64,000 nucleotides of DNA from the NCBI RefSeq assembly GCF_039904985.1, contig NZ_CP157005.1, positions 2,232,001 to 2,296,000 on the forward strand. Direction: 5' to 3'. Of the stretch, positions 1 to 64,000 are shown piece by piece. Numbering within the stretch: position 1 is the first letter of the stretch; every line of letters starts with the position of its first letter. The position numbers were made by a program, and so were the translations under genes. Below the pieces are notes generated by a model. It worked only from the letters and a program-made list of their open reading frames with translations, did no database searches and was not told the origin of the DNA. This DNA comes from Methylomonas sp. AM2-LC. Lineage in GTDB: Bacteria > Pseudomonadota > Gammaproteobacteria > Methylococcales > Methylomonadaceae.

Positions 1-138
1 ATGTGTCAAAAACTTCAAGAATCTGATGTTAGCTATACAACCTTAATCAAAAACACGCAAAACAAAGTCAAAGCCATGACTCTGGATTACGAAATGCTCA
101 CCGATATTATTTTTGACCAAGGCTACAAGGTTAAATAA
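1..138 (+). CDS. C-terminal end of an unidentified protein, probably cut by the window edge
   Basis: An open frame runs from base 1 to a TAA at 136-138 and gives 45 residues ending in GYKVK. It opens with ATG at base 1, but nothing upstream is visible, so it may be the tail of a longer gene. The peptide is hydrophilic and partly helical, with no signal peptide. I do not recognise the family. Its reality as a gene is uncertain. Confidence 0.35.
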   Translation: MCQKLQESDVSYTTLIKNTQNKVKAMTLDYEMLTDIIFDQGYKVK

Positions 139-672
139 ACGCAAATACCCCAAGATTAGGTGGCTGCTATGTCTGGCAGTTAGTTATTAATTTTAGCTAA
201 TTGACCTCTGATGTATGCTATTGGTGATCAAGTATGTTGATTTATCACTATTGCACCCACATAGTATCAGGTAAATATTTATAGGATGTGTCTACGTCAG
301 GAGGCGCATCAATCTCGAAAACGATGCACTTCGCTTCGTTCTGCACATCTACAGTCCATTGATTGAATTATAAAAAACCACACAGAATAGTTACGATGAC
401 TAAGTTATTTGATAAACTGAGTTCGGCTTGGTCAAAAACCTTTACCTAGGCTCAGTGTACCTACAGCTAAAACCGCAAACAAAGGTGCCTGCTTTGTTGG
501 TTTACTGGATTAGGGAACTCTATTCAAACTTTTTAGATACCTTATTTTTTTTCAGCCAGCTATCACCGTTAAATTTTGCTATTTAATTCTTTATTCTTGG
601 TCTTGATAGCTGATAGACTCTACTTAAATTGCGGTTTATAGACTAATAATTGAGTCATTTATTCCTTAAAAA
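139..672. other. Intergenic region with an inverted pair of short repeats
   Basis: No convincing gene. Bases 283-354 hold a degenerate family B repeat (GGATGTG...GCGCATC) followed by a copy in the opposite orientation, so the stretch can fold on itself. The last 130 bases are A+T-rich and probably carry the promoter of the downstream cyclase gene, but I cannot define it. Confidence 0.5.
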
Positions 673-2214
673 ATGAACAGTACCGAATCAATACTAAAGC
701 AGCAGAAAGCCAGATCATGGCTGGCTTTGCGAAAAAAAATACAACTCTACATCGGGTTTGCTGCGCTGTGGGTAACAGTTAGCTATCTGATAAGCGTGTA
801 TGTGCTGCATTTTTCTGACATTGTTACGTTTTTTTCATGTCTCAACATAACCTTGTTTATGATACTCAGTTCGCTAGTGCTCTATAGCGGGTTAAATGAG
901 GTTTTTGCTCGGCATAACAAGCAAATTGACAAGCTTAAGCAAAGTGAAGAAACTTTGCTCAGTGTGCTGAACGGCAGCCAATTAGGCTTTTGGGATTGGC
1001 ATCTTACCCGCAACGAGGTCAAACGCAATGCCACATGGGCAGAAATGTTAGGCTTTCATTTTAAAGAAATTAATGAAACCACCCAGCAATGGTCCGATTT
1101 TGTGCATCCGCAAGATCGAGAAGCCGCCTGCGCATCCATTGAAGCAGCACTAAAAGGTATCACTAGCGAACACCAACTGATGTATCGCATGAAAACCAAA
1201 TCCGGTGCCTATAAATGGATACTGGATCGGGCGCGAGTTGTGGAACGAGACGAATACGGCAATGCTGTGCGTATGAGCGGTACACATACCGATGTGGATG
1301 CCTTAAAAAAAACCGAACAAGCACTGCAAGCCAGCGAACAACGCTTTCGTGGTATTTTCGAAAACGCAGCAGTGGGTATTGCACAAGTGAATAGCGAGGG
1401 TAGTTTCCAGCTGGTCAATACAACCTTCTGCCACATTACTGGCTATAGTCATGATGAATTAATGTACAACATTAAATATTTTCAGGCCATTACCCATCCC
1501 GACGATCTGGGGCAGGACATTCATCTGTTTAAACAATTAATGAATGGAACGTTGAAACAATATGAACTGGAAAAACGCTATCTGTGCAAAGATGGTTCTA
1601 TAGCCTGGGTAAACTTATCGGTAGCGGCGTTACTGGATGAACAAGGCAGTATTTCCAGCATCAGCTCAGTGCAAGATATTACCCAGCAAAAGAGTTTACA
1701 AACCGAACTCGAATATCGGGCGCATATTGATTTCCTCACCGAAATTGCCAATCGCCGTTATTTTATAGAACTGGCTGAGAGAGAACTGGCCAGAACCCGG
1801 CGTTATCAGCAATCACTGGCCTTAATTATGCTGGATCTGGATTTTTTTAAACGCGTCAATGACGAATACGGTCACAAAGCCGGTGATAAAGTCTTGCAAA
1901 TGTTTAGCAGCATTTTACGCAACACCTTTCGCGCCGTGGATGTCATCGGTCGCCTGGGTGGTGAAGAATTCGCCGTACTATTACCACAAACCGATTTGGA
2001 CGGTGCAGTCGAGCTTGCGCAACGCCTACAAGAAAACATTAACTGTACCGATATGCGCGTCGAGCGAGCAGTATGCTTGCGCATTACGGTATCAATGGGC
2101 ATTGCCGTATTAACCGAACAAGACACCACTATCGAACAATTACTAAATAAAGCTGACAAACGGCTTTACCAGGCAAAAACACTGGGCCGCAATCGTATCG
2201 TGGCCTTAGTCTAG
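673..2214 (+). CDS. Membrane PAS-PAS-GGDEF diguanylate cyclase
   Basis: Predicted to make cyclic di-GMP from two GTP at the inner membrane. Two hydrophobic segments lie near residues 24-46 and 51-73. They are followed by a short linker and two PAS domains (about 95-215 and 225-340), the first resembling the PAS_3 fold, and then a C-terminal GGDEF domain. The active-site motif is GGEEF at residues 429-433. An RAVD motif at 420-423, five residues upstream, matches the RxxD inhibitory I-site, so product inhibition is likely. There is no EAL domain. The gene stands alone. The ligand of the PAS domains cannot be read from the sequence; a redox or oxygen signal would be a guess. Confidence 0.93.
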   Translation: MNSTESILKQQKARSWLALRKKIQLYIGFAALWVTVSYLISVYVLHFSDIVTFFSCLNITLFMILSSLVLYSGLNEVFARHNKQIDKLKQSEETLLSVLNGSQLGFWDWHLTRNEVKRNATWAEMLGFHFKEINETTQQWSDFVHPQDREAACASIEAALKGITSEHQLMYRMKTKSGAYKWILDRARVVERDEYGNAVRMSGTHTDVDALKKTEQALQASEQRFRGIFENAAVGIAQVNSEGSFQLVNTTFCHITGYSHDELMYNIKYFQAITHPDDLGQDIHLFKQLMNGTLKQYELEKRYLCKDGSIAWVNLSVAALLDEQGSISSISSVQDITQQKSLQTELEYRAHIDFLTEIANRRYFIELAERELARTRRYQQSLALIMLDLDFFKRVNDEYGHKAGDKVLQMFSSILRNTFRAVDVIGRLGGEEFAVLLPQTDLDGAVELAQRLQENINCTDMRVERAVCLRITVSMGIAVLTEQDTTIEQLLNKADKRLYQAKTLGRNRIVALV

Positions 2215-2310
2215 ATGCGATTTTCTCCGCTTCTAACCAGTCACTTCGTTTCCCGCAGTATTGCCGCTATACGCTTTTAACAACTGATTGTAATTAAAAT
2301 CAATGGTCTT

Positions 2311-2355
2311 ATATGTGTGAACAACGTGAAGCGCATCAGTCGCGATTGATGCGCC
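2311..2355 (+). repeat. Dispersed palindromic repeat, family B
   Basis: Contains GTGAAGCGCATCAG and a following GATGCGCC, which can pair with GCGCATC. The same pattern recurs at about ten places in the window. Confidence 0.6.
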
Positions 2356-2418
2356 ATCGTATTGAAATAACTGTTACTAAAGCAAGAGGATAATCAGCTT
2401 AAGTTAAATAAAGTTAAG

Positions 2419-2826
2419 CTATTTTACCCCTTTGCTATTCAAATCTTTCGCAAATAACTTATCAGACTGCAAAATATGTTTGGTCAGCCAATCACGCAGA
2501 AAATTCATAATTTCAGACGTAATTGCCGCATCCCCAGTATCAAATTTTCTTTTGAAATCACTAACAGCAGCAATAAGCTTTTTGTGTTCCTCTTTATGTG
2601 CGGCCTGATTCGGATACTGATGCACACTCATTAGTTTTTCTTCGGTGCCAAAATGGTAAACCGTATAGTCCACCAGTTCATTGAGTATCTTAGCCAATGC
2701 TTCCCGGCCCTGACCAATTTGCATGGCATCATTCAGTCGATTTGCCATATCAACCAGTTTTTTATGTTGATCATCAATTTCTGTTACGCCAACGCAAAAA
2801 GCGCTAGACCAGTTAAGTAAAGACAT
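2419..2826 (-). CDS. Bacteriohemerythrin
   Basis: A 135-residue single-domain hemerythrin, the usual size for the bacterial family. It binds O2 at a di-iron centre and may serve as an oxygen carrier or sensor in the cytoplasm. All expected ligands can be seen: His21 (in DDQHKKL), His58 and Glu62 (HFGTEE), His77 and His81 (HKEEH), His117 (TKHIL) and Asp122. An AGGAGA ribosome-binding site precedes the ATG. There is no signal peptide. It is transcribed towards the cyclase gene and is not in an operon with it. Similar proteins are known from methanotrophs as suppliers of O2 to methane monooxygenase; that role here is inference. Confidence 0.95.
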   Translation of the reverse strand: MSLLNWSSAFCVGVTEIDDQHKKLVDMANRLNDAMQIGQGREALAKILNELVDYTVYHFGTEEKLMSVHQYPNQAAHKEEHKKLIAAVSDFKRKFDTGDAAITSEIMNFLRDWLTKHILQSDKLFAKDLNSKGVK

Positions 2827-3156
2827 GCTCGTCTCCTGTTCTTATTATCAATACAAACCGAGAAGTGGGGGTGGTCATAAACCACTCCGCTTCTCAGAGC
2901 TATTAAACCTCAATTATTGTAAGAATAATAAACGTAAAAATATGCTGGGTATTTGGCATAATGCAAAACTGCTATCCCGCAATATGCAAACAGTCTCTGG
3001 CGACTTTCTGTTGTAAAAACGGTATTTTAGGGTAAGCAAATATGACTATTGGGTCTGATTTCGAATAAATCAAACAAAGGATTATAGGTGCTGAACAAAA
3101 TGAAGTGCAGCGGTTGCGATCGACACGCCTCCTTTCGAAAGGAATATATTGCCAGT

Positions 3157-3186
3157 CGTAGGGTGCGGTGAGGAACGAACCGCACC
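3157..3186 (+). repeat. REP palindrome, family A (GTAG-headed)
   Basis: GTAG followed by GGTGCGGT, a short loop and ACCGCACC. First of two tandem copies. Confidence 0.75.
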
Positions 3187-3232
3187 AAAAGCCATACTCG
3201 CCCATATCAAACCCAAATTTTGATCAAGCCCC

Positions 3233-3261
3233 TTAGGGTTCGGTGAGGAACGAACCGCACC
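3233..3261 (+). repeat. REP palindrome, family A, second tandem copy
   Basis: TTAGGGTTCGGTGAGG then ACCGCACC. It is a slightly mutated copy of the previous element, 76 bases downstream. Confidence 0.7.
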
Positions 3262-3364
3262 AAAACCTTACTCACCCACCTCAAACTCAAAATTTTGGCC
3301 TACATTAGCCCTGTATAAATCCCGCTTTAACAAACCCGGCAAAGACCAACTCTAAAGCCGCAAT

Positions 3365-5311
3365 CTAGGCCACCACTTTACGTTTCTGTTGCGTACCCCA
3401 TAGCAAAGCAAGGCCAGACAGCATCATAAACCCTACATTTGGCAACGGCGTGGCAACCACTGCCGGTCCCATATCAAATATCTGGTTTTGGCTATAAAAG
3501 TTGTTAACATCCTTAGCCGAACTAAAGCTCTGATTAAAATTTTGCATATTAGGATTTGCGACAGGATCATAAGCAATAAAATTATAACCGAATGCAGCGC
3601 CAACACTGTTTAAGTGCGCTATAATCTGGATAGTAAAAGTCTCGATAGTACCGTTGATCTTGACGCTTTCACTTTGCGATAAACTCAAGTTACCAACAGC
3701 AAAGCCTTTACCCGAAAGGAAGATATTGCCTGTCAAGGGTATCTGGCTGGTATCGATATCAAAACTCACGGTGTCGGTTACTGTAGACACACCGCTTTGA
3801 GTGGTTAGATAATTGCCTTCGGCATCGAATTCACCAATAACCACCGATCCGCCATCGGGTAGCGCTGAAGTGGGATAGGTCGGCATGGCTGTGGCATATA
3901 CAGAGCTGGTCGGTTGTCCGATAAAGTCTGTTTGTATGTTATAGGTCAGGTTTTGATAAAAAGCCGCGCTTTGGCTATCGGCCAAACCGCCCGACACCGT
4001 ATTGCTGTTGGCGGTAGCAATAATAGCCGGATTAGTCAACGAACTGCGGGCAATACTGGTGGCAGTGGCGTTGCTGTTAACAGCGCTCTGCGCCCAGCCA
4101 GTTGCATAAGCACCTTGACTGTCGTTTTCACCCACCATAGAGGCCGTGGCTGTCGCCGTTGCGTTGGCCTGTATGCCATTTGCGCTATTACCTGCATTAC
4201 CACCAATGGCCTGTGATATCGCTTTAACGCCGGCACCTACATTATTTGATGTTAAGTTAAGGGTCGCCAGCGCATTTCCACCTTTTCCAATCACTCCGCC
4301 GTCGGAAGCGCCACCTTGCCCACCGCGCGCGTAGACATACGCATTAAGTTGGCTGGCCTTGCTGTCAGTATAGTTAAGGCTAGAAGAGCCAACGCCACCA
4401 TCGCCAGCAATATGGGCACCTTGTCCAGAGCCGTAAGAAAAGCCGCCATTTCCACCGGTCGCGCGTTGAGATAAGGTCAGCATACCGCTTGTCGAGCCGC
4501 TCACCACATTACTGACCACAGAATCAGCGCCACCCCCGCCATCAATACCATGATAGGCAGCGCCACCGTTGCCGCCCGTTTGTGTGGCAGAGACAGAGAC
4601 TGTGCCAGTATCCGATTGGCCATAGGCACTCACTACTACACCCTTAGCGGCATTACCGCCCGCACCAATGATACCCGTGCCAGCGCTGCCGCCGTCGGCG
4701 GAAACCGTAACATCCATGCTATGGTCAAGACTGGTAATGCCACTGGCCTGCGCGACCCCGTTAGCACCATCAGCGCCACCCATATTACCACTACCACCGT
4801 TACCGCCAGAGCCAACCACATTCAGCAAACCATTGCCGCCCAGTTTAACAGTGCTGGATGCAAAAGCCACATCACCCAAACCACCTTTAAAATAGGTAGA
4901 ATTCCCACCATTGGCAGCGAGGGCAGTGGTATGAATATTGGTTGATGCAGCGTTATATTCGGTCCAATCCTGGATGGAATTAACATAACCACCCTTACCG
5001 CCATAGGCATACACCGAACTGCCGCCAGCGCCAGAAAGTGCGTATTGAGTCAAATTAACTATATCGCCGGCTACAACCTGATTGGGATGTAACAGGGAAG
5101 CCGTAACGCTAATGATATCCAGGTTTTGGCCGTCGCTACCGCTAATACCAACATCTATTCCAGCTAAACCTGTTGATCCCGTAATCGAGTAGGGTATGGT
5201 ATAGATCTGCGCTTGCGCCGTTATGCTATTAAACAGCATTGCCGATGCCATTAATGTCAGGGTTTTGCCGCAATGGCTCTTGGTTTTTTTTGCAAGAATC
5301 TGATTAATCAT
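3365..5311 (-). CDS. Secreted Gly/Ala-rich PEP-CTERM-type surface protein
   Basis: A 648-residue exported protein. The N-terminus has a long signal peptide ending near ITAQAQ. Residues from about 60 to 430 form an irregular series of GGxGG-rich segments (GGNGG, GGKGG, GGAGG) separated by Ser/Thr/Ala stretches, which suggests a repetitive beta-structured surface protein. The C-terminus carries PLPNVGFMMLSGLALLWG followed by a basic QKRK, a PLP-variant PEP-CTERM sorting tail. Proteins of this class are anchored and processed by an exosortase, which is not in this window. The gene stands alone, divergent from the Fur-box gene. Function beyond surface or biofilm matrix is unknown. Several overlapping frames on both strands are by-products of the GC-rich repeats. 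Confidence 0.82.
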   Translation of the reverse strand: MINQILAKKTKSHCGKTLTLMASAMLFNSITAQAQIYTIPYSITGSTGLAGIDVGISGSDGQNLDIISVTASLLHPNQVVAGDIVNLTQYALSGAGGSSVYAYGGKGGYVNSIQDWTEYNAASTNIHTTALAANGGNSTYFKGGLGDVAFASSTVKLGGNGLLNVVGSGGNGGSGNMGGADGANGVAQASGITSLDHSMDVTVSADGGSAGTGIIGAGGNAAKGVVVSAYGQSDTGTVSVSATQTGGNGGAAYHGIDGGGGADSVVSNVVSGSTSGMLTLSQRATGGNGGFSYGSGQGAHIAGDGGVGSSSLNYTDSKASQLNAYVYARGGQGGASDGGVIGKGGNALATLNLTSNNVGAGVKAISQAIGGNAGNSANGIQANATATATASMVGENDSQGAYATGWAQSAVNSNATATSIARSSLTNPAIIATANSNTVSGGLADSQSAAFYQNLTYNIQTDFIGQPTSSVYATAMPTYPTSALPDGGSVVIGEFDAEGNYLTTQSGVSTVTDTVSFDIDTSQIPLTGNIFLSGKGFAVGNLSLSQSESVKINGTIETFTIQIIAHLNSVGAAFGYNFIAYDPVANPNMQNFNQSFSSAKDVNNFYSQNQIFDMGPAVVATPLPNVGFMMLSGLALLWGTQQKRKVVA

Positions 5312-5748
5312 GGTTTTCCTGGTGATTCGGGTAGTCGGAGTCAGGGCATTATCGCCATTGTAAAAATCGTAGGTAAAGGCTGTCGTTCAATCGAGACCAT
5401 TACAAATAACGATCTCCTTATCCAGAGTGCCTAAGCACTTAAGTAGCATGGCAGCACTCTATGCATAATGTCCAAAAGGATACCAGACGAAGTCCACTGC
5501 GTCAAGTCCAAATTAAGCTCACCTTATACCACCGCAATACCACACCAGACTAGCCATTCAGCCCTTAAAACATCACGATTTATAGCGGCTGTTACTAATC
5601 AAGTTTGCTTTTCACAGACTCGTATTTCAATTCCATTGGTCACCCGCTGGTTTCTCCTAAAAACCTTATAAAATTGAATTGATTTGACAAATACAAATGA
5701 GAATGGTTATCATTATTTCTAATTCATTGATATAAACGAGGCATTAGC
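5312..5748. other. Divergent intergenic region with a Fur-type promoter
   Basis: No convincing gene. The right end holds the promoter and Fur-box listed separately. The left end presumably holds the promoter of the PEP-CTERM gene on the other strand. Confidence 0.5.
5684..5714 (+). promoter_or_regulatory. Sigma-70-like promoter overlapped by a Fur box
   Basis: A perfect -35 hexamer TTGACA (5684-5689) and TATCAT as -10 (5708-5713) are 18 bases apart. Overlapping the -10 is TGAGAATGGTTATCA (5698-5712), which matches the 7-1-7 Fur core TGATAATNATTATCA at 12 of 14 positions and extends outward as AATGAG...CATT. Binding there would block the promoter, so iron repression of the following gene is expected. 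Confidence 0.75.
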
Positions 5749-6573
5749 ATGTTTTGCAAACCCCAGGCCAGTTGGCTACCGTATTGTTGTGGCTGGTTAG
5801 CATTGCTTATAACAGCCCCTGTCTGCGCCGATGTGGATCCTTTCGAGTTTCAGGTCTATGGCTACCAAACCCAAGGCAAGGGCAATGTCGATCCAGAATT
5901 GCTGAGCAGTTATATCGTTTCAGGTCATGCAGAAGGGCAGGGCGGAACATCACCCACCTATGCCAGTCAGAGCATGATGCGATACGCGGTGGAACTGGAA
6001 TACGGTATAACCGACAAGTTCGATTTTGCCTACTACCTCAATCTGGCCAAACCCGATGCACAAGATCTGCAATATGCGGGTTCCAAATTCCGGTTTCGAG
6101 GCCGCTTTGCAGAAGCAGGCGAGTTACCCGTTGATCTGGGTTGGTACAGCGAAATTGAATGGTGGAGTTCCAAATTCAATGATGATCAGGTAGAGGGCGA
6201 ATTCATGCTCACTATGCAAAAAGACATAGGCGACTGGACTTTCATTATCAACGCTCCAGATATTGATAAAGTTATGATAGGCGACAACCACAAAGAAGTA
6301 TTCGAAGTCGGATATCGCGGCGAAGCCAGCTATCAAATGAGCGAATTGACCCGGCTGGGTCTGCAAATCTATGGCGCACCCGGCAAAGTTAACGACATTA
6401 CCCCCATAGGCCAACAACAGCACTATGTAGTGCCAACTGTACACACAGTGTTATTTGATACCCTACGTTCCTCGCTGGGTTTGGGTTTTGGATTAACCGA
6501 AGGCTCCGATTTATTCTTCCTGAAAGCAAACTTCCATTTCGGTGGCGATCTTCACGAACGAATCTATGATTAA
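5749..6573 (+). CDS. Exported protein of unknown function, apparently Fur-regulated
   Basis: A 274-residue protein with a signal peptide ending at about PVCA/DVDP, so periplasmic or outer membrane. The mature part has alternating aromatic/hydrophobic beta strands (YGYQTQGKG, VELEYGITDKFDFAYYLN, SLGLGFGLTEGSDLFF) and ends in a strand LKANFHFGG, which suggests a small outer-membrane barrel or a related beta fold. A GAGG ribosome-binding site lies about ten bases before the ATG. The promoter region carries a Fur box, so a role in iron-limited growth or metal handling is inferred. It has no neighbour in the same transcript. I do not recognise a named family. Confidence 0.8.
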   Translation: MFCKPQASWLPYCCGWLALLITAPVCADVDPFEFQVYGYQTQGKGNVDPELLSSYIVSGHAEGQGGTSPTYASQSMMRYAVELEYGITDKFDFAYYLNLAKPDAQDLQYAGSKFRFRGRFAEAGELPVDLGWYSEIEWWSSKFNDDQVEGEFMLTMQKDIGDWTFIINAPDIDKVMIGDNHKEVFEVGYRGEASYQMSELTRLGLQIYGAPGKVNDITPIGQQQHYVVPTVHTVLFDTLRSSLGLGFGLTEGSDLFFLKANFHFGGDLHERIYD

Positions 6574-6730
6574 TGGATATTTATTGAGTACAGTACAGGT
6601 GTTATAGCTATTTTGGAGGTGTAGAGTATTTTTACCCACATTTAACCCTCCCTGTAGCCATTGTTATTAATTTAAAACGAAAGCGTGTTTTCCCTGATGC
6701 TGTAAAACATTGTGACAAAACCCAAATCCA

Positions 6731-7204
6731 TTAACAACCCGTAGTGATCGTGGTGATTACAGGACTGTATCTTACGTTATATAAAGCCTGCAAATACGAT
6801 ACACTACAGTTGGCTGGGGTTCGTGCGCTGGAGAGGCTGAACACCGTAGTATAAATATTCGGCGTGGATATGGTAAATCCACTGGTACTTAAGGTAGTGT
6901 CTATTTCGTCTACACCAATATCGTCACCCGCGTCTGGCCAGCCATAATTCAACCAAAGCCACTGGTTGTTAATATAAATATGTAGTTGATCATTTTTAAG
7001 ATTGCAACTGGGAGTTGCTGCACACAAAACATTATAGTTGTTAGCGGCAGATTGAATTGCCCCGGCCAGTGCATTAACCGAATTGATTTTGGCCGAAGTG
7101 TCCACGTTAAGTATTTTGGGTAAGGCTGTAGCCGCAAGAATGCCGAGAATGACAATTGCAAGTACCAGTTCAATTAAGGTAAATCCAGTTTGAAATTTCC
7201 GCAA
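6731..7204 (-). CDS. Type IV pilin-like protein (MSHA-type prepilin)
   Basis: 157 residues with a short basic leader (MRKFQTG) and the prepilin peptidase site G/FTLIEL. A long hydrophobic helix follows (LVLAIVILGILAATALP), giving the N-terminal pilin spine. Glu5 of the mature protein is present. The C-terminal part has four Cys (in LCAATPSC, ANCSV and the final GC), which could form the disulfide loop of the globular domain. The helix sequence and size resemble MSHA major pilins more than type II secretion pseudopilins. No assembly genes are nearby, so it is an orphan pilin that would depend on machinery encoded elsewhere. Confidence 0.87.
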   Translation of the reverse strand: MRKFQTGFTLIELVLAIVILGILAATALPKILNVDTSAKINSVNALAGAIQSAANNYNVLCAATPSCNLKNDQLHIYINNQWLWLNYGWPDAGDDIGVDEIDTTLSTSGFTISTPNIYTTVFSLSSARTPANCSVSYLQALYNVRYSPVITTITTGC

Positions 7205-7533
7205 TTATCCCATTTATTTTCTCAAAACTTTGTTTAGTCAATTTTATTAAGGTTAAATAACGTTAGTTAAATATAATTGAAGTAAGTGTAAATACAAGTT
7301 ACAAAGCCTTTGCAGCCTCGGTGCGGTGAGGTCACGAACCGCACCAAAAGCCTTACTCACCCCCATCAAACTCAAAATTTTAATCAAGATTACACCAAAC
7401 CAAGGCAAACTCGGCCACATAACCCAACCTAAACCCAAAAAAATTAAACCGAGCCAGACGCATCTCGCTGGAGCAACTTAGACGCATAGAGTACAATTGT
7501 CCAATTTCCGCTTTACATATATCGAGGTCTCTC
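7205..7533. other. Intergenic region with one REP copy
   Basis: No gene. It contains a family A REP at 7319-7345 with its conserved tail (CCTTACTCAC... CTCAAAATTTT), then the ilvD leader. Confidence 0.5.
7319..7345 (+). repeat. REP palindrome, family A
   Basis: CGGTGCGGTGAGGTCACG then AACCGCACC; the GTAG head is changed to CTCG. Confidence 0.65.
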
Positions 7534-9387
7534 ATGCCACAATATCGTTCCCGCACCACCACCCATGGCCGTAATATGGCAGGCGCACGCGCCCTCTGGC
7601 GGGCTACTGGCATGAAAGAAGGCGATTTCAACAAACCCATCATCGCCATCGCCAACTCCTTTACACAATTTGTACCCGGACATGTGCATTTAAAAGACAT
7701 GGGGCAACTCGTGGCGCGCGAAATCGAAAAAGTCGGCGGCGTGGCAAAAGAATTTAACACTATCGCCGTGGATGATGGCATCGCCATGGGCCACAGCGGT
7801 ATGCTGTACTCGCTACCCAGCCGCGACCTGATAGCCGACAGCGTGGAATACATGGTCAACGCCCACTGTGCCGATGCCTTGGTGTGTATTTCCAATTGCG
7901 ACAAAATCACCCCCGGCATGTTGATGGCCGCATTACGTTTAAACATACCCGTCATCTTCGTCTCCGGCGGCCCCATGGAAGCCGGTAAAGTCAACTGGAA
8001 CGGTCAAACTCGAAAATTGGATTTAGTCGATGCCATGGTAGAAGCCGCTGATGACAAAATCAGCGATGAACAAGTGGCTGCCGTGGAGCGCTCTGCTTGC
8101 CCCACCTGCGGTTCCTGCTCGGGCATGTTTACCGCCAATTCCATGAACTGTCTGACCGAAGCCCTAGGCTTATCTTTACCCGGCAATGGCTCTTTGCTGG
8201 CTACCCATGCCGACAGAGAACAGTTGTTTTTAAGTGCCGGTCGTCGCATCGTAGAACTGGCCAAACGCCATTATGAACAAGACGATTACGCGGTACTGCC
8301 ACGTAATATTGCCACCTTTGCCGCCTTTGAAAATGCCATGAGTCTGGATGTGGCTATGGGTGGCTCTACCAATACCGTGTTGCATCTATTGGCCGCCGCT
8401 CACGAAGCGGGCGTCAATTTCACCATGGCCGATATCGATGTTATTTCCCGCCGCGTACCGTGTTTATCCAAAGTTGCACCCGCTACACAAAAGTACCACA
8501 TGGAAGACGTACACCGGGCTGGTGGTGTTATGCGTATTTTAGGCGAACTAGATCGTGCCGGCCTGATCAATCGTGATGTACCCACCGTGTATGCCGCTAA
8601 CATGGCAGCCGCGCTAGAAGAGTGGGATATTCTGCGAACCACAGACGATGCGGTAAAAACTTTCTACCAAGCTGCACCAGGTGGCATAGCCACCACCGTA
8701 GCGTTTTCACAATCCATGCGCTATGCTAGCCTGGATGACGACCGCGCCGAAGGCTGTATACGCGACAAAGCCCATGCTTATTCGCAAGATGGCGGTCTGG
8801 CCGTATTGTACGGCAACATTGCTTTAGAAGGTTGTATCGTCAAAACCGCAGGTGTCGATGACAGCGCACTTAAATTTACCGGACGCGCCCGTATTTTCGA
8901 AAGCCAGGACGATGCGGTTGCAGGTATTTTAAGCGACAAAATCGTTGCGGGTGATGTAGTGGTTATCCGCTACGAAGGCCCCAAAGGTGGCCCAGGCATG
9001 CAAGAAATGTTGTATCCCACCAGCTACCTCAAATCAAAAGGTTTAGGAAAAGTGTGCGCCTTACTCACAGACGGTCGTTTTTCAGGCGGCACCTCAGGAC
9101 TTTCCATCGGCCACGCCTCACCAGAAGCGGCAGAGGGCGGTGCCATAGGCTTAGTAGAAGAGGGCGACACTATCGAAATTGATATACCCAACCGCAGCAT
9201 AAATTTGGCCGTGTCAGCAGAAACCCTGCAAAGCCGCCGTCAGGCCATGGACACCAAAGGTACCGCCGCCTGGAAACCGGTCAATCGGGATAGAACCGTT
9301 TCCGCCGCCTTACGTGCCTATGCCGCCATGACCACCTCCGCCGCCAAAGGTGCTGTCAGAGACGTATCACAAGTCGAAAGAAACTAA
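7534..9387 (+). CDS. ilvD: Dihydroxy-acid dehydratase
   Basis: Catalyses dehydration of 2,3-dihydroxy-isovalerate and 2,3-dihydroxy-3-methylvalerate to the 2-oxo acids, the third common step of Val/Ile/Leu synthesis, in the cytoplasm. At 617 residues it is full length for the long IlvD type. The N-terminus [18 protein letters not shown] is characteristic. Cluster and metal ligands are visible: Cys122, Asp123 and Lys124 in [10 protein letters not shown], and Cys195 in [10 protein letters not shown] (189-198). The C-terminal [14 protein letters not shown] signature is also present. A GAGG ribosome-binding site precedes the ATG. It is a single gene, with REP elements on both sides and no other ilv gene nearby. 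Confidence 0.98.
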
Positions 9388-9391
9388 GCTC

Positions 9392-9422
9392 CGTAGGGTG
9401 CGGTGAGGAAACGAACCGCACC
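9392..9422 (+). repeat. REP palindrome, family A
   Basis: CGTAGGGTGCGGTGAGG then AACCGCACC, immediately downstream of ilvD, with the conserved tail up to about 9475. It could serve as a 3' hairpin for the ilvD transcript. Confidence 0.7.
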
Positions 9423-9617
9423 ATAAAGCTTTAATTTCTGCCATTAATCTCAAAATTTTGCTTTGCATTACCCCAATACCCATAGTGGGTTAGTTGAGAA
9501 GCTCTAACTCGTTTATCCAGAGGAAAGCCACCGTGTCACAATACGGCTTCGCCTATTACGACCTATAGCAGCTTATCGTGTGGGTAGAAACAAATGCAAC
9601 TGTCACCCATGTCAGCG

Positions 9618-9965
9618 TTAATGACTATATCTATTATCACAGTCAGCAGCACAATAACGATACTGTGCTAGGGCGGATTCCAAACAGGCAAGTTCACTTT
9701 CAAGGTTATCCCTAGCCACACAGTCATTTAGAAATTCTGTATTAAGGTCTTGATCGCATCCCAACATACATAACTCATGGTCAGTACTGCCAGTTCCGCC
9801 ACCACCGCCGCCACTAACACCGCCGCCGCCACTAGTATCACCACTATCGATGCTACCATCACAACTAGCGTTTTCAGGCGCACACCATCCATTTGACATT
9901 TCCATTGCATTTACAAATGGTGACATAAATAGGGAAGCCAGTAGCAGCATTGTATATTTTTTCAT
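9618..9965 (-). CDS. Small secreted Cys-rich protein with a Gly hinge
   Basis: 115 residues. A signal peptide ends at about SPFVNA/MEMS. The mature part has one Cys pair (WCAPENASC), then a flexible GGGGVSGGGGGGTGS linker, then a helical segment with CMLGC, C, C and CAADC. The spacing CxxxC - x12 - C - x11 - C - x10 - CxxxC looks like a disulfide-stapled helical hairpin. A GGAG ribosome-binding site precedes the ATG. I do not recognise the family. It is unlikely to be a shadow frame because nothing else is coded there and the signal peptide is good. Confidence 0.7.
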   Translation of the reverse strand: MKKYTMLLLASLFMSPFVNAMEMSNGWCAPENASCDGSIDSGDTSGGGGVSGGGGGGTGSTDHELCMLGCDQDLNTEFLNDCVARDNLESELACLESALAQYRYCAADCDNRYSH

Positions 9966-10222
9966 GACAAGACTCCGATTTTAAAATGATATTAATCCCG
10001 GTAAAGTTTGAGACTACCGGATTTTTTAAAAATAGACACAAGCCAAGTCCATTGCGCATAACAATGCAAAAGTAACTAGGCTGACTCATTTTATAAATAC
10101 AGATTTTTTAAAAATATCAATAAATTAACATTATTTATGCGTTATTTTTCACAAGATGGCTGGCTTGATATACCGTATACTAAGGAGCCGACAAAAAACC
10201 AATACCTTTAGTTTTAGCCAGT

Positions 10223-10260
10223 GTAGCCACGATTAGTGTAAGTAATCGTGGGAATGAAAA
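10223..10260 (+). repeat. Dispersed repeat, family F
   Basis: GCCACGATTAGTGTAAGTAA followed by TCGTGGG. CCACGATT can pair with AATCGTGG. Related copies are at 21205-21245 and about 59207-59240. Confidence 0.6.
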
Positions 10261-10292
10261 GCGTAGTGTGCGGTGAGGTCACGAACCGCACC
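10261..10292 (+). repeat. REP palindrome, family A
   Basis: GCGTAGTGTGCGGTGAGGTC then AACCGCACC, directly following the family F repeat. Confidence 0.7.
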
Positions 10293-10522
10293 CCAAAGCC
10301 TTAATCGCAGCCATCTAGCTCAAAATTTTGGTTTACATTACCCCAATCCCCATGGTCAAAGGCCACCGTGTTGCATTAAGGCTACACCGATTGCGACCTA
10401 TACTGGCTAATCCCCAAGGCATTAAAAAACAACATTAACTATTATCCTCACCTAATCTCCCTCTCATCATTTGCATTTGCGTCTACACTTAAAGCTTGCT
10501 AACTGCTTTAATAAACCGGCAA

Positions 10523-12499
10523 ATGATAGCTTCCGATGATGATTACACCCTAATAAAACCCCGGCCAGAGGATGATAAAACCGTGCTACGTTCACGGCAT
10601 TATCCAACCCCCGTCACCGAAAACGCCGCAGACAGCGAACAGTTCGAAAAATTTTCTGGTGATTATTCCCTGCGTGGCGCAGTAGGCGAGGGCGGGGTAG
10701 GCCGGGTATTACTGGGTTTTGATGAACGCATCGGCCGCGAAGTGGCCATCAAAGAAATGCTCGATCAAGCCGCACATCAGGACGAATCGCTTAGCAGCCG
10801 TTTCCTGCGCGAGGCACGCATTACCGGACGCCTGGAACATCCGGGTATTGTGCCCGTTTACGATCTAGGTACAAAAGAGAGTGGCGCTCCCTACTACGTC
10901 ATGCGTTTGGTGCGTGGCGACACTCTGGCTAAAAAACTTAACGCCTGCAATCAATGTCCGGCCCCCGAACAGGCACTAGCGCAGCGGTTAGGTTTATTAG
11001 ACAGATTAATCGATGTGTGTGAAGCCATCGCCTACGCGCATTCCAAAGGCATTATCCATCGCGACATCAAACCGGGCAATATCGTCTTAGGGCCATTTGG
11101 CGAAACCATCGTGCTGGACTGGGGCTTAGCCAAGGTCGAAAACGAAGCCGACAACCTTACCCCACAACAACCCAGTCAGCAGGATAATCCAGAACTAACC
11201 TGTATCGGCGATATATTGGGCACGCCAGCCTATATGGCTCCAGAACAGGCCGATCCAAGTTTCGGCCAAGTGGATGCACGTTCCGATGTGTTTGCTTTAG
11301 GTTGCATGCTTTATTATTTGCTGGTTGGGCATCCACCCTTACGTGGCAGCACCGATGATATTCTGGCGCAATTAAGCAGTACCCAGCCCATGCCTCTAAC
11401 CCGGCATCCCAAATTAGCATTACCGCCAGAGTTAACCGCCATTTGCGATAAAGCACTGCAAAAAAATCCCAGCCTACGCTTTGCCAATGCCGCCTTACTG
11501 GCCGAAGAATTATGTGCCTACCGAGACGGGCGCTTAGTGAATACCTACGCCTATTCACCCGCCGAACTATTGCGGCGTTTTATCGCCCGTAACCGCATTG
11601 CACTGCTGGCAGCACTGGCAGTATTGATCGCCATACTCATCGGTGCCGGGCTGGCCTTTAAATTTGGTGTAGAAGCCCAACAAGCCCGGCAACTGGCCGA
11701 GACAGAAAGCGAAAACGTAAAACGCGAAAAGCACAAAGTAGAAACCGCACTGGCGGAGGTCACTCGCATCTCCAATACCAACCTCACCGCAGCAGATCAT
11801 ATTGCCAGCCTGATTCGGCAGCGTTTGGCAACCCTGCAACAAGGGCAGACACAACTGGCAGCTAGTCTGCACAACGTTAATCCCGGCCCAAAGCTGACTA
11901 AGGCACTGGCTGTGCTGCTTGAACAATCCGCTGGTGTGGAAAGTATCGCTGCCAGTCAGGCACCGGGGCGCATTATGGCGGTGGTGCCAGATAAATATCG
12001 ACACGCCATCGGTGCCGATACCTCGCAATTGGAACACAATATTTTAACCCTGCAAACCGGCCAGCCGGTACTCAGTCGCGTGTATATGGCTCCAGAAGGC
12101 TTTGCCGCCGTCACACTGGTGGTACCTGTTAAGCAGGGCCAGCAAGTAACAGGCTTCATTGCAGCACGTATACAAGCTGCCGAGTTTTTAGGCGGCTTAT
12201 TGGCAGAAGACCAACATACTGCGCAACGCGATATCTGGGTAGTGCAAGACGATGGACTAATTTTGTACGACAACAATCCTGATGAAATTGGCCGCAATCT
12301 GTTTCGCGAAGACCGTTACTTGCAAATCCCAGAGCTGCGCCAACTATCCCAACAAATAGCCAAGCAGGAAGCAGGGGTCGGCTATTATGAAAATCAGTCC
12401 GCAGCCGAAGCCGAAACCTCCCACCGCATCGCCTCCTGGGAAACCTTACGCCCCACCGAAAATCGCGCCTGGAAAGTCGTGGTACTCGAAGCCTGGTGA
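10523..12499 (+). CDS. Membrane serine/threonine protein kinase with C-terminal Cache-like sensor
   Basis: A Hanks-type kinase. Positions below count from a possible upstream TTG at 10496; I prefer ATG at 10523, but neither has a clear ribosome-binding site. The kinase domain spans about 57-340, with Gly loop GEGGVGR (64-70), Lys86 (VAIKEM), catalytic HRDIKPGN with Asp190, DWG Asp208 in place of DFG, and the activation segment GTPAYMAPEQ. A transmembrane helix follows near 368-392 (LLAALAVLIAILIGAGLAF), then a short coiled coil. The last 200 or so residues read like a periplasmic single-Cache sensor, with DDGLILYDNNPDEIGRNLF typical of that fold. Most bacterial membrane kinases use PASTA or WD repeats there. 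Targets and ligand are unknown. Confidence 0.9.
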   Translation: MIASDDDYTLIKPRPEDDKTVLRSRHYPTPVTENAADSEQFEKFSGDYSLRGAVGEGGVGRVLLGFDERIGREVAIKEMLDQAAHQDESLSSRFLREARITGRLEHPGIVPVYDLGTKESGAPYYVMRLVRGDTLAKKLNACNQCPAPEQALAQRLGLLDRLIDVCEAIAYAHSKGIIHRDIKPGNIVLGPFGETIVLDWGLAKVENEADNLTPQQPSQQDNPELTCIGDILGTPAYMAPEQADPSFGQVDARSDVFALGCMLYYLLVGHPPLRGSTDDILAQLSSTQPMPLTRHPKLALPPELTAICDKALQKNPSLRFANAALLAEELCAYRDGRLVNTYAYSPAELLRRFIARNRIALLAALAVLIAILIGAGLAFKFGVEAQQARQLAETESENVKREKHKVETALAEVTRISNTNLTAADHIASLIRQRLATLQQGQTQLAASLHNVNPGPKLTKALAVLLEQSAGVESIAASQAPGRIMAVVPDKYRHAIGADTSQLEHNILTLQTGQPVLSRVYMAPEGFAAVTLVVPVKQGQQVTGFIAARIQAAEFLGGLLAEDQHTAQRDIWVVQDDGLILYDNNPDEIGRNLFREDRYLQIPELRQLSQQIAKQEAGVGYYENQSAAEAETSHRIASWETLRPTENRAWKVVVLEAW

Positions 12500-12576
12500 T
12501 ATTACGCAAGTATAATGCTAACCAAAATACCTATAACCCAAGCGAACTATATTATTTAAACTAATAGCCGTAGCCT

Positions 12577-12606
12577 GTAGGGTGCGGTGAGGCCACGAAC
12601 CGCACC
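12577..12606 (+). repeat. REP palindrome, family A
   Basis: GTAGGGTGCGGTGAGG then AACCGCACC, between the kinase and the end of the tonB-like gene, where the two transcripts converge. Confidence 0.7.
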
Positions 12607-12679
12607 AAAAAGCCTTAATCGCCACCATCAACCTCAATTGTTGGTTGGCACATCTACGGCCTTGCCAGTTCTACCCAGA

Positions 12680-13423
12680 TCACTTGTCTTGGATGAATGC
12701 CACCTTAATCGTCACTGTCATCGGCCGCGGCGGCTTAGCCATCGGGGCTGAGCTCTGTGCTGCTCGTATGGCCTGTTCATCAAGCTGTGCCGAACCGCTG
12801 CTCAGGTAAATGGACAACGAACCTGGCAGAATGTCGCCGCTCTCGGTAATGGTAAAGCGGATTGTAGGGGCGCCTACGTTACCAATGTCACGCGCGTCAT
12901 CTGGATAGTCCAGATGATTCTGGATCTCCCGTTTAAGACCAGCAAGATACGCGCGGATCAGGCTTGCTTCGGATTCGCGCGGCTTTAAAATTTGTTGCAT
13001 CTGCGGCGATTCAGACCCCAAAGGCGCCGTATTGCCAATTACGGGCGGCGTAGCGCTTAACGCCTGCTGCTCCGATTGTGGTTGTGGTTCAGGCTTAGTC
13101 TTTTCCGGCCTAGCCATTGCCTTTACCGGATTCGAGGCCTTGTGGACGCGCGTCATCATCTTTTTGGCCGCTTTCTGCGTGCTGCTAGGACTGACCTCTC
13201 CCTGCTGCTTCTGTTCGACCTGGCGGGTACTCACCATACCAATCAACTCGACCACTAACTCTTCACGTTGCGGCGGCTTGCTCTGGTTTTTGCCTAATAT
13301 ACCAATAGCCACAACTGTATGCAGCCCCAGTGAAGCTGCCATGCTGAGTAGGACACAACGATATTCAAATACCAACGATTTTATCCCTGCCACTAGTTGT
13401 ATCTCTTCATTTCCTAAGCTCAC
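12680..13423 (-). CDS. TonB-family energy transducer, last gene of a two-partner secretion operon
   Basis: 247 residues. A short cytoplasmic N-terminus precedes one membrane anchor near residues 24-43 (CVLLSMAASLGLHTVVAIGI). A charged, Pro/Lys/Gln-rich spacer (KTKPEPQPQSEQQ) follows, suited to spanning the periplasm. The C-terminal TonB-like domain at about 160-247 includes YPDDARDIGNVGAPTIRFTI and DEQAIRAAQSSAP. It starts with GTG 66 bases after tpsB stops, so the two are probably cotranscribed. Base composition matches tpsB and tpsA and is G+C-richer than the flanks. It could energise an outer-membrane step for the neighbouring secretion pair, which is unusual because TpsB translocation is thought to need no TonB. 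Confidence 0.85.
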   Translation of the reverse strand: MSLGNEEIQLVAGIKSLVFEYRCVLLSMAASLGLHTVVAIGILGKNQSKPPQREELVVELIGMVSTRQVEQKQQGEVSPSSTQKAAKKMMTRVHKASNPVKAMARPEKTKPEPQPQSEQQALSATPPVIGNTAPLGSESPQMQQILKPRESEASLIRAYLAGLKREIQNHLDYPDDARDIGNVGAPTIRFTITESGDILPGSLSIYLSSGSAQLDEQAIRAAQSSAPMAKPPRPMTVTIKVAFIQDK

Positions 13424-13489
13424 CTAGGGTGCAGCACATTCAAGTCCGGTGTCTGCCATGCTATTCTTGTCGACGTCTATTTAATCGAC

Positions 13490-15331
13490 TCAGAACGCCA
13501 GACCAACCTGCGCTCGCAGACGGTAAGTCTCTTCGCTTGTCACGGCAACTGGGATAGGTCCAATACTATGCGCGAACTGGACCAGCGAATTGAAAGATCC
13601 CCAGCCTGCGTAGTAACCTATACCTACGTCGGACAGTTGGATATGACTCACCTGCGTAAAACCGGCATGCTCTGCATAGACCCCGCCGGTGTCGGCGAAC
13701 ACCCCTGCCGAATGCTTAATGCTGCCCCATACCGGCAGGCTGTAGCGTAGCTCAGTTCCGACCATAAAGCCGTTGTCGCCGCTGATCGTCTCGCGGTAAA
13801 CCTTAACGCCGACGCAGCTGCTGCAGGTCAGGTACATCTGCTCGATGGGATCGAGATTTTTGTTTATCAACGCTTTTTGCATGCTAAGTGTAGCGTTCAG
13901 ACTCCATAACGGAGTCAGCGAGATTATGCTAGAAAAATCAAAATTGAAACGCGCATAATCCCCTACAGTATTGACACCAGCTTTGTTGAAAACCTTTCGC
14001 TCAGGGTCGTTGTAGTCCAGATTACCGTAGGTGAAGGCTCCCGTCAGGTTGTGATATACCCCCATATTGAATAAAGAACCCCACTGCTCATGGCGCACAG
14101 TCATATTGGCGGTTTGCGCCTCTCTAGCAGTAATGAACCCAGATACGCCGACAGTATCGCGCAACAACTTCTTTGCTAGCCCCAGCGATAGATACAGGCT
14201 TTCTTCGCGGCTACGTAGCAGCGGATAACTCAGCGACGACTCGAAATAATAGGCTGTGCCTGTCGCATCGAGTTTGGCATAGTTGGAGCCTAGTTGGTAG
14301 GTTGTTACCGAAGCAGAGATTTGTGCCCGAAGACCGTTGTCCAGCAACGGGAAGTTGTATGACGTACTGCCATTGACCAGCCCGGTACCGTCGCTGACCA
14401 GCCCGCGAACGTTAAGCTGATCGGCAAAGCCTAATGGCGAATTCAAGGATGTCCCACCACTCAGCCGATACTCACCGGTGTATCGTGACCCCAAGTTGTC
14501 GCCCTGCAGATAACCTTGTACTCGCTTGTCTTTAGGTACCTCAATGCCGAAATCCGAGGTACCGAACAACTTGCCCCGCGTGATCGTAAGTTTGGGCATG
14601 GCTGCACCGGGCAGGTCGTCGATGAGCAGCATGGCGCGCTCCAACTCGGCCCTCGATACCGCATTATCCCCTTGTAGCGAAGCGAAATTACCGAGCAGCA
14701 AATCGTCACCGACCAGTGATTGGTTGTCGAGCGTGAACTTGCCATATTTTCCGACGATAATTCGGATAGTCAGCACCCCCGAAGTGGCGTCTTGCTTTGG
14801 CACAATGGCTCGCGCTACCAAGTAGCCCCGGCTGCGATAAAGCGCGGTGAGTTTGGCGGCAGCTTCCTGAATCTCGGTCATGCCAAGCGAGCGCCCTTTA
14901 TAAGGGGCCAGTTCCGCTTGCAATTCGGCCTCGGGAATGAATTCGCTGTCTTCAATGCGGAACTCACGCACCATCAAACTCTCACCTTTGGACAGTACCA
15001 GTGGACGCGTTTCTTGCTCGATGATTTCCGGCTCGGGTGCCTCGTGCGGTGTAAGGCTACGTAGCGGTTGCGCATCTTTGACAGCCTCGCCCGCGCCATA
15101 GTTAGGCACCACTGGAGGCGCGGCCTGCACTGCTGCGGAACCTATAAAGCTTAAAATCGGTACAAAAAGTAGTAGTCGGCAATTTGCAATGGAGTCAGAG
15201 CGAAAAAAACGGTTCATTTGCTTAGTTTTGATAACTAAAAACTGGAAAAAAAGGCCAGAAAGCGGATCAAAATCATCACTATGCCTGTGGATGCCGATTA
15301 CGTTACAGAGGCATCTTGACTGTTGATTCAT
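13490..15331 (-). CDS. TpsB-type outer-membrane transporter (ShlB/FhaC/HecB family)
   Basis: Secretes the TpsA protein encoded upstream across the outer membrane. Domains in order: signal region, POTRA-like part at about 115-190 (VREFRIEDSEFIPEAELQ... GVLTIRIIVGKYG), a second POTRA-like stretch, then the ShlB barrel to the C-terminus. The barrel ends in an aromatic strand (RAQVGLAF) as expected for BAM substrates. The annotated start has an AGGGA ribosome-binding site, but the best signal peptide begins at Met39 (base 15217, MNRFFRSDS... to SAAVQA/AP). The first 38 residues are therefore either an extended signal or not translated. It lies 85 bases after tpsA and 66 before the tonB-like gene. 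Confidence 0.93.
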   Translation of the reverse strand: MNQQSRCLCNVIGIHRHSDDFDPLSGLFFQFLVIKTKQMNRFFRSDSIANCRLLLFVPILSFIGSAAVQAAPPVVPNYGAGEAVKDAQPLRSLTPHEAPEPEIIEQETRPLVLSKGESLMVREFRIEDSEFIPEAELQAELAPYKGRSLGMTEIQEAAAKLTALYRSRGYLVARAIVPKQDATSGVLTIRIIVGKYGKFTLDNQSLVGDDLLLGNFASLQGDNAVSRAELERAMLLIDDLPGAAMPKLTITRGKLFGTSDFGIEVPKDKRVQGYLQGDNLGSRYTGEYRLSGGTSLNSPLGFADQLNVRGLVSDGTGLVNGSTSYNFPLLDNGLRAQISASVTTYQLGSNYAKLDATGTAYYFESSLSYPLLRSREESLYLSLGLAKKLLRDTVGVSGFITAREAQTANMTVRHEQWGSLFNMGVYHNLTGAFTYGNLDYNDPERKVFNKAGVNTVGDYARFNFDFSSIISLTPLWSLNATLSMQKALINKNLDPIEQMYLTCSSCVGVKVYRETISGDNGFMVGTELRYSLPVWGSIKHSAGVFADTGGVYAEHAGFTQVSHIQLSDVGIGYYAGWGSFNSLVQFAHSIGPIPVAVTSEETYRLRAQVGLAF

Positions 15332-15416
15332 AGTTTGTCCCTATAAATATAATGCGAGTCTATGAGGTATCTCTCACGGGTCAACAGTAAGTCGACGCCA
15401 ATCTAATTTTAATGAT

Positions 15417-18400
15417 TTAGTTTTTACCCTGTTTTTTATCCTCCTCGTCTAAGTCATAAATCACGCCATCGACTTCAATACTTTGCACATGTGCCGAATA
15501 ACTAGAGGGCTCGATGGAAACAATGTTATTGTCAATAGAGGGTGGCGCTGAGTCTGGCAAGGGGGAGGCGAGGGCGCTGGAATCCGCATAGCGTTGAACC
15601 TCCGCCATCCGCGCCGATCCCAACTGTGATGCTGTACTGGCCACAGTGGCTTGCGTGGCCGATTGATCCAGTGCTGCCACGTCGCCCCGCTGTGTAATAG
15701 ACTGATTGGCCAGGGCTTGAGCCTGGGCTCGCGCGTCAGTTGCGTACTTTGCCTGAGACGACGGCTGCCACCCCTGGGTAGTTGACGGCTGTGTGGCCGT
15801 CGTATTGGTAGCACCCACATTTGAAGGGGGTACATCACCACTGCCGCCAACGCCAGAATTCTGGCCGGTGGTCGCCGAGTTGAAGGTATTTCCGGTTAAA
15901 ACGCCGAAGTTGCCGCCGGCGAAGCCACCGACATTATACGAATTGTCCGCGTAAGTATGCCCAAACGCGGATGAATTATTGACCCCGTCGTCATTTCGCC
16001 CCACAAAGCCACCGACATTGCCGAAACCTCCTTGGTCCGGACCGCCGACTACTTGAGCATTTACGGATGATGACGAGGACGAGTCGCTGATGAGGGCAGT
16101 GGTACCCGAGGTAAAACCGGAATTCACACCGGCGAATCCGCCAATGTTAGCGAGGGAGATTGGAAAGCCTAGGGGTGTTTGTGCCACGACATTGACCGGT
16201 CCGCTCGACGATGAGCTGCTAATATGGAAGTGGTTAGTGCCGACGAAGCCACCGAAGCCGGTGTCGTCTACTGGATTGACCGCAGCGTTATAATTTGTGA
16301 ACTTCAGGTTCACTGCACCCTTTGCGTATGACCCAATAATGACGCCGTCCAAGGGGGCAGTGCCGTATGAGTCATTGATGCCCGCGAAACCGCCGACGTA
16401 CCAAACATCCTTTGTCGTCACATCCACATTCGCCCCGGACCGATAAATAATTCCCAGGTTATACCCGACCAAGCCGCCGACATAATTCACATTATGAAGA
16501 CTTCCAAATGAGTCTGTAACCGCTGTCGCGTTTACCGCACCGCTCGCATAGGCATTGCTAATAGAACCGCCGTAGTTGTAACCGACCAAAGAACCGACCT
16601 TGTCATACGCTCCCGTCACATTGATATTGACCAGATTGATGTTGCTGACAGAACTTCCAGCGACGATCATTCCGAACAAGCCAGTGCCATATTGTTGTTG
16701 CTGCTGATTGATAGTCAGGTCCCTGATGGCGTGGCCAAGCCCTTCCAGGGCAGATGGCACGTAATTCAAGGCGGCATCGACACCGCCGAGCTGAAGTACC
16801 GGTACCTGAGAAAAGGCTGTGGAGGGTGCGGTCAGATCAGTGGACAGGGCATAAAAGCCGATGCCTCCATTCGCATCAATAATGCTCATATCATGCGCGC
16901 CCGATGCACCAATGCTGGTGATCAGCGTGTACTGATGGTCGTTGATAGTCAGAGGGTTAGTGGCAGTATTGTTAGTGAAATCGATTCTGCCCACGAACTC
17001 CTGTCGCGTGCTGTCAAAAAGCGGGTTGATGCCCCCTAATGGCGTGCCGTAGGTAGGCGTCGGAACCCCGTTGGCATCGGTGCTGGTATCTATGCCGGTG
17101 TTATAGGTCGCTACCAGTCGCGCATTGTCGCTCGCCGTCATCACCGCATTCAGATTGATGAACTTGGCTGCATTGAGACTCAGAACGCCGTCGGACCAAC
17201 TCACGGCATCGTTGACGTTGATGTTATTGCCGGCGAAGGTCCTGGTGCCTGGCGTTGTCCAGAATTGCGGCGCATTGAAGTTGACATTGCCAGCGGCGGT
17301 CGCGGTCAAGGTTGCTACATTGGCGGAGGACTGCGCGTTGAAATTGACGTCTGCCCCGGCACTCAGCGTGAGACCGCCGTTCGCACCAGTGATCGGCGCA
17401 TTGATGTTGATGCTATGGGTTGCAGTCAGTCCAAGAGTGGTGTTGGCCGACCAGTTCACCAGGTCGTTGACATTGATGTCACCGTTATTGCCCCCGCCTT
17501 GAGTTGAGGCGAAGTTAATGTTATTTAAGTTGAGAGCGTTGCTGATCGCCGCACCTGTTATGTCGCCACCGGCCTTAGCGATGGTAAAGCCATCTGGGTC
17601 GATGAACCAGTGACCGGTCTTGCCAGCCGCCGCCTGGGTCGTAATGCGCGCGCTGCTGGCAATCTCCACCTTATCGCCGCTGGTCTCGATAAAACCGCCG
17701 TCGCCGCCGTTAGGCGCCGAAGCGTCCAGTGTGCCGCTGATATGGGCGCTACCGCCATAGGCATGTGCGACGATCTCCCCCTTGAGATCGCCAAGGGTAT
17801 GCGCCTCTATCAGCCCAGTGTTGTTCACCTGACTGGTTAGCAGTTCATCAGCCGCACGGGCGGTAAGGAAAACCTTGCCACCGTCTGCATAGATTGCCTG
17901 CCGGTTTTCCACCAGCGCATTAAGCACGCCCTGGTCTATACTGACGTTAAGCAGTGAGTCACCGTTAAAGTTGAGAGTGATCTGCTCACCAGCACTTAGC
18001 GCAACCGTACCGCGGGTGGCGACAATAACACCCTGATTAAGTGCTTCCTTGCCCAGCAGTGCTACATAACCGCCGTTAGCCGCGCTGATGGTGCCCATGT
18101 TGATCACCGATCCGCTGCCGCTGCTTTCCTGAAAGACATAGTGCCCGGTTTCAAAATCTTTGTTGCTAATGTCCATCGTGCTCGCTACCAGTCCGGCGGC
18201 GTTGACACTACTGCCTTTGGTGAACAGTATTCCATTCGAATTGATTAGAAATATCTGTCCATTGGCGTTGAGCGCTCCGTCGATAACGCTTCGTTCATTA
18301 CCCAGTACCCGGTTGAGGGTGATTGACGATGAGTCAGGCTGATAGAAATTGACCGATTCACCACTACCCACAGAGAAGCCCTGCCAGTTGATCACCGCCT

Positions 18401-18584
18401 CCGACGTGTGCTGGGTGATGTTGGTTGCCGTGCCTGATTGGACAATCTGAGCGTTGCCGCTGGTGACTACTCCGTCTATGGGGGCCGCCAGCAGCGCATA
18501 GGGGCTTATTGCTAGGGTAGTCGAAATGGCAAGAACAAGTTTAGGGTGCGAGAATGGTTCGCACAAGAGCTGGATTACAATCAT
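15417..18584 (-). CDS. TpsA-type filamentous hemagglutinin-like exoprotein
   Basis: A secreted two-partner protein of about 1055 residues. I chose ATG at 18584 (14 codons inside the longest frame) because GGGTGGA lies just upstream and a signal peptide then starts directly (to about YALLA/APID). The TPS secretion domain follows, with the signatures GTATNITQHTSEAVINWQGF, NRVLGNERSVIDGALNANGQ and LINSNGILF. The middle is rich in beta-helix sequence. From about residue 660 to 900 there are six or so GLUG-type repeats (VGGLVGYN, IGGFAGVN, VGGFVGRN). The acidic C-terminus (YDLDEEDKKQGKN) is not a known toxin domain, so an adhesin role is more likely than contact-dependent inhibition. First gene of the tpsA-tpsB-tonB operon. 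Confidence 0.93.
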   Translation of the reverse strand: MIVIQLLCEPFSHPKLVLAISTTLAISPYALLAAPIDGVVTSGNAQIVQSGTATNITQHTSEAVINWQGFSVGSGESVNFYQPDSSSITLNRVLGNERSVIDGALNANGQIFLINSNGILFTKGSSVNAAGLVASTMDISNKDFETGHYVFQESSGSGSVINMGTISAANGGYVALLGKEALNQGVIVATRGTVALSAGEQITLNFNGDSLLNVSIDQGVLNALVENRQAIYADGGKVFLTARAADELLTSQVNNTGLIEAHTLGDLKGEIVAHAYGGSAHISGTLDASAPNGGDGGFIETSGDKVEIASSARITTQAAAGKTGHWFIDPDGFTIAKAGGDITGAAISNALNLNNINFASTQGGGNNGDINVNDLVNWSANTTLGLTATHSININAPITGANGGLTLSAGADVNFNAQSSANVATLTATAAGNVNFNAPQFWTTPGTRTFAGNNINVNDAVSWSDGVLSLNAAKFINLNAVMTASDNARLVATYNTGIDTSTDANGVPTPTYGTPLGGINPLFDSTRQEFVGRIDFTNNTATNPLTINDHQYTLITSIGASGAHDMSIIDANGGIGFYALSTDLTAPSTAFSQVPVLQLGGVDAALNYVPSALEGLGHAIRDLTINQQQQQYGTGLFGMIVAGSSVSNINLVNINVTGAYDKVGSLVGYNYGGSISNAYASGAVNATAVTDSFGSLHNVNYVGGLVGYNLGIIYRSGANVDVTTKDVWYVGGFAGINDSYGTAPLDGVIIGSYAKGAVNLKFTNYNAAVNPVDDTGFGGFVGTNHFHISSSSSSGPVNVVAQTPLGFPISLANIGGFAGVNSGFTSGTTALISDSSSSSSVNAQVVGGPDQGGFGNVGGFVGRNDDGVNNSSAFGHTYADNSYNVGGFAGGNFGVLTGNTFNSATTGQNSGVGGSGDVPPSNVGATNTTATQPSTTQGWQPSSQAKYATDARAQAQALANQSITQRGDVAALDQSATQATVASTASQLGSARMAEVQRYADSSALASPLPDSAPPSIDNNIVSIEPSSYSAHVQSIEVDGVIYDLDEEDKKQGKN

Positions 18585-19518
18585 GATTTTATCCACCCTT
18601 GTTATTACATTTTGTAAATAACACAATATGTGCCAATTGTTTACCAGTGAAATGCTCCGTTACTACGACCAGTAACGCCCAGATTAAAGCCTTATCATGC
18701 AACATAACTGTAATACCCCGTGTTTTTGATTGCTATAACTCAACTTTCTCTAAAAGTATTAAAAGTAATGAGCGCGATAAACCAACTCGACAATATGGAA
18801 AATAAATGCACCAGGTCTATCATTACAACCGCTTTTATTCGAATTCGTTATCTTCAGCTGTATATAACGATAGCGCTAACCTCACTTGTTCGTCAACGAA
18901 TTATTGGTGTTGAAAATACGACAAAACTATTTCGTAATAGGCAACAATTACTGTTCACCCCAAAAACCTCTAGTTTGAACTTGGAATGACGTAAATTTGT
19001 ATCTGATGATTAAAAAAAAGACGTTAGTCCGGGTAAACTCAGTATTTTGTTATCGGTAATAGAACTTGAATTTAGCGTAATGACTGGTGACTGGTATTAA
19101 TGTTATTTACTATCTTAATATCGGCATTAAATGTCTGCTTTATAGTTATTTAGTTTGCAGAATCTGGATTTAGCTGGCTAGCCCGATTTGGAGAAACGCG
19201 ACCCGCAGGAAGGCGTTGCAATGGATAGCTATTAGTGGTGTGATTTATGCCAACCATTATTATAGACATCTAAATTATTGATGGTATGAAATGAAAACCA
19301 AGCAACCCAGCTCGTAGGGTACTGTGAGATTACGAACCGCACCAAAAAGCCTTAATCGCCACCATCAAGCTCAATTATTGGTTGGGTAGGATGTGCCAAC
19401 CAGCGGACGGCGTATCAATTGAAAGTTAATCTATCCTCATGACCGAATAGCCTAACACCAACATTCCTGGTGCCTAACGTTAATGATGTTGTGCTTACGC
19501 AGATTAAAGCAACCGTAT
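18585..19518. other. Long gene-free region upstream of tpsA
   Basis: About 930 bases, clearly A+T-richer than the tps operon. Open frames on the plus strand here have no ribosome-binding site and no protein-like composition. It must contain the tpsA promoter. A degenerate family A REP is at 19313-19343. I see nothing else that I can name. Confidence 0.5.
19313..19343 (+). repeat. REP palindrome, family A, degenerate
   Basis: CGTAGGGTACTGTGAGATTA then CGAACCGCACC, with the usual tail AAAAAGCCTTAATCGCCACC. Confidence 0.65.
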
Positions 19519-20073
19519 TTACCCAACTACTTTGCCCGTATAGCTAAATGCTGGTGCATTTCTGCGTAAAACCGGCCACCAAATTTGGCCTGCACCCGCC
19601 ATCTTCTGATATCTAGGATAAAAGTCTGATAATGGTATCCGGCTTCTTGGCGCATTCTCAGGATCATGCAATATTACGATATCCTTTTCAATTCCAATAA
19701 GCACTGACGCATGGCCATAGGAAGCACCATTCTGATTGGTTTTCCACCAGGATAGCATTAATGGTCCCCATTTCTTTAAGGCAGTGGCAATTAGAACGGG
19801 TTTGTCGGGTAATCCGCCATCAAGTTTTACCAGGTTTTCATTTTTCATTAAAGTGTCTACCCAACCCAATTCCATCGCCCAATGTCCGGTTCCAGAACTG
19901 CCGTCAGCGTGAGTGATAGGGCGAGAATATAATTGTGGAATACCTAAACGCGGCCCAGCTTCGTACGCAAAGCCGATCATCGAGGCGGATGCATACCAGC
20001 AACCAGTCGGGTCGTTCATGTTATTCCCCGCTCCGAAATTCAATTGAGAAACAAATCCAATATCAAGATACAT
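19519..20073 (-). CDS. Papain-like cysteine protease (AvrRpt2/C70-like)
   Basis: 184 residues, no signal peptide and no membrane segment. The order of catalytic residues fits papain-like clan CA enzymes of the C39/C70 type: Cys25 in NDPTGCWYASASMI, His121 in GASYGHASVLIG and Asp137 in VILHDP. The rest also matches that pattern (a GPLMLSWW strand before the His, and DFYPRYQ near the end). AvrRpt2-type proteases are known as effectors of plant pathogens, but many family members are of unknown role. Here it lies alone between REP elements, with two A+T-rich unknown ORFs on the other strand. The target is unknown; a delivered effector or toxin is speculation. Confidence 0.8.
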   Translation of the reverse strand: MYLDIGFVSQLNFGAGNNMNDPTGCWYASASMIGFAYEAGPRLGIPQLYSRPITHADGSSGTGHWAMELGWVDTLMKNENLVKLDGGLPDKPVLIATALKKWGPLMLSWWKTNQNGASYGHASVLIGIEKDIVILHDPENAPRSRIPLSDFYPRYQKMAGAGQIWWPVLRRNAPAFSYTGKVVG

Positions 20074-20395
20074 AATATTTTCCTGTTAGGGCGGTAGAGC
20101 CGAAGGCTGAGTTGATCAACGTAAAACCCAGCTAAAGCTTGTAAATAAACGCATTTCTTTGCATTCAAACTATCAGTTTGGGTTTGAAACTGTTTTCATT
20201 ATCATTCAACCCAGCTTATTTCTGCAAGCCTACTCTCGGCTTATTTTTCATTTTTGTTCATTGACTAATTAAACCGAATGTCGCCTATGGCCCAAAACCT
20301 TACCTTTCAATTGGCTATTAGATGGCAACAGGTTTTCTAAGCTCGTAGGGTGCGGTGAGGTCACGAACCGCACCATAAAGCCTTAATCAGCTCAA
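20074..20395. other. Intergenic region ending in a REP copy
   Basis: No gene. A family A REP at 20344-20374 with its tail (CATAAAGCCTTAATCAGCTC) runs directly into the following open frame. Confidence 0.5.
20344..20374 (+). repeat. REP palindrome, family A
   Basis: CGTAGGGTGCGGTGAGGTCA then CGAACCGCACC. Its tail forms the 5' end of the neighbouring frame. Confidence 0.72.
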
Positions 20396-20698
20396 TTGTT
20401 AGTTGGGTTGGCACATCGGCCCTTTATCTCAGTCGTACAAGAGATAACTTTTAGTTGGACTCAAAAGCGTGTAACGATAAAATTGGACGTATTCCTAGAT
20501 CCGACAATAAAAGCAAAGCCATGCATACTTATTTTTGAAAATGTTACAAATGCCGAAATTCCTCACCATTCACAATGGGGTGATTCATCCTGTATTAATA
20601 CTGTTAAGTTTGATGGTCAATTTTATTGGATTGAAATGCAAACGGGTGATATTTTAAAAATACAGGCATATCACTATGATTTCCAAGAAGTTAGCTAA
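20396..20698 (+). pseudogene. Unknown ORF apparently lacking its 5' end
   Basis: An open frame of about 100 codons with protein-like composition from about base 20440 on (ITFSWTQKRVTIKLDVF, CILIFENVTNAEIPHHSQWG, YWIEMQTGDILKIQAYHYDF). The only in-frame start is a TTG inside the tail of a REP repeat, with no ribosome-binding site. This suggests that the real 5' end was lost when repeat DNA arrived, or that translation starts at a rare codon. The body looks like a small mixed beta domain. No family recognised. It is A+T-rich like the next gene and may have come with it. Confidence 0.5.
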
Positions 20699-20778
20699 TA
20701 ACTTGTCGCTCAACCCGATTTTTCGGCACAAGCTGACTCATCTTCACCCATTTCCTAGCAATTCCATTATGGGTACTT

Positions 20779-21138
20779 ATGAATAACGATAAGATTGAAA
20801 CAGGCTGCCCTTTAAATTGGTCTAAAGCATTGCAAACAGGAAGCAAATTTGGCCCTGAGTCTTTTGGACCATCAGTAGAATGTTATTCGTGCAAAAAAAA
20901 TACTTTTATTTGTGAAGTTGCTGATCGGTATTTAATCAGTAAATCTCAATTTATTGATAAAAGGAATAAATATTATGATAATCTTCTAGAAGAAGGAGGT
21001 CGAGTCAATAGGCCACATAGACATTTAGATTATTATACAACTGCAGCCAAACTTCCTAAACAAAAACGAATAGATTGCCCTGAAAGTGCTCTTTTTGCTT
21101 TATGTGAATTTATCCAAAACGAAACTAATAAAAAATAA
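20779..21138 (+). CDS. Small cytoplasmic protein of unknown function
   Basis: 119 residues, no signal peptide. Five Cys, with CYSCKKNTFIC (35-45) and a late IDCPESALFALC; the CxxC could bind a metal or be redox active. His/Arg-rich VNRPHRHLDYY lies in the middle. The coding sequence is clearly A+T-richer than the tps operon and ilvD, which hints at recent acquisition. Only weak ribosome-binding sequence precedes the ATG at 20779. It follows the truncated ORF by 80 bases in the same direction. I do not recognise the family. Confidence 0.6.
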   Translation: MNNDKIETGCPLNWSKALQTGSKFGPESFGPSVECYSCKKNTFICEVADRYLISKSQFIDKRNKYYDNLLEEGGRVNRPHRHLDYYTTAAKLPKQKRIDCPESALFALCEFIQNETNKK

Positions 21139-21204
21139 ATAATACACAAATTTAACAATGCTATTAATTTGCATATAAATATCATTAAAGTTGAATATAA
21201 CCGG

Positions 21205-21275
21205 CGTAGCCACGATTAGCGTCAGCGTAATCATGGGCATGAAAAGCTTCCCATGCGGCCTGGCCACCAACCCCA
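21205..21275 (+). repeat. Degenerate composite of family F and family A repeats
   Basis: GTAGCCACGATTAGCGTCAG...TAATCATGGG (family F), then CATGCGGCCTGGCCACCAAC, a decayed family A palindrome with the usual tail AAAGCCTCAATCCCCACCAT. It matches the arrangement at 10223-10292. Confidence 0.5.
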
Positions 21276-21365
21276 CCAAAAGCCTCAATCCCCACCATCA
21301 AACTCAAAACTTAGATCAGATTACCCGCAAGCCATAACCCAACATGTCGTCTTAGCAAAAGAAAT

Positions 21366-21402
21366 CGTAGATTGGGTTACCTCTATCGAGCTAACCCAAC
21401 CC
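21366..21402 (+). repeat. Dispersed palindromic repeat, family C
   Basis: CGTAGATTGGGTTA and TAACCCAACCC form an inverted pair around a short loop. It lies beside the 3' end of the efflux operon. Confidence 0.55.
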
Positions 21403-21409
21403 GGCCAAT

Positions 21410-22867
21410 CTACTGCCAACCACCACCCAGCGATTTATACAAATCCACCATGGCGATAATTTGCTTCTGTTTGGTTTCAATCAACTCTTTTTTGGCTTCT
21501 AGCGCATCCCTTTGTGTTAATAACACATCCAGATAATCGGTACGCGCCGATTTAAACAGCTGCACAGAGATATCGATGGACTTGACCAGTGCATCTACTT
21601 GGCCTCTTTTAAGATGATAATTTTTATCCAGATTATCAATATTCGAAAGCTGATTGGCCACTTCGGTAAACGCGTTAATAATACTCTGCTCATACTCATA
21701 CGCCGCTTGAATCTGCTTAGCGTTCGAGTTTTTATACTCGGCGATGATGGCATTTTTGTTAACCACCGGCGCCACCAACTCACCAGCAATAGAGGCCGCT
21801 AAAGACTCCGGCGTATTAATCAAATATTTAAGCGCAAACGCATCAAAACCGATACCCGCGTTAATGCCAAAAGACGGATAGAAATTAGCTTTAGCGACAT
21901 CGATATTTAACTTCGCCGCAGACAGTTCCAACTCCGCTTTTCTAATATCCGGTCTGTTTTGCAACAACTGCGACGGAATACCGGCCTGAATAAATTTAGG
22001 TTTTAACTCCATAAAACCTGACGAAGCACGCTGAATAGGCTGTGGTGTACGTCCCAATAAATAATTGATACGATTTTCAACCACAGTAATCTGCTGCTTA
22101 ATTTCATACATTTTACTTTGGTTTTTGGCCACTTCCGCTTCGTAACGTTTCACCGCCAGGGTACTGGTTCTTGCAAAAAACTGTAGTTGCTTGACAATCT
22201 CCAAACCATTTTGCTGGATAGTGATATTTTGGACTAAATTATCCAGCTGATTATCCAAGGCCAGCAGTTCATAATAAGAATGTGCCACTTCAGAGACCAG
22301 ATTTGTCACCAAAAAGTTTTTACCTTCGTTGGTGGCCATAAATTCCAGCACAGCTACCTGCGCCGAATTTCTCAGCTTTTTCCAAACGTCAATTTCCCAG
22401 GTAGAAAACAGCCCAAAGCGGTAATCACCCAACACGGTAGGGAAGGCCTGGCCGTTTTTTAACATCAGGCTATTTTCAACCGCGCCATTGCGGGTAAAGT
22501 CACCCACTTTTTCGCCTTCCGCAGCAGCACCTAACTTAACAAAGGGTAAATATTGACCTTTACGCGCTTGAATCTCATTTTCTGCAACGCTAATTCGTTG
22601 CAGCATCATATTCACTTCTTTGTTATTAACAATGGCTATGTCAATCAAGCTTAATAGATTGGGATCTTCAAAAAAATCCTTCCATTTCACTACCGGGCCA
22701 CCCGTGCTCTGTTCGGTAAGATCTGTTTTAAACTGCTCAGGAAGATGAGTATCTTCGTTTTTGACAGTCAAGTCAGGAATACCGCAGGCTTGCATCATCA
22801 AGCCCAGCAAGCCTAATGCGATTGGATGAAAAATTTTAGTCATAATCGTTTTCATCGCCGGAACCAT
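21410..22867 (-). CDS. Outer-membrane efflux lipoprotein (NodT/OprM type)
   Basis: The outer-membrane channel of the RND tripartite pump. 485 residues. The N-terminus has a lipoprotein signal with Cys at ...LMMQACG. Two repeated outer-membrane-factor halves with long coiled coils follow (EVAHSYYELLALDNQLDNLV; second half SAAKLNIDVAKANFYPSFGI). The C-terminus ends in KSLGGGW, a classic NodT signature. The 5' end overlaps the 3' end of the RND gene by 32 bases; Met5 (22855) or Met9 may be the true start, all within the overlap. Translation is probably coupled to the pump gene. Third gene of the operon. Confidence 0.95.
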   Translation of the reverse strand: MVPAMKTIMTKIFHPIALGLLGLMMQACGIPDLTVKNEDTHLPEQFKTDLTEQSTGGPVVKWKDFFEDPNLLSLIDIAIVNNKEVNMMLQRISVAENEIQARKGQYLPFVKLGAAAEGEKVGDFTRNGAVENSLMLKNGQAFPTVLGDYRFGLFSTWEIDVWKKLRNSAQVAVLEFMATNEGKNFLVTNLVSEVAHSYYELLALDNQLDNLVQNITIQQNGLEIVKQLQFFARTSTLAVKRYEAEVAKNQSKMYEIKQQITVVENRINYLLGRTPQPIQRASSGFMELKPKFIQAGIPSQLLQNRPDIRKAELELSAAKLNIDVAKANFYPSFGINAGIGFDAFALKYLINTPESLAASIAGELVAPVVNKNAIIAEYKNSNAKQIQAAYEYEQSIINAFTEVANQLSNIDNLDKNYHLKRGQVDALVKSIDISVQLFKSARTDYLDVLLTQRDALEAKKELIETKQKQIIAMVDLYKSLGGGWQ

Positions 22868-25800
22868 AGTGATAAGTTTCTGTTAAAGGATCAATATCTT
22901 CGTTTTTAATTAAAGTTTTACCTTCTATCATTTTTGCAAATATGTAATAAAGTCCTGGAATAATAATAACGCCAAACACGGTACCGAAAAGCATCCCGCC
23001 CAGCGAAGAGGTACCTATGGTTCTGTTACCCACAGCGCCTGCACCGGTTGCCATGGCCAAGGGAATCAAACCGGCTATAAACGCAAATGAGGTCATCAGG
23101 ATAGGTCTAAACCGTGCTTTCGCGCCCTCAATCGCCGCTTCTTTAACAGACATGCCTTGGGCTTGTTTCTGCACCGCAAACTCCACAATCAATACCGCGT
23201 TTTTGCCCAGCAAACCAATCAGCATCACCAACCCCAGCTGGGAATAGACGTCGTTGGCTAAACCTAAGGTTTTCAGCAGGAAGAACGCACCAAAAATACC
23301 GGGTGGCAGCGAAAATATAACAATTAACGGCAACACAAAACTTTCGTACTGTGCCGCCAGCACCAGATACACAAACACGATAACAATCACGAAAATCTCT
23401 ATCGCTTCGGTACCACGGCGGGCTTCGTCAAACGACAAGCCTTCCCAGGCCACATCAAAGCCTTTCGGTAATACTTCAGCAGCCACTTCCTGGATAGCCT
23501 TGATGGCAGCGCCGGTGGTATAACCCGCAGCCGGCTCGGCACGAATAGCCGCAGAATTGTAGAGGTTGTAACGAGTAATCTCGTTAGGTCCTTGCGTTTT
23601 CTTCATGGTCATAAAGGCCGAGTAAGGCACCATATCGCCTTTATCGTTTTTCACGAAATACTTCAACACATCTTCAGGGGAGCGGCGGAATTCGGGCAGC
23701 GCTTGTGCATAAACTTTAAAAAAGTTATTGAAACGAATAAAGCCTTGCTCGTAGGTACTACCAATCATAATGTCAAGATTATTCATGGCTTTATCGATGG
23801 TAACCCCTTTTTGCATGGCCAGTTTATTATCAATAACCAGTTCGTATTGCGGATAATTGGCCGCATAAAAGGTAAATAATCCAGTCAACTCCTTACGCTC
23901 ACGCATGGCATCCATAAAGGTATGGTTAATTTTGTCAAACTCAAAATAATCCGTGTCTATGGTTTTGTCTAATAAACGAAATGCCAAGCCGGATGCCGCA
24001 CCGTAACCCGGTACTGCCGGAGGTTGGAAATACTCAATAACGGCACCAATGTCATGGGTTTTTTCCTCCAATATGCTGATGATATCCTGTACGGAATGTT
24101 TACGCTGCGACCAATCTTTCAGGTTGATAATACAGGTACCCGCATTCGAACCACGGCCTTCAGTCAGTACTTCATAGCCCGCTAAAGAAGAAACCGATTG
24201 CACGCCATCAATTTTTTCGGCAATCTCTTCCAGCTGCCGTGCCACTTTGTTGGTCACCTCAATGGTTGAACCCGGCGGTGTCTGAATAATCGCATAAATC
24301 ATGCCTTGGTCTTCACCCGGAATAAAACCGGAAGGCAAGGTTAAACTGACAGAATAAATACCGAAGCTAAATCCACCTAAAATCAATAAGGTTAGCATTC
24401 GTCTCATGATGACTGCATTGAGGAATTTAATATAGCGGCCGGTAATCTTTTCAAAAACAGCGTTGAATGCATCAATGAACATACTGATCGGTGTTCTCCG
24501 TTTCGGTTGTCCATGATTGCTTTTAAGGATCATCGCGCACAGCACTGGCGATAGCGATAACGCCACAATCGCTGAAATAACGATGGACGATGCCATGGCA
24601 ATACCAAACTGCCGATAAAATACGCCGACCGGGCCAGACATAAAGGCAATAGGGATAAACACCGACACCATCACCAATGTGATCGCCACAATAGCACCAC
24701 CGATTTCGCCCAATACTTTTCTGGAAGCGACATACGGCGTGCAATGCTCAGCTTCCATTTTTGCATGCACCGCCTCCACCACCACGATGGCGTCATCCAC
24801 CACAATCCCGATGGCCAGCACCAAGGCAAACAGCGTAATCAAGTTAATCGAAAGCCCGAATGCCGACATCACCGCAAATGCCCCGATTAACGAAACTGGA
24901 ACCGCAAGCAGGGGAATCAGGGTAGAGCGCCAGTCGCCCAAGAAAATAAACACCACCAAAGACACCAGCACGAACGCTTCGGCCAAGGTGTGCAGCACTT
25001 TTTCAACCGATGCTTCAACGAATCTAGAGACATCGTAGTTGATTTCGTAGTCCATGCCCTCCGGGAAGGTTTTTTTCAACTCTTCCAGTTTTATCTTCAC
25101 ATCTTCGATAACCTTTTGCGCATTCGTGCCGTAGTTTTGTTTAAGTACGATAGATGCCGAAGGGTAGCCGTCTTTATCCGAGTAGATATTATAAAACTCG
25201 CTGTTTAGATCAACCCTGGCAACGTCTTTAATGCGCAGAATCTCACCTGTCGGGGTGGCCCGGATAATAATGTCACCATATTCTTCCGGCTTGTTGAAAC
25301 GTCCTTTATATACCAACACATATTCTTTGGCCTGTGCAGCAAGACCGGTACTTTGGCCCAACCTTCCCGGACGTCCGATAATACTTTGATCGCCAATGGC
25401 ATCCATCACCTCGTCTACCGAGACACTATAGGCCCGCATCCGGTCTGGATTCAGCCAAATCCGCATCGCATATTGACGGGCACCCAATATGGTTGCTTGG
25501 GCAATACCGGTAATACGCTGAATTTCCGGAATAACATTGACATAGGCATAGTTAAATAACAGCTTCTGATCCGCGTTCTTGTCTTTACTGTACAAGTTAA
25601 CGTACATCAGCATACTGGGCTGAACAAAGTTCACGATAACGCCTTCCAACTGTACCAGTTTAGGCAGTCGGCTCATCATCTGGTCCACACGCGTTTTTAC
25701 GTTAACCATGGCGATATTAGGATCAACGCCCAGATTAAAATACACTTGAATGGTTGATTCGCCCGCACTGGTCGCATCCGAGGTGATGTATCGCATGCCG

Positions 25801-26018
25801 GGTACGCCATTGATGGCGCGTTCTATCATAATCAGGGACGATTTGACCAGCACGTCGGCACTGGAGCCTGGAAACGATAACGCAACCGTGACCCGTGGCG
25901 GCGCAATATCCGGGAACTGGGCAATTGGCAAACTTCGAATCGCCAACACACCCATAAATAGAAACACAAGTGATAACACAATCGCCATCACCGGTCTTTT
26001 GATAAATACATTAAACAT
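22836..26018 (-). CDS. RND multidrug efflux pump, inner-membrane subunit (HAE-1/AcrB type)
   Basis: Proton-driven export of drugs or other hydrophobic compounds. 1060 residues, the expected length for AcrB-type pumps. It starts MFNVFIKRPVMAIVLSLVF. Two large periplasmic loops lie between TM1-2 and TM7-8. The proton-relay helix is visible as ALVLAIGIVVDDAIVVVEAV, with the paired Asp of TM4. Further family signatures are GFIPGEDQG after TM7 and GLLGKNAVLIVEFA and GNRTIGTSSLGGMLFGTVFG near the end. It lies between the fusion protein (22-base gap) and the outer-membrane gene (overlap). Substrates cannot be read from sequence. Confidence 0.97.
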   Translation of the reverse strand: MFNVFIKRPVMAIVLSLVFLFMGVLAIRSLPIAQFPDIAPPRVTVALSFPGSSADVLVKSSLIMIERAINGVPGMRYITSDATSAGESTIQVYFNLGVDPNIAMVNVKTRVDQMMSRLPKLVQLEGVIVNFVQPSMLMYVNLYSKDKNADQKLLFNYAYVNVIPEIQRITGIAQATILGARQYAMRIWLNPDRMRAYSVSVDEVMDAIGDQSIIGRPGRLGQSTGLAAQAKEYVLVYKGRFNKPEEYGDIIIRATPTGEILRIKDVARVDLNSEFYNIYSDKDGYPSASIVLKQNYGTNAQKVIEDVKIKLEELKKTFPEGMDYEINYDVSRFVEASVEKVLHTLAEAFVLVSLVVFIFLGDWRSTLIPLLAVPVSLIGAFAVMSAFGLSINLITLFALVLAIGIVVDDAIVVVEAVHAKMEAEHCTPYVASRKVLGEIGGAIVAITLVMVSVFIPIAFMSGPVGVFYRQFGIAMASSIVISAIVALSLSPVLCAMILKSNHGQPKRRTPISMFIDAFNAVFEKITGRYIKFLNAVIMRRMLTLLILGGFSFGIYSVSLTLPSGFIPGEDQGMIYAIIQTPPGSTIEVTNKVARQLEEIAEKIDGVQSVSSLAGYEVLTEGRGSNAGTCIINLKDWSQRKHSVQDIISILEEKTHDIGAVIEYFQPPAVPGYGAASGLAFRLLDKTIDTDYFEFDKINHTFMDAMRERKELTGLFTFYAANYPQYELVIDNKLAMQKGVTIDKAMNNLDIMIGSTYEQGFIRFNNFFKVYAQALPEFRRSPEDVLKYFVKNDKGDMVPYSAFMTMKKTQGPNEITRYNLYNSAAIRAEPAAGYTTGAAIKAIQEVAAEVLPKGFDVAWEGLSFDEARRGTEAIEIFVIVIVFVYLVLAAQYESFVLPLIVIFSLPPGIFGAFFLLKTLGLANDVYSQLGLVMLIGLLGKNAVLIVEFAVQKQAQGMSVKEAAIEGAKARFRPILMTSFAFIAGLIPLAMATGAGAVGNRTIGTSSLGGMLFGTVFGVIIIPGLYYIFAKMIEGKTLIKNEDIDPLTETYHYGSGDENDYD

Positions 26019-26040
26019 GATTGATCTCTTATAAAAATGG

Positions 26041-27126
26041 TTACTCGGTATACAATTTCAACTCTGAGCGAACCTTTTCTGGGGGCCTTAAATCAATTTT
26101 CACTTCTTGTCCGGCGTGTACTTTGCGTAAGCCGTCGATCAAAATCTTGTCATCGTCCTGCAAGCCCTCTTTAATGATAAACAGATTGGGTATATCCACT
26201 TCGATTTTAATCAGTCGTTGTTCAAGTTTCTGTTCTTTATTAATAATGTACACATAGCTTTTATCCATAATTTCGAATACAGCTTTTTGCGGGATCAGCA
26301 TCGCGTTTTTGTACGGCTTCTCCATTAAGATAGTGCCGGTTTCACCATGCCGTAACAGTTTGTCAGGATTAGAGAACGTGGCACGAAATTCAATATTACC
26401 AGCAGTATTATCAAAATCCGCTTCTATGGTTTCAATAATGCCGTTTTCATTAAAAATTTGCCCATTGGCCATTTTTAAGCGCACGGTGGTGGAAGCGCGA
26501 TCATTTTTGTGCTGCTTATAATCCAGATATTCGGCTTCCGGCACGTTGAAATACACCCACAGTTTGCTAATATCAGAAAGGGTGGTCAGCAACGCACCTT
26601 CTTCAACCAAACTGCCGTTTCTCACGTTCAAATGGTCCATAATGCCTTCAAAAGGCGCATTAACATCGGTAAAGCCCAAATGGGTTTCCGCTAGTTTTAC
26701 TTCCGCATTCGCTTTGTCTAACTTTGCCTTTGCCAAAGCCAATTCATTTGGAGAAACGATTTTTTGATCCGCCAAACCTTTGGTATTCAGGTATTCAATA
26801 TTCATGGTACTGGCTTCGGCTTGCTCTTTTAGCAACTCTGCCTGATAAATATTGGGCATGATCTTAAACATAGGGTGTCCCTTAGGCACCAATTGTCCTT
26901 CATCTACAAAAATATTCTGTAAGTAACCTCTTTCCAATGCACGTACTTCAATATGTCTAATGGCATGGATTTGACAGACATATTCTTTGGTAACGTCAGT
27001 GTCTTCTCGTAAAGGTGTGGTTGCCTCCAGTGTAGGCATTTCTTCCTTTTCCTCCGTGTCTGCATGTTGGCAACCACTTAGTAAAGTGGCAATTAAGACT
27101 AGAACTACAGATGTTTTCGTAATCAT
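26041..27126 (-). CDS. RND efflux periplasmic adaptor (membrane fusion) lipoprotein
   Basis: 361 residues. A lipoprotein signal with lipobox LLSGC and Cys19 tethers it to the inner membrane. The order of AcrA/MexA-type domains follows: the first half of a barrel-sandwich domain, a rather short alpha-hairpin (about 95-150), the lipoyl second half (GFTDVNAPFEGIMDHLNVRN), a beta-barrel and the membrane-proximal part (KVHAGQEVKIDL). It is the first gene of the efflux operon, 22 bases before the pump. Its upstream region faces the BaeSR-like regulator genes about 1.2 kb away. Confidence 0.95.
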   Translation of the reverse strand: MITKTSVVLVLIATLLSGCQHADTEEKEEMPTLEATTPLREDTDVTKEYVCQIHAIRHIEVRALERGYLQNIFVDEGQLVPKGHPMFKIMPNIYQAELLKEQAEASTMNIEYLNTKGLADQKIVSPNELALAKAKLDKANAEVKLAETHLGFTDVNAPFEGIMDHLNVRNGSLVEEGALLTTLSDISKLWVYFNVPEAEYLDYKQHKNDRASTTVRLKMANGQIFNENGIIETIEADFDNTAGNIEFRATFSNPDKLLRHGETGTILMEKPYKNAMLIPQKAVFEIMDKSYVYIINKEQKLEQRLIKIEVDIPNLFIIKEGLQDDDKILIDGLRKVHAGQEVKIDLRPPEKVRSELKLYTE

Positions 27127-27317
27127 TTTATGTTGTATCTCATACTTGATGCTTTAAGTTCCGTACACTAAATATTTCTAATATTAATCGTTGCAAAAGT
27201 TTCGCGGTCTATATCCCTAAGGCTGATCATGAAAAAAACCGTACGTCCAGCGTTTGTCGAAGCATGCAGGGTGTTTTCCACGCGAGAACTTATGAAACGA
27301 TTAATAGTAGCTATCAT

Positions 27318-27554
27318 TTAATGGCTGAATCTGGGGTTGTTTAAAAAATGGGTGGTTGATATCTCCAACAATGCCACTTCATCGACCAGACGTAGATTTT
27401 CCCGCCAAGCTTCCAAAGTGGATTCAGGAATCCCAAAATCCGCTGCAGCCTTAGGCACTCCATCGCGATCGGCGCGTTGTACTGCTTGTTCAATAACGGA
27501 TAATTTGCTCTTTTTTCCAGCTAATGGGCTGTTTTCTAATTTGTTCATTAACAT
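27318..27554 (-). CDS. Small helix-turn-helix protein of unknown role
   Basis: About 78 residues from ATG at 27554; a longer frame extends upstream, but that part has no protein-like features. The core VIEQAVQRADRDGVPKAAAD FGIPESTLEAW is split by a turn exactly where a DNA-binding helix-turn-helix would be, with the pattern KAAADFGIPESTLEAW typical of transposase-type or Psq-like HTH domains. It may be a regulator of the adjacent efflux operon or a transposase OrfA remnant. It lies 190 bases upstream of the adaptor gene on the same strand. Confidence 0.55.
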   Translation of the reverse strand: MLMNKLENSPLAGKKSKLSVIEQAVQRADRDGVPKAAADFGIPESTLEAWRENLRLVDEVALLEISTTHFLNNPRFSH

Positions 27555-27947
27555 TCTTAATCTCGTTGTTAAATGACTGTGATTGCATGCTTTCTCATAC
27601 CGCCATCCATTAAAACCAGTAAGCATAGACATTGCCGCTATACAGATGGATAGTACCCTTTAATACTAGACATTTTTTCGTACATGGCGGTTTTTTCTAT
27701 GCTGAAGGATGCAAAACAGGACCTTCGGTTCTGGATACTTACACTACCGATGAAAAGCGCAAACAATTTGAAGGAAATGTGTAAATTTCGTGCAAGCACC
27801 AATGTTGATCAGGCAGATACCGTCAAGAGCGTATGCAAACTGAGATGAATTGTTTGCCCGGACAATAGTCATTGCCGGTAACTTAAAGGGGCTGATGGGA
27901 ATGGCACTGACTTAAGCCTGTTTACCTTTATTAACAATGGCATACCT

Positions 27948-27978
27948 GTAGGATGTGGTGAGGTAACGAACCGCATCA
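27948..27978 (+). repeat. REP palindrome, GGATGTGG subtype, inside the MITE
   Basis: TGTAGGATGTGGTGAGGTAA then CGAACCGCATC; it faces the inverted copy 37 bases on. Confidence 0.75.
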
Positions 27979-28014
27979 AGTCGGCTGAACATTCAGCTTA
28001 TGCCTAATTCGCGG

Positions 28015-28045
28015 AAGATGCGGTTCGTGCCTCACCATGTCCTAC
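28015..28045 (-). repeat. REP palindrome, GGATGTGG subtype, inverted copy inside the MITE
   Basis: AAGATGCGGTTCGTGCCTCA then CATGTCCTACG, the reverse complement of the copy at 27948-27978. Confidence 0.75.
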
Positions 28046-28308
28046 GTAATTATATCTTTGAATATTAAAGAAAATTCGCATAAGTCAGTGCCATTCGGGG
28101 CTGATGGTTTTAATAATCCCGTTACGATGCATACTTTCACTGTATTTGCACATTTCCTCCCAATTTTTTAAGCATTTTGTCGTTACATTAACTGTGGAAA
28201 ACCGATTATTTGTTTTACCCCCAAATAAATGGTGAAGCGATTAGCATGTCCGCTCACAGTCGAAAATAAATATAATAAATAGGGTATATACGGTTTAAAA
28301 TTCATTCC

Positions 28309-29757
28309 ATGACAGCATTTATATTCAAATCAGTCCGATTCAAATTATTTTTAACCTTTCTTGCAACGACATTTTTTGTGGTTTCCGGCATGTATCTGTT
28401 TATGCGCTGGTCTTTACATCAGGGTTTTTCAGATTTCATAGAGACTAGGCAAAAAGAGGGGGTTTATCATCTGGTCGAAGGACTTTCCGATTACTATGCA
28501 AGCCAGCAGAATTGGAGCAAACTATCAGGCGACAAACAAAAGTGGATTGATTTGTTGTTGCAATCCAACCCACGCCTGCGCTCCCCAGCCTGGATTAAGC
28601 AAGCTTTAGAAGAGCCTAAAAGTGATTGGCCGCCAGCCATCGTCCAAGAATCCGAAAAAAGACTGTTTCCACCGCTGGAATTACGTGTAATGCTATTGGA
28701 TGGCGAGAAAAAAATCATTTTTGGTCGTGAAGAGTCGTTGCCACAACTCACCTTACTACCCATACTCTATCAAGAACAGATTGTCGGATACCTGGGGTTA
28801 CTTCCCGGAAAAGCAGTTAGCCATGTCAGTGAAACACAGTTTTTAGAGCGGCAATCAGAATCGTTTATCTGGATTGCATTGTTAATGATAGGTTTGTCTG
28901 CCGGGCTGGCCTTATTATTAGCCTATATTTTAGGTCGACCAATCAAGCTGATTACCAGCGCCGCAAAAGCCTTAGCAGTGGGGCGCTACGATATGCGTCT
29001 CCCGCTTGATTCAGGGGATGAACTCGGACAATTAGCACGCGATTTTAACGATATGGCTGCCGCATTGCAGCATTCGGAACAAGCCAGACGCCGTTGGGTG
29101 GCCGATATTTCACACGAATTCAGGACGCCTTTAGCCGTTTTACGTGGTGAATTAGAAGCCTTACAAGACGGTATACGCCCTTTAAACGCAGCGGCAATCG
29201 ATTCACTGTTTGCCGATGTGATGCGGCTTAACCGTTTAACAGAAGATCTCTATCTTCTGTCGTTGTCGGATGAAGGCGCGTTAAGTTATCGCAAAACCCA
29301 TGTTGATCCCATCGAGCTGTTAAAAGACGATTTGGACGCCATACAACCCGATTTCCAAAACAAAAACATCCAGGTGTTATGGAAAGAAAATTTAGCGCAT
29401 CCCGTCAGTATCTACGCCGATCCAGACCGTTTGTCACAACTGTACCGGAATTTGCTTAAAAACAGTGCAAACTACACAGATAGAAATGGTCAATTAGCCA
29501 TTACTATTTCCTTGGAAAAGGATAATCTGCAACTCAATTTTTCTGACAGCGCTCCAGGCGTACCGGAAAGCGAAATCCCTAAGTTGTTTGATCGCTTTTA
29601 TCGTCAAGACAGTTCGTTTAACCATCATCCAGGTGGCGCTGGATTAGGTTTGGCAATATGCAGCAATATAGTCAAAGCGCATAATGGTTCTATTCAAGCT
29701 TTACCTTCCGCCCTGAAAGGGTTAACTATTCACTTAGAATTTCCACTGAGCGTATGA
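28309..29757 (+). CDS. Sensor histidine kinase, BaeS-like
   Basis: 482 residues. TM1 is at about 12-30 and TM2 near 183-205, with a periplasmic sensor region of about 150 residues between. A HAMP domain follows (GRPIKLITSAAKALAVGRYD). The H-box is WVADISHEFRTPLAVLRGEL with phospho-acceptor His269. The catalytic ATPase domain has N (LYRNLLKNSANYT), G1 and G2 (GGAGLGLAICSNIV) boxes. It overlaps the response regulator by four bases (ATGA). The architecture and the partner match BaeSR, which controls MdtABC efflux in enterics. The divergent RND operon makes envelope-stress control of that pump likely. No strong ribosome-binding site is seen. Confidence 0.94.
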   Translation: MTAFIFKSVRFKLFLTFLATTFFVVSGMYLFMRWSLHQGFSDFIETRQKEGVYHLVEGLSDYYASQQNWSKLSGDKQKWIDLLLQSNPRLRSPAWIKQALEEPKSDWPPAIVQESEKRLFPPLELRVMLLDGEKKIIFGREESLPQLTLLPILYQEQIVGYLGLLPGKAVSHVSETQFLERQSESFIWIALLMIGLSAGLALLLAYILGRPIKLITSAAKALAVGRYDMRLPLDSGDELGQLARDFNDMAAALQHSEQARRRWVADISHEFRTPLAVLRGELEALQDGIRPLNAAAIDSLFADVMRLNRLTEDLYLLSLSDEGALSYRKTHVDPIELLKDDLDAIQPDFQNKNIQVLWKENLAHPVSIYADPDRLSQLYRNLLKNSANYTDRNGQLAITISLEKDNLQLNFSDSAPGVPESEIPKLFDRFYRQDSSFNHHPGGAGLGLAICSNIVKAHNGSIQALPSALKGLTIHLEFPLSV

Positions 29758-30443
29758 ACCGTATTCTGATTGTTGAAGATGAAGTAAAACTGGCAAATTT
29801 ACAGCTCGAATATTTACAAAACGCGGGCTTTAATGTCGATAGCTTAAAAAATGGTTATGAAGTTGTACCCTGGTTTAAGCAAAATATTACGGATTTAATC
29901 TTGTTGGATTTAATGCTGCCAGGTTGCGATGGTCTGGATATTTGCCGCGAAATTCGTGCTTTCAGTAACGTACCTATCATTATGATTACGGCGCGTATAG
30001 AAGAAATAGATCGTTTGCTGGGTCTGGAGTTGGGTGCAGATGATTATATTTGTAAACCCTATAGTCTTCGCGAAATGGTTGCGCGTGTCAAAGCCGTATT
30101 ACGACGCAAACAATTACAAGCGGAACAGCCCACAGCAAATCTCTCTAAAATAAAACTAAACCCGAATACATTTCGAGTATCGGCAGAAGGTAAAGACGTG
30201 GAATTAACCTCCGTTGAATTTCAGCTGTTACAGACCATGTATCTGCAACCCGGTCGAATTTTTTCACGTTCAAAGTTAATGGATATGATCTATCAGGATC
30301 AGCGTATTGTTTCAGATCGAACCATAGACAGCCATATCAAAAAATTAAGAAAAAAACTAACCGATTTAATTCCCGAACAAGAATTAATTCAATCGGTTTA
30401 CGGTGCCGGCTACCGTTATGATGCCACCGATGTAAAACAATAA
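29754..30443 (+). CDS. OmpR-family response regulator, BaeR-like
   Basis: 229 residues. The receiver domain has acidic pocket residues Asp9/Glu10 (VEDE), phospho-acceptor Asp52 (LLDLMLPGCDG), Thr in MITAR and Lys in CKPYS. A winged-helix DNA-binding domain of the OmpR/PhoB type follows (VELTSVEFQLLQTMYLQPGR to VYGAGYRYD). Its ATG overlaps the end of the kinase gene, so the two are translationally coupled. The expected output is activation of the divergent RND efflux operon; no operator could be identified. Confidence 0.96.
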   Translation: MNRILIVEDEVKLANLQLEYLQNAGFNVDSLKNGYEVVPWFKQNITDLILLDLMLPGCDGLDICREIRAFSNVPIIMITARIEEIDRLLGLELGADDYICKPYSLREMVARVKAVLRRKQLQAEQPTANLSKIKLNPNTFRVSAEGKDVELTSVEFQLLQTMYLQPGRIFSRSKLMDMIYQDQRIVSDRTIDSHIKKLRKKLTDLIPEQELIQSVYGAGYRYDATDVKQ

Positions 30444-30722
30444 AAATATTTACTATACAGATATCGTTAAACCCCTATATGTGCCGATGCCAGAAGGCGC
30501 ATTAATCGCGTTGTATGCACTCCGCTTGGCTCACAGCCGAATGATGTTCTGATCGAAGTAATGCACAGCTATCCAGTGTGCTGTAGCCTAACGTCCTAAT
30601 AGATTGTCTCGTTGACGAATAGACCTCGTTGCGTTTAGACTGAATATAATCTTAACGATGACGCTCATTCAATAGTAGCAGATTTCCAATCATTAAATCA
30701 TCAAGCAGCAAGGATAAAAACA

Positions 30723-31670
30723 ATGAATCCAGACTTGCATGTCATCTTCGGCGCTGGCCAAGTTGGCTTTTTTTTAGCTCAAATCCTGCTACAAGCCGGA
30801 CATCGGGTGCGCATCGTAAAACGTAGCCCCGCCACTGTGCCGGCAGAGGCTGAATTGATGTTAGGCGATGTTGCCGACGCGGCTTTCTGTTACCAAGCCT
30901 GCATGGGTGCAGAAGTGGTCTATCACTGCATTAACCCAGAGTATTCGGCCAAAATATGGCATGAACTTCTGCCGATTTACTTGGAAAACTTGATTGATGC
31001 AGCTGGCAGTGTCGGTGCGCGATTGGTGGTTTTAGACAATTTATACCTATATGGCGCTACCCACGGTAAGCCCATGAACGAAAATACTCCCATCAATCCC
31101 ACTAGCAAAAAAGGCGAAATACGCGCCCAACTGGCAGAATCCTTGTTTAAAGCACATCAACAAGGTCAAGTTCGCGCCATTTGTGGTAGAGCAGCCGATT
31201 TTTATGGGCCACGCGGCAACTTAACCTTTTTTGGCGATTTCTTCTGGAAACCCGCTTTAGCCGGAAAGACCATAATGATGCCCCTAAATGTTGATGTGGT
31301 GCATACCTACCATTATATCCCCGATGTAGCCCAAGGCCTTGCCGCCTTGGGCGGGGCAGGGGATCACGCTACCGGTCAAACTTGGATGTTGCCCTGCCAA
31401 CCCGCAGTCACCACCCGAGCCTTAGCAAAACGCTTTGCCCCTTATCTCAACCACGCGCTTAACATCAAGTCGGTGCCGGGTTGGTTGCTAAAGCCGTTGG
31501 CACTGGTCATACCTATGCTGCACGAATTAAACGAAATGACCTATCAATGGAATGAGCCTTTTATTGTGGACGACAGTCGCTTTCGTGCCGAGTTTGATGT
31601 CAAACTGGTGAGCGAAGAGCAAGCCACTCAAGACACCGTGACCTGGGCAAAACAAAACTATTTTGCCTAG
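30723..31670 (+). CDS. NAD(P)-binding epimerase/dehydratase-like protein (atypical extended SDR)
   Basis: 315 residues with an N-terminal Rossmann fold. The nucleotide loop reads IFGAGQVGFFLAQIL, nearer the GxGxxG of atypical SDRs than the GxxGxxG of classical extended ones. Arg in VKRSP after strand 2 suggests NADP preference. The SDR active site is degenerate: NLYLYG holds Tyr, but no clear Lys follows four residues later. Binding features near the C-terminus (HTYHYIPDVAQGLAALG) resemble nucleoside-diphosphate-sugar epimerases. A moderate ribosome-binding site (AAGGA) precedes ATG. Substrate unknown. It stands alone. Confidence 0.85.
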   Translation: MNPDLHVIFGAGQVGFFLAQILLQAGHRVRIVKRSPATVPAEAELMLGDVADAAFCYQACMGAEVVYHCINPEYSAKIWHELLPIYLENLIDAAGSVGARLVVLDNLYLYGATHGKPMNENTPINPTSKKGEIRAQLAESLFKAHQQGQVRAICGRAADFYGPRGNLTFFGDFFWKPALAGKTIMMPLNVDVVHTYHYIPDVAQGLAALGGAGDHATGQTWMLPCQPAVTTRALAKRFAPYLNHALNIKSVPGWLLKPLALVIPMLHELNEMTYQWNEPFIVDDSRFRAEFDVKLVSEEQATQDTVTWAKQNYFA

Positions 31671-31764
31671 GGTGTTATAAACTGCTATCTGGCGATAACA
31701 ATGCTCGTAGATACTATGGCTGAAATGGGTTGAGCCAATTGCAATAAATCCCTAAAATTGAAGG

Positions 31765-31842
31765 CCGTAGGCTGGGTTAGGTGCGCAATTTGTTAAAACT
31801 TAAAGCATAGATAACACATCTGCGCATCGTAACCCAGCAAGC
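31765..31842 (+). repeat. Dispersed palindromic repeat, family C, long-loop copy
   Basis: CGTAGGCTGGGTTA at the left and CGTAACCCAGCAAGCC at the right pair as TGGGTTA/TAACCCA around a loop of about 50 bases. Confidence 0.55.
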
Positions 31843-31879
31843 CTTTACAGCGCTAAGCACCTTAGCCGCGTTAACAGAA

Positions 31880-32074
31880 TTATCCGATTATAAAACGCTT
31901 AATGGCTTTTTTGGCTTTACGGTCTGCTTTATAAGCCACGATTGCCGCATTCACTGACACATAAACCGCACCCAACTTATGATAAAACTGGCTAAAGTAA
32001 AAATCGGATATATGCGACTGCGCAGGTTTTGCAAAAAAGAGTTTCAGCATAGTCATCATTTCAGGTTTACCCAT
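31880..32074 (-). CDS. Possible small basic protein
   Basis: A 64-codon frame. Its C-terminal half, AIVAYKADRKAKKAIKRFI, is basic and amphipathic, and the N-terminus has several candidate Met (codons 1, 6, 7, 9). No strong ribosome-binding site is visible. The composition is more protein-like than random, so I keep it with low confidence. No family recognised. Confidence 0.35.
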   Translation of the reverse strand: MGKPEMMTMLKLFFAKPAQSHISDFYFSQFYHKLGAVYVSVNAAIVAYKADRKAKKAIKRFIIG

Positions 32075-32370
32075 TACTGTTGATAGTCGTATAAGCTAAG
32101 CTTAGCGCACATCAATCGGCTATGTAAATAGTACTTTAGGGTAATGCTTAATCTCTAATCTCGATAAAATCGAGGCAAACAAAATAATAAAATCTATTAA
32201 AATCAATATTTTGTATTTTTTTCTAAAAATACAGTATTTTTAAATCAGCTAATTGTGTAAGTTATCTCACAGTTAAAGTGTAAATTTTTGAACTAAACAA
32301 AAGCCAATCAGTCTCAACTTTTTACCTAAAGCGCCACATTTTCTTACACTACTGTTAATTTTTAGAGGTT

Positions 32371-32808
32371 GTGCATGTTGGATATAGCTTTAATGATCGT
32401 TCCCGGATGAAAGCACGATCAGAATCGCGATTGCGGGAAGCAGCCTACCGTGAGTTATGGGTATCTGAGGCGGCCTACTTTCTGGCAGAACACAGGCAAT
32501 TTATACCCGGCAGGGCGCTGGATGATTGGCTACAAGCCGAAAAAGAGTTTTGTAAAATGCTGATTCAGCGCTATTTGCAGCTGGCGTATGAAGACGGCGG
32601 CGTCAGTGTTATCGGTTTGCAACGTCTGGCCACAGCGGTTGGGGTGGTCAATTCAAGCGGTCTGACTCAGGTACTCGATTTAATACATGCCATACAGGTC
32701 GCCAGCAAAAACGAGCCTTGTTTCTATACCGAGTGTAATCAGTCCGAAACCTGTTTGTGGAAAACCGAATGTAAAAAATTAATTGCCAAATGGCATCCAC
32801 AGCAGTAA
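32371..32808 (+). CDS. DUF2934-type protein with a Cys-rich tail
   Basis: 145 residues if the GTG at 32371 is used. It is preceded very closely by AGAGG, which is a poor spacing. ATG at 32407 is the other option and gives 133 residues (MKARSESRLREAAY). Residues 30-60 fit the DUF2934 pattern (AAYFLAEHRQFIPGRALDDWLQAEKEF). The C-terminal 30 residues have four Cys in CFYTECNQSETCLWKTEC, a possible metal site. It is soluble. The gene is single, with an A+T-rich upstream region. Function unknown. Confidence 0.75.
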   Translation: MHVGYSFNDRSRMKARSESRLREAAYRELWVSEAAYFLAEHRQFIPGRALDDWLQAEKEFCKMLIQRYLQLAYEDGGVSVIGLQRLATAVGVVNSSGLTQVLDLIHAIQVASKNEPCFYTECNQSETCLWKTECKKLIAKWHPQQ

Positions 32809-32857
32809 ACCAGCACAGGCTTTGCCATGCATGTTTCATACTAGGTGATTAACAGCC

Positions 32858-34051
32858 TTAAGCACTAAACCGCTTTACCGCCAATTCCAATCCCGCTACC
32901 GAGCGTTCCAGACCCACCGTTGTATTGGCAGCAGCCCCAACCGCCGCATCCGTTACTTTTAGCATCTCGTTAATCTGCCCCAAATTGTCCACAATATCCA
33001 CCGAACGATTAATTTCATCCTGTACCGCTGCGGAAATACAATTAATTTTCTGCAAAGTTTGTGCAGCCTGTTGTTCAATGGTCTTTAACGCATCCACAGC
33101 CACTTCCGAATGATTGACGCCGGTATCTATCATGGGTTGTACCTGCTCCATAGAGATCACAACCTGATAAGTTTCTTCCTGCACCTCATTCACCATTCGG
33201 GATACATCGACAGCAGCTTTAGTGGTGTGCTTGGCCAAATTACGCACTTCTTCAGCCACCACCGCAAATCCACGACCCTGTTCACCCGCGCGTGCCGCCT
33301 CAATTGCAGCGTTTAAAGCCAGCAAATTAGTTTGATCAGCGATGCCTTTGATTAAATTAATCACTTCATGAATATTTCTGGAACCATCCTGCAAGCGGCC
33401 AATCCGTTCTGCAGTTTCCTGTATCATCACTTTAATTTCAGCCATGCCTTTCAGGCTATCCGCTAACAAATTAGCACCGTAAACGGATTGACTGACTACC
33501 CTATGCGAAATTACTTCCGTTTCAGTGACGATGTTAGAAATGGTGTTGATACGCGCCTGAATTTCGGTAATCGATTCGGTGGTTTGCTGGGTAGAAAGCG
33601 TCTGCATTTGCGAGGCAAAACTAATTTCGTTATATTGAGCAGACATTTGTTGCACACCGGCATTAATTTCCCGTGTATTTGCATAAAGTTGCTTTACGCT
33701 GCTGATTAGGGTATTGCGCAATAGGGTAATCCCCGCCAGCATACTGTCACTATCCAGATCAACCAGTTGCAACTCTTCGTGCAATTCGCCGTTGGAAATA
33801 TCACGCATCAAACTGCGTAAATAGTTAGGGCTACCCCCCAGTAAGCGCCGCACTTGCACATATAAATTGCCTGCAAAAGCCGCAATCAGCACAAAACAGC
33901 CTGCGGAAATCAGCCATAACTGCATGCCGTTAATACCGTTTAACACACACAGATTAATGCCGAGCAAAGCTGACAAAACCAGTACCACCAGCAAAAAAAA
34001 CTGAACGTTAAATTGCCGAATCCGATTCAATAATGAGTGTATTGTTTGCAT
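32858..34051 (-). CDS. Methyl-accepting chemotaxis-like protein with minimal sensor region
   Basis: 397 residues. Two membrane helices lie close together near the N-terminus (about 15-36 and 43-65), with only a few residues outside, so there is no periplasmic ligand domain. A HAMP-like segment follows (about 66-110), then the helical signalling domain. The conserved hairpin tip reads [18 protein letters not shown]. It probably senses a membrane or energy state, or signals through partners. No che genes are nearby. It is read towards the DUF2934 gene. Confidence 0.92.
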
Positions 34052-34458
34052 CGATCCTCCTCAGTAACAGTATAAACTCAATGAGTAGAATGGGATGGAT
34101 AAATATTGCTTTAATTTGCTTAATTTATAGCAAATTTTTTGCAATTTACCCATGCAATGCAAGGTTGGATATGTCAGGATAAAAAACTGCAATTATCAAG
34201 TCTGACACTTGGATTGACTGAACCTTATCGCGGCGTAGATGGGCGTTTAATAATAACGAAATCCAGCATCGAAGTGAATAACTATAGAAATGCCAACACC
34301 CTATATAGGATGTGCTGAACAAAGTGAAGCGCATCTATCGCGATTGACACACTAACCACGTCAGCACAAGCTCAAAAAAACGTGGATAGTGACCAAGTAC
34401 TATCGCTTAAAGTCACTATCATTAATTGCAGACGTCTATCTAAGCAAAGCAAAAGCGC
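34052..34458. other. Intergenic region with a family B repeat
   Basis: No gene. A family B palindrome lies at 34307-34350. A+T-rich sequence upstream of the chemoreceptor gene is its likely promoter region. Confidence 0.5.
34307..34350 (+). repeat. Dispersed palindromic repeat, family B
   Basis: GGATGTGCTGAACAAAGTGA then AGCGCATCTATCGCGATTGA. Well-conserved copy. Confidence 0.65.
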
Positions 34459-35028
34459 TTAGCCAAAATTATTAAACACACAACTGCCATTGGCAGCCTG
34501 TTGCGTACCTGCTGGACAACTCAACAGTTGACGTGTACCCGGTTTGGTATACTGTCCCAGCGAGTTAAGCATAAAATAAGGCTCTAATGGATTGCTGGCC
34601 GTAAAGTTGTAATCTAAACCCAACGTAGAAAAAGGTGCCTGGCCACCGATGCCGACAAAGAAACTGTTTTTGGCAAAGTCATAACCGCCGCCTGCTTCAG
34701 CTTGCAAATAATCCGCACCGTTAAAATATTTAAGTCTAAATTTGCCCGGTAAAACCCCCCAGCTTTTACCATCAAAAACTTTAAAGGCAAAAGAGGCATC
34801 GCCACCATATACATCACCGTTAGAACTGACCGATGCATGCCGAAAGCCCACCACGATTTCAGGGAAAAAGCCCTCACCAAATGTCCATTTCAAAGCACCA
34901 TAGCCGTTATCCACATTAGACGATATCGAAGTATTAGTAATAGTGGCTGGTATTTCGTTCGGTACAGCATAAGCCAAGCTGGATGTTAGTAAGGCAGAAA
35001 TAATAAGGGGAAGTGATTTTATTTTCAT
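34459..35028 (-). CDS. Secreted paralog array, copy 1
   Basis: 189 residues. The signal peptide runs to about SSLAYA/VPNE. The mature protein has alternating strands with many Gly and aromatics (FPEIVVGFRHASVSSNGDVYG, KFRLKYFNGADYL, SFFVGIGGQAPF), which suggests a small outer-membrane barrel or beta protein. The last 35 residues form a tail with a Cys pair (LLSCPAGTQQAANGSC) ending NNFG. It is nearly identical to the copies at 35465 and 37707, and the 5' leader is also conserved (GTTATTGTTTAAGTCTCTCT). I do not recognise the family. Confidence 0.8.
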   Translation of the reverse strand: MKIKSLPLIISALLTSSLAYAVPNEIPATITNTSISSNVDNGYGALKWTFGEGFFPEIVVGFRHASVSSNGDVYGGDASFAFKVFDGKSWGVLPGKFRLKYFNGADYLQAEAGGGYDFAKNSFFVGIGGQAPFSTLGLDYNFTASNPLEPYFMLNSLGQYTKPGTRQLLSCPAGTQQAANGSCVFNNFG

Positions 35029-35183
35029 CTGTTAACCTGATTGTTATTGTTTAAGTCTCTCTGCCGCGTTTAGCAAATATATCGAACACTTCAAGCATAT
35101 CGAGCTGTCGTTGTAGGATAAACATGGCAAGCAGATTGTCAGTTGATTACGCTGAGTACCAACAAAAATAGCAGAGGAATAGA

Positions 35184-35232
35184 AGATGTGTTGAAAAAAT
35201 GACAGCGCATCTATTCCAATAGATGCGTCTCC
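35184..35232 (+). repeat. Dispersed palindromic repeat, family B
   Basis: AAGATGTGTTG then GCGCATCTATTCCAATAGAT; AGATG/CATCT can pair. Confidence 0.55.
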
Positions 35233-35269
35233 TGACATTAACAAATTTACCGGTACTTCCAAAAAACCA

Positions 35270-35325
35270 CCCTTCGACAAGGCTCTCCTGAGCAAAGTCG
35301 AAAGGCTCAGGGCGAACGGTGGTAT
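35270..35325 (+). repeat. Palindromic repeat, family E
   Basis: CCACCCTTCGACAAGGCTCT, then AGTCGAAAGG CTCAGGGCGAACGGTGG. CCACC-CTTCG pairs with CGAAC-GGTGG. Shorter half-copies (CGTCCTGAGTCTGTCGAAGC) lie at 37438-37466 and 27237-27265. Confidence 0.55.
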
Positions 35326-35464
35326 TTATATATCAATAGCTTACCGTTCGTACTAAGCCCAGTCCAAGCACAAAAGCCGGGTTTTTCCAGGTTACCATAC
35401 AGAGTGATAAAAACCATAGCCTTACGGCTATAACCTAGTTAGTGGATGTTTATCTAAACTCAGG

Positions 35465-36067
35465 CTATAGAACTTGGCCATTATTAGGTTGTTGTAGTAT
35501 AGGTGCATTTAAAAAGGTGATACAGCTACCGTTAGCTGCCAATTGCGTACCTGTCGGACAGCTCAGCAACTGACGTGTACCCGGTTTGGTGTACTGACCA
35601 ATCGAGTTAAGCATAAAATAAGGTTCTAAAGGATTGCTAGCAGTAAAGTTATAATCTAAACCAATATTAGAGAATGGTGCCTGGCCACCGATGCCGACAA
35701 AGAAACTGTTCTTGCCAAAATCATAACCGCCGCCGGCTTCAGCTTGCAAATAATCAGCACCGTTAAAATATTTAAGTCTAAATTTGCCGGGTAAAAAGCC
35801 CCAGCTTTTACCATCAAAAATTTTAAAGGCAAAAGAAGCATCGCCACCATATACATCGCCGTTAGAGCTGACCGACGCATGCCGAAAGCCCACCACGATG
35901 TCTGGAAAAAAACCGTCACCAAACGTCCATTTCAAACCACCGTAACCGTTATCGACATTAGACGATATTGACGTATTCGTGATAATAGTCGGCGCATCGC
36001 CAACAGCAAAGGCAAGGCTTGAACTGAGTAAAGTAGAAATAATGAGCGGTAGTGTGTTTAATTTCAT
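35465..36067 (-). CDS. Secreted paralog array, copy 2
   Basis: 200 residues, the longest of the three copies. Signal peptide to about SSLAFA/VGDA. Compared with copy 1, the mature N-terminus is shortened and changed (GDAPTIITNTS), the core is the same with a few replacements (KWTFGDGFFPDIVVGF, KIFDGKSWGF) and the C-terminus extends past the Cys pair to ILQQPNNGQVL. Its leader is only partly conserved (AACCTAATTGTTATTGT). It is probably the oldest member of the array. Confidence 0.8.
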   Translation of the reverse strand: MKLNTLPLIISTLLSSSLAFAVGDAPTIITNTSISSNVDNGYGGLKWTFGDGFFPDIVVGFRHASVSSNGDVYGGDASFAFKIFDGKSWGFLPGKFRLKYFNGADYLQAEAGGGYDFGKNSFFVGIGGQAPFSNIGLDYNFTASNPLEPYFMLNSIGQYTKPGTRQLLSCPTGTQLAANGSCITFLNAPILQQPNNGQVL

Positions 36068-36406
36068 GGAGTAACCTAATTGTTATTGTATGTGTCACCC
36101 GCTTTGAGCAGCCCATGGTAGGACTACTATGCAGCAAAGTGTCGGCGTACAGCGCTGAGCAGACACAAAATAGCATAGTTTTGACAATAATAAAAAAAGT
36201 AAGTTTCGCAGACTGTGATAAGAAACAAAGCGCATGCTTTGGCCTAAAACGCATCCATAGCAGGTATTACGCTACTGTTATCCCCCCTGTGTGTTGTGCG
36301 CAAAAACCGAGCATAGACGATTACTTGCCAAGCCGCTGGATATATGTCTAAAATCGCCTCGACACACAGTCAAATCATTAATATTTATAATAAAATGGAG
36401 AGAACC
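36068..36406. other. Divergent intergenic region
   Basis: No gene and no repeat that I recognise. It should carry divergent promoters for copy 2 and the plus-strand secreted gene. An open frame runs through part of it but has no ribosome-binding site. Confidence 0.4.
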
Positions 36407-37186
36407 ATGAAACGCTTTCTACTAAGCCTCTGCTTAAGCTTACCAACGCTAGTCATTGCGCCTATCGTCAATGCTGACGACCACGCGCATCACCAAGCCT
36501 TAACCGTCAACTTTACTAACTGCACCGAATTTGCAGGCGTTGCACCCGTCGATGCCAGTAGCGCCCGCGCATTGGTCCCCGCGCAGTTCGCTCTGGATAC
36601 CAACGGCACACAAGCATATTTAGTGGTGCGTGTATCCGATTGTCAGGGCATCAGTGTGGCAAATCACCGTGCGCGGCCGGGCAGGGTGGCACATACGGGG
36701 ATCGAATTAATTTCACCGGATGGTACAGCCAGCAATCCCAACACCGGCATCAATAACTACACCCTGTCCTACGCCAGTAATGTCCCAGAACTGGTGGAAG
36801 CCTTAAATCATTTTGGCGTACCCGCAGCGTATGCTGGTGGTCTGGACTATGAATACAGCCCGGCACAAGGCCCCAGCGAATTATATGCCGCCGTAGCGCC
36901 ACTAGATGCTACTTCACCCACCTGGTTTTTGCACGGCACGGTCACCAATCCAACTTACCCCAGCCCATTTTTGGCTAATTGGTGGTTTGCTGGCAGCGAA
37001 CATGAAGTAAAAATGGCCACTACATTTCCGCTGATCAATTTTGATTTTAGTTCGGTAGTTAATTTCTACACATCGCGCAATAATGTCATAGGACAACTGA
37101 TTGCCGGTAATGCAATTAACGACTTTCCGGTCAGCTATCGTGGTGCCTACGCCAAAGCGCAAATGGTCGTCACGCAACCCCATTAA
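36407..37186 (+). CDS. Secreted protein of unknown function, possibly acetoacetate decarboxylase-like fold
   Basis: 259 residues from ATG at 36407, which has a GGAGAG ribosome-binding site; the frame is open 21 codons further upstream but has no such site there. Signal peptide to about APIVNA/DDHAHH, followed by a His-rich stretch. The body (LVPAQFALDTNGTQAYLVVR, HTGIELISPDG, ALNHFGVPAAYAGGLDYEY, NWWFAGSEHEVKMATTFP) reminds me of acetoacetate decarboxylase-superfamily barrels, including the LVP and fatty-ligand-like pattern, but I see no catalytic Lys assignment. It splits the paralog array and is on the other strand. Function unknown. Confidence 0.75.
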   Translation: MKRFLLSLCLSLPTLVIAPIVNADDHAHHQALTVNFTNCTEFAGVAPVDASSARALVPAQFALDTNGTQAYLVVRVSDCQGISVANHRARPGRVAHTGIELISPDGTASNPNTGINNYTLSYASNVPELVEALNHFGVPAAYAGGLDYEYSPAQGPSELYAAVAPLDATSPTWFLHGTVTNPTYPSPFLANWWFAGSEHEVKMATTFPLINFDFSSVVNFYTSRNNVIGQLIAGNAINDFPVSYRGAYAKAQMVVTQPH

Positions 37187-37270
37187 GCCCTGGCAAACAA
37201 CTCAATTGCAATCTGATTCGGCCTTTATTAGACAGTAATGAAACCGGTATTAGTTGCATAGAATAATGAC

Positions 37271-37337
37271 ATGGACTCCTCCCACCCCTAACGCTGTCAA
37301 ATGCACCAAGCAAATTAAACAGGGCAAAGAGGAGTCC
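37271..37337 (+). mobile_element. Left-end remnant of the IS1111-type element
   Basis: ATGGACTCCTCCCACCCCTA followed by ACGCTGTCAAATGCACC closely matches the leader of the intact element at 45293-45360 (ATGGACTTCTCCCCACCCCT, ACGGTGTCATAATGCACC). It ends in GAGGAGTCC, which perfectly pairs with GGACTCCTC at its start. There is no transposase. It is joined directly to a REP copy (TGCGTAGGATGTGG). Confidence 0.75.
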
Positions 37338-37340
37338 TGC

Positions 37341-37369
37341 GTAGGATGTGGTGAGGAACGAACCGCATC
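37341..37369 (+). repeat. REP palindrome, GGATGTGG subtype
   Basis: GTAGGATGTGGTGAGGAACG then AACCGCATC, touching the IS remnant. Confidence 0.72.
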
Positions 37370-37503
37370 AATAGGCCTAAAATCTATCGATAGCATATGT
37401 TATCTTCTACCTCGTCTACACATGGCTAATAACGAAAAAAACCGTTCGTCCTGAGTCTGTCGAAGCTATTCACGCCAGTACGTATCAAAAATTAATAATA
37501 GCA

Positions 37504-37534
37504 CGTAGGGTGCGGTGAGTTTACGAACCGCACC
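37504..37534 (+). repeat. REP palindrome, family A
   Basis: CGTAGGGTGCGGTGAGTTTA then CGAACCGCACC, with the usual tail CATAAAGCCCTAATCAC. Confidence 0.72.
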
Positions 37535-37706
37535 ATAAAGCCCTAATCACAACCATCAAGCTCAAAATTTTAGTTGGATGTAGAAAGGTACCAATCGCAC
37601 CATTAGCCCTAAAACCTATTGATAGCATTTATGATACCCCGCCAGAACACACTAAAAAGTTCTGCCGAGGTATTTAGCCACATAAAGCTTAGCCCCTGTT
37701 AGCTTG

Positions 37707-38276
37707 TTATACTTGCTGGTTAAAAGCACAGTTGCCATTTGCAAGCAGTTGTGTGCCCGATGGACAGCTTAGCAACTGACGTGTACCCGGTTTGGTATAC
37801 TGCCCCAGCGAGTTAAGCATAAAATAAGGTTCTAAAGGATTGCTGGCCGTAAAGCTGTAATCTAAACCCAGTGTAGAAAAAGGTGCTTGACCACCGATGC
37901 CGACAAAGAAACTGTTCTTGCCAAAATCATAACCGCCACCTACTTCAGCTTGCAAATAATCAGCACCGTTAAAATATTTAAGTCTAAATTTGCCGGGTAA
38001 AAACCCCCAGCTTTTACCATCAAAAATTTTAAAGGCAAAAGAAGCATCGCCACCATATACATCGCCGTTAGAGCTGACCGATGCATGCCGAAAGCCCACC
38101 ACGAGTTCAGGAAAAAAGCCTTCACCAAATGTCCATTTCAAAGCACCATAGCCGTTATCCACATTAGACGATATCGAGGTATTAGTAATAGTGGCTGGTA
38201 TTTCGTTCGGTACAGCATAAGCCAAGCTGGATGTTAGTAAGGCAGAAATAATAAGGGGAAGTGATTTTATTTTCAT
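37707..38276 (-). CDS. Secreted paralog array, copy 3
   Basis: 189 residues. Its N-terminal 55 residues equal copy 1 (VPNEIPATITNTSISSNVDN). The middle follows copy 2 (KIFDGKSWGFLPGKF, GGYDFGKNSFF), and the region after it returns to copy 1 (STLGLDY, MLNSLGQ). Its tail differs again (SGTQLLANGNCAFNQQV). The signal peptide and leader are as in copy 1. The patchwork suggests recombination among copies. Same strand as copies 1 and 2, but separated from them by the plus-strand secreted gene. Confidence 0.8.
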   Translation of the reverse strand: MKIKSLPLIISALLTSSLAYAVPNEIPATITNTSISSNVDNGYGALKWTFGEGFFPELVVGFRHASVSSNGDVYGGDASFAFKIFDGKSWGFLPGKFRLKYFNGADYLQAEVGGGYDFGKNSFFVGIGGQAPFSTLGLDYSFTASNPLEPYFMLNSLGQYTKPGTRQLLSCPSGTQLLANGNCAFNQQV

Positions 38277-38517
38277 CTGTTAACCTGATTGTTATTGTTT
38301 AAGTCTCTCTGCCGCGATTAACAAAGCAGTCTGATTTTTCCCACGCGTTGAGTCGCTTGTTATAAAGTGCACATGCTATGCAGAGTGTCGGTTTACTACG
38401 CAAAGGTATAACAAAAATAGCATAGTTTCGAGAATAGTAAATAAACGCACTCTACATGACGGCCAACGCTATCAGAATAGGCGGCGCTGCCTACACCCAT
38501 ATTAGGCTGGCTAAATC

Positions 38518-39852
38518 TCACTCCACCAAAGGCAGGTGCTGATGCAAAGCAACAATAAACGTTGTCCCTTCGCCACTTACGGTTTCAAAGTGTATGCTGC
38601 CACGATGCTGTTTGATAATCCGATAAGCAATATTCAAGCCCTGACCACTGCCTCGCCCCACCACTTTAGTGGTAAAAAAGGGGTCATAAATTCGGTCATG
38701 AATGTGTTTGGGGATGCCAGTACCCGTGTCAGAGATGCGTACCTCTATACCTGTTTCAGTAGGGCGGGTAATCACGCTAATCAGACCGTGGTCTTTTTTG
38801 CTATCTTCAATGGCATGAGCAGCATTGACAATAATATTTAAAAACACCTGATTTAATTCGCCAGCGTTACATTCAATATAAGGAATTTCGCCAAACTCAG
38901 TATGTAAATCCGCAATGTATTTATAACTGCTGCGAGCGATAATCAGGGTGTTTTCTAAACATAAATTAATATTCACACGGCTCAGGGTGCCCGCACCCAC
39001 GTGCGAAAAACCTTTCATAGCCTGAACAATCTGGCTAATCTGTTCCATGCCTTCACGCGATTGTTGCAAAGCCAAGGGGGTATCATCCAGGATGAAAGGT
39101 AAATCTTCGCGTTGCTCCCGTTTCTGCATTTCCAGTATTAGTTCAGGATTACCCAGACATTGCAATTGTTGCCGATAAAAATCTATCAGCTTAGTTAAAC
39201 TGTCAAAAACAGAGCCGAGTGCATTGATATTGTCGCCGACATATTGAGCCGGCGTGTTAACTTCATGCGCAATGCCCGCCGCTAATTGACCAATGGATGC
39301 TAGTTTCTCGGCCTGATGTAAATTGCGGTTGGCTTCGGCAATCGCTTCAGTACGTTCAATTATTTGCTTTTCCATAAACTTCATCACATTATGCGATTGT
39401 TTATTCAACTGCCATTTGCGTAATAACGCATGCACAATCTGCCGCAACGCCAAGAGACTAAAGGGTTTTTGTAAAAACAATAATTGATCGCTTTCACCAA
39501 CAGTCTCCACTATGTGTTGCCAGTTTAATTGGCTATCCGCACTGCATAACACCACATGAATATCAGCGTCCATGCGCCATAAATCACTTATCAGATTTAA
39601 TCCATCCCCATCGCATAATTGCGATTCAACAAACAATAACTGAAACGGCCTATGCGCTGCCAATTGCTCATAAACGTGTTCTTTAGCGGTCCTGCAGCTT
39701 ACACAACCTAAAATGGCATAACTACAATTGTCCGCATTCTGGTTTAAACTGGCTTCTTTATTGCCATTAAATATTTCGTCCAGTTGTTCCCGCAAAATCG
39801 GATTAGGATCAATGACCAGAATGGTCGATTTTTCTTCGTCATCGATAAACAT
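38518..39852 (-). CDS. Pseudo-receiver histidine kinase
   Basis: 444 residues, cytoplasmic. An N-terminal receiver-like domain (about 10-140) has Glu76 (LLFVESQLCDGDG) where the phospho-acceptor Asp should be and only one acidic pocket residue (VIDPN), while Lys129 (LQKPF) is kept. A linker coiled coil follows, then the H-box GIAHEVNTPAQYVGDN with His near 195, and an ATPase domain with N (FLNIIVNAAHAIED), G1 (DTGTGIP) and G2 (GRGSGQGLNIAYRII) boxes. The HxxNTPxQYxGDN form is shared with the kinase at 43232. Last gene of a four-gene signalling set. Confidence 0.9.
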   Translation of the reverse strand: MFIDDEEKSTILVIDPNPILREQLDEIFNGNKEASLNQNADNCSYAILGCVSCRTAKEHVYEQLAAHRPFQLLFVESQLCDGDGLNLISDLWRMDADIHVVLCSADSQLNWQHIVETVGESDQLLFLQKPFSLLALRQIVHALLRKWQLNKQSHNVMKFMEKQIIERTEAIAEANRNLHQAEKLASIGQLAAGIAHEVNTPAQYVGDNINALGSVFDSLTKLIDFYRQQLQCLGNPELILEMQKREQREDLPFILDDTPLALQQSREGMEQISQIVQAMKGFSHVGAGTLSRVNINLCLENTLIIARSSYKYIADLHTEFGEIPYIECNAGELNQVFLNIIVNAAHAIEDSKKDHGLISVITRPTETGIEVRISDTGTGIPKHIHDRIYDPFFTTKVVGRGSGQGLNIAYRIIKQHRGSIHFETVSGEGTTFIVALHQHLPLVE

Positions 39853-39930
39853 AGTCAGAGTTTAAGTAGTTGTGAGAATAGTCAAAAACCGGGTCACTAT
39901 GCGTGGTAAAAAATTTTAGCAAGCAATGGC

Positions 39931-39979
39931 TGTAGGATGCGCTGAACGAAGTGATACGCATCAGTTGCTATCGATGCCA
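39931..39979 (+). repeat. Dispersed palindromic repeat, family B
   Basis: TGTAGGATGCGCTGAACGAA then GTGATACGCATCAGTTGC. The best-conserved copy in the window; GATGCG pairs with CGCATC. Confidence 0.68.
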
Positions 39980-40044
39980 TTCTTTAGCATTAGTTATACC
40001 GCGTGATCTGCCAACTACTCTAGTACTAAAAGCTAATTCGCGCT

Positions 40045-40088
40045 CTAGGTGCTGAACGAAGATATGCGTATCAGTCACCATTAATGCC
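40045..40088 (+). repeat. Dispersed palindromic repeat, family B
   Basis: TAGGTGCTGAACGAAGATAT then GCGTATCAGTCACC, about 110 bases after the previous copy. Confidence 0.6.
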
Positions 40089-40112
40089 ACTCATTAGCGT
40101 TGATTACATCCA

Positions 40113-41750
40113 TTATTGTAAAGCAACTGGCTCCTCAATCACGTCTGCTAACAGCTCGGAAATAGCATGAAAGTCTGCTTCCAAAACAATAAAAGCATCC
40201 ACCATATCCGGGTCAAAATGGCTGCCTTTGCCTTCTAAAATAATACTATTGGCTTTTTCACGCGGAAAGGGTGGCTTATACACGCGTCGGCAGGTGAGGG
40301 CGTCATACACATCCACCAAAGCCAGAATCCGCGCCACCAAAGGAATTGCTTCACCCTGTAAGCCTAAGGGATAACCACTGCCATCCCATTTTTCGTGGTG
40401 ACCATAAGCCACATCCATCCCGCATTTAATAAAACTCTGAGAAGGATATTTTTCATAGACGCTACGCAAGGTATCGCCGCCGATGGCCGCATGATGCTTC
40501 ATGATTTCAAATTCTTCAGGCGTCAGGCGGCCGGGTTTTTTCAGAATGGCATCCACAATGCCAACCTTACCAATATCATGTAAGGGAGAAGAGCGTACCA
40601 AATCTTTACTAAAGGCTGGAGTGACAATGTCACGAAACTTGTCGGTAGTAGCCAGATACTGGCAAATCAAATAACAGTAGCGCTTTAGGCGCTCCAAATG
40701 CGCACCGGTTTCCGGATCACGGTATTCGGATAATTTAGCCAGCGAAGTAATAATGGCATCCTGCGCTTCTTCCTGAGCTTCACTATACCAGTAGCTTTGC
40801 AGTGCGGTCGCGGTAATATCGGTCATGCCGTTCACAGCATTACGCACTTCGCTGCTTAGCGGCTTGAGAGCATCACCAGCTAACACTAGTAAGCCCAATA
40901 CATCCTGTTGGTTAACCAAGGGTATCAGCATTAACAAGCGATCACCCAAAATACCCTGTTCCTGCTCACCGACTGCTAGTGTCGTATCCGGCTCTAAACA
41001 CCAGGTTTGCCGATGTTTAAGCGTTGTGGACAGTAAGCCGTTGCTCAGTGCTTGCGCATTAAAATTCAGGTGTGGACACAAGGCTGGATAATAACAACTA
41101 AACTGGGCATCCTGGTGAGGACTCAGCCATAAACGCAAATCAGTCAGGCCGGTGAGTTTTTCCAGGGTAGCAATATAGGCGGACACAATCTCGTTAATAT
41201 GCTTGATACGGGTCATTTGCGCCGCATACTGGTACTGAATCTGCAAAGTCAGGGTTTTTTCCGCCACTAGGCTTTCCAGATGATTGTTCAACTCATTAAG
41301 CTGGGCATTACTTTGTTGCAATTGAATTTGCAATAATTCTTCACTAATGCGTAACCGGTATTGCTCCAAACCATCCTGTAGAGTTTCCAGTAAAATTTCT
41401 TTGGGGCAGGGCTTGTTCAAAAACCGGGAAATATGCGCATTATGTAAAGCGTTTACTGCAATATCCAACTCAGTGCGCCCGGTTAACATCACCAGTACCG
41501 TTTTAGGGTAGTGGGTGTATACCTCATTCAGAAAGGCTATACCATCCATGTCAGGCATATTGTAATCCGACACTACCACTGCAAACGGTCCCTGTTCTGC
41601 CAATAACGTCAACGCTGCCAGAGGGCCTTCGGCAATATCAACATCCAGGTCACGGCGCAATTGGCGTTTTATACCCTCAAGCAACAGCACTTCATCATCC
41701 ACAAACAGGATTTTTTGGCTAATAGTCGCTATAGGTGCGTTCATGGGCAT
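40113..41750 (-). CDS. Response regulator with HD-GYP phosphodiesterase domain
   Basis: Predicted to hydrolyse cyclic di-GMP when phosphorylated. 545 residues. The receiver domain spans 13-130, with Asp62 (VVVSDYNMPDMDG), acidic pocket VDDE and Lys in NKPCP. A coiled-coil linker and a GAF-like middle region (about 180-320) follow. The HD-GYP domain lies at about 335-535 and includes HLERLKRY, SSPLHDIGKVGI, IMKHHAAIGGD, YGHHEKWDGSGYP and DVYDALTCRR. Catalytic HD, HH and the GYP motif are all intact. It starts 25 bases after the HDOD gene stops, so it is cotranscribed with it. Confidence 0.95.
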   Translation of the reverse strand: MPMNAPIATISQKILFVDDEVLLLEGIKRQLRRDLDVDIAEGPLAALTLLAEQGPFAVVVSDYNMPDMDGIAFLNEVYTHYPKTVLVMLTGRTELDIAVNALHNAHISRFLNKPCPKEILLETLQDGLEQYRLRISEELLQIQLQQSNAQLNELNNHLESLVAEKTLTLQIQYQYAAQMTRIKHINEIVSAYIATLEKLTGLTDLRLWLSPHQDAQFSCYYPALCPHLNFNAQALSNGLLSTTLKHRQTWCLEPDTTLAVGEQEQGILGDRLLMLIPLVNQQDVLGLLVLAGDALKPLSSEVRNAVNGMTDITATALQSYWYSEAQEEAQDAIITSLAKLSEYRDPETGAHLERLKRYCYLICQYLATTDKFRDIVTPAFSKDLVRSSPLHDIGKVGIVDAILKKPGRLTPEEFEIMKHHAAIGGDTLRSVYEKYPSQSFIKCGMDVAYGHHEKWDGSGYPLGLQGEAIPLVARILALVDVYDALTCRRVYKPPFPREKANSIILEGKGSHFDPDMVDAFIVLEADFHAISELLADVIEEPVALQ

Positions 41751-41774
41751 TCCAAACTAAAGAGTAAGGCGGGT

Positions 41775-43004
41775 TTATTTTTTTTCATATTGACTAAGCA
41801 CTTTATCGGCTAATAACTGCCAATGCGGCAGTCTGTCCCATTTGTTAATACGGCGCAAATAGTCTTCGTTCAGGTCAATTTCAAACAGGCGGTCATAGCC
41901 CAACATCACAGAAGGGCGCAATAAACAAGCAGCTACATGCACAGCTGTCAGGGCATTCACACCATCATAATCCGATTCATTAGGGGTTTTTTGCAATAAA
42001 ATGGATTCTATAACACGCGGTGGAATTTTCCACAGGCTTAATACATAGGCCGCAGCTTCACAACGGGTAAAACCAAAAATAGCGGTTTCCAACTCACACA
42101 CGGGTTTGGTGGAGTTTTTGGTCAACTCCATGAGTTTTTTCAATTTATCGCCGCCCCGCGACAGAAAAATCAGCAAACCCAAATTATGCAGCAACCCCCC
42201 CAAATAGGCTTGATGCGGACGGTCATCCGGTTGCTCTTCAGATAATGCGATGAGCATGGCCAAGTCCGAAACGCGGGCAGCATCCAGCCACAGATACTCC
42301 ATATAACGTTCGATATGTGGGTTATCGACCGGAAACGAATTGCGAACATGTACAGACAATACCAAGTTGCTTAATTTTTTTACCCCAATCAGATTAACCG
42401 CTTCAGTCAGGCTGGAAATTTTGCGGTTTAAACCAAAATAGGGCGAATTGACCAATTGCAACAATTTTGCTGACAGCACCATATCGCGTGAGAAAATTGC
42501 AGACACATCCTGCATGGTAGTATTTTCGTCGGCAATAGTACGATTCAGATCATGATAAATTTTTGGCAGGGTGGGCAGACTGTTGATATCGCCAATACCG
42601 GCAATAATGAGCGGATTACTCACACAGGCCTGAATTTTAAATACCTGGGTAATTACCTCACGCAATACTTCTGCGCTACAAGGTTTGCTCAGATATTGAT
42701 GAGCAACCTCCAAGCCATTACGCAAGGTTTCTTCATCGGTATAACCACTCAGTATCATACGTACTGTAGCCGGATATTTTTGGTTGACCTGTTTTAACAA
42801 TTCATCGCCACGCATCTGCGACATAACCATGTCGGATACAATCAAATCGATGGGTTGCTTTTCCATCAGTGCCAAGGCTTCGCCGCCCGATGCGGCAAAA
42901 AACAAATTCCATTCGTCACGGTAAGGTCGTAACTGTCGTCTGATACCGTTAATGATGTTTTCATTATCGTCAACAAACAAGATATTTTTAATTGTCATGT
43001 CCAA
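41775..43004 (-). CDS. Response regulator with HDOD domain
   Basis: 409 residues. The receiver domain has Asp58 (LIVSDMVMSQMRGDE), pocket VDDN and Lys in SKPCS. An HDOD domain spans about 140-340 (LPTLPKIYHDLNRTI... DMVLSAKLLQLVNSPYFGL). HDOD lacks phosphohydrolase residues and usually acts as a protein-interaction module in signalling cascades. Next gene in the same direction is the HD-GYP regulator after 25 bases, an obvious partner. The kinase gene lies 227 bases upstream on the same strand. Confidence 0.94.
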   Translation of the reverse strand: MDMTIKNILFVDDNENIINGIRRQLRPYRDEWNLFFAASGGEALALMEKQPIDLIVSDMVMSQMRGDELLKQVNQKYPATVRMILSGYTDEETLRNGLEVAHQYLSKPCSAEVLREVITQVFKIQACVSNPLIIAGIGDINSLPTLPKIYHDLNRTIADENTTMQDVSAIFSRDMVLSAKLLQLVNSPYFGLNRKISSLTEAVNLIGVKKLSNLVLSVHVRNSFPVDNPHIERYMEYLWLDAARVSDLAMLIALSEEQPDDRPHQAYLGGLLHNLGLLIFLSRGGDKLKKLMELTKNSTKPVCELETAIFGFTRCEAAAYVLSLWKIPPRVIESILLQKTPNESDYDGVNALTAVHVAACLLRPSVMLGYDRLFEIDLNEDYLRRINKWDRLPHWQLLADKVLSQYEKK

Positions 43005-43091
43005 GCCAGTTAAGTAATCTGCTTATAAAAGTGGGTACAATTCAGCGTAGTTATTGTTATTTTAAATTAATGGGCCGTAAGGTGTTATGTG

Positions 43092-43133
43092 GCGTAGGCT
43101 GGGTTGAATGCCAATGAAACCCAGCGTCGAAGC
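43092..43133 (+). repeat. Dispersed palindromic repeat, family C
   Basis: GCGTAGGCTGGGTTGAATGC then CAATGAAACCCAGCGTCGAA; GCTGGGTT pairs with AACCCAGC. Confidence 0.65.
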
Positions 43134-43231
43134 AAATTCCAATCCAGTAAACACAAACCCATTCCCCGGTCCTAACCCAAACTTACCCATAATCAACAAG
43201 CTTAGTCTTCAATCACATAAATTCAACATTT

Positions 43232-45124
43232 CTAGGTGGTTTCCATCAAGGTGGGAGTTAGATTGTCCAATAAAAAATTGTCTACCCTTTGTGTTTCCGC
43301 TACCTTAACTTTATTATCTTGCAACAGCGGCAATTGCAGATGAAAGGTGGTACCTTTACCCACTGTTGATTCAAAAAACAATTTACCGCGATGTTTTTCC
43401 ACAATGATACTATGCGCCAAGCTTAAACCCTGCCCGGTACCTTTGCCCACGGGTTTTGTGGTAAAAAACAAATTAAACACTTTTTCCTTAATGGCTTCGG
43501 GAATACCTGCACCGTTATCAGCAATTTGGATTTCAACCGTATTTTCATCCAGTTTACGGGTACTGACTTTAATCAAGCCGCGTCCCTGCTGTTTTTCTTC
43601 AATAGCATGAGTAGCATTAATAATCAGATTCAGAAACACCTGATTTAATTCGCTGGCATAACACTCTATAAAGTCCACATTGTTTGCAAAATCTGTTTCC
43701 ACATCGGCTATATTTTTGTAACTGTTGCGGGTAATGGTCAAAGTGCTATTTAGAGCTTCATGCAGATTAATATTCATTAAAGTTAAGCCACTATCAATAT
43801 GAGAAAAAGTTTTCATGGCTTTTACAATTTCCGCCACTCTTTCCACACCTTCTTTGGCTTGCTTAATTGCTTTTGGGCTATCTTCCAGAATATAAGGCAG
43901 ATCAAAACGCTTATCCAGTGCCTGCAATGCCTGTTTAAAATCGGCATCGCCTAACTGATCCAAATCCTCGCGGAAAGCAATAATGTCGTTAAAATTTTCA
44001 TACACAGACATCAGATTGTCACCGATATACTGGATAGGCGTATTGATTTCATGCGCAATACCCGATGCCAACTGACCAATGGCTTCTAGTTTTTGTGCCT
44101 GATTTAATTGTGATTGCAGGGTTTTAGTTTCACTAATGTCATCTATTACGCCGGAAAAAAACACTTGTCCATGAATTTTCATGGGATTAACGCGCAGAGT
44201 AATCGGAAAATGCTCACCGTTTTTGCGTAGTGCTTCAAATTCAAGGCTAGTTGCCAATTGGCTTTTATCACCCGTCTTCAGATAATGTTGTAAATAGTTA
44301 TCCTGTTTATCACTCATAAATGCAGGTATTAAACTATTGATAGTCATGCCCAGTGCTTCTGACTGCTGATAGCCGAATATCAGTTCGGCGGCCTGATTAA
44401 AACTTAAAATTTCCGCATGTTTGTCTATGGTAATAATGGCGCTGGCGGCGGTATCCAGAATGGTATTTAATTGCGCAGTACGATCTCTTAGGTCGTTCAT
44501 TTTACTTTTAATAATCCGACTGGTTTTTGCAATAAACACCCCCAATATGCCCAAGATCATCGGTGTGGATAAAATCAAAATTAATCGATTCAGATACAGA
44601 GTGATACTGTTGTCTGTCATATCGTTCATTAAGTCCGCGCTCAGTATTTGTGCCAAATCGCTTAGCTCAGCAGTCAATGCAGCGTTTTTGCTGTCAAATT
44701 CAATCATGAGCAAATTGCCGGCTTCCATACCCTGATTGATATAATCCCAATCCATTTTTACACCAATCTCATACGTTGAAATAATTTCCCTTTCTATGGC
44801 ATCACAACGTACAGCTAAGTTTGGTAGGTCGGTACACAATTCCCGTAATTCAAATTGCGAAGCATGCAAGTGGCTGGCAGCAGCCTGAAAACCTTGCTGG
44901 CGATGTGTGGCAGCAACATTGGTTAAATACTGCTGTAGTTGGATTGCGTGATTGCGGATCTCCTTAACCAGCATCACGTTATGCTGCTGCTGTGTCAGTT
45001 CCTGTTGTTTACTTTCAATATCATTAAAGCTATACCACTGTAATATGGAAAACACTAAGCAAATAAACGCTATAATTGTAAAAATCGAGCTAAAAAAACG
45101 TTTTGTATTGAGTCTTTCAGCCAT
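43232..45124 (-). CDS. Membrane PAS histidine kinase
   Basis: 630 residues. TM1 (about 12-30) and TM2 (near 180-203) enclose a helical periplasmic region of about 150 residues. A PAS domain follows at 215-335 (ILDTAASAIITIDKHAEILS... FFSGVIDDISETKTLQ). The kinase H-box is GIAHEINTPIQYIGDN with His near 358, and the N (FLNLIINATHAIEE), G1 (DNGAGIP) and G2 (GKGTGQGLSLAHSII) boxes are intact. It belongs to the HEINTPIQYIGDN group, like the pseudo-receiver kinase at 38518. First gene of the signalling set; likely phosphodonor to the HDOD and HD-GYP regulators. Confidence 0.94.
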   Translation of the reverse strand: MAERLNTKRFFSSIFTIIAFICLVFSILQWYSFNDIESKQQELTQQQHNVMLVKEIRNHAIQLQQYLTNVAATHRQQGFQAAASHLHASQFELRELCTDLPNLAVRCDAIEREIISTYEIGVKMDWDYINQGMEAGNLLMIEFDSKNAALTAELSDLAQILSADLMNDMTDNSITLYLNRLILILSTPMILGILGVFIAKTSRIIKSKMNDLRDRTAQLNTILDTAASAIITIDKHAEILSFNQAAELIFGYQQSEALGMTINSLIPAFMSDKQDNYLQHYLKTGDKSQLATSLEFEALRKNGEHFPITLRVNPMKIHGQVFFSGVIDDISETKTLQSQLNQAQKLEAIGQLASGIAHEINTPIQYIGDNLMSVYENFNDIIAFREDLDQLGDADFKQALQALDKRFDLPYILEDSPKAIKQAKEGVERVAEIVKAMKTFSHIDSGLTLMNINLHEALNSTLTITRNSYKNIADVETDFANNVDFIECYASELNQVFLNLIINATHAIEEKQQGRGLIKVSTRKLDENTVEIQIADNGAGIPEAIKEKVFNLFFTTKPVGKGTGQGLSLAHSIIVEKHRGKLFFESTVGKGTTFHLQLPLLQDNKVKVAETQRVDNFLLDNLTPTLMETT

Positions 45125-45294
45125 GCGCAGCGATACCCTTGAACTGATGTTTTAATTTCGATTGAGTATAGCAGTTAATTTAATCTGCTAATGTGAGCTA
45201 GCTAAAACTTTGAAAGAAAATAACGGACAATTGATTGAGTATCGAAATCATAGAAATCGTTGTAAAAACAAACCACTGCGTAGGATGATGGCAT

Positions 45295-45360
45295 GGACTT
45301 CTCCCCACCCCTAACGGTGTCATAATGCACCTGGCAAATAAACAAGGGTAAGGAGAAATC
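45295..45360 (+). promoter_or_regulatory. Transposase leader hairpin overlapping the ribosome-binding site
   Basis: GGACTTCTCC (45295-45304) can pair with GGAGAAATCC (45351-45360) at 9 of 10 positions. The second arm contains the AGGAGA ribosome-binding site just before the ATG, so pairing would limit translation of the transposase. The arrangement is conserved in the remnant at 37271-37337. Confidence 0.55.
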
Positions 45361-45361
45361 C

Positions 45362-46396
45362 ATGATCAAGAATAACGTAATTGGTTTAGATTTAGCAAAA
45401 AACATTTTTCATCTGGTGAGTTTTAATGCTGAACTGAAACAGATTAAAAAGAAAGTAAAGCGAGCGGATTTATTGTCGTACATAGCGAACTTGCCAGTCA
45501 GTATCATTGGTATGGAAGCCTGTGGAGGCTCGCATTATTGGGCGCGAGAAATCAAGAAACTGGGGCATGAAGTGGTATTGCTGAATGCCCGTTATGTGAA
45601 AGGGTTTGTGGTGGGCAATAAAAATGATTATAACGATGCAGAGGCTATTTGGACGGCAACACACCAACCGAAAAGACGAACAGTTTCGCTTAAGACGCTT
45701 GAGCAGCAAGATATTCAAATGCTGCATCGATTGCGTCAAAGTACAGTGGATGAACGGACGGCGGTGGCGAATCGAATTCGGGGTTTTTTAGGTGAGTGGG
45801 GAATTGTGCTGCCTATAGGCATCAATCAGCTCAGAACGCACCTCACTGAAATTATTGAAGATGCTGAGAATGGTTTAAGCGTGATCAGTCGAAATCTGTT
45901 TGCCAAACAGCTTGAAAAACTCAAGGAATTGGATAAAACGATCAAAGAGTATGATAAGCAGATTGATCAACTCTGTATTCAGAGCGAATTATGTCAACGA
46001 TTTGTAGAGGTTCCAGGTATAGGAGCCATTACGGCTACTATGGCTGCATCGGATATAGGGGACGGTAAAGGCTATACCAAAAGCAAAAATTATGCAGCCA
46101 GTTTAGGCATTGTACCCAAACAGCACACGAGTGGTGACAAGGTGGTGTTGTTGGGTATCAGTAAACGAGGTAATGGCTATCTGCGAACTTTACTGATTCA
46201 CGGCGCCCGATCAGTCTTGAAAAACTGCCAAGGTAAAACAGACTCGCTAAGTCGATGGTTGCAGGCGCTAATTGAACGACGTGGTTTTAACAAAGCGGCC
46301 GTCGCACTGGCCAATAAAAATGCCCGAATTTTGTGGGTAATGGCTACACAAAATAAGAGGTATGAGGTTAGGTCCGCCGATGTAGTCATGTCGTAG
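45362..46396 (+). CDS. IS110-family transposase (IS1111 group)
   Basis: Recombinase of 344 residues. The N-terminal RuvC-like DEDD domain shows Asp9 (IGLDLAKN), Glu51 (GMEACGG) and the KNDYNDAEAI motif with two Asp. The C-terminal Tnp_20 domain has VPGIGAITATMAASDIGDG with the conserved Ser nearby (S in AASDIG or YTKSKNYAASLG) and ends in the typical KNARILWVMAT. It is full length and intact, so the element is probably active or recently so. AAGGAGA precedes the ATG by six bases. Enzymes of this family use a bridge RNA to choose the target. Confidence 0.95.
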   Translation: MIKNNVIGLDLAKNIFHLVSFNAELKQIKKKVKRADLLSYIANLPVSIIGMEACGGSHYWAREIKKLGHEVVLLNARYVKGFVVGNKNDYNDAEAIWTATHQPKRRTVSLKTLEQQDIQMLHRLRQSTVDERTAVANRIRGFLGEWGIVLPIGINQLRTHLTEIIEDAENGLSVISRNLFAKQLEKLKELDKTIKEYDKQIDQLCIQSELCQRFVEVPGIGAITATMAASDIGDGKGYTKSKNYAASLGIVPKQHTSGDKVVLLGISKRGNGYLRTLLIHGARSVLKNCQGKTDSLSRWLQALIERRGFNKAAVALANKNARILWVMATQNKRYEVRSADVVMS

Positions 46397-46406
46397 CGTG
46401 TAGGCC

Positions 46407-46479
46407 GGGTTATCCACGCCTTACCCAACACCTACACGTGATAGAAGGGTTCCGGTGTTGGGTAAGGCGTGGATAACCC
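46407..46479. repeat. 26-bp perfect inverted repeat directly after the transposase gene
   Basis: GGGTTATCCACGCCTTACCC continuing to AACACC (46407-46432) is matched by its exact reverse complement at 46454-46479 with a 21-base loop. A second pairing, CGTGTAGG (46397-46404) with CCTACACG (46431-46438), is mutually exclusive with it. The left part resembles a family C palindrome (GTAGGCCGGGTT...ACCCAACACCTAC). It may end the transposase transcript or fold with the bridge RNA. Confidence 0.7.
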
Positions 46480-46779
46480 TCAGTTGATATGATTAAAAGT
46501 GAATGGTGTAACACAGAGTAAAACAGATTGCGGAGGCAAGTAAATCCAATTGATGATAACAACAGGTCAGACCGGTGCTATTTATCCCGTTCAAGCACAT
46601 AGATTTTAAAAATCGTTAGGATGTTTGTGGAAATAGCGCGCGAATACGTTCATCAAGGTTCAGTGGTTAAATTAATCAACCTCTAATTGAAACCGAATAT
46701 ATGGCGGCAATCTTGATTACTTTTGAAATCATTCATTTTGGTAAAATTTGTCTTGCAATAGGGGGGAAGTCCATATATG

Positions 46780-47192
46780 TGGAGAGGCACGAACCGCATC
46801 ATAAAGCCTTAATTGCATGCGTCACCCGCAAAATCACGGCAAATACTACAATTGGATGAAGATAAAGAGGGTAGCTGTATTGGCTTGTAAACTGATGCAG
46901 TTCGCCGCCGCTCACCCCATCCAATACCTTGGTTGATAGGCTATACATCTTGGGTGTAACCTCACGCGGGCAAAATGGCCTTGCGTAGGATGTGGTGAGG
47001 CACGAACCGCATCATAAAGCCTTAATTGCATGCGTCACCCGCAAAATCGCGGCAAATACTACAATTGGATGAAGATAAAGAGGGTAGCTGTAAAACTGAT
47101 TTGGATGAAGATAAAGAGGGTAGCTGTAAAACTGATGCGGTTTACTGCTGCATAAAGCCTTAACGGCCAGCCACAATCACAAACTACACAGC
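46780..47192. repeat. REP cluster unit, first copy plus partial duplicate
   Basis: The unit from 46780 to about 47013 starts in the interrupted REP and contains CATAAAGCCTTAATTGCATG, AAGATAAAGAGGGTAGCTGT, an inverted REP (46891-46921), TGATAGGCTATACATCTTGG, and a complete forward REP (46984-47013). Part of it is then repeated (47014-47145). A related unit of about 230 bases lies at 48733-48970 without the IS. No gene. Confidence 0.75.
46984..47013 (+). repeat. REP palindrome, GGATGTGG subtype
   Basis: CGTAGGATGTGGTGAGGCAC then GAACCGCATC. It shows what the IS-interrupted copy looked like before insertion. Confidence 0.75.
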
Positions 47193-47885
47193 CTACCAAA
47201 TACCCGCTTGCAATTGTTTACCATCCGGTGCAAATAAAACCCCGTAACCTCTTTTCTCATTGTCGCGCCATTCGCCTTCATAGCGCTCGCCATTGGCATA
47301 CACCATCACCCCATAACCGTGTCGGTATCCATGGCGGAACTCACCCTCATAGCGGTTACCCTCTGGAAACAGATATTGACCGTAACCGCCAATTTCGCCA
47401 TCAATAAACACTCCCTGATAATGGTCACCATTGCCGCCATTAAACACCCCATAACCATTTTTACGACCCAGTAAAAAACCACCTTCGTAACGATTACCAT
47501 TAGGCCACGATAAGATCCCAAAGCCATGATAACCCTTATTATTCGGTCGTTTAGCCAGCCAGCCGCCCGCATAGCGATAACCCTCGCTATCGGTAATCAC
47601 GTTATACTTGCTATCGCCATTTAAAGCCTGAGCCAGTGCATTACGCGCGGCATCTGCCGCTTTTAAAGCCTGGCGGCTGGCTAATAAGGCCGCATTCTGT
47701 GCCAAGCGGGCTTTGTTAAGCGCTTGTTCCAGTGCTGGCAGCGGTTTGGGGCTGGCAACCGCTAGTGGTTCGTTAAGCAGAGCATGGCTGTTGAGCGCTG
47801 CATGTACCTCGTTAGACACTATGATTAAAGCATAAAGCACAATGAATGCAAATAGTTGGCAGATAAAGCGCCCTAATTTATTCAT
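47193..47885 (-). CDS. Exported MORN-repeat protein
   Basis: 230 residues from ATG at 47885; the frame's first start would be a TTG two codons earlier. A signal or anchor segment (FICQLFAFIVLYALIIVSNEVHA) is followed by an Ala-rich helical stretch with heptads (ALNKARLAQNAALLASRQAL). Then come about five MORN repeats (YRYAGGWL, YEGGFLLGRKNGYG, YQGVFIDGEIGGYG, YEGEFRHGYRHGYG, YEGEWRDNEKRGYG). MORN repeats bind lipids or proteins. ATG overlaps the stop of the aspartyl protease gene (ATGAATAA), so translation is coupled. Confidence 0.85.
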   Translation of the reverse strand: MNKLGRFICQLFAFIVLYALIIVSNEVHAALNSHALLNEPLAVASPKPLPALEQALNKARLAQNAALLASRQALKAADAARNALAQALNGDSKYNVITDSEGYRYAGGWLAKRPNNKGYHGFGILSWPNGNRYEGGFLLGRKNGYGVFNGGNGDHYQGVFIDGEIGGYGQYLFPEGNRYEGEFRHGYRHGYGVMVYANGERYEGEWRDNEKRGYGVLFAPDGKQLQAGIW

Positions 47886-48483
47886 TATCAAAACGGGTCA
47901 CACAATGTTTTTCAGTATCACAGACCACCTTGCTCTTAATAGGTCTAGATGGGGTATCGTCTATGCTCTCAGGCGTCGTCAAATCGCTCGGTATGGAAAC
48001 GCCGGATTCATTGCTCTGATTAAGGCTGAGCGTCAAGGTATCGGCTGTTTGCGTAATTTTAAAATGCTTTAGGGTATTCATACCCACCAGCACTTCCTTT
48101 AAATACTGGCTGACATGCGCATCAATATTCTTAATTTCATAAGCGCCGATTTGCATGCTTTTCAGCGTGGTGGTTTTGGCAAAGGATCGTCCGCCAGCGG
48201 TGGCAATTTCGATCTGATGACCTAACGATAAACCCGCTTGCGCCGCCAGGTTCATCGGGATGGTAGTTATAGTAGCGCCGGTGTCAATCACATACGGCAT
48301 AGAAACCTTGTTAATCAACAAGGTACCGCGAAAATGCCCATTGCCATCAGCATGTAACACCATTTGCCCCGCTTCCGCGCCAGGTGTCATTTCAACGGCA
48401 TAGCCTACTGCACAGATAAACAGCAAACTAATATATTTTAATAGGGAAAAGACCGCGTTTATTTGATTTTTTTGTTTAATCAT
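47878..48483 (-). CDS. Exported retropepsin-like aspartyl protease
   Basis: 201 residues. An N-terminal membrane or signal segment lies at about 12-29 (LLKYISLLFICAVGYAVE). A single retropepsin-like domain follows (about 45-155): the catalytic motif VIDTGATITTIP with Asp in DTG, and the later ILE-type strands ending in VGMNTLKHFKI, as in bacterial clan AA proteases that dimerise. The C-terminal tail has two Cys (VCDTEKHC) close to the end. Overlap with the MORN gene implies a two-gene operon. Substrate unknown. Confidence 0.88.
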   Translation of the reverse strand: MIKQKNQINAVFSLLKYISLLFICAVGYAVEMTPGAEAGQMVLHADGNGHFRGTLLINKVSMPYVIDTGATITTIPMNLAAQAGLSLGHQIEIATAGGRSFAKTTTLKSMQIGAYEIKNIDAHVSQYLKEVLVGMNTLKHFKITQTADTLTLSLNQSNESGVSIPSDLTTPESIDDTPSRPIKSKVVCDTEKHCVTRFDNE

Positions 48484-48540
48484 TAATAAGGGACAGGCCA
48501 GAATGGCAATTACTTTAAGTGTATAGTTTGTTTAAATCAA

Positions 48541-48583
48541 TGGACGGTACGAAGCGTAGCGCATCAGTCACGACTGATACACC
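48541..48583 (+). repeat. Dispersed palindromic repeat, family B
   Basis: GGTACGAAGCGTAGCGCATC then AGTCACGACTGATACACC; divergent copy upstream of the aspartyl protease gene. Confidence 0.5.
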
Positions 48584-48732
48584 ACCCAGCGTCTGCACAG
48601 GCTGTAAAACTTGCCCTTTATACTAAATAATACACGTGTAAGTGTTGTTTGCGATAAGTTATTAATCGAGGCAAAAGATTTTTTAAGGCCGCTGTTAAAA
48701 AAACCTTCAAATCCAGACTCGCAAGGCACCTG

Positions 48733-48970
48733 CCAAAATGTGTTGAGGCACCAACCGCATCATAGCCTTAATCATATATGTCACCCGCAAAATCACGGCA
48801 AAGACTATAATTGAATGATGATAAAGAGGGTAGCTGTATTGACTGTAAACTGATGCGGTTCGCTGCCGCTCACCACATCCAATGCCTTGGTAGATAAGCT
48901 ATACATCTTGCCTTTAACCTTATGGCCTTGCGTAGGATGTGGTGAGGCTTGAACCGCATCATAAAGCTTA
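48733..48970. repeat. REP cluster unit, second copy (no IS)
   Basis: Order: degenerate forward REP (ATGTGTTGAGGCACCAACCG), GTCACCCGCAAAATCACGGC, GATAAAGAGGGTAGCTGTAT, inverted REP (48851-48880, TGATGCGGTTCGCTGCCGCT), GATAAGCTATACATCTTG, forward REP (48932-48960). It matches 46780-47013 element by element in direct orientation. It is the uninterrupted version of the site where the IS sits. Confidence 0.75.
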
Positions 48971-49051
48971 AACCCACCCGCATAAACCTCAAAATCAACC
49001 CCAGCATTAATCGCGGCAAAAGTTTTTTATCCGGCAGCTACCGAAAACCCG

Positions 49052-49261
49052 TTAATCAATTATCCGGCTCTGAATGCGTAAAGGCACCTTGTTGGCAGGT
49101 TCGTGTGCTTTCAGATAATTCTTGGCATAACCTTTGGCTTTATCTGCATCCTCACGTAGCGTGTATTCTTTATCCAATTCAGACAACGATTTAGATAATT
49201 CACTCAGCCGTATCCATTTATTTGGCCCGATTTTCGCGTGTAATGTATAGAGAGTCATCAT
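49052..49261 (-). CDS. Small hydrophilic protein of unknown function
   Basis: 69 residues, protein-like composition (LHAKIGPNKWIRLSELSKSL, TLREDADKAKGYAKNYLKAH). No signal, no Cys. Only a weak ribosome-binding site can be seen. It lies between the REP cluster and the riboswitch region and has no partner. I do not recognise it. The amphipathic pattern argues that it is real. Confidence 0.5.
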   Translation of the reverse strand: MMTLYTLHAKIGPNKWIRLSELSKSLSELDKEYTLREDADKAKGYAKNYLKAHEPANKVPLRIQSRIID

Positions 49262-49599
49262 AAGAGTTAACGGGCGGCAACACCATAAAGCCCGGACAAT
49301 AGCCTAGCTAAACTATACGTCCAGCGTTTGTCGATGCAAGAGGGTATCAGCGCATGGTTTTGCACAAACAAGCTTTTAGTCTATTTTAAATCAAATGCTT
49401 GCAGCGCTGCAAACCCTGTTGAAAATGTTAGAAAACGCAGCCATAAACCGCGCTTAAACGGATAAATACCCAGGCAAAACTGCCTAAAACTAGATTCCAT
49501 GTAGGTTGCTTGCAAATAGCTAAACTTGTTACTCAGCTTTTATTTTGTTAACATTAACTGGCTTTATGGTGACTAAGCTTTTATTCAAAGCTTAGCTGA
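49262..49599. other. Intergenic region upstream of the cobalamin riboswitch
   Basis: No gene. A short family E half copy (ACGTCCAGCGTTTGTCGATG) lies near 49317. The promoter for the riboswitch-btuB transcript should be near the right end; it is not defined. Confidence 0.45.
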
Positions 49600-49760
49600 A
49601 ACAGGAAGTTGGTGCGCTGCATAATTGCTTATGTAACAAAGCCAACGCTGCCCCCCGCAACGGTCAATAAGTTAAGGGCTGCAACAATGCCACTGTGCAA
49701 ATCGCATGGGAAGGCTGCAGTCTAGGATAATCCGCTTATAAGCCCGGAGACTGGCCACAT
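49600..49760 (+). ncRNA. Cobalamin riboswitch
   Basis: Conserved elements appear in the right order: GGAAGTTGGTGCG at the start, GCTGCCCCCCGCAACGGT (49647-49664), then GCCACTG (49689-49695), TGGGAAGGC (49708-49716) and the B12 box form AAGCCCGGAGACTGGCC (49740-49756). It is 130 bases upstream of the btuB ATG. Binding of adenosylcobalamin is expected to reduce translation or transcription of the receptor gene. The stretch CAGCGGAGGGCTG (49774-49786) after it could be part of the expression platform. Confidence 0.92.
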
Positions 49761-49889
49761 CGCATATTCGAGACAGCGGAGGGCTGTGGATGGAATAGCG
49801 AAATTCAATAGTTGTATTTTGTCATTCTCGTTTCATTTTCCTCCGTCGTCATTAATTTACCCATATGTGCGGCGGGCACAGAGGAAACA

Positions 49890-51743
49890 ATGAACAAACT
49901 TATTTTCCCTTCTATAATGTTGGCCGGGCTAGTCATGCCCGTTACAAGTCACGCTGAAGAAACCCAGCAAGAGGCACCCCTGTCTGATGTATTGGTAACA
50001 GCAACACGCAGTGATACCAAAAAGAACGAATTAGCCACGGCCATGACCGTTTTTACCCGTGAAGATATTGACACTCTACAGGTAAGAACCTTGCCAGAAC
50101 TACTGAAAGGTTCCACTGGCCTGGATGTAGTGCAAAGTGGTGGTTACGGTCAGCCCACCAGTATTTTTATGCGTGGCACAAACTCCAATCAAATGTTAGT
50201 GTTGATCGACGGCATTCGCGCGGGTTCGGTGTCATTAGGCACCACCGCATTTGAGTTACTGCCCATAGATCAGATTGAGCGCGTAGAAATTATCAGAGGC
50301 CCGCAATCCAGTCTGTACGGCTCGGAAGCGATAGGCGGTGTTATCCAAATTTTTACTCGCAAAGGAAAAACCGACGACACTCACCACGTCTCCATAAACG
50401 CCGGCGGCGGTTCTTACAACACACATAACGAATCGGGTACCGTCAGCGGTAAAATTGACAATACCACCTATTCTGTCGGTGCCTCAAATCTGCAAAGCGA
50501 TGGTTTTAAGGCCTATGTCACGCCACCTTTTGGTGCCAATCCCAACGGCTACGGTTATCGCAATACCGCCGTCAATGCCCGACTGGGGCAACACTTTAAT
50601 AAAGGTGACATAGAATCGTTTTTCATGCGTGCAGAAGGCACCAATTTATTTGATGTCGGCTATTCTGGCGGCCCCAATAAACGCGAATTCGTCTCGCAAG
50701 TGGTGGGTATCAATGGTTCGTGGGATATTTATGAGCAATGGCGCACCAGTTTAAAATTCGGCCAGACGCAGGATGATCAAACCAATTTTAGCAATACCCA
50801 ATTTTCAAGTATGTTCAATACCTCAAGATGGAATGTCAGTTGGTTAAATCAATTAAGTTTCAATAAAAACCATAACGCAACCTTGGGCGTGGATTACCGT
50901 CTGGATCAATTACAAAGTGATTCGGTATTTACCAAAAACTCCCGCTACGATTATGGCCTGTTTGGCGAATTGCATAATAAAGTATTTGAAAACCATTTTC
51001 TCAATAGCTCCATCCGCTGGGATAATAATCAGTCATTTGGTGATGTTGTTACCGGTAATATTGGCTGGCGCTCAAATTGGCATAAAGCCATCAACACCTT
51101 TGCCAGTTTTGGTAACGCCTTTAAAGCACCCACCTTTAACGATTTGTATTATCCCGGCCAAAATAACCCCAACTTAAAACCCGAAAACTCCCGTACGGTA
51201 GAGGTAGGCGCTGCTGGCAGTATCGATGTACTCAACTGGGAGTTAAGAGCCTATCACACCAATGTTGATAATCTGATCAACTGGGCTCCCAACAGTAGCG
51301 GGGTATGGTTACCCTCCAATATTGATAAAGCCGTCATAGAAGGTCTTGAAGCAGAATTGGGCTGGAAATTAATGGGATGGCAACACAAATTAAACGGCAC
51401 TTTACTGTCCCCCAAAAATGCTAAATCACATTTATTGTTAGCCAACCGCACGCAGGAAACCTTTTCCTACGACCTATCCAGTGCCTATGGAAACTGGGAT
51501 TACGGCGCAAAGCTCATCGCCCAGGCGGGCAGATTTGCAGACACCGCCAACAACGACAGGCTAGGCGGCTATCTGACCATTGATTTACGCAGCGGCTACC
51601 AGTTCGATAAATCCTGGTCTGTCAGCGCCAAGCTAAACAATTTGCTGGATAAACAATACCAAACCAATTTTGATACGGTTAACAGACAAGGCTACGCCAA
51701 CTTTGGCCGCAACTTCTTCGTTACCGTCCATTACAACTTTTAA
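49890..51743 (+). CDS. btuB: TonB-dependent vitamin B12 receptor
   Basis: Imports cobalamin across the outer membrane with energy from TonB. About 617 residues from ATG at 49890, which has GAGGAAA upstream; the longer frame from TTG at 49812 lacks support. Signal peptide to about VTSHA/EETQ. TonB box SDVLVTATRSD, plug domain (about 50-150) including IRGPQSSLYGSEAIGGVIQI, and a 22-strand barrel ending in the aromatic strand NFFVTVHYNF. The barrel is slightly smaller than the E. coli one, and homologs of this length are known. The riboswitch upstream strongly supports the cobalamin assignment. Confidence 0.93.
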   Translation: MNKLIFPSIMLAGLVMPVTSHAEETQQEAPLSDVLVTATRSDTKKNELATAMTVFTREDIDTLQVRTLPELLKGSTGLDVVQSGGYGQPTSIFMRGTNSNQMLVLIDGIRAGSVSLGTTAFELLPIDQIERVEIIRGPQSSLYGSEAIGGVIQIFTRKGKTDDTHHVSINAGGGSYNTHNESGTVSGKIDNTTYSVGASNLQSDGFKAYVTPPFGANPNGYGYRNTAVNARLGQHFNKGDIESFFMRAEGTNLFDVGYSGGPNKREFVSQVVGINGSWDIYEQWRTSLKFGQTQDDQTNFSNTQFSSMFNTSRWNVSWLNQLSFNKNHNATLGVDYRLDQLQSDSVFTKNSRYDYGLFGELHNKVFENHFLNSSIRWDNNQSFGDVVTGNIGWRSNWHKAINTFASFGNAFKAPTFNDLYYPGQNNPNLKPENSRTVEVGAAGSIDVLNWELRAYHTNVDNLINWAPNSSGVWLPSNIDKAVIEGLEAELGWKLMGWQHKLNGTLLSPKNAKSHLLLANRTQETFSYDLSSAYGNWDYGAKLIAQAGRFADTANNDRLGGYLTIDLRSGYQFDKSWSVSAKLNNLLDKQYQTNFDTVNRQGYANFGRNFFVTVHYNF

Positions 51744-52296
51744 TAACAACTAACACCCCTATGCATAGAAACGCAAAGAAGTGTTGGTCTTTTTGATAGC
51801 GCGTAGGTTGGGTTGCTTTTTTGCAACCCAACAATCGAAGCAGTAAGCATGCAAAAAGCCTACATACTCTATTTAACAAGAAAAGCCCGTGCGCAAGATA
51901 GAGTAAACGAAATCGACTGTATCACTCCCAATATCGCACCCTACACATCAGCAAACGCTATGTAAACTACATAACCGTTAAAACTTATCTGGACTGCAAA
52001 AAACGTATACTCACGCCTATTTGTCTACCAAGTTTGCAGGCTTATGCTAGACAAAATAAAGAAAATGCCTGTTCTGGAAATAGTATAAATTATCAATGTT
52101 TTGATTTATATAGGTATTAATAATATCCTATAATTTTGGTATGGTAATTGCGGGTTCTAAGTGATTTTAAACGTTTTAATCACCCCAAACAGTATAAACA
52201 ACTCTAAACCACCCCTAGTGATTTAGGTTTTTTAGCTGAATGGGTGGCTACTTTAAGCTAAAACGGCGTCAAATATCATTCAATTAAACTAAGACC
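51744..52296. other. Intergenic region after btuB
   Basis: No gene. A hairpin-forming family C repeat at 51801-51840 may end the btuB transcript. The rest is A+T-rich and would hold the promoter of the PEP-CTERM gene. Confidence 0.5.
51801..51840 (+). terminator. Hairpin after btuB, family C repeat
   Basis: GGTTGGGTTGC and GCAACCCAAC form a perfect 10-bp stem around TTTTTT. It resembles a terminator, although the U-tract is in the loop and not behind the stem. The same unit with AATCGAAGC behind it recurs at 52994-53031. Confidence 0.5.
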
Positions 52297-52890
52297 ATGA
52301 ACAATACCCTCAAAACAGTATTTTTTACCCTTGCCATTTTCGCTGCCAATCAGGCAAACGCTTATGTTACCTATACTGACACCGATAACGCAGATCCAAG
52401 ATTTACCGGAAATGTATCGTTTGCAGGCAGTTTTACGGTCGACAACGCCTTAGCAGATGGCACTTACCATTTTGCCTCGGTTGCCGCACAACCAGCAGGC
52501 TTTAAGGAAAACTTTTTTACAGCGTCATTCATAGATGGCAGTGGCGTAACCAGAACACCAACCATTTCGGTTTTCGATATTACCATTACTAATGCTCAAG
52601 TGTCGGCATGGAGTATTGAAGCCACCTCACCATACACACGAGTGACCCGGCCCGCAAACTACAACGTCTACCATGCTGCGGTGGTTACTTATTTGGCGTC
52701 TACCACTGGTGATACCGAAAGTAGCTACGATACCGCCATTCCCTACCAAAGCACCACCTTTGTCAGCGTCGCTCCAGGTACCTGGTCGGTAGGCACATTC
52801 ACAGTTCCGCTACCCTCAACCCTAGTCATGTTTGTTTCTGGATTGTTAGGTTTTGCCGCATTAACCCGAAAACAACACCAGTCAACCTAG
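52297..52890 (+). CDS. PEP-CTERM-type exported protein
   Basis: 197 residues. Signal peptide to about ANQANA/YVTY. The mature part is a beta-rich domain of about 140 residues with no Cys (YTDTDNADPRFTGNVSFAGS, TISVFDITITNAQ). The C-terminal sorting signal is VPLPSTLVMFVSGLLGFAAL followed by TRKQ. It is a VPLP variant of PEP-CTERM, processed by an exosortase encoded elsewhere. Single gene. The partner of this group in biofilm or envelope is unknown. Confidence 0.85.
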   Translation: MNNTLKTVFFTLAIFAANQANAYVTYTDTDNADPRFTGNVSFAGSFTVDNALADGTYHFASVAAQPAGFKENFFTASFIDGSGVTRTPTISVFDITITNAQVSAWSIEATSPYTRVTRPANYNVYHAAVVTYLASTTGDTESSYDTAIPYQSTTFVSVAPGTWSVGTFTVPLPSTLVMFVSGLLGFAALTRKQHQST

Positions 52891-52893
52891 CCC

Positions 52894-52922
52894 GTATGGA
52901 GTGAAACGCAATACGGGTGTCG
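52894..52922 (+). repeat. Short dispersed repeat, family D
   Basis: GTATGGAGTGAAACGCAATA followed by CGGGTGTCGG; a second copy is at 59853-59883. CGTATTGCG-like ends can pair. Confidence 0.5.
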
Positions 52923-52993
52923 GCCATTAACGCATCTGATATCCCGCAAATTATTACCGACTCACGTCAAAACGTTATAAAGCATCAAAGTTT

Positions 52994-53031
52994 CGTTGGG
53001 TTGCAGTTTTTTGCAACCCAACAATCGAAGC
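52994..53031 (+). repeat. Dispersed palindromic repeat, family C
   Basis: CGTTGGGTTGCAGTTTTTTG then CAACCCAACAATCGAAGC; perfect stem of about 10 bp. Confidence 0.65.
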
Positions 53032-53165
53032 TGCAAACCTTTAAAAATCTAGAGTGGGGCTAATAAAATTTGATTACTCTTGTTTTTAATAGTGTCTGTC
53101 GCTGATTCACTAGGCTACTAAAATAGTTGTTTGTTTACAGGCATATAAAGTAATACCATTAGCAA

Positions 53166-54128
53166 CTAGTTGTCAATTAAACGGCTCACTACCTGTTTTC
53201 TCCGTTCAGCGTATGCTGTGCGTAAATCAATGAGTTGTTGAGCTAATTGCTGGATTTTTGCAATATGCGCATTAAATCCAGTTAATGAGCTATTGCTGGT
53301 AAACATGAATTGGCCGTTCTCAACGCTCCAGATGTGTTTTTTATTAGCCAAAAAATCAATGGTGTTGCTCATTTCGGTGACCGTTAGCCTGGAAATTTGC
53401 GCGTCTTTATCGATAAATTCGTGATAATCAATCGCACCTTTATCAAATTGTTCCAGCAATTCTTTGCTGGCCTGTTCGTCTAGGCTTAGCTGCGTAAGCT
53501 GTTGGCGGATGCTATTCAGCAGGGCAGTTTGTTTGGCGTGATATTGATCGATAATCTGGTTAAATTTTTGTATCATCTCTTTGCTTTCCCTAAAATTCTT
53601 ATCCCCTTTTAACCGATTGGCATCCAATAGCCGTTCACTGCCGGCAGCCGTAAAATCGTTGTCCATTTCCTTGCTCAATTGCAGCGTTTGATTATGACTT
53701 TTTTTCAACACAGCTTCAATTTCGCCTAACACCCCATTAGCTCGATTACTGCCTTGAATACTGGTGCTACTATTCTGAATTTCTTGTACTGACTGTTTAA
53801 AACCGAAAATTTGTTTTTGATCATAGACAATACGATCACCTAATACCCCGCTAGTTAAAAACAAGAGCATATAAAAAACTCGCCAATTTAGCGTTTTGCG
53901 GCCGGATAATTTGGTAAATAAATATTGGCCGATGATAGCCCCGAACAAATTGTAAAACACTAGGTAAAAAAGTTCATTGGTTGGGGCAGTACTCAGCGGC
54001 GTTGAAGATAACTTATAAAGCAGGATTAAAACAGCAAAAATCAGCGATAAAAATATCCATAACAAATGACGCAACCAGAGATGACTAGCTGAAGGGGTTT
54101 GTTGTTGCTCGACAGTGGTTGTTTCCAT
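53166..54128 (-). CDS. Membrane protein with long coiled-coil domain
   Basis: 320 residues. Three hydrophobic segments near 20-41, 50-72 and 83-100, then a largely helical, Gln/Lys/Glu-rich region from about 105 to 320 (EIEAVLKKSHNQTLQLSKEM, IAKIQQLAQQLIDLRTAYAE). The C-terminal domain is probably cytoplasmic or periplasmic coiled coil. There are no enzymatic motifs. It is single, between two PEP-CTERM genes. No family recognised. Confidence 0.7.
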   Translation of the reverse strand: METTTVEQQQTPSASHLWLRHLLWIFLSLIFAVLILLYKLSSTPLSTAPTNELFYLVFYNLFGAIIGQYLFTKLSGRKTLNWRVFYMLLFLTSGVLGDRIVYDQKQIFGFKQSVQEIQNSSTSIQGSNRANGVLGEIEAVLKKSHNQTLQLSKEMDNDFTAAGSERLLDANRLKGDKNFRESKEMIQKFNQIIDQYHAKQTALLNSIRQQLTQLSLDEQASKELLEQFDKGAIDYHEFIDKDAQISRLTVTEMSNTIDFLANKKHIWSVENGQFMFTSNSSLTGFNAHIAKIQQLAQQLIDLRTAYAERRKQVVSRLIDN

Positions 54129-54285
54129 TAAGTACCTGGCAAAAGTGAGTAGGTTTGAGTAGCGACTTTACAGCTAATGTGTTAAATGAACTTATCGCGT
54201 TGGCAATTACGACTTATGTCCTTGCATAATCAAAAATTCATCAGAGTAGCCAGATTTAGAATATTCTGGTTACCTTGGTGCAGAG

Positions 54286-54861
54286 TTAACATGGTTTACG
54301 ACGCACAACCCTGCTTAATAATGGCAAGCCTAATAACAACATTACCCATTCTTCGGCTTCTGGAACTGATGAGGTTACATTGGCAACCCCTTCAAACCCT
54401 GGATTAAAGGTAAAACCGTTGAAATTGCCGCCAGCGGTGTATGTTATTTCATTAGAGTTATAAGTGAAAGCGAACCATTGTACCGACGCCAACGCTGATG
54501 TTGTTGTAGATCCGACATCAAATCCGCTCAACTTCGCACCACTGACTATTCCTCCCAAGGATTGGTCCGTCCATGTATTGCTATAGAGTATATTGGATCC
54601 CCCCAGCCCCCAGTTCGTCCAACCCGAGTATTCTGTGGTGAAAGGTCCTGGTGCGTTTGAGTAGGTGCCGTTAGGTATATATACGCCGAAGAAGTAAATG
54701 TTATTCGGGTCGCCTACATTGTTCGCCACTGTGAAATCGTACGTCCAATTACCGGCAGAGCCACTCGTTGTATACGAAACATCTATCAGATTGGCGTTTG
54801 CGCTATTTGCAAGAGCTAAACCTATCGCTAAGATTAGTGTTTTTGTAAATCGAAAATCCAT
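54286..54861 (-). CDS. PEP-CTERM protein (VPEAEEW type)
   Basis: 191 residues from ATG at 54861, which has AGAGGG upstream; the frame continues two codons to a TTG that I reject. Signal peptide to about ANSANA/NLID. The mature part is a beta sandwich-like domain (YDFTVANNVGDPNNIYFFGV, ALASVQWFAFTYNSNEITYT). The C-terminus VPEAEEWVMLLLGLPLLSRV plus VRRK is a classical PEP-CTERM signal (xPExxxW, helix, basic end). The other PEP-CTERM-type proteins in the window use PLP in place of PEx, so two subtypes are present. Confidence 0.88.
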   Translation of the reverse strand: MDFRFTKTLILAIGLALANSANANLIDVSYTTSGSAGNWTYDFTVANNVGDPNNIYFFGVYIPNGTYSNAPGPFTTEYSGWTNWGLGGSNILYSNTWTDQSLGGIVSGAKLSGFDVGSTTTSALASVQWFAFTYNSNEITYTAGGNFNGFTFNPGFEGVANVTSSVPEAEEWVMLLLGLPLLSRVVRRKPC

Positions 54862-54867
54862 GAACAA

Positions 54868-55117
54868 ACCCTCTTTGAGTATTTGAAAAATATGTATTTA
54901 GTGAATATCTTTATTTCAAAGAGGCAATCCAGCAATCCTTGCATTAGGAACCCTAAGACTTTCCGCTTCCATCATTCGATAGAGTTGGCCTTTACTCTTG
55001 GAGAATTTTTAACATAAAAAATAAGGAAATTCAAATCTATCTAACATATTTTCTTTATCCTCTGTAATCGCGTATTGCTTTCGCTCACCACATCATACAA
55101 CCCTAACAACTTTTGCA
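54868..55117. other. Short intergenic region
   Basis: About 250 A+T-rich bases without a recognisable gene or repeat, apart from a decayed TTGCTTTCGCTCACCACATC at 55075-55094, which is a fragment of an inverted REP. Confidence 0.4.
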
Positions 55118-55603
55118 TTATTTAACTTGCAAGGTTTGAAGTGTTTTAAGTGTTGCATTTGCCTGTTCTTTTTTATTGATAGACATTACTTCTACATGCT
55201 TGAATAAGGCTTCCATAAGTGGACCAACATCGCTATTAGCCACAGATCCATTTAAATTAGCTTCACAAATTCTAAATAGAGCTTCGCGTTCCAATAATAC
55301 CAGGTCATCACGGCCAGCAAGTGCTAATGCGGTTGCTGCAAAAGACGTGTCTATACCGCCAGTTACACCATTGGAAGTCGCATTTGCTTTAACCGTATTA
55401 GCGAAAGATAACGCAACATCGGGCGCTTGTTCTGCACAGGAACGTATTTTTCCGTCTCTTAAGTCTATAAAAGCACCACGGCGTGAAGAATCATAACTCA
55501 TCCAATAAGTGCCATTATTCCCCAAGCTGTCATAGCTAGCTGGACGTGTAAACGTAGCACAGCCCGACAGAAATACGATAAAAAGCGTAATTATTATTTT
55601 CAT
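55118..55603 (-). CDS. Lipoprotein of unknown function
   Basis: 161 residues. A short signal with lipobox FLSGC and Cys15 sends it to lipid modification. The mature part has two Cys (RSCAEQAPD, RICEAN) and a helical C-terminus (LMEALFKHVEVMSINKKEQA). The CAEQAPDVA start of the domain and the GRDDLVLLEREALFRICEA helix suggest a compact helical fold. GAGGGA ribosome-binding site before the ATG. Single gene. No family recognised. Confidence 0.8.
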   Translation of the reverse strand: MKIIITLFIVFLSGCATFTRPASYDSLGNNGTYWMSYDSSRRGAFIDLRDGKIRSCAEQAPDVALSFANTVKANATSNGVTGGIDTSFAATALALAGRDDLVLLEREALFRICEANLNGSVANSDVGPLMEALFKHVEVMSINKKEQANATLKTLQTLQVK

Positions 55604-56327
55604 TTTAATATCCCTCTAGATGATTTTAAGACATTGAGAAAAAAGTCATGCCATAAATAGTAAAAATTTCTTCAATTCTGGATATTGAATTTCGATTAAA
55701 TCATAGTAAAGCCCTGGAAATGGGTCAATACTACATTAGTACCCGTACGAAAGTACTGGTTTTGTCGTTTAAGTTTGGAGTTTACTATTCAATATTTAAA
55801 TTAATTCCAGATTAACAAGTTTCCTCAGCTAAATATCTTGTCTCGGTATACTATACACAAACACCTACCACTTACCATCACAACTAGCTGCGCCTTTGGC
55901 GACAAAATTGGGCGAAAATAACGTATACGGCCCGTATCTGTTATTGCAGATACAAGGCGTCAGCCAGTATTTACGCTGGATAGCGCCAGGCAGCTTTATC
56001 GGTCCAGGTGGAAGCTGCCGATCAGCTTTTCGCGCCAGCTTAGCCCCGAATTACGTGTAAGAATTTATGGGTTTTCGTCTTGCCCTAGGTCAAAAAGGTA
56101 CGACTGGAGCAGGCTAAGCAGGCTGGAAACGCGATAAGCGGGATAGGGCGCAATACAGCTTTTGCCTATTAGGCTGCTGCTTTGATGAATGCGCCTTATG
56201 ACTTTGAATAAACAAGTTAATCTGTGTACTACCACAAATTTTGCCATGCAACAGGTGCAATACGCTTCGCTATTGACCCCTATGAGGTAATTGCTTTGAT
56301 GATTAAGCCTTATCGCGTTGATTAAGT
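55604..56327. other. Decayed region without intact gene
   Basis: No intact gene in about 720 bases. The right part (56186-56290) contains coding-like debris: CTTTGAATAAACAAGTTAAT and CATGCAACAGGTGCAATACG, duplicated at 57284-57385. Read on the plus strand it encodes TLNKQVN..TT..F.MQQVQ before a stop. Confidence 0.45.
56200..56285 (+). repeat. Duplicated coding-like fragment, copy a
   Basis: GACTTTGAATAAACAAGTTA through AACAGGTGCAATACGCTTCG. Encodes TLNKQVNLCTTTNFAMQQVQ, then a stop soon after. The copy at 57298-57385 keeps the same peptide with substitutions. Confidence 0.55.
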
Positions 56328-56636
56328 TCAGGCAAGCCACGGTTTATTATCCATGCCAGCTAAATCTCTACTGCCATGTATCACGGTCAAAATTGCAATC
56401 CGGTCAGGTTGCTGCCAATACATAATCCGGTAACCATGAAAAATAAGTTCCCGAATATCCTCCCGATCTTCGGCTTCCGGTACTTTACGTCCCATTTCAG
56501 GGTAAGCATACAAGTGTTCGGTCACTTCAAATAATCTTTCCACAAATTGCCGGGCATAATAGGGTGAATCTTTAGCGATATAGGCTTGAATCCCTACTAA
56601 ATCATCCAAGGCAGGTTCAGTCCATTCAATCCGCAT
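56328..56636 (-). CDS. RelE/ParE-type toxin
   Basis: 102 residues from ATG at 56636, the start that gives the typical ParE N-terminus MRIEWTEPALDDLVGIQAYI. The core has AIAKDSPYYARQFVERLFEV-like helix content, then VPEAEDREDIRELIFHGYRI and the strand IAILTVIHGSRDL with conserved Arg/His. ParE toxins inhibit gyrase, while RelE toxins cleave mRNA; the sequence (IREL, GYRIMY) fits ParE best. ATG overlaps the antitoxin gene's 3' end by 11 bases. The antitoxin is upstream on the same strand. Confidence 0.9.
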   Translation of the reverse strand: MRIEWTEPALDDLVGIQAYIAKDSPYYARQFVERLFEVTEHLYAYPEMGRKVPEAEDREDIRELIFHGYRIMYWQQPDRIAILTVIHGSRDLAGMDNKPWLA

Positions 56637-56811
56637 TAGCCATAAGCTGTTTTTTAGCTTCTTCATGGGAAACGGTACGGCCCTCTTGAGCAGCCTGTAA
56701 GCCTTTCTCTAGCTTTTGCTTGACATAAAACTCATACATAATATCATCCCAACTCGCCTGATCGGGAATCTGTTCAATTAGTTGTTTTGCCGATTGTTTT
56801 GCTGTTTGCAT
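56626..56811 (-). CDS. Antitoxin of the ParE-type pair
   Basis: 61 residues. Helical and charged (SAKQLIEQIPDQASWDDIMY, KLEKGLQAAQEGRTVSHEEA). The pattern SWDDIMYEFYVKQKLEKGL followed by EGRTVSHEEAKKQL is typical of small antitoxins paired with ParE or RelE toxins. It neutralises the toxin and probably represses the operon. Upstream base order and the 11-base overlap with the toxin gene are as expected for a type II module. Confidence 0.88.
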   Translation of the reverse strand: MQTAKQSAKQLIEQIPDQASWDDIMYEFYVKQKLEKGLQAAQEGRTVSHEEAKKQLMANAD

Positions 56812-57044
56812 GATGTTTACCCCTAAGATACTTTGTCTACCAATCGCCTAGTTTTGTGTTTTAGCTATCCGGGATCAGTTTCAACATTACCCCTTAAAAA
56901 ATAGTTTAACACAAGTTACGAATCTATTAATGCTAGGGTCGTAGGGCGTGTTAGATACGTGTTGATTCCGTTTTTTATTTCTCGCGCATCATAACCCGCC
57001 ATAGCAACAGCCTTTTGTGCCCACCACGGATTTCGCCAAGGCTA

Positions 57045-57197
57045 CGGCTTTGATGATTGCTCCTGATCTTGTTGAATCTAATGCGCTCTATGAGGCTGTT
57101 GCCTAGGCAATTGAGGCTTACCGCGTTGATACATTATTCCCTTTATTAAAGAAATTCAATAATGAACTTCATTTTGAAGACTGGACAAAAGAATAAC
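57045..57197 (+). pseudogene. Remnant of a gene C-terminus
   Basis: Plus-strand reading ALMIAPDLVESNALYEAVA is interrupted by a TAG and continues in frame as AIEAYRVDTLFPLLKKFNNE to EDWTKE and a stop. The amino-acid pattern is protein-like and no start exists upstream. Related pieces (MIKPYRVD) are found at 56299-56325. The source gene is unknown. Confidence 0.4.
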
Positions 57198-57297
57198 AAA
57201 ATCAAATAAAGATGTTGCTTGTTAATAAAATGCGGTTTGCTTTCGCTCACCACATCCTAAAGCTGAGCTTTGCTGCATGCACCATACGACTTTGAAT

Positions 57298-57385
57298 AAA
57301 CAAGTTAATCCGTGTATTACCACAAGTTTTACCATGCAACAGGTGCAATACGCTTCGCTATTGGCACCCTATGAAGCAACTGCAT
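57298..57385 (+). repeat. Duplicated coding-like fragment, copy b
   Basis: GACTTTGAATAAACAAGTTA through AGGTGCAATACGCTTCGCTA. Encodes TLNKQVNPCITTSFTMQQVQ and continues as YASLLAPYEATAF. It is the second copy of the fragment at 56200-56285, about 1.1 kb away in direct orientation. The frame runs on to 57531, but that part is out of character. Confidence 0.55.
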
Positions 57386-57893
57386 TCAAGAGAGTCGCTA
57401 TTTTTGCGAAAGCTTGTTTAGGGGCATCCCAGCCCCAACAAGCGGCAAAAACTACGCGACCATTTAATGCCTCCGGCGGCCCCGATTCGCCCTCGTCGCC
57501 TGCTCTTGCGCCTAAACGGCTTAAGAGCTAGGCTCCAAATGGCTTGACGGCGTTTCGCGATGCCTTGCAGGTTTTCTTCGCTTCGCTGCGATAACCCGCC
57601 CGGCGCTACGCCTATCGGGGACTAAAAATCTTCACTTCGCTTGCGCTCCGTTTCCACGATTTTCAGCGGATGATTGTGTCTTAAGGCCTTTACCGCGTTA
57701 TTAATTGAATAAATGTAGCCTGGATGAAATGCAATGGAATCCGGGATCTCGAAGCCAAAACACTGCAAAAACTATCAAACACCCATAATGATACAAAAGC
57801 TGTCAATGTGATAAGCTAGAAAATTTCGTATTACTCAATCCTTATCGCATTGCATTGATGATTACGTTATGGCCTTAATTACTCCGTTTCGGA

Positions 57894-58952
57894 TTATTTT
57901 TGAATAGTTTTGCGGCTATTAAAGCCTAAAAAACCTAAAGGAGCGGAAGCGAATAACCATAAGGATGAGGGGAGAGGTACAGCAGTAGGTGAGGCAATGA
58001 AACTTTGGGTAATGCCCAACGAATCAGTAAATTGTCCAACAATTTGTCTGCTATCGTTTATGCTGGTAATTTTGGTCGTGCCTGCCACAGCTAGTGGGTC
58101 GTCAATTGTGGTGTATGTACTGCCGTTATAAATAAAGCCATGTGCACCAGTAGCGTCATTGTAATACCCCGATATTTCTCCATTATTATTTATACCGGTA
58201 ATCCAAGTGCCGGAAGTTGCGTTGGGATCGTTTATTGTTGTATAAGATGGCAACTGCATAAATAGTGGCAACCCCATAAAACCTAAATTGATAGTCACAA
58301 GGTTGTATTCAAAACCATGTATACCTGTCGCGTTGCCAAAATACCCCACGACTTCTCCATTGTTGTTAATGTCAGTGGCGATGGTTTCCGATGAGTTGGG
58401 TACATCAATGGTGGTATAAGTTTTTCCATCATATATATAGCCATTATTTCCTACATTAGCTTGGCCAGGATTATATATGTCATTTGGATGGTTAACGACA
58501 AAATATCCCGCAACCACACCGTTATCGTTGATGCCTAGGGAATAGGTTGGTCCCATGTACGCATTTGGTTCTTTGAAAGAGGTGATAGAACTACCGTTGG
58601 AAATAAAACCGGAGATATTAGTGCCAGCTACACAATAACCGTAGCAAAACAGATTGCTCCCAGTTAACTGTCCGTTATTGTTGATTCCTAAATTATTACC
58701 ACCCTGCGCACTGCTAAAATTACTACCGTTATAAATAAAACCTTGACCATATAAATTTCCAGCTAGTATACCCACGACGACCCCGCTGTTATTAATATGG
58801 TCAGCATATACTGGATAGTTTGAACCAGGCACAGTATTTGTATCTGTCAAAGTTGTAAAGGAGTAGCTATCAGCATAATTTGGCATCGAAAAAAAAATTG
58901 AGCCACCAAACATGATAATTGTACCGAGATGTTTTTTAATTCTTAATTCCAT
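57894..58952 (-). CDS. PEP-CTERM-type exported protein with HAF repeats
   Basis: 352 residues from ATG at 58952, which starts a good signal peptide (MELRIKKHLGTIIMFGGSIF to about NYADS); the frame extends 20 codons upstream without support. The mature part has about six repeats of 40-50 residues of the HAF type: DINNNGEVVGYFGNATGIHG, GINNNGEISGYYNDATGAHG and SINDSRQIVGQFTDSLG, each followed by FxYNGSTYTTIDDP. They probably form a beta-propeller. C-terminal VPLPSSLWLFASAPLGFLGF then NSRK is a VPLP sorting signal. Function unknown. Confidence 0.88.
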   Translation of the reverse strand: MELRIKKHLGTIIMFGGSIFFSMPNYADSYSFTTLTDTNTVPGSNYPVYADHINNSGVVVGILAGNLYGQGFIYNGSNFSSAQGGNNLGINNNGQLTGSNLFCYGYCVAGTNISGFISNGSSITSFKEPNAYMGPTYSLGINDNGVVAGYFVVNHPNDIYNPGQANVGNNGYIYDGKTYTTIDVPNSSETIATDINNNGEVVGYFGNATGIHGFEYNLVTINLGFMGLPLFMQLPSYTTINDPNATSGTWITGINNNGEISGYYNDATGAHGFIYNGSTYTTIDDPLAVAGTTKITSINDSRQIVGQFTDSLGITQSFIASPTAVPLPSSLWLFASAPLGFLGFNSRKTIQK

Positions 58953-59012
58953 AAAAGAAACCCATTTACGATTTATAGAAAATTTAGTTTGAGTCACTGG
59001 AAAGTAGTTCAT

Positions 59013-59347
59013 TATTTTAAATGAGCTTTAATCAGGCTATCCGTGAGATACAACCCCGGCGATTTTCAGTTACTCCCTTTCGACAGTATTAACTTTTTTT
59101 CTCAGTGGATATTAAATCATGCCAAAATTACAATTCAAAACAATTTAATGTTAAATTTTTATTACAAAAATATGGAACGCGCTTAGGGCTAGCTAGAATT
59201 AGAGTGCGTAGGTACGATTAATGTTAGCGTAATCGTAAGATTCTGAAGGCAACATTCTTATTACGCTGGCTGCAAGTCGTTACCGACTCAAGCCAAAACG
59301 TTCTAAATACATCACCAAATCAATAACCCCCCAAAACCATCACTCAA
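59013..59347. other. Intergenic region with a family F repeat copy
   Basis: No gene. A family F copy (GTACGATTAATGTTAGCGTA) lies near 59207-59240. The remainder is A+T-rich. Confidence 0.45.
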
Positions 59348-59803
59348 TCACTCAATAACACAAATAACCCCAAACCCCCAATGCCAGCGGCCACCTTGCT
59401 CTAAACAACTATCAATCTGTTTTTGATCACGCCAATACACACCTGCATTCGCTAAAACTATCAACCCCAAAACCAAACTAATCTTTTTAGAAAACGATAT
59501 ACCCGGACTCACTTTAAACAATAAAGCCATCCCCAACGACACACAAAACCAAAATATAAACAAAATAACAATTTGTATCGGCGCATAATTAGGCAGCAAA
59601 CTGCCGAACACAAACACGGTAAGTTGATTCAAGGTCTGAGTATCAAAATTAAACAGCTCCATCGGTAATATGGCAAATTCGATACCCGGTTTGGCAAGGG
59701 CAGGTGGTGCTTGTGTGGCGATTAACAGCAATAACAAAGGCACCGCCAAACTGATACCCATATACATAGCAAAGTTTTTACCGCGCGCAATCCATAAACT
59801 CAC
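59348..59803 (-). CDS. Small membrane protein of unknown function
   Basis: 151 residues with four hydrophobic segments: about 11-29 (AMYMGISLAVPLLLLLIA), 60-75, 80-96 (VILFIFWFCVSLGMALLF) and 107-122 (ISLVLGLIVLANAGVYW). The C-terminus carries a Cys pair in CLEQGGRWHWGFGVIC. This ending is common in small hypothetical proteins of gammaproteobacteria. It stands alone before the gat operon. Function unknown. Confidence 0.72.
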   Translation of the reverse strand: MSLWIARGKNFAMYMGISLAVPLLLLLIATQAPPALAKPGIEFAILPMELFNFDTQTLNQLTVFVFGSLLPNYAPIQIVILFIFWFCVSLGMALLFKVSPGISFSKKISLVLGLIVLANAGVYWRDQKQIDSCLEQGGRWHWGFGVICVIE

Positions 59804-59852
59804 AGATATGTCTCACTATTGATGATTGGTAGCTTATATTAAAACAGCGTAG

Positions 59853-59883
59853 CCTGTATGGAGTGTAACGCAATACGGGTGTC
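59853..59883 (+). repeat. Short dispersed repeat, family D
   Basis: GCCTGTATGGAGTGTAACGC then AATACGGGTGTCGG; matches 52894-52922. Confidence 0.5.
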
Positions 59884-59925
59884 GGTCTTAAGCTACCTGA
59901 CACCCTGCAAATTATGAGTCAGGCC

Positions 59926-59970
59926 TATAGGTGCTGAACAGAGTGAAGCGCATCTGTCGCGAAAGATGCG
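59926..59970 (+). repeat. Dispersed palindromic repeat, family B
   Basis: AGGTGCTGAACAGAGTGAAG then CGCATCTGTCGCGAAAGATG. Located between the membrane protein gene and the 3' end of gatB. Confidence 0.62.
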
Positions 59971-60034
59971 CTCTTACGTCGGCATCATCCTATAAAAACC
60001 AGCTTAAACAAACACAATTAACTGACTAAAGCCT

Positions 60035-61474
60035 CTAACCACTCAACTTCTCAATTAACAATTTGTTCACTTCCTCAGGATTGGCCTTACCCTGGCTTTC
60101 TTTCATCACCTGCCCAACAAAAAAGCCAAACACCTTATCCTTACCACTACGATACTGCTCAACCTGCGCAGGGTTTTTAGCGATAATGGCATCAATAATG
60201 GCCGCAATCGCGCCCATATCGGTAATTTGTACCAAGCCTTCCTGTTCGATAATCTCATCGGCACTCGCCGTACCGTTCCATAACTTATCAAACACTTGTT
60301 TGGCGATTTTACCGCTGATGGTTTTATCGGCAATGCGTTGCAACAAGCCAGCCAAACGTTCGGTACTGACTGGACAGTCGCTAATTTCCAGTCCTGCCTT
60401 GTTTAAAGCGCCCAACACATCGCCCGTTAGCCAGTTACTGCATAATTTAGCTTCACAGCCAGAGATTTTTACCAGTGCTTCATAATAATCCGCCAATTCG
60501 CGCGAAGAGGTCAGGGTGCTAGCCGTTTCATCATCCTGCGCATATTGCGCCACAAAACGCTGTTTCTTAGCTTCGGGCAGTTCTGGCAGCGTGGCTTTAA
60601 TAGCCGCTTTCAGGCTGTCTTCAATCACCACTGGCAATAAATCAGGATCGGGGAAGTAACGATAATCGTTGGCTTCTTCCTTGCTGCGCATAGAGCGGGT
60701 TTCGTCTTTGTTGGCATCGTACAAACGCGTTTCCTGCACGATACGCCCACCGCTTTCCAGAATGTCGATATGGCGCTCAATCTCATGATTGATGGCTTTT
60801 TCCACAAACTTAAACGAGTTAATGTTTTTGATTTCGGCACGTGTACCAAATTCCACCTGGCCTTTAGGCCGTACCGAGACATTGGCATCGCAGCGGAACG
60901 AGCCTTCCTGCATATTACCATCGCAAATTTCCAGATAACGTACCAGTTCGTGCAACTTGCGCATATAGGCCACGGCTTCTTTGGCCGAGCGCATATCCGG
61001 TTCCGAAACAATTTCCAACAACGGCGTACCGGCCCGATTCAGGTCGATACCCGTTAAGCCTTGATAATCTTCATGCAGCGATTTCCCCGCATCTTCTTCC
61101 AAATGCGCACGGGTAATGCCCACGCGTTTTTTAACCCCATCCACCTCAATATCCAGATAACCTTTACCCACTATCGGTAATTCAAACTGACTGATTTGAT
61201 AACCTTTGGGTAAATCCGGATAAAAGTAGTTTTTACGCGCAAAGATGGATTGCGGCGCAATTTCAGCATCAATCGCCAAGCCAAAAGTCACTGCCATGCG
61301 CACCGCTTCCTCATTCAACACCGGCAATACGCCGGGCAGACCTAAATCCACCGCACAGGCCTGACTATTCGGCTCTGCGCCATAGGCAGTCGCAGCCGCA
61401 GAAAATATTTTGGAGCGTGTGGCCAGTTGCGTATGTATTTCCAAGCCGATAACGGCTTCCCATTGACTGTTCAT
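60035..61474 (-). CDS. gatB: Aspartyl/glutamyl-tRNA amidotransferase subunit B
   Basis: 479 residues, full length. Forms the GatCAB complex, which amidates Glu-tRNA(Gln) and/or Asp-tRNA(Asn); GatB binds and activates the mischarged tRNA. N-terminal signature [13 protein letters not shown], then [24 protein letters not shown] core ([20 protein letters not shown]), and GEVHTR-type region [20 protein letters not shown]. The C-terminal helical and YqeY-like tail ends with [20 protein letters not shown]. It begins 11 bases after gatA in the order gatC-gatA-gatB. Confidence 0.99.
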
Positions 61475-61485
61475 AAGCGTATTCC

Positions 61486-62937
61486 TCAGGCAAAGCCAGG
61501 CGCAATTTGTTGATGATGAGCGGTAACTTGCTGATAGCGGTGGGCTATGTTCAGCAAACGTGCTTCGCTAAAATAATTGCCGATCACATGCAAACCCACT
61601 GGTTTGTTGTCTACAAACCCAGCCGGAATAGACATGGCCGGTAAACCCGCCAGATTAATGGCAATGGTGTAAATGTCGGATAAATACATCTGAATCGGAT
61701 CGCCAGTTTTTTCACCGATGCGGAAAGCCGGGCTAGGCGTCACCGGCCCCATGATGACATCCACGCTGCTTAACGCGCGTTTAAAATCATCACTGATTAA
61801 ACGCCGCACCTGTTGCGCTTTCAGATAATATGCATCGTAATACCCAGCAGACAGGGCATAAGTACCCATCAAAATACGGCGTTTCACTTCTGCGCCAAAC
61901 GCTTCACCCCGCGAACGCGTGTATAAATCACTTAAATCTTCCGGATTTTGACAGCGGTAACCAAAGCGCACCCCATCAAAACGGGATAAATTAGAAGAGC
62001 ATTCAGCCGAAGCAATCACATAATATGCGGGGATAGCCAGTTTTAAATTAGGCATGGACACTTCCACCACTTCCGCACCCAGTTTTTGATATTCGGCAAT
62101 AGCGGCCTGTATCGCAGCGGCCATGGCGCTGTCCAAATCGGCACTGAAAAACTCTTTAGGTAAACCGATTTTCAATCCCTGCAAACTGTCGTTTAGCGTG
62201 GCGCTATAGTCAGGCACAGCGGTATCCACACTGGTAGAGTCTTTCTCATCAAAACCCGCCATGGTTTGCAGCAAAATTGCCGCATCTTCGGCGCTGCGTG
62301 TCATCGGTCCACCTTGATCAAGACTGGACGCATAGGCGATCATGCCATAGCGCGACACCCGACCATAGGTAGGTTTTAAGCCAGTAATGCCACATAAGGC
62401 CGCTGGCTGACGAATAGAACCACCGGTATCAGTACCGGTACTGGCCGCCACCAATCCAGCCGCCACCGCCGCCGCAGAGCCACCCGAAGAGCCGCCCGGT
62501 ACACAGTTTTCATCCCAAGGATTACGCACCGCACCATAATGGCTGGTTTCGTTAGAGGAACCCATGGCAAACTCATCCATATTCAGTTTGCCCAGCATCA
62601 CCGCACCAGCCTGATTAAAGTGATGAATCACCGTGGCATCGTAAGGAGCAATAAAATTGTCCAGCATTTTGGAGCCGCAACTGGTTTTAATGCCTTGTGT
62701 ACAAAAGATGTCTTTTTGACCCAGTGGAATACCCGTCAGTGGCCCGGCAGTGCCAGCCGCCAATGCCACATCGGCCTGTGCCGCCTGTTGCAACGCGCTT
62801 TCCGCGCTAACGGTAATAAAAGCGTTCAGGTGTTGATACTGCTGAATACGCGCCAAAAAGGCCTGCGTCAGTTCCACACTGGAAAATTGTTTACTGCGCA
62901 GACCCGCTGCCAGTTCGGTAAGGCTTTTGCTATGCAT
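61486..62937 (-). CDS. gatA: Aspartyl/glutamyl-tRNA amidotransferase subunit A
   Basis: 483 residues, full length. Glutaminase subunit of GatCAB, of the amidase-signature family; it releases ammonia from Gln for the amidation by GatB. The Ser-cisSer-Lys triad is in place: Lys75 (PLGQKDIF), Ser150 ([12 protein letters not shown]) and Ser174 ([12 protein letters not shown]). The spacings equal those of characterised GatA proteins. The start ATG lies 8 bases after the gatC stop. Second gene of the operon. Confidence 0.99.
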
Positions 62938-62945
62938 AATCGTCC

Positions 62946-63233
62946 TTAATCAATCACTTTAGGTACCAGATACAATCCGGCTTCGGTTTGTGGTGCAATG
63001 CTTTGAAAACGTTGACGCTGATCGGTTTCGGTAACCACATCCGCACGCAGGCGTTGAGTTTGGTCCAGTGGATGCGCCATCGGCTTTACCCCTTGTGTGT
63101 CCAGACTTCCCATTTGCGTCATTAAATCCAGCATACCGGATAAATCTTTAGCATAATGCTCAATATCCTGTTCGGCAATTCCCAGCCGAGCCAGGTGAGC
63201 GATTTTTTTAACGTCATCTGTAGTCAACGACAT
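62946..63233 (-). CDS. gatC: Aspartyl/glutamyl-tRNA amidotransferase subunit C
   Basis: 95 residues, the normal size. Small stabilising subunit that wraps between GatA and GatB. Signatures are [14 protein letters not shown] near the start, [20 protein letters not shown] in the middle and [16 protein letters not shown] at the end. First gene of the gatCAB operon, divergent from mreB with 239 bases between. Confidence 0.98.

Positions 63234-64000
<767 letters not shown>

Follow-up and report, generated by a model that had tools for sequence, protein, structure and literature searches.

The window (the whole 64,000-nucleotide stretch analyzed here) carries an IS1111 element that is, in all probability, steered into GTAG-REPs by its own 3′ RNA, with two target guides and a probable donor loop. 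The grounds computed here are the anatomy of the element, its junctions at 11 loci, a conserved RNA structure, and guide-target agreement over 48 elements. RNA binding by the transposase, the circle, and the recombination steps would follow what has been published on relatives. The RNA-guided machinery is of the kind described in 2024, and the element itself is new.

Since ATG is present on either side of the joint, a rule is needed to place the exact ends of the element. According to the accessible text of PMC11187229, IS1111 elements extend 7 nt outside the left repeat and 3 nt outside the right one. Applying this published rule delimited the element to 45286-46777, with the layout TGATGGC, repeat, interior, repeat, ATA. 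Tips of these lengths, without target duplication, fit all 11 loci and the intact REP paralogues.

45286..46777, + strand: IS1111-type insertion sequence of 1,492 bp, its ends placed with the 7 nt / 3 nt rule
45286..45292, + strand: left tip TGATGGC; joined to the right end it would give the circle junction ATA|TGATGGC
45293..45306, + strand: left subterminal inverted repeat, 13/14 match
45362..46396, + strand: DEDD transposase, 344 aa, PF01548 and PF02371
46407..46479, + strand: perfect 26-bp hairpin directly 3′ of the transposase stop codon, arms 46407-46432 and 46454-46479
46761..46774, + strand: right subterminal inverted repeat, 13/14 match
46775..46777, + strand: right tip ATA

The first-pass annotation had described an IS1111-type element with terminal repeats alike at 13 of 14 positions and with about 380 non-coding bases 3′ and about 75 bases 5′ of the transposase, and this description holds in all its parts. 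Both IS110-type domains of the DEDD transposase exceeded their cut-offs (PF01548, 2.9e-12; PF02371, 4e-17), the 14-nt subterminal repeats are 93% identical (11-13 bp is usual in IS1111), the tips fit, and a long non-coding stretch of 381 nt follows the gene versus 76 nt upstream of it. Among solved structures the transposase found weak matches alone (ISCro4, E 0.0013; IS621, E 0.0047), and its nearest named relatives are Methylobacter and Methyloprofundus records, which makes a Methylococcales host likely. The hairpin behind the gene has a fold z of -9.87. Among ten aligned elements it is present solely in the window element and its nearest relatives L167, L172, and L178, with a weaker form in L177 judged by eye. 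No T-run was found after it, and it would possibly separate the transposase mRNA from the guide RNA. Read outward, the right end (46761-46779) is GGGGGGAAGTCCATATATG, which resembles a ribosome-binding site and ATG directed at the flank.

The element is flanked by GCGTAGGATG on the left and TGGAGAGGCACGAACC on the right, which confirms that it divides a REP into halves, as had been claimed, with intact REPs of the same type nearby.

45280..45285, + strand: left half of the target REP, GTAGGA, with the GTAG tag of the intact REPs
46778..46800, + strand: right half of the target REP, TGTGGAGAGGCACGAACCGCATC
46985..47013, + strand: intact REP, same type as the target
48932..48960, + strand: intact REP, same type as the target

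The split REP reads GTAGGA|TGTGG, and the reconstructed empty site GTAGGA|TGTGGAGAGGCACGAACCGCATC is one base off the intact REP at 46985-47013 (GTAGGATGTGGTGAGGCACGAACCGCATC). Furthermore, an unbroken paralogue of the site lies 213 bases downstream, where 46990-47092 shares 98% identity with the 103 bases at 46777-46879. A tandem duplication of a 36-nt unit (47065-47136) adjoins this REP cluster. When 44300-45285 was searched against 37 genomes (the own genome and 36 relatives), no orthologous empty site was found; five genomes besides the own one gave short weak matches within the neighbouring gene, none of which reached the site. Genome-wide, the pattern GTAGGATGTGN{10,24}GCATC (also given as GTAGGATGTG...GCATC) occurs 20 times versus 0 for its reverse, and there are 63 intact TAGGATGTG sites, within or outside REPs, versus 14 for the reversed pattern. 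The target, a multicopy palindrome with a GTAG head in a genome with Y1 transposase genes (10 Y1_Tnp matches), belongs with the GTAG-tagged REPs. The accessible part of a paper on GTAG-tagged repeats (PMC3733652) contains no mention that we found of this host group or REP. Eight near-identical REPs are of a GTAGGATGTGCCAACC...GCATC type (G000 C1:2579476, 2054887, and others), two of them 0.1 and 1.5 kb from Y1_Tnp matches, and this subtype is absent from the 11 occupied sites.

A scan of the whole genome (5.39 Mb, three contigs) recovered 11 insertion loci with common ends and junctions. Nine of them hold near-complete copies, L011/L013 has an internal deletion, and L010/L012/L014 is rearranged. 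Six of the nine near-complete copies, the window's included, are without difference over 45281-46781 (which enters the flanks by a few bases), while L007 has two differences (one in the flank) and L009 three; in L008 an indel leaves the gene in two frames. AGGA|TGT is found at 11/11 loci, and REP palindromes, judged by eye from the flanks, at 10/11. The subtypes at these ten sites are TGTGCYGA (five), TGTGG (two), and TGTGTTGAG, TGTGTCGA, and TGTACTGA (one each). The most decayed of them still match a clear REP flank at 40/60 (L006) and 49/60 (L010) positions, against maxima of 24 and 29 in 1,000 shuffles. The recurrence of the same junctions at 11 loci and the 20-to-0 excess of the REP pattern argue that the junctions are not due to chance.

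At the rearranged locus (L010/L012, G000 C1:178194-180269) one copy lacks 66 bases of the hairpin region (window-equivalent 46401-46466) and adjoins a partial second copy, from IS base 847 onward, at the exact right-end joint ATA|TG. This layout is what would be expected if the element had inserted into its own gene and the direct repeats had then recombined, and the deletion at L010 likely arose by homologous recombination following the second insertion. By eye, the putative self-insertion site CACGAG|TGGTGACA is a poor match to the guides. Within the window, 37271-37343 is the lone left end of a related IS1111 element, detected by the leader model (32.5 bits, E 1.7e-6). It runs directly into the intact REP 37341-37369 and is a decayed insertion, without a match to the guide-RNA model.

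A total of 100 loci were scanned for ends (20, one of them the own genome's second element, plus 80). Clean ATGG...CCAT ends were present in 61 of them, or 62 with the window element, and subtracting ten further same-genome copies left 52 elements. The 3′ regions of the relatives align into a strongly conserved core with two hypervariable stretches. RNAalifold on 49 of the 52 elements (the own element, L036, and L076 were left out) gave 23 pairs, 19 of which show compensatory change, and the covariation was 0.603 as compared with at most 0.107 when partners were slid by 1-3 columns. A covariance model built without the window element then located the RNA at 46561-46719 (90.5 bits, E 4e-21), with the next match within the 64 kb at E 4.1. 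Both outcomes bear out the proposal that the 3′ region holds a bridge-type RNA with a conserved structure. Further matches of the model fall in L001-L012, the set that spans all 11 loci, and in L183, one of the sequences used to build it; no guide RNA was found by it in the relic L015. The model's matches lie solely 3′ of the gene and thus not upstream as in the IS110 group (IS621 type). An Rfam scan of 45000-49200 with E up to 1 returned no bridge-type match and one unrelated low match. Folded as a single sequence, 46561-46720 is no better than shuffles (z 0.21; 117/200 equally good), and the target-loop part alone gives a weak z of -1.46; the structure claim therefore rests on the covariation. 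The hypervariable guide stretches flank a small hairpin within one internal loop.

46561..46720, + strand: predicted bridge/seeker RNA core, covariance-model match 46561-46719
46592..46599, + strand: predicted right target guide CAAGCACA, reverse complement TGTGCTTG, corresponding to the target right half from the core onward
46616..46623, + strand: predicted left target guide TTAGGATG, corresponding to the target left half and core (G/A)TAGGA|TG

The top-strand complement (46592-46599) precedes the bottom-strand complement (46616-46623). In the available text of PMC11187229, IS1111 is described with this order, the guide for the right half coming first, and an IS110 element with the opposite one. 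At the 11 sites the left guide matches 7, 7, 7, 7, 7, 7, 7, 6, 7, 7, and 7 of 8 bases, and the right guide 4-6 of 8. The first-pass annotation had proposed that the element is programmed for the local REP family. For the left guide (7/8 at the window site) this stands; the right guide (TGTGCTTG versus TGTGGAGA) matches only 4/8 there, and its best sites are the TGTGCT sites elsewhere in the chromosome (L003, L008, and L011, 6/8 each). Among 260,744 background windows from 39 loci, 0.067% score at least 10 of 14, a fraction inflated by the fetching of 30 of these loci via the REP pattern, while the 11 sites score 9-11.

Guide-target agreement was assessed over 48 of the 52 elements, the other four being without full flanks; the right guides of L034, L043, and L054 are one base out of register and were scored unadjusted. 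Left guides matched their own target at 6.52 of 8 bases versus 3.22 for the targets of others, and right guides at 6.17 versus 2.91, and in neither case did any of 20,000 permutations do as well. Since relatives share sequence, the permutation was repeated inside eight clades comprising 39 of the 48 elements. There, own targets scored 9.15 of 12 non-core bases versus 5.99 (top permutation 7.72; 0/20,000). The window's own clade contributed least (7.83 of 12 own versus 6.37 cross), as the targets of its members are alike. Poor right-side matches were seen in L173, L175, and L180 (2/8 each), L083 (1/8), and L061 (2/8). In the closely related L053, L066, L072, and L079, altered right guides match altered targets at 7, 8, 7, and 6 of 8 bases. 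Judged from these sequences, such guide changes represent natural reprogramming, which the accessible text of PMC11187229 also reports for ISEc11 and ISXne4. One relative (G035) has two different IS1111 elements with guides TTAGGATG (L167-L171) and TTAGGGCG (L179-L181), and by eye 2/5 copies of the one and 3/3 of the other lie in GTAG-headed palindromes. A second IS1111 element, about 46% identical, is also present in the own genome (L183, G000 C1:98164-99144). Its guides are TGGAACTG and AGACCCCA, and its target GGGAAC|TGACCCCG is unlike that of the window element; two relatives (L182 and L184) are inserted at similar sites.

Two other accounts of these insertions were weighed. On the one hand, the transposase itself might recognize the REP, either as a folded palindrome or via protein-DNA contacts, so that the guide match would be incidental. 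We consider this very improbable, even though ten of the 11 copies lie in palindromes and the right guide matches just 4-5 of 8 bases at most REPs (8/11 sites). Where guides differ between related transposases, the targets differ accordingly, also within clades, and many relatives' sites have no strong palindrome beside the joint. Moreover, the sole non-REP site of the genome, AAGGA|TGTGCT at L008, lacks a REP palindrome (best stem match 3/8; 21/60 identity to the REP flank, where shuffles reach 25), yet fits both guides at 6/8, which favours guide sequence over REP shape. The same site bears on the expectation that copies in unrelated sequences would speak against a programmed target: the single exception among the 11 is one that the guides fit. 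On the other hand, the copies could have spread by recombination among REPs or by segment duplication rather than by 11 separate transpositions. The copies are nearly identical, REPs provide homology, and homologous recombination likely made the deletion at L010, but the flanks past the REP differ on both sides among the 11 loci and the junctions are base-exact, which makes this account less probable still.

Guidance by the 3′ RNA may also extend to the element's own ends, as the second domain of the RNA has YCATYR and ATATA(T/C)GG, similar to the left tip and to the joined ends.

46650..46655, + strand: predicted donor guide TCATCA, complement TGATGA (left tip TGATGG; 0/20,000 permutations)
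46697..46704, + strand: predicted donor/core guide ATATATGG, corresponding to the joined ends ATA|TG
46753..46758, + strand: TTGCAA, -35 of a predicted circle-junction promoter, followed by a 17-nt spacer and TATGAT (46776-46777 joined to 45286-45289)

The RNA base agrees with the first (core) base of the left tip in 47/51 elements, and in 42/46 on the tree. Switches on the transposase tree were two independent ones on well-supported branches and five on all branches, with none discordant; with so few independent changes, this agreement is not independent proof. The available text of PMC11208160 proposes, on inspection of six elements from the two groups, that the IS1111 bridge RNA is bispecific, and the donor pattern would fit this. 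Across the joint, TTGCNN and TANNAT separated by 16-18 bases occur in 48/51 elements (L066, L172, and L182 do not fit this simple scan), pointing to a possible junction promoter in nearly all of them. For ISEc11 a circle-junction promoter is reported in the accessible text of PMC11187229.

Taken as a mechanism, the RNA at 46561-46720 would be bound by the transposase and would steer it. Of the two guides, held in one loop, TTAGGATG would pair with the bottom strand across the left half and core of the target, and CAAGCACA would pair with the top strand in the right half. Together they spell TTAGGA|TGTGCT, a sequence similar to that at the 5′ end of the many GTAG-tagged REPs in the genome. For the second loop, the probable pairing partner is the element ends in their joined form (ATA|TGATGG). 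Circularization would build a promoter across the joint, and recombination at the shared TG core would split the REP past its sixth base without target duplication.

The choice of GTAG-headed sites recurs among relatives. In elements with 20-nt left flanks, GTAG begins exactly six bases before the insertion point in 8/50, every other offset having 0 or 1, and L045 is a ninth element with GTAG at that phase in a shorter flank. A palindrome is visible to the right in most of the nine, L069 being ambiguous. The transposase tree covers 46 of the 52 elements (six with in-frame stops were excluded) and was made by a quick method with SH-aLRT as its sole support. On its 46 rows the GTAG label changes eight times, at least five of them on well-supported branches, and it clusters no more than in shuffles (215/500 as low). 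Together, these results show that elements with different guides repeatedly took GTAG-headed sites at one phase. The left guide covers the TAG of the shared head and the following bases and the right guide covers the subtype-specific stem, so that a switch of REP subtype would need few changes.

The left end of the element holds a second candidate structure.

45293..45367, + strand: predicted structured left-end leader, formed by pairing of the left repeat with the region of the ribosome-binding site and start, around the inner hairpin P2
45352..45363, + strand: GGAGAAATCCAT, a third subterminal-repeat copy in right orientation, which overlaps the start codon

We tentatively propose, at odds that we put somewhat below even, that IS1111 elements have a second structured RNA, a left-end leader in which the left repeat, in itself a signal for the DNA end, would also act as an anti-ribosome-binding-site strand and close over the start of the transposase gene, with one or two small hairpins enclosed. 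The leader is 75 nt long here and up to about 100 nt among aligned relatives. In 52 elements the start region matches its own left repeat at 9.94 of 13 bases, versus 8.66 for the repeats of others and 7.29 for shuffled regions (0/20,000 permutations). The leader alignment has 46 rows, the own one included (L036, L076, L079, L182, L183, and L184 were left out, the last three for long leaders), and the window row was in the training set of leader model R2. A hand-drawn three-helix model (repeat and start region; GGYRT hairpin; GATGG-CCATC hairpin, missing in the window's clade) pairs in 87.8% of cells, with a covariation of 0.283 versus a maximum of 0.108 for slid partners. Of the five measures, two fell within shuffles (pairs with change on both sides, 113/500 as high; further pair types, 388/500). 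Unprompted, RNAalifold proposes P2 (the GGYRT hairpin) only, and the window leader folds with z -3.34. On well-supported branches, P2 shows 3/3 independent agreements. At repeat position 5 the A/T switch occurred a single time on the tree, so the agreement of P1 with its start-region partner is inherited and the outer helix is less well supported than the inner hairpins. Alternatively, the transposase-RNA complex could bind the third repeat copy as an operator or decoy. Control by a leader has a precedent in the IS110 family, given that the transposase mRNA leader of ISPpu9 (IS110/IS492, Pseudomonas putida) is reported, in the available text of PMC8450116, to bury the ribosome-binding site. 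ISPpu9 resembles the window element in this respect, the leader here being predicted, and in its REP target. It differs in its group and, according to the same text, in having a leader of about 245 nt and an antisense RNA, whereas the 75-nt leader here would use the subterminal repeat itself. We found no description of such a leader in IS1111 within the open-licence literature, including the accessible parts of PMC11187229 and PMC11208160, which does not establish its absence from print.

One of the closest known systems is ISPa11 (IS1111, Pseudomonas aeruginosa), whose insertion point is reported in the available texts of PMC1525189 and PMC11187229 to lie between bases six and seven of the REP. 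Like the window element it has a REP target, a 3′ seekRNA, and a top-strand match before the bottom-strand one (PMC11187229, in its accessible text), in another host and another REP sequence. Judged from this description, its phase is apparently that of GTAGGA|TG here. ISEc11 (IS1111) likewise has a 3′ non-coding region, a seekRNA, and a circle with a junction promoter, without target duplication, the circle being a prediction here; it differs in its short linear target sequence (PMC11187229, same text). IS621 (IS110 group), in the accessible text of PMC11208160, also has an RNA-guided DEDD transposase and inserts in E. coli REPs, but its RNA lies 5′ of the gene and its subterminal repeat is 2-3 bp. 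In that text, its reported target is ATCAGGCCTAC, with GTAG on the opposite strand. We take its core position to place the cut elsewhere in the REP than that of the window element.

The leader, if confirmed, would show how the amount of the enzyme is kept down by the element itself: control of translation would be coupled to the identity of the ends, so that read-through or circle-junction transcripts would yield little transposase. The genome also offers a compact natural test of RNA-guided DNA insertion, with one guide, 11 sites, and many unused candidates (63 TAGGATGTG), and since used and unused sites for one guide stand in one genome, mismatch tolerance is directly readable. Finally, the repeated return to GTAG-headed sites suggests a way for a programmable element to settle on targets that are repeated and mostly intergenic.
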